Positions 1 to 38,711 of a stretch of 38,711 bases of DNA are shown piece by piece (positions within the stretch are counted from its first letter, which is position 1; each line of letters opens with the position of its first letter). The stretch covers positions 1 to 38,711 of the forward strand of contig VGSE01000005.1 in the NCBI GenBank assembly GCA_016875135.1, in the 5' to 3' direction. The notes beneath the pieces are model-generated. The model was not told the DNA's origin. It searched no databases and saw only the letters and a program-made list of their open reading frames with translations. The stretch comes from Deltaproteobacteria bacterium (lineage in GTDB: Bacteria; Bdellovibrionota; FAC87; UBA2466). Both the position numbers and the translations under genes were made by a program.

Positions 1-136
1 GGTTATGCCTGGCGATAACGTCGCAGTTGAGGTAGAACTCATCACTCCTATCGCTATGGAAAAAGAAGTCCGATTTGCTATCCGTGAAGGTGGCAGAACG
101 GTAGGAGCTGGGGTCGTAACTGAAATTCTGGAGTAG
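1..136 (+). CDS. tuf: Elongation factor Tu, C-terminal end (partial)
   Basis: Only the last 44 codons are in the window, read from base 2 to a TAG at 134-136. The translation contains [28 protein letters not shown] and the terminal TEILE, which is the conserved end of domain 3 of EF-Tu. EF-Tu is the GTPase that carries aminoacyl-tRNA to the ribosome. The stop lies 2 nt before the GTG of rpsJ, the usual end of the str operon feeding into the S10 operon. The rest of the gene lies to the left of the window. Confidence 0.97.
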
Positions 137-138
137 TT

Positions 139-447
139 GTGCAGAGTCAAAAGATACGCATTCGGTTAAAAGCGTTCGACTATAAACTGTTGGACCAATC
201 GGTATCTGAAATTGTAGATACAGCCAAGCGCACTGGAGCGAAAGTAGCGGGGCCCATTCCCTTGCCTACTAAAGTCAATCGCTACACTGTGCTACGTTCA
301 CCTCATGTCGACAAAAAATCGCGTGAGCAATTTGAAATCAGAACACATAAACGGCTCATCGACATTCTCGAGCCCACGCAAAACACTATCGACTCATTAA
401 TGAAGCTCGATCTGTCTGCTGGTATCGATGTCAGTATTACTTTGTGA
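139..447 (+). CDS. rpsJ: 30S ribosomal protein S10
   Basis: The 102-residue product has the normal S10 length and family landmarks: [14 protein letters not shown] at the start, [29 protein letters not shown] in parts through the middle, and a C-terminal IDVSITL. S10 sits in the 30S head and in other bacteria also joins NusB in antitermination complexes. The start is GTG, 2 nt after the tuf stop. The next gene is rplD rather than rplC, an unusual arrangement. A GAGG that spans the rpsJ stop provides the ribosome binding site of rplD. Confidence 0.97.
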
Positions 448-456
448 GGTTGTCCC

Positions 457-1095
457 ATGCCGTCGTTACCATTATATGATTTAAATAAAAAGAAAGTTGG
501 CAACATCGACCTAAATGATGCTGTCTTTGCAGGCGAAATTCGTCCCCACTTACTCAATGATGCTGTTAGAGCCCAGTTAGCATGGAAATACGAATTTAAA
601 ACCGCAAACTCTCGTACTCGCACGGAAGTCCAGGGAACTCGTAAAAAAGTCTATAAACAAAAAGGAACAGGACAAGCCCGACACGGAGACGAAAAAGCTC
701 CTATTTTCGTCGGTGGCGGTAAAGCCCATGGGCCGAAGCCGCATAGAAGAACTCACAAGATCAACAAGAAGGTCATGAAAGCTGCTTTAGTCACTGCTCT
801 TTCCTTAAACCAAAAGGAAGATAGGCTTTTTGTGGTTGATAAGTTGGAGCTTAAAAAGCCTAGCACTAAAGCTGCAAAAGATTGTCTTAAGGCTTTTGAG
901 GTAGACAGTGTTCTTTTCGTCAACTCCGGCGAGGGTGATGGAGAGGAATTTTTCAATAAAAGCGTCAAGAACCTTAACAAAGTTAAGTTTCTAAAGCCTG
1001 AAGGTGTGAATGTTTTTGATGTTTTGAAATACAAAAACATCATCGTAAGCAGCAAGGCAGCCAAGAAACTTACGGAGCGGTTAGCCCATGTATAA
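457..1095 (+). CDS. rplD: 50S ribosomal protein L4
   Basis: A 212-residue L4 protein, close to the usual 200-210. The diagnostic central extension is visible at about residues 58-90, with [19 protein letters not shown] and [13 protein letters not shown]. This is the loop that lines the polypeptide exit tunnel. It begins 9 nt after rpsJ, with GAGG 8 nt upstream of the ATG, so rplC (L3) is absent from its normal place. Its last 8 nt overlap rplW. In E. coli, L4 autoregulates the S10 operon through a leader upstream of rpsJ. No comparable leader can be seen here because tuf abuts rpsJ. Confidence 0.97.
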
Positions 1096-1366
1096 CATTA
1101 TTAAGCGCCCGATCGTCACTGAGAAGAACACTCTCCGTTCTAACTTTCATAATGAGTACGCTTTCGAAGTGGATCTTAATGCAAACAGAACGGAGATCAA
1201 AAAGGCTGTAGAAAAGCTTTTTGGCGTAAAAGTAGTTCGCGTGAACACTCTTATTGCCCGCAAAGAAGCAAAACGCCTCGGTAAAATGCCTGGAAAGCGC
1301 ATACTGTGGAAAAAAGCCATTGTAAAACTTAAGGAGGGTGACAAGTTTGACTTTGTCGCTAGTTAA
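1088..1366 (+). CDS. rplW: 50S ribosomal protein L23
   Basis: A 92-residue protein of normal L23 length. It has the starting [11 protein letters not shown] motif, the [24 protein letters not shown] block and a C-terminal [17 protein letters not shown]23 lies at the tunnel exit and is the docking site for trigger factor and SRP. The ATG overlaps the last 8 nt of rplD, implying translational coupling, and the stop is 2 nt before the rplB ATG. Confidence 0.97.
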
Positions 1367-1368
1367 AG

Positions 1369-2190
1369 ATGCCTATAAAAGCTTTTAAACCAGTAACACC
1401 TGCTCGTCGGTTTCTAACTCAAATCGATTACACAGAGCTTTTAGATAAAAAGCCAGAAAAGAGCTTAACCGAAGTAAAAACTAGCTCAGGTGGGCGAAAT
1501 AACTGTGGGCGCATCACTTCTCGATTTAGAGGGGGTGGTCATAAACGGAAATATCGTCTTATAGATTTTAAAAGAAATAAATTTGACGTAACTGGAACTG
1601 TGGTCGGACTAGAATATGATCCTAATCGTTCAGCAAGAATTGCACTAGTTAACTACAGTGACGGTGAAAAGAGGTACATTTTGGCTCCAGTTGGAATTAA
1701 GGCTGGGGATAAAGTGCTGGCATCAGAGAATGCAGATATCCAAGTTGGAAATGCATTACCCTTAAAAAGGATCCCTGCTGGTACAAACCTTCACAATATT
1801 GAAGTTCGACCCGGGGCTGGTGGAAAAATGGCCAGAAGTGCAGGTTCGATGGTTCAATTGGTTGGTTTTGAAGGAGGCTATGCTCAACTAAGAATGCCTT
1901 CGGGAGAACTAAGAATTGTTTCCGATAAATGCTGGGCCACAGTTGGTCAAGTTGGAAATCTTGAACACGAAAACGAAGTCATTGGTAAAGCTGGTCGCAT
2001 GCGCTGGTTAGGTTTTAGACCTCACAATCGTGGCGTCTCTATGAACCCAGTTGACCATCCACTTGGTGGCGGTGAAGGTAAATCATCAGGTGGGCGTCAT
2101 CCAGTAACTCCTTGGGGTAAAAAGACCAAAGGTAAGAAGACCAGAAACTCAAAACGCACAGATAGATTTATTATTAGGAGGCGCAAATAA
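1369..2190 (+). CDS. rplB: 50S ribosomal protein L2
   Basis: A 273-residue L2 protein, the standard length. Landmarks include [20 protein letters not shown] near residues 40-58, the RMPSGELR segment, and the C-terminal [17 protein letters not shown] block that contains the conserved His of the peptidyl-transferase region. L2 is a primary 23S rRNA binder needed for subunit association. The gene ends with an AGGAGG inside its last codons, then TAA-TTT-ATG into rpsS, so the rpsS ribosome binding site is embedded in rplB. Confidence 0.98.
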
Positions 2191-2193
2191 TTT

Positions 2194-2481
2194 ATGGCTC
2201 GCTCCATTAAAAAAGGTCCTTACGTGGCCGCTCACTTGCTTAAAAAGGCAGAAAAAGCCCAAGCAAGCAACGATAAAAAAGTACTCAAAACATGGTCTCG
2301 CAGTTCAACTGTGGTTCCCGAAATGTTGGGACTTACCCTAGCAGTTCATAACGGTCACAAGTTCCACTCATTATTTGTTACTGAGAATATGGTTGGTCAT
2401 AAGCTCGGGGAATTCGCTCCCACAAGAACCTTCCATGCACACTCTGGAGACCGAAAAACCAAAGTAGAAGAAGGTAAGTAG
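2194..2481 (+). CDS. rpsS: 30S ribosomal protein S19
   Basis: A 95-residue S19 with the hallmark start [11 protein letters not shown] and the conserved [16 protein letters not shown] and [15 protein letters not shown] segments. S19 binds the 30S head with S13 and contacts the A-site tRNA region. It starts 3 nt after rplB and ends 3 nt before rplV. Both junctions have the form stop-TTT-ATG. Confidence 0.98.
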
Positions 2482-2484
2482 TTT

Positions 2485-2820
2485 ATGGAAGTTACAGCGA
2501 CATTACGTTACGCAAGAATTACTCCTAGAAAGATGCGCTTAGTTGGAGACCTGTGCAAAGGGCTACCAGTTGAAAAAGCTCATCAACAATTAGATTTCTG
2601 CCAGAAAAAAGGCGGAAAGTTACTAGCAGTACTTTTGGATTCTGCAATAGCTAACGCCAAAGAAAAAGGTGGCGTTGATCTCGATAACTTGTATGTCAAG
2701 CGAGTTACCGTAGATGATGGTCCGATTTTGAAGCGATTCATGCCACGAGCTATGGGTAGAGCGACAAAAATTAAGAAAAAAATGAGCCACGTGACTGTGG
2801 TTCTTGATGAAGCCAGATAA
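2485..2820 (+). CDS. rplV: 50S ribosomal protein L22
   Basis: A 111-residue L22 of typical length. [14 protein letters not shown] opens the protein, and the C-terminal part has [29 protein letters not shown], given here as the beta-hairpin region that reaches into the exit tunnel (about residues 80-107). It starts 3 nt after rpsS through TAG-TTT-ATG. The stop is followed by AAGAGGAA, a good ribosome binding site for the GTG start of rpsC. Confidence 0.97.
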
Positions 2821-2831
2821 AAGAGGAAACA

Positions 2832-3500
2832 GTGGGACAAAAGACACATCCAATTGGTTTTAGACTGGGAGTTAACAAAACTTGGGCCTCCCGATGGTTC
2901 AGTGTTCGAGAGTACGCAAACTTCTTGCATGAAGATTTGAAACTTCGAGATTTCCTAAAGAAAAAGTTAAATCACGCTGGTGTTTCTAAGGTAGATATTG
3001 AAAGACTAGCAAGCAAAATCAAAATCAACATTCATACTGCCCGACCTGGAATAGTAATCGGGAAAAAAGGAACTGGGATCGACCAGCTCAGAGCCGAAGT
3101 TCAAAAGCTTTCTAAGGCTGAAGTTTTTATAAATATTTTGGAAGTTAGAAAAGCTGAAGCGGATGCTCAGCTCATTGCAGCCAGCATAGCTGACCAACTC
3201 CAAAAAAGAGTGGCCTTCAGAAGAGCCATGAAAAAAGCTATGAGTCAGGCCTTCAAATTTGGTGTAAAAGGTATCAAAATTCAATGCGCCGGTCGTTTGG
3301 GTGGTGCAGAGATCGCACGAACCGAAAGATATGCAGAGGGAAGTGTTCCTCTTCATACCTTAAGAGCAGATATTGATTATGGCTTTGCAGAGGCGTATAC
3401 CACCTATGGTCAAATTGGGGTTAAAGTGTGGGTTTACAAAGGTGAGATCATTGAACGAAAAAGCACAATGACTCGCCCTGAGATAACTGCAGAGGCGTAA
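2832..3500 (+). CDS. rpsC: 30S ribosomal protein S3
   Basis: A 222-residue S3 that begins [13 protein letters not shown]. It carries the KH domain with the GKKG loop ([10 protein letters not shown], about residues 74-83) and the C-terminal block [17 protein letters not shown]3 forms part of the mRNA entry channel of the 30S subunit. The start codon is GTG, with an AGAGGA ribosome binding site just upstream. A 34-nt gap follows, the largest in the first part of the cluster, with AGAGGAAT before rplP. Confidence 0.98.
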
Positions 3501-3534
3501 GAAGCTAATACTATTAAGATTTTAGAGGAATGAT

Positions 3535-3951
3535 ATGTTAAGTCCTAAACGAGTTAAATATAGAAGGGTTCAGAAAGGCAGAATGAAAGGGAAAGCCTAC
3601 CGAGGCTCTGACCTGAACTTCGGTGACTATGGTTTACAGGCCCTTGAGTGTGGAAGAATCACTTCCAAACAGATTGAAGCAAGTCGTGTTGCTATCGCAC
3701 GCTATGCCAAAAGAGTTGGAAAAATGTTTATTCGTATTTTTCCGGATAAGCCAGTGTCAAGAAAACCAGCTGAGACTCGTATGGGCGGAGGAAAAGGTGC
3801 CCCTGAGTATTGGGTAGCAGTTATTAAACCAGGAAGAATTTTGTTCGAAATGGAAGGAGTCGATGCAGCAACTGCTAAACAAGCACTAACACTTGCCAGT
3901 CATAAGCTCCCATTGAGAACCAAATTTATTCAACGAGGTGTGAGTTTATAA
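3535..3951 (+). CDS. rplP: 50S ribosomal protein L16
   Basis: A 138-residue L16 of standard length, starting [19 protein letters not shown]. It contains the [22 protein letters not shown] block and the [19 protein letters not shown] loop, which is the part that reaches towards the peptidyl-transferase centre and tRNA elbow. Its stop shares one base with the start of rpmC (TAATG), an overlap typical of coupled translation. Confidence 0.98.
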
Positions 3952-4247
3952 TGGATGCGAAAGAATTAAGAACTTTAGGTGTTGATGAGTTAAGAGCTCG
4001 CTGCCGCCAATGGGGAGAAGAACTCTTCAAGGCTCGCTTTATGGCTGGGACCGCTGAAGCTAAAGATACAAGTATCTTTAAGAAGCTCCGAAAAGATATT
4101 GCAAGAGCACAAACTGTCCTTACAGAGAAGATTAAAAGTGGGCAAACTTTGTCAGGTCAAACTGTAGAAGCTGGAGTTCCTACTGACAAACCAGTTAGCA
4201 AAAGGGCAACAGTAAAAAAAAGTAGCCCTAAAAAGAGCAAGGAATAA
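3951..4247 (+). CDS. rpmC: 50S ribosomal protein L29 with long basic tail
   Basis: The first 65 or so residues match L29: ELRTLGVDELRARC, then KARFMAGTAEAKDTSIFKKLRKDIARAQTVL. L29 sits at the tunnel exit next to L23. The family normally ends at about 60-72 residues, but this protein has 98. The extra C-terminal stretch of about 30 residues is rich in Lys, Ser and Thr and looks disordered. It overlaps rplP by one base and is followed by rpsQ after 15 nt with a GAGGAG ribosome binding site. Confidence 0.95.
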   Translation: MDAKELRTLGVDELRARCRQWGEELFKARFMAGTAEAKDTSIFKKLRKDIARAQTVLTEKIKSGQTLSGQTVEAGVPTDKPVSKRATVKKSSPKKSKE

Positions 4248-4262
4248 GAGGAGTTTTGATCG

Positions 4263-4538
4263 ATGACATCTTCAGAAAACAAACAAGACCGAAGACAGGT
4301 AGTTCGCGGGGTCGTAGTGAGTGACAAAATGACCAAGACGAGGGTAATTGAGTTGAAGAGAACTCAAAATCACCGTCTTTATCATAAAAAACTTATCCAT
4401 CAGAAGAGACTGTTCATTCACGATGAAAAGAATGAAAGCAAAATAGGAGATGTAGTGATGGCGGAGTCCACAAGGCCTCTATCTCGACATAAAGCTTTTA
4501 GATTAATAAAGATTGTTGAAAAGCGAGTAGCAGAATGA
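4263..4538 (+). CDS. rpsQ: 30S ribosomal protein S17
   Basis: A 91-residue S17 protein with the OB-fold signature: [44 protein letters not shown] in parts, and [20 protein letters not shown]17 is a primary 16S rRNA binder of the 30S body. The first 10 residues are a polar leader slightly longer than in E. coli. Its last 4 bases overlap the rplN start (ATGA). Confidence 0.97.
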
Positions 4539-4912
4539 TTCAAAGTGAAACATATCTTAATGTTGCTGACAATTCCGGGGCTCGGCAGGTTATGTGTTTT
4601 AAAGTCCTCGGTGGCAGTAAGCGTCGTTACGCTTCGATTGGCGATGTAATTGTTGTAACCGTGAAAGATGCTTTACCTACCTCCAAGGTGAAAAAAGGGG
4701 CGGTAATGAAAGCTGTAGTAGTTAGAACAAAAAAAGAAATTCGACGACCTGACGGCTCTTACATTCGATTTGATGATAACGCAGCAGTTCTTCTAAACAA
4801 CAATTTAGAGCCTGTAGGAACACGTATCTTTGGACCTGTGGCAAGAGAACTGAGAGTCCCTGCAAAAGATGGCTATATGAAAATTATCTCGCTCGCTCCG
4901 GAGGTTTTATGA
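4535..4912 (+). CDS. rplN: 50S ribosomal protein L14
   Basis: A 125-residue L14, two or three residues longer than most, starting [18 protein letters not shown]. The conserved [31 protein letters not shown] and [13 protein letters not shown] segments are all present. L14 forms an intersubunit bridge and is the docking site of the silencing factor RsfS in other bacteria. It overlaps both its neighbours by 4 nt: rpsQ upstream and rplX downstream. Confidence 0.98.
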
Positions 4913-5238
4913 CGGGCGTTACAGTAACACATGTTAAAAAGAACGACTTAGTTCAAGTAATGGTTGGAAAAGAGCGCGGAAAAACTGGAAAGATTCTTCG
5001 CGTAGATCAGAAAAAGGGAAGAGTTCTTATTGAGAAGTTAAACATGGTCAAGAAACATACCAAGCCAACCCAAAAGTCGGCTGGTGGTATTGTAGAAGTG
5101 GAAGGTTGGATTTCTGCATCAAACGTATTACTTTACTGTGAAAAGCTAAGTTCTGGGGTGCGAACGGCTCGAAAAACTCTTGAATCGGGTAAAAAAGTAC
5201 GTATTTGCAGAAAGACTAAGATTCAATTGGATAAATAG
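4909..5238 (+). CDS. rplX: 50S ribosomal protein L24
   Basis: A 109-residue L24 with a KOW motif near residues 8-34 ([20 protein letters not shown]) followed by [18 protein letters not shown]24 starts 50S assembly by binding the 5' part of 23S rRNA. The start overlaps the rplN stop by 4 nt (ATGA), and the GGAGG just upstream in rplN is its ribosome binding site. The stop is 11 nt before rplE. Confidence 0.97.
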
Positions 5239-5249
5239 TAGGTATTGAG

Positions 5250-5795
5250 ATGAAGCCAAGATTATTTGAACATTATAATAAAAAAGTAGTTCCGGAACTC
5301 ATGAAGGGTTTTGAATACAAAAACCCTATGGAGTGCCCAAAGCTCAAAAAGATCGTAGTCAGCATGTGCCTAAAAGAGGCTACTAGCGATATTAAAGTCA
5401 TGGATCGGGCAATGGAAGAGTTGTCTCTTGTTACAGGTCAAAAACCCAAAATGACCCGAGCCAAGAAAGCCATTGCTGCTTTTAAACTAAGAGCAGGGAT
5501 GCCACTCGGTGCTGTAGTGACTTTACGTGGTGCTCGAATGTATGAATTCTTGGATCGTTTAACCAACGTATCTCTCCCTCGAGTGAGAGATTTTAGAGGC
5601 TGTTCAACGACAGGTTTCGACGGAGCCGGAAACTATTGCTTAGGCATCAAAGAGCAGATCATTTTTCCGGAAATCAACTTTGAGAAAGTAGATAAGACGA
5701 GAGGCATGAACATCACGTTCGTGACTAGCGCTAACACTAATAAAGAAGGGTATGAGCTTCTGGAGAAGCTTGGAATGCCCTTCCGGAAAAAGTAA
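5250..5795 (+). CDS. rplE: 50S ribosomal protein L5
   Basis: A 181-residue L5 protein of standard length. Key segments are [47 protein letters not shown] and the end block [28 protein letters not shown]5 binds 5S rRNA and contacts the P-site tRNA. It lies 11 nt after rplX and 17 nt before rpsN, whose ACGAGGA is a ribosome binding site. Confidence 0.98.
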
Positions 5796-5812
5796 TTTAA
5801 CGAGGATAAATC

Positions 5813-5998
5813 ATGGCAAAAACTTCAATGATGATAAAGGCGGCTCGCAAGCCTAAGTTTAAGACCCGGAAATACAATCGTTGTCCTAAATGCGGAAGAT
5901 CGCGAGCATTCTTGAGAAAGTTCAGACTATGTCGTCTGTGTTTTCGTAAATTAGCCCTTGAAGGACTTATCCCAGGCGTAATTAAGGCAAGTTGGTAA
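5813..5998 (+). CDS. rpsN: 30S ribosomal protein S14, zinc-binding short form
   Basis: A 61-residue S14 of the short type. Four cysteines at residues 24, 27, 40 and 43 (CPKC and CRLC) form a zinc ribbon, and the end [11 protein letters not shown] is the conserved S14 tail. S14 assembles late into the 30S head. The zinc form is the one replaced by a non-zinc paralogue under zinc limitation in some bacteria, but no such paralogue is visible here. The stop is 6 nt before rpsH. Confidence 0.97.
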
Positions 5999-6004
5999 AT
6001 AATT

Positions 6005-6409
6005 ATGATGACAGATCCTATAGCAGATTTATTAACCCAGGTTCGAAATGCAAGCAAAGCACGTCACCGTAAGGTCGACATTGTCCCAACTCGATTGAAA
6101 ATATCGATTGTTGATTTGTGGCAAAAAGCAGGCTTTATTAAAAACTATAAGCTGTATCGACAGTCGCCCACCGACACAAAGGGTTTATTAAGAATTTACT
6201 TAAAATATGTTGGTAAAAACCAGCCTGTAATCCATGGACTAAGACGCGTTAGCAAACCTAGCAGACGCGTGTATGTGTCCCACAATAGAGTGCCAAAAGT
6301 TTTGGATGGGATTGGAATGGCTATCGTTTCCACCTCCCGAGGGGTTCTCAACGATGATTTGGCTAGAGAACACCAAGTGGGTGGCGAACTTCTTTGCACA
6401 ATTTGGTAA
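6005..6409 (+). CDS. rpsH: 30S ribosomal protein S8
   Basis: A 134-residue S8 protein beginning MMTDPIADLLTQVRNA and ending with STSRGVLNDDLAREHQVGGELLCTIW, the conserved C-terminal signature. S8 is a primary 16S rRNA binder. In E. coli it is also the repressor of the spc operon. Two ATG codons in tandem (6005 and 6008) make the exact start uncertain by one residue. The intergenic spacer to rplF is 5 nt. Confidence 0.97.
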   Translation: MMTDPIADLLTQVRNASKARHRKVDIVPTRLKISIVDLWQKAGFIKNYKLYRQSPTDTKGLLRIYLKYVGKNQPVIHGLRRVSKPSRRVYVSHNRVPKVLDGIGMAIVSTSRGVLNDDLAREHQVGGELLCTIW

Positions 6410-6414
6410 TAATT

Positions 6415-6966
6415 ATGTCACGAGTTGGAAAAAAACCGATAAAAATTGTTTCAGGAGTCAAAGTCAAATTTGCAGCTCCTACTGTTGAAGTAAGCGGAAA
6501 GTTGGGAACTTTAAAACGTACCCTACCTTCAAGCGTCTCCGTCGAGGTAAAGGGAGAAGAAGTGCATGTTATCAGCTCTTCGGAAAGCCCTTCTACAAAA
6601 GCTCTCCATGGGCTCTCAAGGACTCTTATTAGTAACATGATGAAGGGTGTTCTTGAAGGTTATACAAAAGAATTGGAGCTTCAAGGGGTCGGATATAGAG
6701 CCCAAGTTCAAGGCAGCAAACTTAATATGACTCTTGGGTTTTCTCACCCGGTAGAATTCCCTCTACCACAAGGAATTACAGCTACTGTTGAAGCAAACAC
6801 AAAAATTTGCCTCAAAGGTGCAGACAAAGAATTGTTAGGACAAACTGCGTCGACACTACGAAAAATAAAGCCACCCGAACCTTACAAAGGGAAAGGGATT
6901 CGCTATGTCGGTGAAGTAATTACCTTGAAACAAGGTAAGACTGCGGGAGCGGGAGGCGGTAAGTAG
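6415..6966 (+). CDS. rplF: 50S ribosomal protein L6
   Basis: A 183-residue L6 protein with the conserved start MSRVGKKPIKI and the C-terminal EPYKGKGIRYVGE motif. I chose the ATG at 6415 rather than an in-frame TTG seven codons upstream, because it gives the exact family N-terminus and follows the rpsH stop. L6 lies near the sarcin-ricin loop. It has a glycine-rich tail (GAGGGK), and the junction to rplR is TAG-TTT-ATG. Confidence 0.97.
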   Translation: MSRVGKKPIKIVSGVKVKFAAPTVEVSGKLGTLKRTLPSSVSVEVKGEEVHVISSSESPSTKALHGLSRTLISNMMKGVLEGYTKELELQGVGYRAQVQGSKLNMTLGFSHPVEFPLPQGITATVEANTKICLKGADKELLGQTASTLRKIKPPEPYKGKGIRYVGEVITLKQGKTAGAGGGK

Positions 6967-6969
6967 TTT

Positions 6970-7353
6970 ATGAGTACAAAAATCCGAACCAACACTAATC
7001 CGAGACAAATCATAAGGATTCGAAAGAAAGAGCGAATCCGAAAAAAAATTGTTCGACACATGGGTTCCATCTCTCGTTTGGTGGTCTATCGAAGCAACAA
7101 GTTTATCTATGCACAGATCATTGACGATCTAAAGGGCAGCACTTTAGTTCAAGCTAACACCCAAGAAGACAATTTTAAATCTTTGGGATCCAAGAAGAAT
7201 CTTGAGGCTGCAAAGATGCTAGGAAGTTTAATAGGCCAAAGAGCTGTAGAGAAAAAAGTAGATCGTGTTCTATTTGATCGAAACGGCTATGAATATCACG
7301 GACGTATCAAAGCTCTCGCCGAGAGCGCAAGAGAGGCAGGACTTAAGTTCTAA
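6970..7353 (+). CDS. rplR: 50S ribosomal protein L18
   Basis: A 127-residue L18 protein. The N-terminal basic stretch ([17 protein letters not shown]) is followed by the conserved [19 protein letters not shown] and the end block [26 protein letters not shown]18 binds 5S rRNA with L5 and forms the central protuberance. It starts 3 nt after rplF and shares one base with rpsE (TAATG). Confidence 0.97.
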
Positions 7354-7856
7354 TGATGCCAGCTAAGAAAATTAATCCAAACGATTTAGAGTTGTCGGAA
7401 CGTATTGTTTACATTAATCGCGTCGCCAAAGTTGTTAAGGGCGGTCGCAGATTCAGCTTTAGCGTGATAGTAGTTGTTGGGGATTCGGCGGGTCACGTTG
7501 GAGTTGGGCTTGGAAAAGCTAGAGAAGTTCCTGAAGCTATTAGAAAAGCTGGGGAATCTGCTAGAAAAAACATGTTTACGCTATCGCTTAACCATGGAAC
7601 TTTCCCTCACGAAATAATTGGAAAGTATGGTGCAGCATCAGTCCTTCTAAAACCTGCTTCCGACGGAACTGGGATTATCGCAGGAGGAGCTTGTCGCTCG
7701 GTATTAGAACTTGCAGGAGTTCGCAATGCTTTGACCAAATCCTTTGGAACAACCAATCCTCACAACCTAGTTCGAGCAACCATAAATGGGTTGGTTCGAA
7801 TGAGACTACCCGAGGATGTTTTAAAATCTAGAAGTGCTCAGGAAAGCGCTTACTAG
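7353..7856 (+). CDS. rpsE: 30S ribosomal protein S5
   Basis: A 167-residue S5 with [39 protein letters not shown] and the C-terminal [16 protein letters not shown] segment. S5 helps control decoding accuracy and lines the mRNA entry. The first ATG overlaps the rplR stop by one base, and a second ATG follows directly at 7356, so the start is uncertain by one residue. The stop TAG is 3 nt before the GTG of rpmD. Confidence 0.97.
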
Positions 7857-7859
7857 TTT

Positions 7860-8096
7860 GTGGATGTAGCAATGAGAAACTCAAACAAAACTAGCGAAAA
7901 AGATATGAGTGGAAAAAAAGTTCAAGTAAAACTGGTTAAAAGTGTCATAGCGACACCTCAATGGATGAGAACCATCGTAAGAACCCTTGGTTTGCGAAAA
8001 ATGAATGATATCAATGTTGTCACTGATACCGGGGCGATCCGAGGAATGGTGCGCAGAGTACCTCATTTAGTTCAGTTAACCGAAGTTAAGGAGTAA
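7860..8096 (+). CDS. rpmD: 50S ribosomal protein L30
   Basis: The core, from MSGKKVQVKLVKSVIATP to the C-terminal GMVRRVPHLVQL, is L30. With the GTG at 7860 the product has 78 residues. With the ATG at 7905 it has 63, nearer the family's usual 58-62. I list 7860 because the gene follows rpsE by the TAG-TTT-GTG junction seen four other times in this cluster, while the ATG at 7905 has no ribosome binding site. If 7860 is right, the protein has a polar N-terminal extension of 15 residues. Confidence 0.9.
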   Translation: MDVAMRNSNKTSEKDMSGKKVQVKLVKSVIATPQWMRTIVRTLGLRKMNDINVVTDTGAIRGMVRRVPHLVQLTEVKE

Positions 8097-8100
8097 GCGC

Positions 8101-8592
8101 ATGGCGCAAGAGCAACAATTTCATTTAGGTAACCTAGTAGCTACAGAAGGCTCAAGAAAAGAGCGAGTTCGAAGGGGCCGTGGAACCGGTTCAGGTCTTG
8201 GTAAAACAGCTGGACGTGGCGGTAAAGGGCAAACAGCTAGAACAGGTAAGGGCCGTCCCAGAGGTTTCGAAGGGGGACAAAGTCCTCTTGTAAGACGTCT
8301 TCCCAAATTTGGTTTTAATAGTCCTAATAAGGTTTACTTTGACGTGATCAATGTAAATGTCTTAGACTCCCATTTTCAGAATGGAGACACGGTAACCTTG
8401 ACTCAACTGGTTGAAAAAGGACTAATTAAGTCGGAAAAAGCCTTAGTCAAAGTTCTTGGAGAGGGAAATCTCACTAAGAAGTTGACTGTGAAAGCTCACC
8501 GTTTCTCTAAGTCAGCGATTCAGAAGATTAATCAAGCTGGCGGGCAAATTGAAGAAATTAAAGTTGAAACTCAGCTAGTGACTGACAAATAA
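8101..8592 (+). CDS. rplO: 50S ribosomal protein L15
   Basis: A 163-residue L15 with the glycine-rich N-terminal block (RRGRGTGSGLGKTAGRGGKGQ, about residues 24-44) that wraps into 23S rRNA, then FEGGQSPLVRRLPKFGF. The family usually has about 145-150 residues. The excess lies mainly at the first 15 residues and the C-terminal tail. The gene starts 4 nt after rpmD (ribosome binding site AAGGAG) and ends 18 nt before secY. Confidence 0.97.
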   Translation: MAQEQQFHLGNLVATEGSRKERVRRGRGTGSGLGKTAGRGGKGQTARTGKGRPRGFEGGQSPLVRRLPKFGFNSPNKVYFDVINVNVLDSHFQNGDTVTLTQLVEKGLIKSEKALVKVLGEGNLTKKLTVKAHRFSKSAIQKINQAGGQIEEIKVETQLVTDK

Positions 8593-8610
8593 AAAACAGG
8601 AGAAAACATC

Positions 8611-9912
8611 TTGGCAGCAGTGGAAGGTTTAACGAAGATACCAGAACTTCGCCGTCGAATCTTGTTCACCATATCCCTTTTAGCTGTTTACAGGATAGGT
8701 TGTCACATTCCGGTTCCTGGAATTAATACTGAAACTCTTTCAAGGTTTTTTCAAACAAATCAGGGAACTCTTTTTGGAATGCTAAATATGTTTTCTGGGC
8801 GAGCTCTAGAAAACGCGTCGATTTTTGCTTTAGGGATTATGCCCTACATCAGCTCCTCGATTATATTCCAATTACTCACAGTAGTATGGCCTTACTTGAA
8901 TTCACTTTCTAAAGAAGGTGAAGCAGGACGACGAAAGATCAACCAATATACTCGGTACGCCACTGTAGTTCTCGCCATGTTTCAAGGTTTTGGGATTGCA
9001 TCGGCCCTCATGAGTGCCGAGAATGCTAATTTCGTTCTATTTCCCGGAGTTAAGTTTAAGTTATTAAGTGTTATTACCTTGGCGGCTGGGACTTCGTTTA
9101 TCATGTGGCTTGGTGAACAAATTACTGACCGAGGCATAGGTAATGGAATTTCACTTATTATTTTTTCTGGGATTTCGGCCGGAATACCTGTTTCAGCAAA
9201 ACAAACCTTTCAAATGGTAAAAGATGGGCAACTTACTCCAATCGCTCTTGTGATCATTATGGCTTTAATGGTTCTCGTAATTGGAGTTATTATTTTCTTG
9301 GAACAAGGTCAGCGAAGAATTGCTATCCAGTATGCGAAAAGACAGGTAGGACGTCGACTATATGGTGGGCAGTCGACGCATTTGCCTCTGAAAATTAATA
9401 CTAGTGGTGTGATCCCTCCGATTTTCGCATCATCACTCTTAATGGCTCCTCTGACTATCATTACGTTTTTACCTCCAAATCCAGTCTCGGATGCTATCAG
9501 AGATGTTATTAACCATGGCAGCACACTCTACTATACTGCCTATGTATCACTCATCGTATTCTTCTGTTTTTTTTATACTGCCGTAGTTTTTAATCCAGAA
9601 GATGTTGCTGAAAACTTGAAAAAGCATGGCGGTTATGTACCCGGAATTCGCCCTGGGAAAAACACCAGCGAATATATCGATAGAGTTCTGTCCAGGATTA
9701 CGTTTGGAGGGGCCCTTTACTTAGCTTTAGTGTGTTTGCTTCCGGACTTTTTAATCAATAAATTTAAAGTTTCTTTCTTTTTTGGAGGAACTACACTTCT
9801 CATCTTAGTCGGAGTCGCCCTAGATACCGTAGCTCAAATCCAAACATTCTTACTAACAAGGGACTACGAAGGTTTCATGAAAAATGCCAATCTTCGAGGC
9901 CGAAGAGGGTAG
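8611..9912 (+). CDS. secY: Protein translocase subunit SecY
   Basis: A 433-residue polytopic inner-membrane protein forming the channel of the Sec translocon with SecE and SecG. The first cytoplasmic helix (KIPELRRRILFTISLLAVYRIG in parts) is followed by ten expected membrane segments. Family motifs include the plug region FSGRALENASIFALGIMPYIS in parts, RRIAIQYAKRQVGRR and the C-terminal DTVAQIQTFLLTRDYEGFMK. The start is TTG, supported by CAGGAG 8 nt upstream and by the family N-terminus. It is followed after 3 nt by adk, the usual spc operon order. Confidence 0.98.
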   Translation: MAAVEGLTKIPELRRRILFTISLLAVYRIGCHIPVPGINTETLSRFFQTNQGTLFGMLNMFSGRALENASIFALGIMPYISSSIIFQLLTVVWPYLNSLSKEGEAGRRKINQYTRYATVVLAMFQGFGIASALMSAENANFVLFPGVKFKLLSVITLAAGTSFIMWLGEQITDRGIGNGISLIIFSGISAGIPVSAKQTFQMVKDGQLTPIALVIIMALMVLVIGVIIFLEQGQRRIAIQYAKRQVGRRLYGGQSTHLPLKINTSGVIPPIFASSLLMAPLTIITFLPPNPVSDAIRDVINHGSTLYYTAYVSLIVFFCFFYTAVVFNPEDVAENLKKHGGYVPGIRPGKNTSEYIDRVLSRITFGGALYLALVCLLPDFLINKFKVSFFFGGTTLLILVGVALDTVAQIQTFLLTRDYEGFMKNANLRGRRG

Positions 9913-9915
9913 TCT

Positions 9916-10554
9916 GTGAACATTACGGTGTTTTTAGGAGCTCCTGGTTCAGGTAAGGGAACTCAAGCCAAACAGCTTTCAGAAAGTTTCGGATTCACCC
10001 ATCTCTCTACCGGTGACATGTTAAGAGCAGCCATCAAACAGAAATTACCTGTAGGGTTGAAAGCTAAATCCTACATGGACCAAGGAAATTTAGTTCCTGA
10101 CTCTGTCATGATTGAAGTCCTTGAGGAAGCCTTAGCTCCCTTAAAGGACACAGCTAAAGTTATCCTGGATGGTTTTCCAAGAACTGTGCCTCAAGCCGAA
10201 GCCCTAGACAAAAATCAAAAAACACGAGTTAACCGAGCCATAAATTTTCAAGTTCCTGAAAAGATCCTTATTAGCAGGTTGACAGGTCGTAGAACCTGTC
10301 CAAATTGTGGAGAGTCTTACCATCTTGTATTTATTCCACCCATTAAAGCTGACACTTGCGATAAGTGTGCAACAAAACTGATCCAACGCACCGACGACTC
10401 TGAAGATGTTGTACAGCGAAGATTAGATGTTTTTAAAACTCAAAACCAAGGATTGTTGGATTACTTTTCTGGACAAAACAAATTAATGACCCTCGACGCC
10501 GATAAGCCTGTTACTAACATTCAAAGTGAGATACTTAGAGTTCTAGAGAGATAA
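9916..10554 (+). CDS. adk: Adenylate kinase, zinc-LID type
   Basis: A 212-residue enzyme interconverting AMP plus ATP and two ADP. The P-loop GAPGSGKGT is at residues 8-16, the AMP-binding STGDMLR at 31-37 and DGFPRT at 85-90. The LID carries a four-cysteine zinc site (C128, C131, C148, C151), the long-type LID with the metal ligands intact. The start is GTG, 3 nt after the secY stop (TAG-TCT-GTG). The stop shares one base with the map ATG (TAATG). Confidence 0.97.
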   Translation: MNITVFLGAPGSGKGTQAKQLSESFGFTHLSTGDMLRAAIKQKLPVGLKAKSYMDQGNLVPDSVMIEVLEEALAPLKDTAKVILDGFPRTVPQAEALDKNQKTRVNRAINFQVPEKILISRLTGRRTCPNCGESYHLVFIPPIKADTCDKCATKLIQRTDDSEDVVQRRLDVFKTQNQGLLDYFSGQNKLMTLDADKPVTNIQSEILRVLER

Positions 10555-11390
10555 TGATTTACATCAAATCAAATAGAGAACTGGAATTAATGCGCGAATC
10601 AGGAAAGTTGGTTGCCAAGGTGCTCATGTCTCTTGCAAAAGCAGCTGTTCCAGGGACAAAACTAATCGAACTCGATCGACTTGCTGAAGAGATGACTTTA
10701 AGCTTCGGAGCTAAACCCTCATTCAAAGGCTACATCGGTTACAAACACAGCTTGTGTGCGTCAGTGAACGAACAAGTGGTTCACGGTGTGCCCTCTGAAC
10801 GAATTTTACGAGAGGGTGATATTATCGGATTAGATTTTGGCCTAAACTATCAGGGTTTTCATGGTGATAGTGCAATCACTGTTGCAGTGGGAAATGTTTC
10901 GGATGAAGCAAAACTACTCATGAGTGTTACTAAGATGGCCTTATACGCCGGAATAGATGCTGCGCGAGCTGGAAACACCGTACGAGATGTTGCGACAGCT
11001 ATTGAATCGGTAGTTAAACCACATAGCTTTGGTATCGTTAAAGAGTTTGTAGGTCATGGCATTGGCCAAAAATTGCATGAAGACCCTCAAATCCCCAACT
11101 ATGCAGCCGGAGCTTCGAGTGTAAAACTTAAGCCGGGCATGACCATTGCGATTGAACCCATGGTTAATCGAGGAACACATAAGGTTAAAGTTTTAGCTGA
11201 CCGATGGACTGCTGTTACCGAAGATGGGCAGCTGTCTGCTCATTATGAACATTCAATAGCAATCACCGATGGAGAACCTGAAATTTTGACCGCTTGGGAG
11301 AGTGTCCTAAACGACGCAGACTCTCAAGAATTAGTAAATCACTTAAAAGAGAGAAGCAAATATGGCCAAAGAGGACCTAATCCAGCTTGA
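10554..11390 (+). CDS. map: Methionine aminopeptidase, type I
   Basis: A 278-residue M24A enzyme that removes the N-terminal Met from nascent proteins. All expected residues are present: H77 (VVHG), metal ligands D94, D105, H168, E201 and E232, matching the E. coli ligands with a shift of two or three. It overlaps adk by one base. The C-terminal tail (about 25 residues) is longer than usual, and its last 29 nt overlap infA in another frame. Confidence 0.97.
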
Positions 11391-11580
11391 AGGAACAGTC
11401 GTTGAACCACTTCCGAATGCAATGTTTCGGGTTGAGTTACCAAATGGGAAGGTTATTTTGGCCCATATTTCAGGAAAAATGCGAATGAACTACATTCGAA
11501 TTCTTCCTGGAGACAAAGTAACGGTTGAAGTTTCACCTTATGATCTAACGAGAGGCAGAATAACCTATAGAGCTAAGTAA
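11362..11580 (+). CDS. infA: Translation initiation factor IF-1
   Basis: A 72-residue OB-fold protein of exactly the family length: [35 protein letters not shown], then [24 protein letters not shown] in parts. IF-1 occupies the 30S A site during initiation. Its ATG lies inside the map gene, an overlap of 29 nt that is long for this cluster, with AGAGAAGC about 6 nt upstream. After it comes the only long gap in the cluster (158 nt). Confidence 0.98.
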
Positions 11581-11631
11581 TTTAATATACACAACTATTT
11601 ATAACTGCGTTAAAACCACAACTGACAAGGC

Positions 11632-11668
11632 TTTTAAAAGAACCCAGAAAAAACAAATTCTTTTAAAA
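11632..11668. repeat. AT-rich inverted repeat between infA and rpmJ
   Basis: TTTTAAAAGAA at 11632-11642 is the exact reverse complement of TTCTTTTAAAA at 11658-11668, an 11-bp stem with a 15-nt loop. It is AT-rich and lacks a following T-run, so it is not a standard intrinsic terminator. It may slow transcription or be a regulator site before the promoter-like sequence that follows. Confidence 0.4.
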
Positions 11669-11684
11669 CAGTTAAGCAATGGAA

Positions 11685-11714
11685 TTGACAAAGCAATAGG
11701 ACTTGTCCTAAATA
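11685..11714 (+). promoter_or_regulatory. Putative sigma-70 promoter for rpmJ and the alpha genes
   Basis: TTGACA at 11685-11690 is a perfect -35 box. With an 18-nt spacer it is followed by TAAATA at 11709-11714 as a possible -10. A 14-bp palindrome, TAGGAC-TT-GTCCTA at 11697-11710, fills the end of the spacer and touches the -10. Predicted transcription would start shortly before the rpmJ GTG at 11739, which has AAAAGG upstream. The position explains the unusual 158-nt gap. The -10 match is only partial. Confidence 0.45.
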
Positions 11715-11738
11715 GGTTTTTACAAAAAGGGTATAGAA

Positions 11739-11852
11739 GTGAAAGTAAGAGCATCAGTAAAGAAAATTTGTAATAAATGTCGAATATTTAGACGTGGTGG
11801 CGTAGTTCGGGTTGATTGCGTAGATCCACGTCATAAGCAAAGACAGGGGTAG
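11739..11852 (+). CDS. rpmJ: 50S ribosomal protein L36, zinc form
   Basis: A 37-residue protein that I read directly, from a GTG start at 11739 to TAG at 11850-11852. It begins [14 protein letters not shown] and ends DPRHKQRQG. The zinc-ribbon ligands C11, C14, C27 and H32 are all present, so this is the metal-binding form. L36 is a late-assembling 50S protein. AAAAGG about 9 nt upstream acts as the ribosome binding site. The stop is followed by TTT and the GTG of rpsM. Confidence 0.96.
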
Positions 11853-11855
11853 TTT

Positions 11856-12239
11856 GTGGCACGAATTGCTGGAGTCGACTTACCAAGAAATAAAAGAATA
11901 GAAGTAGGGTTAACTTACGTTTTTGGGATTGGACGCAGTCTTTCTGCGAAAATTCTAAAAGCAGTAAATGTTGATCCGAACAAAAAAACCGATCAATTAG
12001 GAGACGATGAAGTCGGTCGTATCCGTGAACATATCGAGAAGAGCGTTCAGGTTGAAGGGGAGTTACGCCGAACTATCGGAATGAGTATTAAACGGTTAAT
12101 GGATCTTCAAACTTATCGAGGATTGAGACACCGTAAAAGTCTCCCGGTACGAGGTCAAAGGACGCATACCAATGCTAGAACCCGCAAAGGTCCTCGCAAA
12201 ACAGTTGCAGTCCGAAAACAACTTAAAGTCATGAAATAA
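11856..12239 (+). CDS. rpsM: 30S ribosomal protein S13
   Basis: A 127-residue S13 that begins [21 protein letters not shown] and ends with the basic tail containing [20 protein letters not shown], which reaches towards the P-site tRNA. The start is GTG, 3 nt after rpmJ (TAG-TTT-GTG), with AGGGG inside the end of rpmJ as ribosome binding site. The next gene, rpsK, starts 21 nt downstream. Confidence 0.98.
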
Positions 12240-12260
12240 GGATTTTGTAGGAGTCATATT

Positions 12261-12695
12261 GTGAGCAATCAAACACCTGCTGTGGAAGGTGAAGTTAAAG
12301 AAACCACGGAAGCAAAAGAACCAAAAAGGAAAAAATCCTCTAAAAAGGAGATTCCAGTTGGAATGGCTTTTATCCAAAGTTCGTTCAATAACACTATTGT
12401 GACGATCACAGACCTTGCTGGAAATGTTGTATGTTGGTCTTCAGCCGGAAGAAAAGGATTTAAGGGTGCTAGGAAAAGCACACCGTTCGCTGCTCAAATC
12501 GCCGCTGAAGATGCTGCTAGAATTGCAGGGGACCAAGGAGTTCGTTCATTATCCGTCTATGTTAACGGTCCAGGCGCTGGTAGAGAATCTGCCTTAAGAG
12601 GCCTCCAAGCCAGTGGAATTAAAATTTCGTTTATTAGAGATGTTACTCCCATTCCTCACAATGGTTGTCGCCCCTCAAAAAGAAGACGAGTTTAG
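12261..12695 (+). CDS. rpsK: 30S ribosomal protein S11 with charged N-terminal extension
   Basis: The core from about residue 31 is typical S11: [41 protein letters not shown] and the end [16 protein letters not shown]11 forms the platform of the 30S subunit next to the Shine-Dalgarno helix. At 144 residues it exceeds the usual 128-130 because of an N-terminal stretch rich in Lys and Glu (residues 1-32). The start is GTG, preceded by TAGGAG at 8-13 nt. Confidence 0.96.
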
Positions 12696-12704
12696 GAGTT
12701 AATT

Positions 12705-13331
12705 GTGGCTAGAAGTACTTGTTCAGTTTGTAAGTTTTGTCGAAGAGAAAACATGAAGCTCTTTCTTAAGGGCGATCGTTGTTACGGTGATAAATGCGCT
12801 TTTGAGAGACGCGCCTATCCACCAGGACAACATGGACAAACAAGAACCAAAGTCTCTGACTTTGGTATTCAACTTAGAGAAAAGCAGAAAGTTAAGCGAA
12901 TCTACGGACTGTTAGAGAGACAGTTTCGTAAGTATTTTGATGTGGCTGATAGGCAAAAAGGAGTTACCGGTTTAAATCTCCTAAGAAGGCTAGAAGTTCG
13001 CTTAGACAGCGTAGTTTACCGTATGGGCTTTGGAGACAGTCGAAAAGAAGCACGACAACTTGTTCTTCACTCCCATTTCCTTGTTAACGGGAAATCCGTT
13101 AATATTCCGAATACGATTTTAAGAGCCAATGATGTTGTTAGCGTTAGGCCTAAAAGTCAAAAGCTGACTACTATTTTGCGCTCTATCGAGAACTCGAAAA
13201 AGCGAGAAATCCCAGATTGGTTAGAAGTAAATGGAGCGGAATTTACAGGTCGTATCAAGTTTTTACCTGAACGAAATCATGTAACACTACCAATCGAAGA
13301 AAACTTAGTCGTCGAGCTCTACTCGAGATAA
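12705..13331 (+). CDS. rpsD: 30S ribosomal protein S4, zinc-binding form
   Basis: A 208-residue S4 protein. Cysteines 9, 12, 26 and 31 have the spacing of the known zinc-binding S4 form. The S4 RNA-binding domain is at about residues 97-160 (RRLEVRLDSVVYRMGFGDSR in parts, then ARQLVLHSHFLVNGKSVNIP). S4 nucleates 30S assembly and in E. coli represses the alpha operon. The start is GTG with TAGGAG upstream. It lies between rpsK and rpoA, the classical order. Confidence 0.98.
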   Translation: MARSTCSVCKFCRRENMKLFLKGDRCYGDKCAFERRAYPPGQHGQTRTKVSDFGIQLREKQKVKRIYGLLERQFRKYFDVADRQKGVTGLNLLRRLEVRLDSVVYRMGFGDSRKEARQLVLHSHFLVNGKSVNIPNTILRANDVVSVRPKSQKLTTILRSIENSKKREIPDWLEVNGAEFTGRIKFLPERNHVTLPIEENLVVELYSR

Positions 13332-13343
13332 GGAGCAACTAAA

Positions 13344-14387
13344 ATGGATCTAAATATTTCTCACAAGAACTGGCGAAGTTTGATTAAACCTAAAGGTTTA
13401 GAGATCGAAAGAGACTCTTTAACTGATACCTATGGTAAATTTGTGGCAAAGCCGCTGGAGCGTGGTTTTGGAGTTACCATTGGAAACAGTCTTAGAAGAA
13501 TCCTTCTGTCGTCTCTGCAAGGTGCCGCAATCACGGCAGTCCGAATTGACGGGGCTCTTCATGAATTTTCCGCTCTATCTGATGTTTTAGAAGATGTAAC
13601 AGATATTATTTTGAATCTTAAAGAAGTTCGATTCAAACTCTATTCGGATGGCTCAAAAACAGTAACGATCGACAAGACTGGAGCTGGTCCAATTACTGCA
13701 GCCGACATACAAGTGGATGATACCGTTGAAGTCCTAAATCCAGAACAACACATTGCAACTCTGGGCAAAGAAGGAAGGTTTCGAGCAGAGTTGAGAGTGG
13801 AATTTGGTAAGGGTTTCGTTACGGCGGAAGTTCTCAAGAGAGAAGATTTACCCGCGGGAGTTATTCCAATAGACGCCTTCTTTTCTCCCGTTCGCAAAGT
13901 GAACTATACAGTCTCTCACGCTCGGGTAGGACAGCAAACCGACTATGACAAATTAGAAATGGAAGTTTGGACTGACGGTTCAGTACGTCCTGAGGATGCC
14001 GTTGCCTATGGTTCTAAAATACTCAAAGACCAATTAAGTATTTTCATCAACTTTGATGAAAGTTTAGAACCGGAAGTGTTAGAGCCCATTATTGAACAAG
14101 AAAAAATTAATGATAACCTCTACCGAACCGTTGATGAGCTGGAGCTTTCTGTACGCTCTGCAAACTGCTTACAGAATGCCGGCATCAAATACATCGGAGA
14201 GCTAGTACAAAAAACAGAAGCTGAGATGCTTAAAACCAAAAACTTTGGCCGAAAATCCCTAAATGAAATCAAAGAAATCTTAGTTGAAATGGGATTGGGT
14301 TTTGGAATCAAGATTGAAGGTTTTGACCCTGAAACTTATTTCGCTAACAAGAAAAAGAAGGATAGCGGAGCAGACTCTCTTAACTAG
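13344..14387 (+). CDS. rpoA: DNA-directed RNA polymerase alpha subunit
   Basis: A 347-residue alpha subunit. The N-terminal assembly domain (about 1-235) includes [22 protein letters not shown] in parts and the dimer interface. The C-terminal domain (about 255-325) has [17 protein letters not shown] and [15 protein letters not shown], the UP-element and activator contact surface. A short charged tail ends the protein. It starts 12 nt after rpsD with AAGGAG as ribosome binding site and is followed by rplQ after 24 nt. Confidence 0.98.
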
Positions 14388-14411
14388 AGCAGCTCGCACT
14401 AGGAATTTGTT

Positions 14412-14975
14412 ATGAGACACGCACACTCTGGAAGAAAGTTAGGACGTTCACCCGAGCATAGAAGAGCTACCCTGAGGGCTCTTACTTTAGCTCTCATTGA
14501 GAATGAATCGATCCAGACAATACCCTCAAGGGCTAAAGAACTTCGATGGTTTGCTGAGCGAGCAGTTACTCTTGGTAAACGAGGAGATGTACCCAGTATC
14601 AGGCAATTGATAGTTATGTTGGGAAGCACTCAAACCAACATTCCCGGAGAAAACCGTGTCCGAAATGCTGTTGAAAAAATTTGTAAAGATTTAGCTCCTC
14701 GCTTCAAGGAAAGACAGGGTGGTTACACGCAGATTTTCAGACTTGCTTCTCGGAGAGCTGGTGACAATGCTGAACAATGCATTATGCGTTACCTTCCTGG
14801 ACCAGAAAATAAAACGGCTAAAGCTCCCAAAGACAAAACCGAAAATAAAAAGCTACCCAAAGAAACAAAAAAAGCTTCGGAGACAGTGGTCGCAGAAAAG
14901 CCTGTAACAAAAAAGGCTGAAAAGACGGTTAAACCTACTTCAGAAAAGAAAACTAAGGCTGCCAAAAAGGATTAA
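14412..14975 (+). CDS. rplQ: 50S ribosomal protein L17 with long lysine-rich tail
   Basis: The first 120 or so residues are L17: MRHAHSGRKLGRSPEHRRA, TLRALTLALIENESIQT, TIPSRAKELRWFAERAVTL, and GGYTQIFRLASRRAGDNAEQCIMRYL in parts. L17 lies near the tunnel exit. Total length is 187 against the usual 115-130. The extra 60 residues (about 128-187) are low-complexity Lys, Thr, Glu and Ala. It ends 6 nt before the TlpA-like gene. Confidence 0.96.
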   Translation: MRHAHSGRKLGRSPEHRRATLRALTLALIENESIQTIPSRAKELRWFAERAVTLGKRGDVPSIRQLIVMLGSTQTNIPGENRVRNAVEKICKDLAPRFKERQGGYTQIFRLASRRAGDNAEQCIMRYLPGPENKTAKAPKDKTENKKLPKETKKASETVVAEKPVTKKAEKTVKPTSEKKTKAAKKD

Positions 14976-14981
14976 TTCCAA

Positions 14982-15599
14982 TTGAGCTACACGCAGCGAC
15001 GTTTCTCTGCTTTACATGGGGCAGTCACTATTCTTGGGTTCTTTGCTATTTTAGTAGCAGCTCCCGTTATTTTCTCTCGTTGGAACTATAAATTTGATGA
15101 TGTTGGTTCAGTTGCTGAGACTAACAACAAGAGCATCCCGATTCAGGCAAGGTTGGGCGTCTTTAGGTACGCCGGTTTTGGTAAAAACAAGAGGGTTACT
15201 TTAGAAGAGCTCCTCAAAGCCGAAGAGGCCCCTATTTTAGTAAACTTTTGGGCGACTTGGTGCCCACCCTGTCTAGAGGAGTTACCCTCCTTAGAAAGCT
15301 TTTATCGACAACTTTCAGCTAGTACCCGAAATGGGAAACCACTCGCAGCTAAACTCGTTACTATTTCAGTTGATGACCGCCTAGAAGATATAACGAGCTT
15401 AGAATCGACTTTGGACTTCAAGCCTACATTCCCCGTCCTTCATGACCGAGAGGGAGAGTTAGCTAGAAGCCTCGGCACTACAAAATTTCCGGAAACCTAC
15501 CTTGTAAACAACAAGGGAGAGATTCTTTATAAATGGCTTGGACCGCAGAATTGGCTGTCTCAGGATGTTCTGCGTCAATTAAAGTTACACACTAAGTAA
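14982..15599 (+). CDS. TlpA/ResA-like membrane-anchored thiol-disulfide oxidoreductase
   Basis: A 205-residue thioredoxin-fold protein. One hydrophobic segment at residues 12-31 anchors it in the inner membrane with the domain in the periplasm. The active site is W93-C-P-P-C97 in the context LVNFWATWCPPCLEELP, and the cis-proline region is KFPETYLVNNKGEIL. Such proteins reduce or shuffle disulfides, often for cytochrome c maturation. The start is TTG, 6 nt after rplQ with AAGGA in the end of that gene, so it is probably co-transcribed with the ribosomal cluster. No cytochrome maturation gene is nearby to fix the substrate. Confidence 0.85.
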   Translation: MSYTQRRFSALHGAVTILGFFAILVAAPVIFSRWNYKFDDVGSVAETNNKSIPIQARLGVFRYAGFGKNKRVTLEELLKAEEAPILVNFWATWCPPCLEELPSLESFYRQLSASTRNGKPLAAKLVTISVDDRLEDITSLESTLDFKPTFPVLHDREGELARSLGTTKFPETYLVNNKGEILYKWLGPQNWLSQDVLRQLKLHTK

Positions 15600-15616
15600 T
15601 TAAGTCCCTTCTGTTA

Positions 15617-15839
15617 ATACCTGCTCCCTTTAATTGGGCTTTTTAAGAGGTTCAAACGGCCATGAAGTTCGTTCACGGTGCACAAGTTATTGGCCGTTTG
15701 ACGATGGGATGAATGATCAAATGAAACTCCAAAAAAACCTGTCAAATATTACAACTTTTGTCCTCTATAAGTCTTTGCAATTTAGGAAAAAATATATCAG
15801 GCCAGCCTCTTAAAAAACCCACTTAAAGGGAGCGGGTAT
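15617..15839 (+). mobile_element. MITE-like element, copy A (223 bp) with 9-bp direct repeats
   Basis: The element runs from ATACCTGCTCCC to GGGAGCGGGTAT with terminal inverted repeats of about 35 bp. It is flanked by a perfect 9-bp direct repeat, CTTCTGTTA, at 15608-15616 and 15840-15848, the mark of transposition. No coding frame of note is inside. An internal perfect inverted repeat pairs TCAAACGGCCA (15652-15662) with TGGCCGTTTGA (15691-15701). Two other full copies are at 17873-18095 (opposite orientation) and 26791-27013. The second half of this copy is the most diverged. Its right edge lies 10 nt from the end of the direct repeat to the ATG of the next gene. Confidence 0.85.
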
Positions 15840-15858
15840 CTTCTGTTACAATATTCTT

Positions 15859-16548
15859 ATGAGAACTTTAACTATTATCTGGTTATTAATGATTTTATCG
15901 GCCGAGCCTGTTTTGGGGAATAGCACCTCCGATGAGCTAAACTTGGATAACCTTCAAGTAAAACCCGAGCTAATTAGTAATAGCGGAATAAGCCGTATTA
16001 GAGAGCATTTATTAGCGGTAGAGAAGAATATTACCCTCACTCAAGCAAACTTAGATGCGACTCAGAAAAATATTGCGGTGATGGAGTCAGAACTCAAAGA
16101 GCTCGAGGTTATCGCCCAAGAACATCTACGGCTTAAAGAACGCTACCAGGACTTTTTGACCCATGCTACCAAAGAAAACGACAAAAATAATAAAGCGATG
16201 TCTGAAATTGAAGCCTTTCAAAAGAAAATCGCGTCTTTTGCGAAAAAAGGACACGAAACCCAGACTAAAAGCCAGTTATCCGAATTAGAATCAAGCGAAA
16301 ACGAAAAAAACGAACGCGAGACTTGGAGAAAAGATAATCAACAAAAAACATCGAGAGTTCAAGATCTTCTGTTAGGTATTGAAAAAAATCTAAAATCGAT
16401 TGCAGCCAAAAAGACCCCACTTTTGAACCAGCTAGAAACCTGGAAGTCGAGACAATCAGATTACGAAAATGTACTTTCTAAATTAAACCAAAAGAAACTG
16501 ATTGCTGAACGTTTTATCGCTTCCCCCAAAGATAAGTTGAACGAATAA
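15859..16548 (+). CDS. Secreted coiled-coil protein of unknown function
   Basis: A 229-residue protein I do not recognise. A signal peptide covers about residues 1-20 (ITIWLL-type hydrophobic core ending near VLGNS). From about residue 40 to 215 the sequence is Glu, Lys and Gln-rich with heptad-like spacing and no cysteines, predicted as long coiled coils, so it is probably periplasmic. No Shine-Dalgarno site precedes the ATG. TACAAT at 15847-15852 lies 6 nt upstream and may be a -10 box giving a leaderless transcript. The gene is bracketed by MITE-like copy A on the left and an isolated element end on the right. Confidence 0.75.
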   Translation: MRTLTIIWLLMILSAEPVLGNSTSDELNLDNLQVKPELISNSGISRIREHLLAVEKNITLTQANLDATQKNIAVMESELKELEVIAQEHLRLKERYQDFLTHATKENDKNNKAMSEIEAFQKKIASFAKKGHETQTKSQLSELESSENEKNERETWRKDNQQKTSRVQDLLLGIEKNLKSIAAKKTPLLNQLETWKSRQSDYENVLSKLNQKKLIAERFIASPKDKLNE

Positions 16549-16553
16549 AGTTA

Positions 16554-16572
16554 ATACCTGCTCCCTTTAAGT
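16554..16572 (+). repeat. Isolated end of the MITE-like element (copy D)
   Basis: ATACCTGCTCCCTTTAAGT is identical to the consensus left terminus of the 223-bp element, then the match stops. It begins 5 nt after the stop of the coiled-coil gene. The preceding GTTA is shared with the left flank of copy A, giving 21 matching bases between the two sites. It sits inside an inverted repeat, CGAATAAAGTT (16542-16552) and AACTTATTCG (16579-16588), that could act as a weak hairpin. It may be a deletion relic or a one-ended event. Confidence 0.7.
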
Positions 16573-16689
16573 TTGATCAACTTATTCGATCATGACTCAC
16601 CTTGCCCTAAAAGACGTCTAAAAATCCTTCCTTTTCCGTTATGGCCGTACTAAAACAAAAGACCACTTTGAATTGAATTAGGAGTCGCT

Positions 16690-17826
16690 ATGCAAGAGAT
16701 TACCCAAGTCCCTCCCCTGGACCTTAAAAGACAATACTCTCCTCTTGCCAAAGAAATCACAGCTGCATTCACAAAAATATTCGAATCGGGGGGATTTATC
16801 TTGGGGCCTGATGTTCAAGCCCTCGAACAAGAATTAGCTTATTATGTATCTGCCAAAAGAGCTATTGCTGTGACGAGCGGAACCGATGCTCTTTGGTTAG
16901 CTTTAAAGGCCATTGATATTCAACCTGGAGATCAGGTTCTCACCTCACCATTTACATTTTTTGCCACAGTAAGTGCTATTTGTAATGCGGGCGCTACACC
17001 GGTATTTGCAGATATTTGCCCTGACTCTTTCAACTTATCCGCTGAAAAAACAGAAGAGGTCCTAAAGAATGACAGAGACCGTAAAATTAAGGCCATCATG
17101 CCTGTTCATCTGTACGGTCAAGCAGCTAACATGGTTCCTATCTTGGCCCTAGCGGAAAGATACAAGTTACACGTTATCGAAGATGCTTGTCAGGCAATTG
17201 GAACACACCACGATAAAGGAGCCGTGGGAACCCTAGGCCATCTAGCCGCCTTTAGTCTGTTCCCAACTAAAAACCTAGGGGCTTTTGGAGATGCCGGTTT
17301 TGTGACCACCAATGATGTGTCTTTAGCGAATAAAACTACCCTCTTAAGAACCCATGGTTCAACAGTTAGATATCATCATGAGATCATCGGAAGTAATTGT
17401 CGCATCGACACACTTCAGGCAGCCATTTTGAGAGTTTTACTACCTAAACTTGAGAGCTGGATTACCCAGCGACAAACCGCTGCAGCCTACTACGATGAAA
17501 ACTTTGCCTCCCTTAAAGATATCATTCAAACTCCTAAGAGAGTACCTTACAGCAATCATACTTTTCATCAATACACACTAAGGGTTAAAAATGGAAAACG
17601 TAATGAGTTAACTGAAGTTCTGACCAAAAATAAAATTGGAAACTCAATCTACTATCCCATCCCATGCCATCTTCAAAAAGCTTTAGCTCATCTGAATTTA
17701 GAGCTGGGATCTTTTCCAGAATCGGAATTAGCTGCTAACGAAGTCCTATCTATCCCTATTTTTCCTGGAATCACCCAGGAGGAACAGGACTACGTCATTA
17801 AAACCATTCAAAACTGGGCAAAATAG
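16690..17826 (+). CDS. DegT/DnrJ/EryC1/StrS-family sugar aminotransferase
   Basis: A 378-residue PLP enzyme of the family that aminates nucleotide-linked keto-sugars for polysaccharide or lipopolysaccharide building. Visible landmarks are SGTDAL (63-68), the PLP-contacting EDACQA (164-169) and the lysine that would form the Schiff base, K194, in FPTKNLGAFGDAG. Its length is normal. AGGAG is 6 nt upstream of the ATG. It stands alone, with a terminator-like hairpin and MITE-like copy B downstream. The substrate cannot be told from sequence, but the glycosyltransferase and galU nearby fit an envelope sugar role. Confidence 0.9.
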   Translation: MQEITQVPPLDLKRQYSPLAKEITAAFTKIFESGGFILGPDVQALEQELAYYVSAKRAIAVTSGTDALWLALKAIDIQPGDQVLTSPFTFFATVSAICNAGATPVFADICPDSFNLSAEKTEEVLKNDRDRKIKAIMPVHLYGQAANMVPILALAERYKLHVIEDACQAIGTHHDKGAVGTLGHLAAFSLFPTKNLGAFGDAGFVTTNDVSLANKTTLLRTHGSTVRYHHEIIGSNCRIDTLQAAILRVLLPKLESWITQRQTAAAYYDENFASLKDIIQTPKRVPYSNHTFHQYTLRVKNGKRNELTEVLTKNKIGNSIYYPIPCHLQKALAHLNLELGSFPESELAANEVLSIPIFPGITQEEQDYVIKTIQNWAK

Positions 17827-17831
17827 GAAAG

Positions 17832-17872
17832 CTCTCTAACCGAATAAGTTAGCGAGTTTGGAATAGTTTTTT
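17832..17872 (+). terminator. Probable intrinsic terminator after the aminotransferase gene
   Basis: CTCTCTAAC (17832-17840) pairs with GTTAGCGAG (17848-17856) around a 7-nt loop with one mismatch, and a run of six T follows at 17867-17872. The run is offset by about 10 nt from the stem, which weakens it. The T-run also forms part of the direct repeat beside element copy B, so the insertion may have landed in the terminator. Confidence 0.4.
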
Positions 17873-18095
17873 ATACCTGCTCCCTTTAAGTGAGTTTTTT
17901 AAGAGGCGGGTCCGATATATTTTTTTCTTAAATTGCAAAGACTTATAAAGGACCAAGGTTATAAGATTTGATAAGTTTCTTGGAGTTTCATTTGATAAAT
18001 CATCCCATCGTTAAACGGCCAATAACTTGCGCACCGTAAACGAACTTCATGGCCGTTTAAACCTCTTAAAAAGCTCACTTAAAGGGAGTGGGTAT
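17873..18095 (-). mobile_element. MITE-like element, copy B (223 bp), inverted
   Basis: Same 223-bp length as copies A and C but in the opposite orientation, placed between two converging genes. The outer ends again read ATACC and GGTAT. The flanks TAGTTTTTT (17864-17872) and TAGGTTTTT (18096-18104) match at 8 of 9 bases, a decayed 9-bp target duplication. The internal inverted repeat pairs TTAAACGGCCA (18011-18021) with TGGCCGTTTAA (18050-18060). Compared with A and C, both arms have changed together, keeping the pairing. Confidence 0.85.
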
Positions 18096-18107
18096 TAGGT
18101 TTTTTAC

Positions 18108-18986
18108 TTATAGACTGGTTGAGACAATGAACTGAACTGTTCCTTGCTCAATTCCTCTGTCTACAATCATGTCGGTGAAATTGTTATTTTGAATTAAATT
18201 CTCAGAGTAAAATCCTAACCCAACTACAACGTTTGAATTTACGGTATAGTAGACTTCAGGATTTATCCAAATTCTGTGGAGCCATTTTTCATTGTTTTCC
18301 GCTAAGCTACTGTAACCCCGCGTTCTTAAATCAGATACAAGAAATGGGCACATGAATTTAATTTTATCCGAAAAAACATATTCCAAACCCATACTGGCTC
18401 TATTTTCAAAAACAGGATTTGCTAAGGGACCCTTTCCTGTGATTGTTCCAGCACTGCTATAAATGTGAATAACCGGAACCTCTTCAAAAGATAGAGCGAA
18501 GTTTGAAGTGGCTTGATACTTTAATTTTACATAATTGCGTAGCGCCGTAACCATTCCAGCGTCTCGCCGAACCGTTGAAGTTGGGAGGTATTGACGACCC
18601 TCGTAACTTAGAGATAGCTTTCCGTCATTGTATAAATCGTTAAACTTTTCTTTTAAATAGCCATCCGCAAGAGAAGCGTTTAACCCACTTACTGCAGCTG
18701 ATTTTGGCTCATAAATATTGGTATTGAAATCTTGCTTATAAACAACGCTGTTTTTTTGATCAAACTGATATCCTAAAGTTGCGGAGTCTTCCGAGTGAAA
18801 CTCACCGACTAGCATGCGATAAGACGGCCGGGCTTCAAAATTACCAAGGATTTTAGACTTATTGCTCGTAGTTGAAGAGCCAAATTGAGTTTTATTAACA
18901 GATTGATCGGTTTCATAAGGAGCTGGTCCAGTTGCCGAGAAAACAACTGAAGTTATTAGTAAAAACACTAAAAGCAGATTAGTCAT
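18108..18986 (-). CDS. Secreted, probable outer-membrane beta-barrel protein
   Basis: A 292-residue protein I cannot name. I chose the ATG at 18986 because GGGAGG lies 4 nt upstream and it gives a clean signal peptide (residues 1-19, a hydrophobic run ending near FSATG). An upstream in-frame start would put 17 non-signal residues first. The mature part has many short alternating polar and hydrophobic, aromatic-rich strands, for example KLSLSYEGRQYL and VVVGLGFYSENL, suggesting a transmembrane barrel. Its 3' end lies 12 nt from MITE-like copy B. Function unknown. Confidence 0.7.
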   Translation of the reverse strand: MTNLLLVFLLITSVVFSATGPAPYETDQSVNKTQFGSSTTSNKSKILGNFEARPSYRMLVGEFHSEDSATLGYQFDQKNSVVYKQDFNTNIYEPKSAAVSGLNASLADGYLKEKFNDLYNDGKLSLSYEGRQYLPTSTVRRDAGMVTALRNYVKLKYQATSNFALSFEEVPVIHIYSSAGTITGKGPLANPVFENRASMGLEYVFSDKIKFMCPFLVSDLRTRGYSSLAENNEKWLHRIWINPEVYYTVNSNVVVGLGFYSENLIQNNNFTDMIVDRGIEQGTVQFIVSTSL

Positions 18987-19059
18987 TGAACCTCCCAAAA
19001 CTTGGAAGGTTTTATCGAAACATGGGTTATATAGCAACCATCAAATCTTTAGATTTTGG

Positions 19060-20181
19060 TTAGTTTGCCAATTTTGAAACAAGTCGACCTAGCTCTAAAG
19101 CATATTTTTCCCAAGACAATTGGGAAGCGGTTTGAATCGAAAGCTCCCTAAGTTCATTTAAACGTTCTGAATCTTTAATTAAAATCTGTAGAGATTCTTC
19201 AATGGGCTTCACAGAACCAGCCGGAACGCGCCAGGGTGAATTCTTTAAAAATGTAAAATCAGCGGCTCCGCAGTGATTGGTGGTAAGTGGCACGACTCCC
19301 GAAGCCATCGCCTGAATTAAGGTTTGACCAAACCCATCCTCGAGCGTCGGGAACACAAAGACATGATGATTTCTAATCTCTTTGGCTAGTTCATTCTGAG
19401 GCAATGGTTGTCGATAATTAAAATGGTTATATTTAGCCAATGTCTGTTTGAACTCGGGTTCCACTGCCCCAATTAAATTGAGTTCAATCTGTTGCGGGGA
19501 AAAGTTTTTAGTGGCTTCAAGTAAATATTGCACCCCTTTTCGAAAACTAATAATTCCAAAATACAATACCCTTAGTGGCGAGGGCTCAGGCCATTTTTCA
19601 ATAGGTTTAAATCTTTCTAAATCCACTCCTAATGGCAACACTCTAACTTTATCCCCGGAAACTCCTTGTTGAATAAAGGTCTCTCGGGCAAATTCGGATA
19701 AGACCCAAATCTGATCTGCCAACTCATATTCCTGGAGCTCTCTCTCCAAACAAAAACTTCTATTAGGAAATCGAAACCCGAATTTCTCATATTCCTTAGC
19801 CAATAGGTCATACTGAAATTGAATATGAGTTGAATCCCTCATGAGAACGTGAAAATTAGCGGGTCGATTTATTAAGGTTTCAAGGGAAAATGATGACCAT
19901 CCAATGAACAGATTGGGCCGGGCCTCTATTATCTGCTTAGACAAAAACCGACCAAACAACTTCATCTTCAAAGCATCGCCAGGAGATTCCAATCCGATTT
20001 TCTTAGCCACCCGATAGATCACTTCAGGCCAGACACAATTGGTAACAGGACGCGCAAAGCTGGGAAATCGCTTTTCAGGGAGGGAAGTATAAATCGAAGT
20101 TAAATAGCCCAGTCCGCTCAATGCTTGATACATAAAGTCAGAGTGGAATCGCCCTCCGACACCTATTCCAATCGATTTCAT
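19060..20181 (-). CDS. GT4-family glycosyltransferase
   Basis: A 373-residue retaining glycosyltransferase with the GT-B double-Rossmann layout. The C-terminal half carries LPLGVDLERFKP, RVLYFGIISFRKGVQYLLEA and FVFPTLEDGFGQTLIQAMASGVVPLTT in parts. In the usual E-x7-E motif the second Glu is Gln here (EDGFGQTLIQ). Such enzymes add a sugar from a nucleotide donor to a lipid or glycan. I chose the ATG at 20181 over a TTG two codons upstream. TATAAT on the minus strand (20189-20194) lies 7 nt before it and no Shine-Dalgarno is present. It diverges from lgt. Confidence 0.85.
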   Translation of the reverse strand: MKSIGIGVGGRFHSDFMYQALSGLGYLTSIYTSLPEKRFPSFARPVTNCVWPEVIYRVAKKIGLESPGDALKMKLFGRFLSKQIIEARPNLFIGWSSFSLETLINRPANFHVLMRDSTHIQFQYDLLAKEYEKFGFRFPNRSFCLERELQEYELADQIWVLSEFARETFIQQGVSGDKVRVLPLGVDLERFKPIEKWPEPSPLRVLYFGIISFRKGVQYLLEATKNFSPQQIELNLIGAVEPEFKQTLAKYNHFNYRQPLPQNELAKEIRNHHVFVFPTLEDGFGQTLIQAMASGVVPLTTNHCGAADFTFLKNSPWRVPAGSVKPIEESLQILIKDSERLNELRELSIQTASQLSWEKYALELGRLVSKLAN

Positions 20182-20188
20182 AATCAAG

Positions 20189-20194
20189 ATTATA
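20189..20194 (-). promoter_or_regulatory. -10 box 7 nt before the glycosyltransferase ATG
   Basis: A perfect TATAAT on the minus strand ends 7 nt from the ATG at 20181, so transcription would begin at or just before the start codon. No good -35 box is seen at the right spacing (CCATTT is the nearest). No ribosome binding site exists in the interval, which fits leaderless translation. Confidence 0.4.
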
Positions 20195-20259
20195 CCTTAA
20201 CCATTTAGCCAAAATGGAGTATTTTAAATTCTCAAATAAGATTATAAAAAACAATAAAC

Positions 20260-21066
20260 ATGCCATTTTTACATCCCAACATTGACCCCGTAATATTAAG
20301 ACTCTGGGGCCCCTTTCAAATTACTTGGTATTCCGTTCTCTATGTGGGTGGATTTCTTCTCGCGAGAACCATTCTAAAGTACTTAGCCAAAGATGAACGA
20401 TTCCAATTTACCGAACAGCAAATGGACGATTTTGGAATCTGGCTTTTGGTTGGAGGGGTTATCGGAGCTCGAATCATCTACTGTGTCGTTTATGACTATA
20501 GTACCTTCATCCAGAATCCTTTGTGGTTATTTCAAACTTATAAAGGTGGACTCTCGTTTCATGGTGGGCTAGTGGGAGTTATTTTAGCCGCTATCATTTT
20601 CTCCAGAAAAAATAAGATCCCATTTTGGAATTTAGCCGATGCGATGGCTTTAGCCACTCCTACAGGATTAGCCATGGGCCGTATTGGAAATTTTATCAAT
20701 GGAGAACTCTACGGTCGACCAACAAGCGTTCCTTGGGGAATGGTGTTTAGAGCTGGGGGACCTGTTATTCGTCATCCTTCGCAACTATACGAGTTATTGC
20801 TTGAAGGAATCATTCTTTTTTGTGTTCTTTGGTACTGTAAAAATCGACTAAAAAAAGATGGTCAGTTGTCTTTACTCTTCTTAATTGGTTATACCTTTTG
20901 TCGATTTGTTGTGGAGTTTTTCAGAGAGCCTGATGTTCACTTGGGCTATTTTTTCCTAGGGCTAAGTATGGGACAGATTCTTTCTCTAATTCAACTTCTA
21001 GCAGCCGTCGTTTTGACTTTGGTCCTGTTTAGGGAAAAAAAACATCCTCAGAAAAAAAGGTCCTGA
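20260..21066 (+). CDS. lgt: Prolipoprotein diacylglyceryl transferase
   Basis: A 268-residue inner-membrane enzyme that transfers diacylglycerol from phosphatidylglycerol to the lipobox Cys of prolipoproteins. Diagnostic motifs are HGGLVG (101-106), GRIGNFINGELYGR (140-153) and RHPSQLYE (171-178), with about seven membrane segments. The C-terminus ends in a lysine-rich tail. No Shine-Dalgarno is seen before the ATG. It diverges from the glycosyltransferase and converges on a small basic-protein gene 7 nt away. Confidence 0.96.
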   Translation: MPFLHPNIDPVILRLWGPFQITWYSVLYVGGFLLARTILKYLAKDERFQFTEQQMDDFGIWLLVGGVIGARIIYCVVYDYSTFIQNPLWLFQTYKGGLSFHGGLVGVILAAIIFSRKNKIPFWNLADAMALATPTGLAMGRIGNFINGELYGRPTSVPWGMVFRAGGPVIRHPSQLYELLLEGIILFCVLWYCKNRLKKDGQLSLLFLIGYTFCRFVVEFFREPDVHLGYFFLGLSMGQILSLIQLLAAVVLTLVLFREKKHPQKKRS

Positions 21067-21073
21067 ACCCCAC

Positions 21074-21445
21074 TTAGACCGAGGAACTTTCAATTCTCTT
21101 AGAACGTTTCTCTTTAGAAAGATTTTTACTCAACTTTGGAGCCCAGTTGCCTAATCGATAACTCAGCTGTGCCTTTTCGTGGACTAGGGTCGAACTAATT
21201 TTTCGTTCAATTTTTCTTTTCGATTTTGAAAGTTGAGCAATCAGTTTGTGGACATTAATCTGTTTTAAAGATTTACTGCCACACAAAATGGCACTAGTTC
21301 TCAATCTTTTTATAGTGTTCTCTAAATCTTCGTACACTGTCACAAGCTCGTTTAATTTCTTAGCCGGCTGAGCCACTTTAATTTTTATCCCGTTAGAAAA
21401 TGATTTGAGCTGCCGGTTTTTCGATTTTTTTACGCTTCGCTTCAT
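21074..21445 (-). CDS. Small basic hypothetical protein
   Basis: A 123-residue protein I do not recognise. It is strongly basic (Lys and Arg-rich at both ends), with a helical, heptad-like middle (about residues 30-85: ELVTVYEDLENTIKRLR and following). No signal peptide or membrane segment is seen, and there are no family motifs. The charge suggests nucleic-acid or ribosome contact, but that is only a guess. Its 3' end converges on lgt with a 7-nt gap. Confidence 0.55.
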   Translation of the reverse strand: MKRSVKKSKNRQLKSFSNGIKIKVAQPAKKLNELVTVYEDLENTIKRLRTSAILCGSKSLKQINVHKLIAQLSKSKRKIERKISSTLVHEKAQLSYRLGNWAPKLSKNLSKEKRSKRIESSSV

Positions 21446-21502
21446 TCATGGGCCCCAAGACAAAATGTAAGCATTGCCTTAAAGAGCGTAGAATAGCAAG
21501 TT

Positions 21503-22201
21503 TTAGAATGTGGGAAGAAAAAAACTCAGACCCGCAAAGACAGAAAAGTTGCTGCGGGGTTTCCGGGAGGAATAAACCTCAGTCAAGGTTACATAGTCTC
21601 TAAGATCAATCAATAATGCCAAAGCATCGCTCGTAAAAATTTTGACCCCCAACCCAAAATCAAAGGCAGGTTCCATTCCTTGTCTCACCGTAGATTCCTT
21701 AGGGTCGGAGTTACTAAGCTTAATGGTTTTCGTATTAGCCATTCCCACCCCTAACACAGTATAGATATCAAAATAAAGAACTTGGCTGCCAAAAAACCTT
21801 ATCTTTCCATAAATCGGGGATACGATTAAATTAGACGTAGCTAACAAGTTGATCTGACTAAATTGAACATTACTCAGACTATTTGCAGTCACTTTGCCTT
21901 TAATATCAGCAGTAATAGAAGGCATGCCGAACTGAACATCGGCCACTTCCCACCCAAAATGGTCGCTAAAATGCCAAGTCGCTTTTGCTCCAACCAAGTA
22001 GTGATTGACAACCGAATCATAGGGCATCACTCCGGCAGTAGAACCAATTTCTATTTTCTTTGTTTTATAAAAATATTTGTTTCGAACAACCGCATTAATC
22101 GAACGCTCATAACCAGTTTGAGTCTCTGTTGATTTAACTTTAGCAGCGATAAGCTCTGAAGTGACTGTAACGATAAGAAAAATAACAAGAAGCTGTTTCA
22201 T
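21503..22201 (-). CDS. Outer-membrane beta-barrel domain protein
   Basis: A 232-residue protein with a signal peptide (residues 1-20, MKQLLVIFLIVTVTSELIAA). The segment AVVRNKYFYKTKKIEIGSTAG followed by VNHYLVGAKATWHFSDHFGWEV resembles the small outer-membrane barrel family common in myxobacteria and Bdellovibrio-like bacteria, a resemblance recalled from memory and not searched. The C-terminus ends in Phe, as barrel proteins often do. It diverges from the M50 protease gene. Function unknown. Confidence 0.7.
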   Translation of the reverse strand: MKQLLVIFLIVTVTSELIAAKVKSTETQTGYERSINAVVRNKYFYKTKKIEIGSTAGVMPYDSVVNHYLVGAKATWHFSDHFGWEVADVQFGMPSITADIKGKVTANSLSNVQFSQINLLATSNLIVSPIYGKIRFFGSQVLYFDIYTVLGVGMANTKTIKLSNSDPKESTVRQGMEPAFDFGLGVKIFTSDALALLIDLRDYVTLTEVYSSRKPRSNFSVFAGLSFFLPTF

Positions 22202-22256
22202 GGTGCTCTCTATAAGGGGGTTTCGTTAATTGTCACATGCCTGTAGAATTTCTTCA

Positions 22257-22272
22257 ACGACTAGAGAGTCGT
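22257..22272. promoter_or_regulatory. Palindrome abutting a -10 box upstream of the M50 protease
   Basis: ACGACT (22257-22262), the tetraloop AGAG and AGTCGT (22267-22272) form a perfect 6-bp palindrome. TATACT at 22275-22280, a good -10 box, begins 2 nt later, and the ATG at 22288 is 7 nt after that. The placement inside the promoter spacer suggests an operator. In RNA the hairpin would form only if transcription began further upstream. Confidence 0.4.
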
Positions 22273-22287
22273 GTTATACTACGCACT

Positions 22288-22926
22288 ATGTCGACCAATC
22301 TACTTAACGTGGTTTTGTTAATCCCGGTTTTTCTTTTTTCTCTTTGCTTTCACGAATTTGCTCATGCTTGGGTTGCAGTAAAACGAGGAGATCCCACCCC
22401 CCAACTACTCGGACGGCTTTCGATGCATCCCATGGCTCATGCCGACATTTTAGGAACCCTCATTCTTCCCATTTTAGCTATTTACACAGGAGCTCCATTT
22501 TTTGGATGGGCTAAGCCGGTTCCCATTGAATTCAGAAATTTAAAATACGGTCGAAGAGACTACGCTCTAATAGCAGCCGCGGGGCCTATGGCTAATATTT
22601 TATTAGCTTTGGCAGCAACAGCTCTTTTAGCTGTTTTGATTCGCTTGCCTTTTCAAAATCAATTTTTTGAAACCGTACAACTCTTTTCATTAGTGAGTAT
22701 TCAAGTAAATTTAATGCTAGCTTTTTTTAATCTAATTCCGATCGCACCCCTCGACGGATTTAATGTCTTACAAGGCATAGTCCCTAAACGAATTGGATTG
22801 ATGCTTAATAAAACAACTCAAGTATCAGGATTAATTTTATTACTACTTCTAGTTACTGGTTCTCTTAAATACATCGCTATTCCGGTCACTTTGGTTTTTA
22901 GATTTCTTGTGAATTCTATCTCTTAA
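22288..22926 (+). CDS. Site-2 protease (M50) family membrane metalloprotease
   Basis: A 212-residue polytopic membrane protein. The zinc motif HEFAH is at residues 22-26 in the first membrane helix, and the third ligand region is NLIPIAPLDGFNVL with its conserved Asp. Such proteases cut substrates within the membrane, often in regulated signalling. I chose the ATG at 22288 because the family begins with the helix directly before HExxH. An in-frame ATG at 22237 would add 17 residues and has no ribosome binding site either. Being short, it lacks PDZ domains, like the compact FtsH-type-independent M50B proteins. The substrate is unknown. Confidence 0.85.
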   Translation: MSTNLLNVVLLIPVFLFSLCFHEFAHAWVAVKRGDPTPQLLGRLSMHPMAHADILGTLILPILAIYTGAPFFGWAKPVPIEFRNLKYGRRDYALIAAAGPMANILLALAATALLAVLIRLPFQNQFFETVQLFSLVSIQVNLMLAFFNLIPIAPLDGFNVLQGIVPKRIGLMLNKTTQVSGLILLLLLVTGSLKYIAIPVTLVFRFLVNSIS

Positions 22927-22959
22927 CTAAATTCTGCCGTGTTTCGTGACAGTATTTAA

Positions 22960-24978
22960 CTAAAGCAAAGTAACCGGGTCGATATCGGCTGCCATTTGAA
23001 CTGAACTCTTTTGGCGTTTTTCCCAATCGAATAAAAGCTTTAGTAAGCTTTGAAGCTCCCTCACAGATTCACTTTTGATTAGGCATTGCCAACGATACAT
23101 CTTTTTAAGCTTGGAAATCGGGGCCTCTGCCGGACCTAATATTTGACATTTTGGAAACCGATTTTCCACTTCCTTTTGTAGTATTTGAACGACTTGGTTG
23201 GCAAAAGCCTGCACTCTCTGAGGGTTCGCATGTTGAAACCGCAAAATCGCAGCTCTATGAAAGGGCGGAAAATGAAACACCTTCCTAGCCGCCAGTTCGG
23301 AACGATAAAACTCCTCTTGTTCATAACGACTAGCTGCAACTAAAACCGGATGTTGCGTATGAATGGTTTGAATCACGACTTCACCGGGGACGTCTGACCT
23401 TCCGGCCCTTCCTGAAACTTGAGTGATAATCTGAAAAGTTCGCTCGTTAGCCCTAAAGTCGGGTAGGTTTAAACTGGCATCAGCTAACAGGATCCCGACT
23501 AAAGCAATCCCCGGAAAATCATGACCTTTTGTCACCATCTGTGTTCCAATGACTATGTCCACTTCTTTCTTCTGGATTTGATTGATGACATTCTCAAGAT
23601 CTTTTTTCCCTTTTATAACCCCCCTATCCATGCGACAAATTCGCGCCTTAGGAAAAAGCGAGACCAATGCTTTTTGAACCTGCTCTGTTCCTAAACCCAT
23701 AGTTTCTAACTTAACTCCGTTACATTCCTCACAAGTGTGAGGAACCTTCTTTTGTGTCCCACAATAATGGCATTTGAGAAGCGGGGGATTTTGGTAATAT
23801 GTTAGCGATACATCACAGTTCTTACAACGCCATGTATGACCGCAATCTCCACAAAATAAAAAATGAGCATAACCCAACCTATTTAGATAGAGCATCACCT
23901 GCTGCCCCTGATTTAAGGTGTTCTCTATCGCTCGAAAAAGCCCCATACTCAGCCATCGAATTTCCGGTGAATACCATTGGGTTTTGTCCTTGATGTCGAT
24001 AAAAAAAGTTTTAGGCATCGGTCGGCGGTTAACTCGTTCTGGAAGTTTTAGATGAATATACTTTCCAGTAGTCGCATTTAGATACGTTTCAACAGAAGGG
24101 GTTGCTGATCCTAAAATAACTTTTGCATTTTGTAGTTTAGCACGAACCACTGCCAGATCTCTGGCATTGTAACGAAGAGAATCTTCCTGCTTAAAAGAAG
24201 TCTCATGCTCCTCATCCACAACAATAACACCTAGGTTCTTAATAGGAGCAAAGATAGCTGATCGAGCTCCAATAACAATTTTAGCTTTTCCTTGAGTGAT
24301 CTGTTCCCATTGTTGAATTCTTTCTTTGGGAGTTAGATCACTATGCAGAACAGCTATTAAGTTTGGAAACCTTTTTGAAAAACGTTCTGTCAGTTGAGGA
24401 GTAAGAGCGATCTCCGGAACCAGAATAATTCCTGTTTTTCCGGATTCAATCACCGAAGATAACACTTGCATATAAACTTCAGTTTTTCCACTTCCAGTGA
24501 CACCATGGAGAAGATAAGGTCGTTTTTCTTGGGGCTCCAAAATACTTTGGACTGCTTTCTTTTGATCTGCGTTCAACTCATGTCCGGAAACAACCGGCTC
24601 TAAATGTTCTTCGGGCAGAACACTCGACAAACTCAACTTTCTTTTACTTGGTTTTTTGGGGTTCCAAAAAGGCTTGGGAATAGCCGTAGAAAAAACTTCT
24701 CCCAGGGGATGACAATAATAATCGCTCACCCATTTTAAAAACTCATACATTGCCTCATCAAAAACCGGCTCCGACACCAAGACCTCTTTGACCGATTTCA
24801 ATTTTGAAAGCTCTACTTCGGCTTTCTTAGGAAAACCCAAAACAAATCCATACGCAGTTCTTGTCCCAAATGGAACAGCGACCACACTCCCTTGTTTTAA
24901 GGAGCAACCCAGCTCATCATCGATTAAATAGTGAAAAGAACCCGGAACTCTTACGGGAATTGCAACATCAACAATCAT
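22960..24978 (-). CDS. priA: Primosomal protein N' (replication restart helicase)
   Basis: A 672-residue superfamily 2 helicase that recognises stalled forks and reloads DnaB. An N-terminal DNA-binding domain (1-100) is followed by Walker A GVTGSGKT (159-166), the DEEH box (254-257), and a zinc-binding region with eight cysteines (375, 378, 384, 387, 402, 405, 415 and 418). The helicase C-terminal motifs follow (QMVTKGHDFPG, QVSGRAGR). Its ATG overlaps the stop of the upstream gene by 4 nt, so it is translated as the last gene of a galU-hypothetical-priA set. Confidence 0.97.
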   Translation of the reverse strand: MIVDVAIPVRVPGSFHYLIDDELGCSLKQGSVVAVPFGTRTAYGFVLGFPKKAEVELSKLKSVKEVLVSEPVFDEAMYEFLKWVSDYYCHPLGEVFSTAIPKPFWNPKKPSKRKLSLSSVLPEEHLEPVVSGHELNADQKKAVQSILEPQEKRPYLLHGVTGSGKTEVYMQVLSSVIESGKTGIILVPEIALTPQLTERFSKRFPNLIAVLHSDLTPKERIQQWEQITQGKAKIVIGARSAIFAPIKNLGVIVVDEEHETSFKQEDSLRYNARDLAVVRAKLQNAKVILGSATPSVETYLNATTGKYIHLKLPERVNRRPMPKTFFIDIKDKTQWYSPEIRWLSMGLFRAIENTLNQGQQVMLYLNRLGYAHFLFCGDCGHTWRCKNCDVSLTYYQNPPLLKCHYCGTQKKVPHTCEECNGVKLETMGLGTEQVQKALVSLFPKARICRMDRGVIKGKKDLENVINQIQKKEVDIVIGTQMVTKGHDFPGIALVGILLADASLNLPDFRANERTFQIITQVSGRAGRSDVPGEVVIQTIHTQHPVLVAASRYEQEEFYRSELAARKVFHFPPFHRAAILRFQHANPQRVQAFANQVVQILQKEVENRFPKCQILGPAEAPISKLKKMYRWQCLIKSESVRELQSLLKLLFDWEKRQKSSVQMAADIDPVTLL

Positions 24979-25814
24979 CGATAACTCAGAAGTGTTTTTA
25001 ACTTATCATCCAGGAAAGCTGAGGATGAATTCAAAGACCGTTGCCAAAGCTGCATCCACTCCTTCAACTTGCGGCCATTGAGCTGTCTGATAACAATCAG
25101 CTCTGATTGAATCATTTCTCTATTTTCTTTCATGAGATACGATCTTTTGGGGAAAAATGCCTCTTTGAAAGATGTTAGATTCAAATCAAAATTCCAAATA
25201 AAATTATCACTTCCCTCAGACCACTCTAGCCGCTTTAGACTTTTTAGAGACTTATCAAAATAAACTACACGCTTTGAATTTCCATCTTGACTCCCCATCA
25301 CTGCAATCGAAGGTCCCGACGGCAGTAAAGCCAGGTAAATAGAATTATGCTGGAGGTAGTTTGTTTTAATATCCCAAGTTTGAGGCTCTCCTTGGAGTTC
25401 AAATCCATCTTTAAACTGCTTCAACTGGTCCCAACGAAGAAAGCGTTCCGATATTAAAACATCGCGAAATTCGATAGCGGAATTTGCAATAAATGATTTC
25501 AAAAAGAGAAGTGATCTGGCACCAATTTTTTGATCTCCAACTAGATAGTTTCTCTTTTCTAATTGCCCGGAAATCCAATTACCGTTGGCTCCTACCTTCC
25601 ACAAAAACCTAGGTCCTCGCCTGTCCAGAACTATTCTCTCTTCAATCTCAGACCACTCACCCGAGCCACCGAGAACCTGATGTAAAAAGCCAAACTCAAC
25701 ATCATCAGAAAATTTTCTATCATCAAAAATCTCTTTTAAAACAGCTGAGACAGGCGGAATAAAAGCATGCGCTTTTAAGGACATTATAAAAATTAAGACT
25801 AAAACGGACTTCAT
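24975..25814 (-). CDS. Secreted hypothetical protein between galU and priA
   Basis: A 279-residue protein I do not recognise, with a signal peptide at residues 1-17 (ending KAHAF). The mature part has a strand-rich middle (EERIVLDRRGPRFLWKVG, LALLPSGPSIAVMGSQDG) that recalls lipoprotein-carrier or sorting-type folds, but that is weak. Both ends overlap neighbours by 4 nt (ATGA): the galU stop overlaps its ATG, and its stop overlaps the priA ATG. Translation of the three is therefore coupled. Its conservation beside priA would be informative. Confidence 0.65.
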   Translation of the reverse strand: MKSVLVLIFIMSLKAHAFIPPVSAVLKEIFDDRKFSDDVEFGFLHQVLGGSGEWSEIEERIVLDRRGPRFLWKVGANGNWISGQLEKRNYLVGDQKIGARSLLFLKSFIANSAIEFRDVLISERFLRWDQLKQFKDGFELQGEPQTWDIKTNYLQHNSIYLALLPSGPSIAVMGSQDGNSKRVVYFDKSLKSLKRLEWSEGSDNFIWNFDLNLTSFKEAFFPKRSYLMKENREMIQSELIVIRQLNGRKLKEWMQLWQRSLNSSSAFLDDKLKTLLSYR

Positions 25815-26698
25815 AAAGATTTCATGTAATCGCGAAGACGTTGATTCAATTCCGGTCTTCTCAAAGCGGCATCAATTTGAGCCCTCATGTAAAACATTGG
25901 ATTTCCGATGTCATACCGGCATCCTCTCAACAAAACCCCATGTAATTTTTTTTGAGCGCAAAGCTTATCCATCGCATCGGTCAATTGAATCTCTCCGCCA
26001 ACTCCAGGTTGAGTCTCCTTTAAAGCATCAAAAAGGATAGAATCAAAGACGTAACGTCCGATTATCGCATAGGGACTAGGAGCCACTTCAGGTTTGGGCT
26101 TTTCCACTGTTTTTAGAACAATCTCGGGTTTTTCCCCCAAAGATTTTCCTGCCAAATCCAAGATTCCATAAGAAGGACTATCTGAGATCGGAATTTCAAC
26201 CACACCTACCGTTGAAGAGTCGAGCTCTACAGCAGCATCGACTAACTTTCTCAAAGGAGACTTGGCCTGATTGATAGCATCCCAAGGTGGAAAAATCTCA
26301 TCCCCTAGACAAACAGCAAACTTTTCCTGGCCGATAATATGTCGGGCGCAATAGACCGCATGGCCCAATCCTAATGGTTCTTTTTGCCGAACCGAAATAA
26401 CTTCACAAAAAGTTCCAATCTTTCGAACCTTATCGGCAAGAACCTCTTTACCTCGTTTTCGAAGCCAACTTTCCAAGTTCGGAGAAAGATCGAAGTAGTC
26501 CTCTAAAGCATGTTTACCTTTGCTGGTAATAAAAATGACTTGTTCAATCCCTGCAGATAAAACCTCTTCTGCAATAAAATGAATGGTTGGAGTATCAATG
26601 ATGGGAAGCAATTCTTTAGGGACCTCTTTAGTAAAGGGAAGTCCGCGGGTTCCTAAACCGGCCACTGGAATAACAACTTTTTTTACAGTTTGATTCAT
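25811..26698 (-). CDS. galU: UTP-glucose-1-phosphate uridylyltransferase
   Basis: A 295-residue nucleotidyltransferase that makes UDP-glucose for polysaccharide and lipopolysaccharide. The N-terminal nucleotide-binding loop GLGTRGLPFTKEVPKELLPI (residues 14-33) is the hallmark, with the ligand loops LGDEIFPPWDA and ILDLAG following. Length and order match the bacterial GalU family. It is the first gene of the coupled set with a secreted protein and priA. The upstream gap holds MITE-like copy C, in the divergent region shared with lpxC. Confidence 0.93.
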   Translation of the reverse strand: MNQTVKKVVIPVAGLGTRGLPFTKEVPKELLPIIDTPTIHFIAEEVLSAGIEQVIFITSKGKHALEDYFDLSPNLESWLRKRGKEVLADKVRKIGTFCEVISVRQKEPLGLGHAVYCARHIIGQEKFAVCLGDEIFPPWDAINQAKSPLRKLVDAAVELDSSTVGVVEIPISDSPSYGILDLAGKSLGEKPEIVLKTVEKPKPEVAPSPYAIIGRYVFDSILFDALKETQPGVGGEIQLTDAMDKLCAQKKLHGVLLRGCRYDIGNPMFYMRAQIDAALRRPELNQRLRDYMKSL

Positions 26699-27187
26699 CT
26701 TTTTTACCCTTAAACCGATAGTTTTCCCTCTACCCAGTTATAAGTCAAAGTACTAAATCGAGCGTCATTTTTGTTTAACCCTAAATTAACATACTTGCTC
26801 CCTTTAAGTGGGCTTTTTAAGAGGTTCAAACGGCCATGAAGTTCGTTCACGGTTGCCAAGTTATTGGCCGTTTGACGATGGGATGATTTATCAAATGAAA
26901 CTCCAAGGAAACTTATCAAATCTTATAACCTTGGTCCTCTATAAGTCTTTGCAATTTAAGAAAAAATATATCGGACCCGCCTCTTAAAAAGCCCACTTAA
27001 AGGGAGTTGGTATTAAGTTATCTTCTAACCCAATTTTTTGTAGCTTTTTAAATGCGAAAACAGAGAAATATGTTGTTTTTATAACACAACCAGGACAGTA
27101 TTGCGCGCCGAGCAAATACAGGTTTAAGGCTAATTTGTTGAGAAGTCGGCCTCTGGTATAGGACTTGCTGTCGATTGAACTAAGGTT
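26699..27187. other. Intergenic region between galU and lpxC
   Basis: 489 bases without a convincing gene. It contains the galU leader (26699-26790), MITE-like copy C (26791-27013) and the lpxC promoter region (27014-27187). TTGTTG (27135-27140) and TATAGG (27157-27162), 16 nt apart, are a weak candidate promoter for lpxC. The ATAGGACTTG there also occurs in the rpmJ promoter spacer (11696-11705). The two short minus-strand frames in this region run through the repeat and are not credible. Confidence 0.7.
26791..27013 (+). mobile_element. MITE-like element, copy C (223 bp)
   Basis: Third full copy, same orientation as copy A and the same length. Ends read ATACTTGCTCCC and GGGAGTTGGTAT. The flanks TAAATTAAC (26782-26790) and TAAGTTATC (27014-27022) agree at 7 of 9 bases, a more decayed target duplication. 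Internal pairings are the clearest here: TCAAACGGCCA with TGGCCGTTTGA (26826-26836 and 26865-26875), CCAAGG with CCTTGG, and GGTCC with GGACC. It lies between the divergent galU and lpxC genes, where it could affect either promoter. Confidence 0.85.
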
Positions 27188-28144
27188 ATGGATTCTAAAT
27201 TTTTTTCTACAATCGAAGGGTATCGGATTCAAAAAACACTCAGCGTTCCGGTAAGTTTTAAAGGAGTCGGCCTTCACTCAGGTGTCTCTTCAGACCTTAA
27301 ATTAATCCCTGCTCCGGTTAATCATGGAATCCTCTTCGAGAGAATAGACCTGCCCAGAAAACACCTGATTCCAGCCCACTTTAAGTCTGTAGTCTCAACT
27401 TCTTTGGCAACGTCTATCGGTTTTAAAGAGGACCCCGCTTACAGAGTTTCAACAGTCGAACACCTAATGGCAGCTTTATATGCTTTGGGAATTACCAATT
27501 TAAAGATTGAATTAAAGGGTCCAGAGATTCCGATTCTAGATGGAAGCGCTACTATTTTTATTCGAGACATTCTACATTCGGGAATAGAGCTTCAGCCCTT
27601 TTCACATCAAAAACTTGAAGTAGTTAAGCCCATCAAAGTTTATCGTGAAGGCACTGTTTGCGAGTTACTTCCCAGAGAGAGCCTCAGATTAACAACGTCG
27701 GTAGACTTCCCTCATCCGGCAATTGGGCTTCAAACCTTTGCGCTAGACTTAACGCCCAAATCATTTAATGACGAGATCGCACAGGCTAGAACTTTTGGAT
27801 TCCAATCGGATTTGGAAAAGCTTCGGGCAAATAACTTAGCTTTGGGTGCCTGCATGGAGAACGTCCTAGCCTTTTCTGAAACAGAAATTATGAATCCGGA
27901 AGGGCCTCGATTTTCAGATGAATGTGTTCGTCACAAACTCTTAGATGCCATTGGAGATTTAGCCCTTTGTGGATCTTGGATAGCAGGAGAATTGGTTAGC
28001 TTTAGAGGTGGTCATTCAATTCATTTAACCTTACTTCAGTCGTTAAAACAGCACGCCTCACACTGGAAACTCATTCCAGCAGAACCGCTTAAGGTTTCCC
28101 TGAAGCGCCAGATAAGACAGCCTGTTGTGTCTCTCAGTATTTAA
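27188..28144 (+). CDS. lpxC: UDP-3-O-acyl-N-acetylglucosamine deacetylase
   Basis: A 318-residue zinc enzyme for the committed step of lipid A synthesis. Zinc ligands H92, H249 and D253 (EHLMA, VRHKLLDAIGD) and the catalytic E91 and H276 (RGGHSIH) correspond to E. coli H79, H238, D242, E78 and H265. AAGG lies 3-6 nt before the ATG. It shows the organism makes lipopolysaccharide. Its 3' end overlaps the converging thiQ-like gene by 11 nt. Confidence 0.97.
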   Translation: MDSKFFSTIEGYRIQKTLSVPVSFKGVGLHSGVSSDLKLIPAPVNHGILFERIDLPRKHLIPAHFKSVVSTSLATSIGFKEDPAYRVSTVEHLMAALYALGITNLKIELKGPEIPILDGSATIFIRDILHSGIELQPFSHQKLEVVKPIKVYREGTVCELLPRESLRLTTSVDFPHPAIGLQTFALDLTPKSFNDEIAQARTFGFQSDLEKLRANNLALGACMENVLAFSETEIMNPEGPRFSDECVRHKLLDAIGDLALCGSWIAGELVSFRGGHSIHLTLLQSLKQHASHWKLIPAEPLKVSLKRQIRQPVVSLSI

Positions 28145-28793
28145 CCGTTTCAAACTTTACAATTCTTCCCGATTCCATAAGACAATAATCGTCTGCAACA
28201 CTTTTAATATCATCAAGATCATGGCTAACTAACACTCCGATTAAGCCCATCTCGCTGACGACGTCACGGACCGCCTTCCTGCTCTCCCCTCGGGATTGAG
28301 AATCTAGAGCTGAAAACGGCTCATCCAAAAGAAGAACCGGGAAATTTACTACCACTGACCTCGCCAACGCCACTCTTTGAGCTTCTCCGCCGGAGATTTG
28401 ATGGGGTAAGAAATCTTTTAAATGCTCAAGCCCCAACCGCTTTAACCAAAATAAACTTCTGGCGATCTGTTCATTCTTTGGAAGATGCTGAATCTTAAGT
28501 CCGAAACAAACATTTTCAAGAACAGTCAACTGAGAAAACAATGCGGGCCGCTGAAAGACTAGCGCCATTTTTCGATTTTCGGCGGGTATATATGTCATCT
28601 CTTTTTCATCGAGAAAAATCTCACCTTCCATATTTTTCTCAAAACCAGCAATTACTTGGAGGAGAGTTGATTTTCCACATCCGCTTTTGCCCATCACTCC
28701 CAATATTTTTCCAGAATGAGCACTCAGACTTGGAATATTAAGTTCAAAGCGCTGCCGAATAACACGAATATTTTTTAATTTAAGTTCAGCCAT
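28134..28793 (-). CDS. thiQ: Thiamine-type ABC transporter, ATP-binding protein
   Basis: A 219-residue ABC ATPase. Walker A GKSGCGKS is at 35-42, the signature SGGEAQ at 134-139 (Q is replaced by E after SGG), Walker B VLLLDEPF at 153-160 and the switch His at 191. The short length and lack of a C-terminal regulatory domain fit ThiQ. It overlaps the permease gene by 19 nt and is the last gene of a TPR-prmA-thiB-thiP-thiQ operon. The substrate assignment rests on the ThiB-like binding protein. Confidence 0.85.
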   Translation of the reverse strand: MAELKLKNIRVIRQRFELNIPSLSAHSGKILGVMGKSGCGKSTLLQVIAGFEKNMEGEIFLDEKEMTYIPAENRKMALVFQRPALFSQLTVLENVCFGLKIQHLPKNEQIARSLFWLKRLGLEHLKDFLPHQISGGEAQRVALARSVVVNFPVLLLDEPFSALDSQSRGESRKAVRDVVSEMGLIGVLVSHDLDDIKSVADDYCLMESGRIVKFETVKY

Positions 28794-30313
28794 TTTTCTC
28801 TAATCCAAAAAATAGATGCTGTTAGAATTAACAAAATCAGTCCGACTGTAAAAGCCTCTTCAAACCTGTATTTTCCCATCATTTTAAAAAGCAAAAGGGT
28901 AATAGTGGATCGACCTTGGGATTCGAACAACAATAGAGAACTCGATTCGCCCAAAGAGATCCCTACGCCAGTAACTAAAACCAATGATATCGCTCTTCTT
29001 AATAATGGAAACTCAATACAAGTTAACTGCTGCCATTGGGTTGCCCCCAAACTTTGAGCCGTCTGATAAATTTCCAATTCGATTTTGGTAAACTGTTCAT
29101 TCAAAATTCTAAACCCTAACGGTAAAATCGAAAGGGCCTGAATGCAAACGACCCCAAACATCTGATTACGAAACCAATCCGTCTTCGCAAAGGTTACTAT
29201 AATAGCTAGCCCTGTTACCATAGTCGAAAGAGCAATAGGCAAGCTCGTAGTAAAATAAACTGCCTGCTTAAGGAATGAATTGTTTAGATGTTGGACACAA
29301 TAGGAACCGCAAAGAGACAAGAACGTTGCCACGCAACCTACAACAAAGCTCAATACGATACTTCTAATTAAAACAGAACTAAACTCCCACCAATCCAACT
29401 TAAAAACCCCGCTAAAACCGGAAATAATCAGATGAGTCAAGGGGAGAAAAACTAATCCTAAAATCACAACCCACACAATAAGTGTGGCCAATATACGAAC
29501 TCTCTGACTTCTTAAATCAAAGAGAGTTTGCCTCTCCATTCCCTGTGAAGACATTAATATCTCTCTCTTCGGTTTTCTAAGAAATTGTAAGAATAAACAC
29601 ACCACAAGTTGAATTGCAGCTAAAAGGATAGCTAGGGAAATATCTAAATCAATCTTAACTGCCTGGTAAATGGCTGTTTCTAAGCTGGAAAATCTAGGAG
29701 CTCCTCCCAACATCAAAACAATAATAAAACTTGAGGAACAATAGAAAAAACAAAGCAATAGGCTTTGTAAAATTGCGCTTTTTAATTTAACCAGCGTAAT
29801 CTCACGAAAAACCTGCCATCTAGACGCACCTAATGATAATGCGACCTTCTCTTCCGTTCGATCTAGCTCTTTCAACGCTTGCAGCAAATTAGAATAAACT
29901 AAGGAAAAATTAAGAAAGACATGACCCGTAAGTATTCCATTCCACCCCAAAAAATTCACAATCCCAAATGTTCTCCCAAGCCAACCCTGTACACCCCAAG
30001 TCCCAAGCAGAGATAGAACGACCAAGATTGAAGGAATAAAAAAGACTATCTCACAAAATATAGAAATGGCTCTTTTGCCCCAAAATGAGTTTTCACTCAC
30101 AAAAAGTGCGATCAACAACCCCAATACCAAGGACAAAATAGCACTCACACTAGCTTGAAGATAGGTAAACGCTATAACGTTCCAGGGGACCAAAGACAAT
30201 GTCTCAGGGGAAAAAGAATCCAGCGCCCTTAATGAGAGATAGAGAATAGGAGCATACAAAAAAACCACAACCGGTACAAAAAAAACAAAAAGGGAGACAA
30301 TCACAGGATTCAT
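28775..30313 (-). CDS. thiP: Thiamine-type ABC transporter, fused two-domain permease
   Basis: A 512-residue membrane protein made of two fused permease domains, each with about six helices. The two EAA loops, which contact the ATPase, are visible at RTEEKVALSLGASRWQVFRE and ELEIYQTAQSLGATQWQQL. This fused layout is that of ThiP and of the related iron permeases. I chose the ATG at 30313 because it overlaps the thiB stop by 4 nt (ATGA). Confidence 0.83.
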   Translation of the reverse strand: MNPVIVSLFVFFVPVVVFLYAPILYLSLRALDSFSPETLSLVPWNVIAFTYLQASVSAILSLVLGLLIALFVSENSFWGKRAISIFCEIVFFIPSILVVLSLLGTWGVQGWLGRTFGIVNFLGWNGILTGHVFLNFSLVYSNLLQALKELDRTEEKVALSLGASRWQVFREITLVKLKSAILQSLLLCFFYCSSSFIIVLMLGGAPRFSSLETAIYQAVKIDLDISLAILLAAIQLVVCLFLQFLRKPKREILMSSQGMERQTLFDLRSQRVRILATLIVWVVILGLVFLPLTHLIISGFSGVFKLDWWEFSSVLIRSIVLSFVVGCVATFLSLCGSYCVQHLNNSFLKQAVYFTTSLPIALSTMVTGLAIIVTFAKTDWFRNQMFGVVCIQALSILPLGFRILNEQFTKIELEIYQTAQSLGATQWQQLTCIEFPLLRRAISLVLVTGVGISLGESSSLLLFESQGRSTITLLLFKMMGKYRFEEAFTVGLILLILTASIFWIREKWLNLN

Positions 30314-31314
30314 GGTCGGCCCCGCCCCCAACCACTCCAATCCCTAAGTAACTTTTTTCGCTGAACCTCAGTCAAATCTGTTTTAATTTCTCTTACTTTG
30401 GGAATAGAAAGAGAAGAAAAACTAGCAGGCAAAGAGACACTTTTCCGAATAGGATACATCCACTGCATCGTTGGAATACTTTCTTGTATCTTATCACTCA
30501 CGATCAATTCAATGAAAGCCTCATTGAGTTTTGTCTTTCGAGAAAACTTTACCTGGGCTAGACCCTCAATTTGGATTACATGACCATCATCAAATAATAT
30601 ATAATCATAATGCGTCTTTTTCTCTTTTTCTAAATGGTAAGCTCTACTCGTCGTGTACGACAAAACCCAATCGGTTTCCCCTTTCATAAACATGCCATAA
30701 GCGCCACTCCAATCAGGTGAAACGGTGAACAGGTTAGCCAGGAAAGTTCCCCATAACTCTTTCAACGCAATGCCAGAGGCAATTTCAGTGGTCCACCTAA
30801 AAAAAAGATAGCCTAAACTACTTGTTCTCGGATCGGGAATAACGATTTTTTTTTGTATTCGTGGAGAAGTCATAAAAGCTGCCAACGTCATCCCCCCGTT
30901 CAAAAGAGACTTATCTTTTAAAGACGTATTATTGAATAAGAAAGCCAGGTAGCTGTAATCGAAAGGAAGAAACACTTTTTCCGAACCGAGATTAATATCT
31001 TTATCAACTTTCTTGAAGAACTTTCCAGCGATAGGAGAAAATAGTCCGCTCTCAATAGCTCGCCTCGCAAAACCGTTATCTACGCCCAAAAGAAAATCTG
31101 CTTTTGTTGATTCCCCTTCAATTACAATTTGATTTAATGCTTCCCCGAGACTACCAAAGGGAATTAATTTGAGATCAGTTCCGGTCTTTTTTTTGAATTC
31201 TGTTTGAAGAAGGTCCCCTAGGCTATCTTTGCCAGTCAGCGCATCATAGGTATAGACTGTAAGGGGTTCAGCTACAGCCGACAAACAAAATAAAAACGCT
31301 GTCAGAAACTTCAT
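30310..31314 (-). CDS. thiB: Thiamine-type ABC transporter, periplasmic binding protein
   Basis: A 334-residue secreted protein with a signal peptide (1-15). The mature start LTVYTYDALTGKDSLG and the block TKADFLLGVDNGFARR (71-86) match ThiB, whose family has LTVYTYDSF and ADVVLGLDNN. Thiamine, its mono- or diphosphate is the likely cargo. I chose the ATG at 31314 because it overlaps the prmA stop by 4 nt (ATGA). No thiamine riboswitch is visible upstream because it sits inside an operon. Confidence 0.85.
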   Translation of the reverse strand: MKFLTAFLFCLSAVAEPLTVYTYDALTGKDSLGDLLQTEFKKKTGTDLKLIPFGSLGEALNQIVIEGESTKADFLLGVDNGFARRAIESGLFSPIAGKFFKKVDKDINLGSEKVFLPFDYSYLAFLFNNTSLKDKSLLNGGMTLAAFMTSPRIQKKIVIPDPRTSSLGYLFFRWTTEIASGIALKELWGTFLANLFTVSPDWSGAYGMFMKGETDWVLSYTTSRAYHLEKEKKTHYDYILFDDGHVIQIEGLAQVKFSRKTKLNEAFIELIVSDKIQESIPTMQWMYPIRKSVSLPASFSSLSIPKVREIKTDLTEVQRKKLLRDWSGWGRGRP

Positions 31315-32198
31315 TGCGGATCTCTTCGAAGGAAGAGAAAAGAAGCCCACTCTTGAAAATTTTTCGACTCCAAAACAACGAAACCTAAAGGCAAGATAAA
31401 CTCCATAAGTTCTTTTCTTTGATATCCTAATAATCCACTTAATAAAAGAAGGCCCCCTTTTGGAACCAGTCTCGCATAGTCTGGACTCAATTCTCTGTGG
31501 GTCTCCAACAAGATATTTGAGATTACAAAATCAAAATATGGTTCTAACTTTGAAATTTCTTTAGTTGAAAGATCTATGTCTACAACCTTATTCAACTGCA
31601 TATTTTGTTTTGCAACTTCAATAGCTACAGGATCATTATCAATGCCAACAACAGATTGCACTCCCAGATGAAAAGCCGCTAACGCTAAAATTCCGCTACC
31701 AGTGCCCACGTCAAGGCACTTTAACTTCGCACTGTTGATTGAATCTAACACTTGGGACTGAATAGTTTTAAGGCACAATCTAGTGCTTGGATGTAATCCG
31801 GTTCCAAAAGCCTGTCCTGGATCCATGATGATCGGAATCATACCGGGCGGGATAGCAGTTTGCTTATCCCATTCGGGCTTTAAAAAAAACAGGTCCGTCA
31901 AAGATTGGGCTATGTAGTACTTTTTGTAACTTTCCGCCCAATTTTCATTCGGCACTCGATCGATATTTATTTTAAGGTTCGGTAATTGGGGATCCTTCTT
32001 TTGCCACTCAACCCATTGTTCTTTCAATTGACTAACAACTGACTCTCTTAGATTTAATGATACATAAACATGAAGGAGATTAGGTTGATTTACATTCTCA
32101 TTAACCCCTTCAACTCCGAACTCGAATAGTTTTTCACTGATAAGGTCTTTAGACTCTTCAGTCGCTAGGAAGGAAAGTTCAAACCAAAGACTAGACAT
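31311..32198 (-). CDS. prmA: Ribosomal protein L11 methyltransferase
   Basis: A 295-residue SAM-dependent methyltransferase that trimethylates L11. The family block MDPGQAFGTGLHPSTRLCL (about 125-143) and the SAM motif CLDVGTGSGILAL (161-173) are clear, with the catalytic-type SNILLE later. The N-terminal domain (1-80) recognises L11 in known PrmA proteins. It lies 29 nt after the TPR gene and overlaps thiB by 4 nt. Confidence 0.93.
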   Translation of the reverse strand: MSSLWFELSFLATEESKDLISEKLFEFGVEGVNENVNQPNLLHVYVSLNLRESVVSQLKEQWVEWQKKDPQLPNLKINIDRVPNENWAESYKKYYIAQSLTDLFFLKPEWDKQTAIPPGMIPIIMDPGQAFGTGLHPSTRLCLKTIQSQVLDSINSAKLKCLDVGTGSGILALAAFHLGVQSVVGIDNDPVAIEVAKQNMQLNKVVDIDLSTKEISKLEPYFDFVISNILLETHRELSPDYARLVPKGGLLLLSGLLGYQRKELMEFILPLGFVVLESKNFQEWASFLFLRRDPQ

Positions 32199-32227
32199 AG
32201 GAGACCTATTTACCTCGTTTTAAACAA

Positions 32228-33541
32228 TTACTCATCATCTTCTTCGGTTTTTTTTAGCTTTTGGAGTCTCTTGGTAATCGATGAGATCTTTCGATTGGCT
32301 TTTTCTCTTTGCTCAGGCTCTTGAATAACAGCCAGCGCTTTCTCCCAATATTCTTTGGCTTTAGCTAAATCTCCTTTTTCCTCAAGTGCGTAGGCAAACC
32401 AACCAAAGTTAATCCCATTTGTGGGCTCATTAATCACAGATTTTGAGAAAGCCTCGGCGGCCAAATCCCAGGCCTTTTGATTAAGGTAGGCTATTCCAAG
32501 CTCACGATTAGCCAGTGCGTTCTTTGGGTCGGTTTTGAGATATTGTTTGAGCGTTATTATTGCTTGGTTATGTTTTCCTATATTTCTATAACTTTGCCCC
32601 TTGATGAGTGTCATTTCCGATGTTTCGCTTATACTCTTATTGGACTCCAACTTCTCTAAGACCTCCTCATACTTTTCCGATTCAAAAAGCTGTTGGATCG
32701 TTTGAACGAAATATTCTTTTATCTTCTCGTTAGCTAGAATTATATTAGGTTTAATATTAATAGCTTTCTGCCAATACTTTACCGCCTCAGGAATTTTCAT
32801 CTTGCGTTCAAAAAACGACCCAATTTCCTCTAAAACTTCTGGATTTGAGCGGTTAAGTCGATAACTCTCTTTGAGCCAATTAAAACCCTCAGCAGTATAT
32901 TCAGGTCCCATAGCAAAATAGATCTTAGCCAATAAAAAACGACTCGCGATATGTTTAGGCCATAGCTTAGTAGTTAATTCGGCATATTGAATACAGCGTC
33001 TAATATCATTTTGTCCCTGATAAAATCGAGCTAACCCCCAAGCCGAACGTCCTCTGTTGGAATCCTCTTTTAATACTAGGTTATAGAGAAATCCTGCCGT
33101 AGCTAACTTCTCCTGAAGTTCATATGTTTCAGCGATTAGTTCCTGAGCCTCTAAGGCCACTGGCTTACCTTTATTAGAATTCGCTATTGCTTCAAAAAGC
33201 TTTTTAGCCTCTTCATATTTCTTTTGAACTACAAGGAAGTATCCTCGAATCAACTGATATTCCAAATTTTTACTATTACTTTTTTGCTCCTCTAAAATCT
33301 TTTCAGCAGCGTCGAGCTGTTCGTTTCTTAGATAAACCCAAGCACAGGCAAATCGATCGTCTTTATCTCTGGTGGATAACAATTCATATTGACGACACAC
33401 TGCAACTGCTTCATCAATTCGGTTTTCTTTTAATAGAATTTTTACCGGCGCAACAGGCTTATCTTCGCCGACGGCATAGTTAGGGAGCCAACTTAAAAGT
33501 GCCCCCAAAACCAGCCCTATGGTTATCATTTTTATATGCAT
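32228..33541 (-). CDS. Secreted TPR-repeat protein
   Basis: A 437-residue protein with a signal peptide (about 1-25, core MITIGLVLGALLSWL) followed by many 34-residue TPR-like helical pairs, for example YEEAKKLFEAIANSNKGKP, AVKYWQKAINIKPN and AFSKSVINEPTNG. TPR superhelices bind partner proteins. The family is broad, so no role is assigned. I chose the ATG at 33541 (next in-frame ATG at 33529). A longer frame from 33604 adds a second hydrophobic segment and has no ribosome binding site. It starts an operon with prmA and thiBPQ. Confidence 0.75.
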   Translation of the reverse strand: MHIKMITIGLVLGALLSWLPNYAVGEDKPVAPVKILLKENRIDEAVAVCRQYELLSTRDKDDRFACAWVYLRNEQLDAAEKILEEQKSNSKNLEYQLIRGYFLVVQKKYEEAKKLFEAIANSNKGKPVALEAQELIAETYELQEKLATAGFLYNLVLKEDSNRGRSAWGLARFYQGQNDIRRCIQYAELTTKLWPKHIASRFLLAKIYFAMGPEYTAEGFNWLKESYRLNRSNPEVLEEIGSFFERKMKIPEAVKYWQKAINIKPNIILANEKIKEYFVQTIQQLFESEKYEEVLEKLESNKSISETSEMTLIKGQSYRNIGKHNQAIITLKQYLKTDPKNALANRELGIAYLNQKAWDLAAEAFSKSVINEPTNGINFGWFAYALEEKGDLAKAKEYWEKALAVIQEPEQREKANRKISSITKRLQKLKKTEEDDE

Positions 33542-33602
33542 AAACACACGTAGCCCTAGACTCAAGATCGTACAAAACCCACTTAAACTTAAGAGAGTAA
33601 TC

Positions 33603-33621
33603 ATGGCTTTTTTAAAGCCAT
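33603..33621. promoter_or_regulatory. Palindrome upstream of the TPR gene
   Basis: ATGGCTTT (33603-33610), TTT and AAAGCCAT (33614-33621) form a perfect 8-bp inverted repeat with a 3-nt loop. It is located between the divergent TPR and response-regulator genes. No gene terminates here, so a regulator site is more likely than a terminator. Confidence 0.35.
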
Positions 33622-33643
33622 TTAAAGTATTGGAATAAATGAA

Positions 33644-33660
33644 GTTTAACCCCGTTAAAC
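33644..33660. promoter_or_regulatory. Second palindrome, GTTTAAC-CCC-GTTAAAC
   Basis: GTTTAAC (33644-33650), CCC and GTTAAAC (33654-33660) are a perfect 7-bp inverted repeat. It lies 80 nt before the response-regulator ATG and about 100 nt before the TPR gene start, a natural place for an operator serving both divergent genes. Confidence 0.4.
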
Positions 33661-33739
33661 CCCGCTTCCAGAATCAAACCAAACCAAATTGACTCAATGC
33701 ATAATTTTTGTTATTACTGAGGTTTCTTACGGAACAGTC

Positions 33740-35110
33740 ATGTTTTTAAAACCTGAGATATTAATTGTCGATGACGACTTGAGTTTACTTAGTGCGATGG
33801 AGTTAACGCTAGAATCTCGCTATCAGATTCACACTGTCTCTAATGCTTCAGAAGCTAATAAGGTGCTAGCGACAAGAAGCATTCCTGTTATCATTTTGGA
33901 CCTTCATCTTGCCGAAATCAGTGGTTTAGATTTGTTAAAAAAATGGAAAGTAGAATACCCTGAATCCGAAATTATTTTTTGTAGTGGTGAACAGAAAGTC
34001 GAAAAGGCCATCGAATGTATCCGATCTGGAGCTTCAGACTTTATTTCCAAACCCTTCAAAAAAGAGGATCTCATTTATTTGGTTGAACGCACCTTAGAGA
34101 AACGTGACCTTAAAAACCGAGTTGAAAAACTAAGTCCGTTAATCAATCCCATGCCGGTTGAATTCATTGGGACTTCACCGGCTATTTTAGAGCTTCTAAA
34201 TAAAATTAAACTTTTAAAAAACAACCCTCATCTTAACGTGACTTTATTGGGAGAAAGCGGCACTGGGAAAGAGATCATGGCTCGGCTACTTCACCAACAG
34301 GAAGAAACGCCAGGAAGACCTTTTGTAGTGGTTAATATGCCGGCTATTCCAGCTAATTTGATGGAAGCGGAATTATTCGGAGTCGAAAGAGGGGCTTATA
34401 CGGACGCCAAACAAAGTCGACCGGGAAAATTTGAGCTAGCAGACGGCGGAGACATTTTTCTGGATGAAATTGGAGATCTCCCATTGGATACCCAGGCGAA
34501 GTTGTTGAGAACCCTCCAAGAACGACAAGTAGAGCGAGTGGGATCTAACCGAAGCCGAAAAGTCAGCTTTAGGGTGATTTCAGCCACTAATCAACCTCTA
34601 TCGGAATTAATGAATACCGGCCGCTTTAGAGAGGATGTGATTTATCGTTTAAGCGACATGGTTCTGTGGCTACCCCCCTTAAGAGAAAGAAGAGAAGATA
34701 TTCCTCTTCTGGTTAGCTATTTCATAAAAAAATATTCAAGAAAACCCATGATTCACGAAGTGAGCGATTGCGCACTTGAAACTCTCATGAATTATTCGTG
34801 GCCGGGGAATGTGCGCCAGTTGGAATCAACTATTAAGCGGGCTTTAGTGTTCGCCAACGGCAAAACTATCGATGACATTGAAATTTATGACCCTTCAACA
34901 TTTAATCCTCATGGAAAATTAATAACGCCGGCAGAACCGTCTGGGGTTGGTGTAGCCCCTTATGATGTACTAATTCGAGATTTTGAAAAGGATCTGCTTA
35001 ATACAACTTTACAAAAATTCAACGGGGACAAAAATGCTGCTATGTTTGCGCTCAAACTTCCTCGAGCAACTTTTTACAGGAAGCTCTCGCAACTTGGAAT
35101 CATGAATTAA
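33740..35110 (+). CDS. NtrC-family sigma-54-type response regulator
   Basis: A 456-residue three-domain regulator. The receiver (1-120) has acidic D11 and D12, phosphoacceptor D54 and K104. The AAA+ domain has Walker A GESGTGKE (171-178), Walker B DIFLDEIG (238-245), an arginine region and the sigma-54-contact loop written GAYTDA (218-223) instead of the usual GAFTGA. A Fis-like helix-turn-helix ends the protein (NAAMFALKLPRATFYRKLSQLG). I chose the ATG at 33740 (GGAAC upstream) over a TTG at 33689. No histidine kinase is adjacent, so it may pair with an orphan kinase. Confidence 0.9.
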   Translation: MFLKPEILIVDDDLSLLSAMELTLESRYQIHTVSNASEANKVLATRSIPVIILDLHLAEISGLDLLKKWKVEYPESEIIFCSGEQKVEKAIECIRSGASDFISKPFKKEDLIYLVERTLEKRDLKNRVEKLSPLINPMPVEFIGTSPAILELLNKIKLLKNNPHLNVTLLGESGTGKEIMARLLHQQEETPGRPFVVVNMPAIPANLMEAELFGVERGAYTDAKQSRPGKFELADGGDIFLDEIGDLPLDTQAKLLRTLQERQVERVGSNRSRKVSFRVISATNQPLSELMNTGRFREDVIYRLSDMVLWLPPLRERREDIPLLVSYFIKKYSRKPMIHEVSDCALETLMNYSWPGNVRQLESTIKRALVFANGKTIDDIEIYDPSTFNPHGKLITPAEPSGVGVAPYDVLIRDFEKDLLNTTLQKFNGDKNAAMFALKLPRATFYRKLSQLGIMN

Positions 35111-35147
35111 ACCCTATTACCAAAAAACATTTCGATTAAGAACCTTT

Positions 35148-35690
35148 TCACTCCCCAAACAAAAAACGAACTGAATTTTGCAAACTATAAAATATATCTC
35201 TACAGCTAGAGAACCGATTTGAAGGTTTTCGTGTTTTAAGTGGATATTGTATTCTAGGTTTGCTATCGGTCTTACTCCAATAGCCTTTTTTAATTAACCT
35301 GTTAAAAAAAGACCAATCCCCACTCTCCTGAGCAATCTCAAGAGCCGCAGCCAAACGATGATGCCCCTCTGAAATAAAATAGGTATCTGATCTTTCGTGG
35401 TACAGACCACTAATTTGGCGATAGTCATCATATTTAAAACTCCCATCCCTCATCCGCCTTTTAAAATCATCGATTTGCTCTAACTTTTCAGGGAGAATTC
35501 CATTTTGTGCCATACTCAAATAGTTAAAAGTTGGCTTGGTATTTGAGACTTCAAAGTAGGGAACATGATTGCCTATCCATGCCCTCTCTAGTTTTCTCTC
35601 CCCTTCGGCTATCGTTAAAACTTGAGAAAAGATACCAAAAACCAGAAAAATAACACTTAGCTTCTTTAAAAGTTGAAACATCTTATTCAT
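35148..35690 (-). CDS. Secreted protein with ParB-like EGHHRLAAALE motif
   Basis: A 180-residue protein with a signal peptide or signal anchor (about 1-28). Residues 108-118 read EGHHRLAAALE, very like the core of the ParB/sulfiredoxin N-terminal fold (GHHRLAAA-type). Unlike chromosome-partition ParB it would be exported, and it has no DNA-binding helix-turn-helix. The C-terminal 40 residues are basic. A role in binding or cleaving a nucleotide-like ligand is only inferred. It diverges from the barrel-protein gene at 35761. Confidence 0.65.
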   Translation of the reverse strand: MNKMFQLLKKLSVIFLVFGIFSQVLTIAEGERKLERAWIGNHVPYFEVSNTKPTFNYLSMAQNGILPEKLEQIDDFKRRMRDGSFKYDDYRQISGLYHERSDTYFISEGHHRLAAALEIAQESGDWSFFNRLIKKGYWSKTDSKPRIQYPLKTRKPSNRFSSCRDIFYSLQNSVRFLFGE

Positions 35691-35760
35691 TGCTCGTTAC
35701 AATATTATAACATCTCAAGAAGCGCTTTTGGGGATACCTATAATAAAGTAAGATAACACT

Positions 35761-36582
35761 ATGGTCTTGTTTCGAACTAATCTTAAATTCTGTGTGATTG
35801 GCTGTCTTTTCGCTTTGCACTTGTTCTCTCTTTCCAATTTATTTGCCAAACCGGTGGGAGTTTACCCAAATCCCATACCGGTTAACGGAACTTTCAATTT
35901 GCCTCCCGCTATTTTGTTTGTACCTTTTCCATCAGCTGCTTGTATCAATGCGGCCGCCATTCCTAGCACCGATACAATGACGGCTCTTCAACTAGCCTAC
36001 TCCCCCTCTCGAGGAGAGGAACCTCAAAACATCTATTCCGGTATCGCTACTTCAACGAAAACTCTTGGAGTCGGCTTCGGGTACTTTGGTTCCCTGGGCA
36101 ATTTAAAAACAACAAATGGAGGCTTTGCGGGATTCGGATTTAAAAACAACTTATCTCAGTATGGTTTCAGTTATAAAACTTCTGACGTCAGCTCCAGTAA
36201 TCAATCAAGTTTCGACGTTAGCTATCTTTACACCGATACTCGAGAGGCCTTATCTTATGGTGGGGTACTGCGAAGTCTCAATAACTCTCCGCAGCTCAAC
36301 TTAGGACTTGGTTATATTCCCAGCCGATTTTTCAATATTGAGTTTAATGTCAACACCCCCAAAGCAAGCCAACTGAGTCAGGGCGATTTTATTTTGATTG
36401 CAGCTAGTAATTTCAGTATCTCAGAACAAATCACCGTACACCTTCAAACTAATTTTCATACCCAAACCTCAAAGATTGATTTTCTTTTCGCTAGCAACTA
36501 TTGGTTATCCGATGTTGCTAGCGGGATTATTCAATTCACAGCGCCTAATATTTGGTCGCTCGGCTTTTCAGTGATCTTTTAA
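35761..36582 (+). CDS. Secreted, probable outer-membrane barrel protein
   Basis: A 273-residue protein with a signal peptide (about 1-29, ending near LFAK). The mature part is a chain of short Gly, Ser and aromatic strands with alternating pattern (VGFGYFGSLGNLKTTNG, GGFAGFGFKNNLSQYGFSYK in parts) ending in FSVIF with a terminal Phe, as barrel proteins often do. No family recognised. It starts without a Shine-Dalgarno site; TATAAT (35739-35744) and TAAGAT (35749-35754) lie 16 and 6 nt upstream. It overlaps the converging acyltransferase gene by 15 nt. Confidence 0.65.
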   Translation: MVLFRTNLKFCVIGCLFALHLFSLSNLFAKPVGVYPNPIPVNGTFNLPPAILFVPFPSAACINAAAIPSTDTMTALQLAYSPSRGEEPQNIYSGIATSTKTLGVGFGYFGSLGNLKTTNGGFAGFGFKNNLSQYGFSYKTSDVSSSNQSSFDVSYLYTDTREALSYGGVLRSLNNSPQLNLGLGYIPSRFFNIEFNVNTPKASQLSQGDFILIAASNFSISEQITVHLQTNFHTQTSKIDFLFASNYWLSDVASGIIQFTAPNIWSLGFSVIF

Positions 36583-37302
36583 ACTTAACTTTTCTCGACT
36601 CCACTGCTGCCATTCGAGACAAGCGACTTCTGAATTCTGTATTTCAACTGGTTCGTGAAATTCAATTTGCGCTTTGACTCTTTGGGTATTCAACAATCGC
36701 CAAAGGTGTGGAACTAAAGAGTCTTCACCGACAAATGCAACAATTTCAAGTGGCGAATAGTTAATTCTAAAAGGTTGGACTTTTAGCGAATTAATTTTTG
36801 CTACTTCAAAGGCACCTTTTTTCCAAGGCTTCTGTTCGGTCAAAGTCGTTGTTCCTGACGGAAACAAACAAATACTTTGCTGTGCTTTTAAACAGGCCGC
36901 CCCTATTTTCTCAACCGCACCTTTTCTAGACTCTACCGATTCTCTCTTAACAAAAACGGTACCCACCGATCGACAAGCCTCACCAATAATAGGCCAACGA
37001 CTCAATTCTTCTTTAGCAACAAAAGAAACGGGGGCCACTGCCATTACCAATGGAATATCCAAGTAGCTAATGTGATTTCCAACAAACAACATCGGCTGCC
37101 AAGCCACCGGAGCCCCTAAAACATCAAAGTGAACCCCTAAGTTTTTCAAGGAGGCTACTGCCCATTCCATCTTCAACCGGTCTATTCTCCTTTTTATATT
37201 TTCAGGTTCTTTTTTCTTTAGTTTTTTTATTCTTGAGGCATAACTAGCTGTTAGCAAAAATACTCTTAAAAGCTTAATGACGTTGGAAACCACTTTTAAC
37301 AC
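36568..37302 (-). CDS. PlsC-like 1-acylglycerol-3-phosphate acyltransferase
   Basis: A 244-residue membrane-associated acyltransferase. The catalytic NHISYLD (76-82, H77 and D82) and the GTVFVKR block (114-120) are present. The substrate-binding block normally written FPEGT reads FPSGT (147-151) here. Such enzymes add the second acyl chain in phospholipid synthesis or acylate related lysolipids. The gene begins 6 nt after the stop of the next upstream gene, so the two are probably co-transcribed. Which lipid it acts on cannot be told. Confidence 0.85.
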   Translation of the reverse strand: MLKVVSNVIKLLRVFLLTASYASRIKKLKKKEPENIKRRIDRLKMEWAVASLKNLGVHFDVLGAPVAWQPMLFVGNHISYLDIPLVMAVAPVSFVAKEELSRWPIIGEACRSVGTVFVKRESVESRKGAVEKIGAACLKAQQSICLFPSGTTTLTEQKPWKKGAFEVAKINSLKVQPFRINYSPLEIVAFVGEDSLVPHLWRLLNTQRVKAQIEFHEPVEIQNSEVACLEWQQWSREKLSLKDH

Positions 37303-37308
37303 CTTTAT

Positions 37309-37872
37309 CTACTGAGTTTTACTGTTTTTTAAGGGACAACGCTTTTCAAAAATGCCTTTTACCTCTTTCAAACTCAGCAGTGCTTTACACACAGATTCCA
37401 AGGAGCTCTCACTTTTTAGTAAAATAAGCTGCGCCAGCTTTTGTCTTAGCTCCGAGTTCGCAAATGGGGCGCTTAATTGTTTTACTGCTTGATTTGCACA
37501 AAAGGGGGTATCTTTGGGTTTTGAAAAACATTTCTCAAATCCTACCATTAACATTTCAATCCTTGCTGAGCTGAACTTCAATGAGTCTCTCAAGGGCGGA
37601 AATTCGGTCAAAAGATCTTCGATAATCTTCTCAGAATCAGAAAATCCGCCAGACCTTAGCTCATTAACATATCCAACAGCTGATCGTTCCAGCAAATTTT
37701 TCCATTGGAGATCCTGTTCCGCTTTCGGGATATCTTTTATGAAAAGAATGATATTAGCCCACTCTTTTCGTTTCGCCATCAATTCAAGATCTGCCATGGA
37801 ATAACGCTGAGGATCAATATCACTACCTAAGAGAGCAAGCTGGAATCCTAAAATTATAAGCAAAAATTTCAT
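37309..37872 (-). CDS. Secreted hypothetical protein upstream of the acyltransferase
   Basis: A 187-residue protein with a signal peptide (about 1-16). The mature part is helical with four cysteines (at about residues 114, 124, 162 and 180), which could form two disulfides. I do not recognise a family. AGGAC lies 8-12 nt before the ATG. It lies just upstream of the PlsC-like gene (6-nt gap). Confidence 0.6.
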   Translation of the reverse strand: MKFLLIILGFQLALLGSDIDPQRYSMADLELMAKRKEWANIILFIKDIPKAEQDLQWKNLLERSAVGYVNELRSGGFSDSEKIIEDLLTEFPPLRDSLKFSSARIEMLMVGFEKCFSKPKDTPFCANQAVKQLSAPFANSELRQKLAQLILLKSESSLESVCKALLSLKEVKGIFEKRCPLKNSKTQ

Positions 37873-37901
37873 GAGTTTGTCCTAAAGAGCTGGAAATGAT
37901 C

Positions 37902-37941
37902 AAAAAAAAGGACCGGGTTTTTTCAACCACGGTCCTTTTTA
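37902..37941 (-). terminator. Intrinsic terminator for the small Lys/Ala-rich protein gene
   Basis: AAAAAGGACCG (37905-37915) pairs perfectly with CGGTCCTTTTT (37930-37940), an 11-bp stem with a 14-nt loop. Read on the minus strand it ends in eight T (37902-37909). It lies 20-60 nt after the stop at 37962 and before the next minus-strand gene, so it separates the two transcripts. The A- and T-rich arms would make it work in both directions. Confidence 0.85.
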
Positions 37942-37961
37942 AACTCTGTCACTAATTTGAA

Positions 37962-38225
37962 TTAGTGGCCAGCTGGGGCAGCTTCTGTTCCAGGAGCGGC
38001 ATCTGCTGCGGGAGCACCGTGCTCTTCAGCTTTGTGTTCTTTAGCTTTCTTTGCTTTTTTAGCTTTTTTAGCTGATTTAGCTGGCTTTGCTGCTGGAGCT
38101 TCAGCGACAGGAGCGGCAGGAGCGGTAGCTTCAACACCTTCAGTTTTTGGCATTTCGTGGTCATCAGCGAAAATCGCTGTGGTTCCGAAAACTGCAACGA
38201 CTAGAGCAAGAAATAGATTTTTCAT
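37962..38225 (-). CDS. Small secreted Ala/Lys/Pro-rich protein
   Basis: An 87-residue protein with a clear signal peptide (about 1-20, cut after IFA). The mature 67 residues are low-complexity: acidic start (DDHEM), Ala/Pro block, then KSAKKAKKAKKAKEHKAEEH, and Ala/Pro/His end. It resembles histone H1-like tails in composition but is exported. GGGAG lies 8-12 nt before the ATG. An own terminator and a short tandem repeat in the leader suggest a separately controlled, perhaps highly expressed gene. Confidence 0.7.
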   Translation of the reverse strand: MKNLFLALVVAVFGTTAIFADDHEMPKTEGVEATAPAAPVAEAPAAKPAKSAKKAKKAKKAKEHKAEEHGAPAADAAPGTEAAPAGH

Positions 38226-38247
38226 AAGTTTCTCCCTAAATTAAAAT

Positions 38248-38272
38248 GAATCGAATCGAATCGAATCGAATC
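38248..38272. repeat. Five tandem copies of GAATC in the leader of the Lys/Ala-rich protein gene
   Basis: GAATC is repeated five times without interruption at 38248-38272, 23-47 nt upstream of the ATG at 38225 on the minus strand (GATTC when read with the gene). Such short repeats can gain or lose units by slippage. The location is in or next to the promoter or leader, so copy number could alter spacing. Confidence 0.8.
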
Positions 38273-38283
38273 TTACTCTTATT

Positions 38284-38298
38284 AAGGAACTTTTCCTT
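38284..38298. promoter_or_regulatory. Palindrome AAGGAA-CTT-TTCCTT upstream of the GAATC repeat
   Basis: A perfect 6-bp inverted repeat with a 3-nt centre, 11 nt beyond the tandem repeat. It could be an operator for the small secreted-protein gene. No clear -35 and -10 pair was found next to it. Confidence 0.3.
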
Positions 38299-38369
38299 TT
38301 CAAAAAGTAAGCAATTAAAATTACCTCACCCCATGTTTTTTTTAAAGTTATTTTTAGTAACCTCAGATT

Positions 38370-38711
38370 TTATACCTTAGGCTCCATTCGAGCTTTAATA
38401 TTAAAAAATCTAATGAGAAAGAAAAGTACGCCAGGAAAAAATCGGGCTAACCGCACTATCCACCATCCGTGGCCGGTGATCACTCTCTCTCGTCGTCGAT
38501 AATAGATAGATTTTAAAATTTTTTTTGCTGCTATCGAACTTTCCATTTGTAACCAGAGAGGAATTGGATCTTTTGCTTTTTCTCTAAACTCACCCCGATT
38601 ATTAACACGTCGTATCTCAGAAACAACAAAACCGGGAGCGATGTGAGTCACTGAGATGCCGTCAGGTTTCAATTCGTGATACAGCGCATCGCACAAAGCT
38701 CTCACTCCAAA
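38370..38711 (-). CDS. Short-chain dehydrogenase/reductase, C-terminal part (partial)
   Basis: The gene runs off the right edge: the frame stays open to base 38711, beginning FGVRALCDALYHELKPDGISVTHIAPGFV. This is the SDR segment just after the catalytic Tyr-x3-Lys, followed by the conserved PGFV turn. About 114 residues are seen, ending with a hydrophobic helix (VLFFLIRFF) and a short basic tail, suggesting membrane association. The N-terminal Rossmann part and the active-site Tyr lie outside. Substrate unknown. Confidence 0.8.
   Translation of the reverse strand, partial: FGVRALCDALYHELKPDGISVTHIAPGFVVSEIRRVNNRGEFREKAKDPIPLWLQMESSIAAKKILKSIYYRRRERVITGHGWWIVRLARFFPGVLFFLIRFFNIKARMEPKV

Follow-up and report, generated by a model that had tools for sequence, protein, structure and literature searches.

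The window, the whole stretch of 38,711 nucleotides that was analysed, carries three copies (A, B and C) of a short repeat bounded by terminal inverted repeats and flanked by direct repeats, and an isolated fourth end. The original prediction had placed the copies at 15617-15839, 17873-18095 and 26791-27013 with a length of 223 bp each, and both coordinates and lengths are exact to the base. The terminal inverted repeats, which had been put at about 35 bp, measure 34 nt and are complementary at 31 of 34 positions (91%) within each copy, and recounting the flanking direct repeats gave the same values as before, 9/9 for A, 8/9 for B and 7/9 for C. The features in window order are:

15608..15616, no strand: left target duplication of A, CTTCTGTTA
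15617..15839, plus strand: MITE copy A, 223 bp, member of the older subfamily, 11% from the family consensus
15617..15650, plus strand: left terminal inverted repeat of A, 34 nt, 91%
15806..15839, minus strand: right terminal inverted repeat of A, 34 nt, 91%
15840..15848, no strand: right target duplication of A, CTTCTGTTA, 9/9
16554..16572, plus strand: isolated relic end comprising 18-19 bp of the terminal repeat and lacking a partner
17864..17872, no strand: target duplication of B, TAGTTTTTT
17873..18095, minus strand: MITE copy B, 223 bp
17873..17906, plus strand: terminal inverted repeat of B on the window's left, 34 nt, 91%
18062..18095, minus strand: terminal inverted repeat of B on the window's right, 34 nt, 91%
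18096..18104, no strand: target duplication of B, TAGGTTTTT, 8/9
26782..26790, no strand: target duplication of C, TAAATTAAC
26791..27013, plus strand: MITE copy C, 223 bp
26791..26824, plus strand: left terminal inverted repeat of C, 34 nt, 91%
26980..27013, minus strand: right terminal inverted repeat of C, 34 nt, 91%
27014..27022, no strand: target duplication of C, TAAGTTATC, 7/9

A and C share the plus orientation while B is inverted, and the three are 88-90% identical to each other in pairwise comparison. The claimed lack of coding capacity holds, as no open reading frame of 80 aa or more lies inside A, B or C; a mechanical ORF of 97 aa (26984-27277) starts outside C and ends within its right edge. 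The isolated fourth end is likewise real (16554-16572, ATACCTGCTCCCTTTAAGT) and is missing from the same intergenic stretch in congeners. At the right border of A (window 15840-15859) the target duplication abuts TACAAT, a -10-like hexamer 5' of the gene at 15859, which is kept in congeners and which the insertion of A cuts off from its former upstream sequence.

The window holds only a small part of the family. In the 2.66 Mb assembly of 290 contigs the 20-bp MITE end has 173 matches (85 + 88) versus 1 + 0 for the reversed pattern, and an internal 19-mer matches 101 times. From the stretches fetched around the matches listed, at least 133 copies or fragments were located, about 50 of them full length (52 span both ends), counts that are minimums and that bear out the earlier guess of many copies in the genome. 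Divergence from the consensus ranges from 1.3 to 17%, and the tree is star-like with two subfamilies, a younger and an older one, the latter including A, B and C; the copies at C71:10524 and C103:4826 are among the youngest, and the 99% copy at contig C71 suggests recent activity. The distribution is narrow: among 85k species an exact 23-mer matched only in UBA2466, the congener, and a search of 369 genomes of the phylum yielded matches only in the genome itself, in the congener G004 and in G076, where a weak 73-bp stretch was judged to be a chance match. No clear copy was found outside the genus among these 369 genomes, and the viral contigs searched gave no match.

How did the copies arrive at their sites? 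Perfect 9-bp direct repeats flank 19 of 51 full-length copies and a further eight match at 8 of 9 positions, and duplications of the expected kind are accordingly present at 27/51, while shuffled flank pairings give about 0.4 perfect 9-bp repeats, mostly self-pairings. Duplications of other lengths (5-8 or 10-13 bp) occur at none of the 51. Targets are rich in AT and show dyad symmetry, approximating NAAANTTTN; of 28 insertions whose duplications could be recognised none falls within an ORF, compared with 443 of 600 random points (74%). At site A the flanking genes are separated by 259 bp in the window and by about 25-35 bp in five congeners, in which TTTCTGTTACAAT or TTCTGCTACAAT occurs a single time at the place of the window's CTTCTGTTA-[223 bp]-CTTCTGTTACAAT; in the clearest congener the site is empty at base level, with the single 9-mer TTTCTGTTACAAT. 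The gap at site B is 281 bp versus 30-45 bp in three congeners (in congener G002 the intergenic region of 185 bp lacks the MITE and is not a clean empty site), and site C has a gap of 489 bp, as against 162-214 bp in five congeners. Empty sites, proposed earlier as a check, therefore exist: most congeners lack an insertion at A, B and C, with one copy of the 9-mer at A. Because the congener sites are unoccupied, the insertions at A, B and C most likely postdate the species split. Being non-coding, shorter than about 600 bp, bounded by inverted repeats, flanked by duplications of fixed length, dispersed, and matched by empty sites in relatives, the 223-bp repeats are with near certainty a MITE family, and copy number, 9-bp duplications and empty sites all favour the non-autonomous transposon signature that had been read from the window.

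Two explanations without transposition have to be considered. If the family consisted of dispersed structured regulatory RNAs or terminators retained for function, its strictly intergenic location, the strong predicted fold of copy A (-77.7 kcal/mol, z -6.45) and the fact that conservation peaks in the inner segments of the arms would be accounted for. However, any long inverted repeats would give such a fold, an Rfam search returned no match, and compensated changes, of which 32 were observed in the terminal arms versus 12.7 in shuffles, are almost confined to these arms, with almost no base-pair covariation in the interior among the copies. Subfamily ancestry explains part of the agreement between the arms, and templated correction of the palindrome is a possible source of it. 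Moreover, the copies are missing from orthologous congener sites, and exact 9-bp duplications together with empty sites speak for insertion, which makes the RNA or terminator explanation very improbable. Even less credence can be given to spread by segmental duplication or recombination. Tandem arrays with a period of 212 bp are present and speak for it, but the dispersed copies have unrelated flanks and exact element ends, and the 9/9 or 8/9 direct repeats at 27 of 51 copies refute such a spread for them; tandem growth may still be recombinational.

These arrays belong to a part of the family that the original prediction missed, its picture being incomplete in that tandem dimers and internally deleted forms also exist. 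Thirteen close junctions between units were found, most of them head to tail. In the commonest junction the first unit stops at 212 and the next starts at 1 (C6, C12, C21, C26, C62, C97); C47 and C167 instead have a complete first unit, followed by one that starts at 17-19. Perfect outer 9-bp duplications surround the compound elements at C26, C21, C12 and C49. The compound elements at C49 and C108 contain an identical 22-bp spacer that is not part of the element (CTGGGGCATATTTAAAAAGAAA) and have different flanks, and since the spacer recurs at unrelated sites, one dimer or more seems to have been mobile as a whole. Such mobility does not extend to all dimers, as C108, C62:6395 and C97 have no outer duplication. 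At least 16 elements or fragments reach contig ends, which suggests unresolved arrays. The internally deleted forms (29, 52, 76 and 135 bp) retain the two tips, and several also retain the duplication; those at C32:8921-8972 (52 bp) and C4:36696-36724 (29 bp) are barely more than two tips, with duplications of 9/9 and 8/9, respectively. We infer that copies sometimes become joined head to tail; two intact copies would then form a perfect palindrome, and the loss of 11-16 bp on one side would turn it into a looped palindrome, whereupon the joined copies would persist or move as dimers. That the MITE moves by copy-out-paste-in via such joined copies, the dimers themselves being mobile units, is a tentative proposal based on the outer duplications and the shared spacer, and one we consider less likely than not. 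If true, it would show how a bacterial MITE can give rise to satellite-like tandem arrays.

Which transposase could drive the family? The window lacks one, and the partner had been supposed to be elsewhere or lost. Location elsewhere agrees with the data and simple loss does not, as the genome contains two C-terminal transposase halves, each ending at a contig break (C13 and C210), whose IS ends (ATACCTGGCCCTTTTGATTAGGC) match the MITE end at 18 of 23 positions. Searching the whole genome for transposases gave only fragments and no intact transposase with exact MITE ends, and no long element enclosing a transposase was found behind any of the MITE-type ends that were listed and fetched; one long pairing of MITE ends (C118:309-3903) was rejected as an autonomous element, since it holds ordinary host genes. 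Intact IS-like elements are found in four relatives (1271 bp in G001, 1278 bp in G005, 1150 bp in G010 and 1149 bp in G003), all with ends of the form ATACCTG...CAGGTAT. The autonomous relative with the same ends that had been sought was thus found in part, with similar ends in relatives and only partial IS in the genome itself. The elements of G001, G005 and G010 each contain one transposase ORF of 303-330 aa and show no clear flanking duplication, and that of G003 is flanked by a perfect 9-bp duplication, TATTCCTTA. Own-genome contigs C30, C42 and C202 carry single IS-type ends (ATACCTGGCCCTCTTGATTAGG or near variants of it) with no transposase attached, the remains of additional IS or IS-derived copies. 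In a stretch of C92 (its positions 1-160) about 33 bp of an IS end are joined directly to mid-transposase sequence, an internally deleted IS derivative and a possible first step towards a MITE.

The best match of the transposases is the NCBIfam IS1 model (NF033558; E 1e-10 to 2e-11), and since their 42-44 bits stay far below its curated cut-off of 100 bits the elements are called IS1-related and not members of IS1. A Pfam search of the transposase gave no family above cut-off, and the transposase shares 25% identity with a plasmid protein that carries an IS1 family transposase annotation. In an alignment with an E. coli IS1 segment that matches annotated IS1A transposases at 100%, FDEM and TDAK sit on the first two catalytic positions (MDEQ and MTDG in IS1); of the DDE triad the first two acidic positions align in this way and the third catalytic residue was not located. 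A 9-bp duplication is a known trait of IS1 elements, and IS families other than IS1 also produce it. The closest link to the MITE comes from the congener G004, which carries one MITE relative of full length (BLAST identity 74%) and a partial one, the latter having ATACCTGCCCCCTTTGAGTGGAC in common with the IS of the same genome, identical over 23 of 23 terminal bases. IS ends in the remaining relatives agree with the MITE ends at 17-20 of 23 positions, except in G003 (14/23). Beyond the terminal 23 bp or so no likeness between MITE and IS was found, and because the interiors share nothing the MITE did not arise from any known IS copy by simple deletion.

A different, undetected transposase, belonging to an IS with exact MITE ends that was lost or is unassembled, would explain why the IS ends of the own genome reach no better than 18/23 and why the likeness is limited to the tips, the IS1-related element then resembling the MITE there only; the length of the duplication, shared by several IS families, is compatible with it as well. 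The identical ends in G004, the agreement in the other relatives apart from G003, the G003 element with a 9-bp duplication of its own and the failure of any listed MITE-type end to lead into a long transposase-bearing element argue against it, and we regard it as a minority possibility. The driver is quite probably the IS1-related element. According to this preferred mechanism, the MITE ends would be recognised by a transposase encoded elsewhere, a putative single-ORF IS1-related protein of about 300 aa with zinc-ribbon, helix-turn-helix and DDE-type core that would act in trans and insert the MITE into AT-rich intergenic targets of the NAAANTTTN form, duplicating 9 bp. For the explanation as a whole, a non-autonomous MITE that a transposase encoded elsewhere inserts with 9-bp duplication, we estimate a probability of about 0.88.

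As mobile DNA the MITE is of a well-known kind, to which it adds a new family, and it leaves general knowledge of such DNA unchanged. Our literature search found no MITE paper for this bacterial group (Bdellovibrionaceae). The value of the family lies in its large size within one genus of the Bdellovibrionaceae, in its graded series of full copies, internally deleted forms, dimers and relics, and in a testable MITE/partner pair, the candidate IS1-related driver having ends identical to those of a MITE relative in a congener. With MITEAba12, Sulfolobus SM1-SM4 and ERIC it shares the small non-coding form, inverted repeats, target duplications and many intergenic copies, its copy number being inside the range reported for prokaryotic MITEs (30-711 for ERIC, 25-44 for Sulfolobus SM; PMC10969869). 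In contrast to known prokaryotic MITEs, it has its own sequence and ends (ATACCTG...), turned up in a single genus in our searches, and forms tandem dimers with outer target duplications. As in IS30-type tandem dimers and copy-out-paste-in intermediates (PMC9333248), head-to-tail copies appear to act as mobile units, but the MITE dimer junction lacks 11 bp of the right end or about 16 bp of the left end and is known here from genome sequence alone. The candidate partner, like IS1 and the related IS1595, has a zinc-binding N-terminus and a helix-turn-helix, its FDEM and TDAK motifs align with MDEQ and MTDG of IS1, and its G003 copy has a 9-bp duplication. It differs from IS1 in being a single ORF of about 300 aa in an element of 1.15-1.28 kb, in scoring 42-44 bits against the cut-off of 100, and in its ends, which read ATACCTG where those of IS1 are of the GGTG type.
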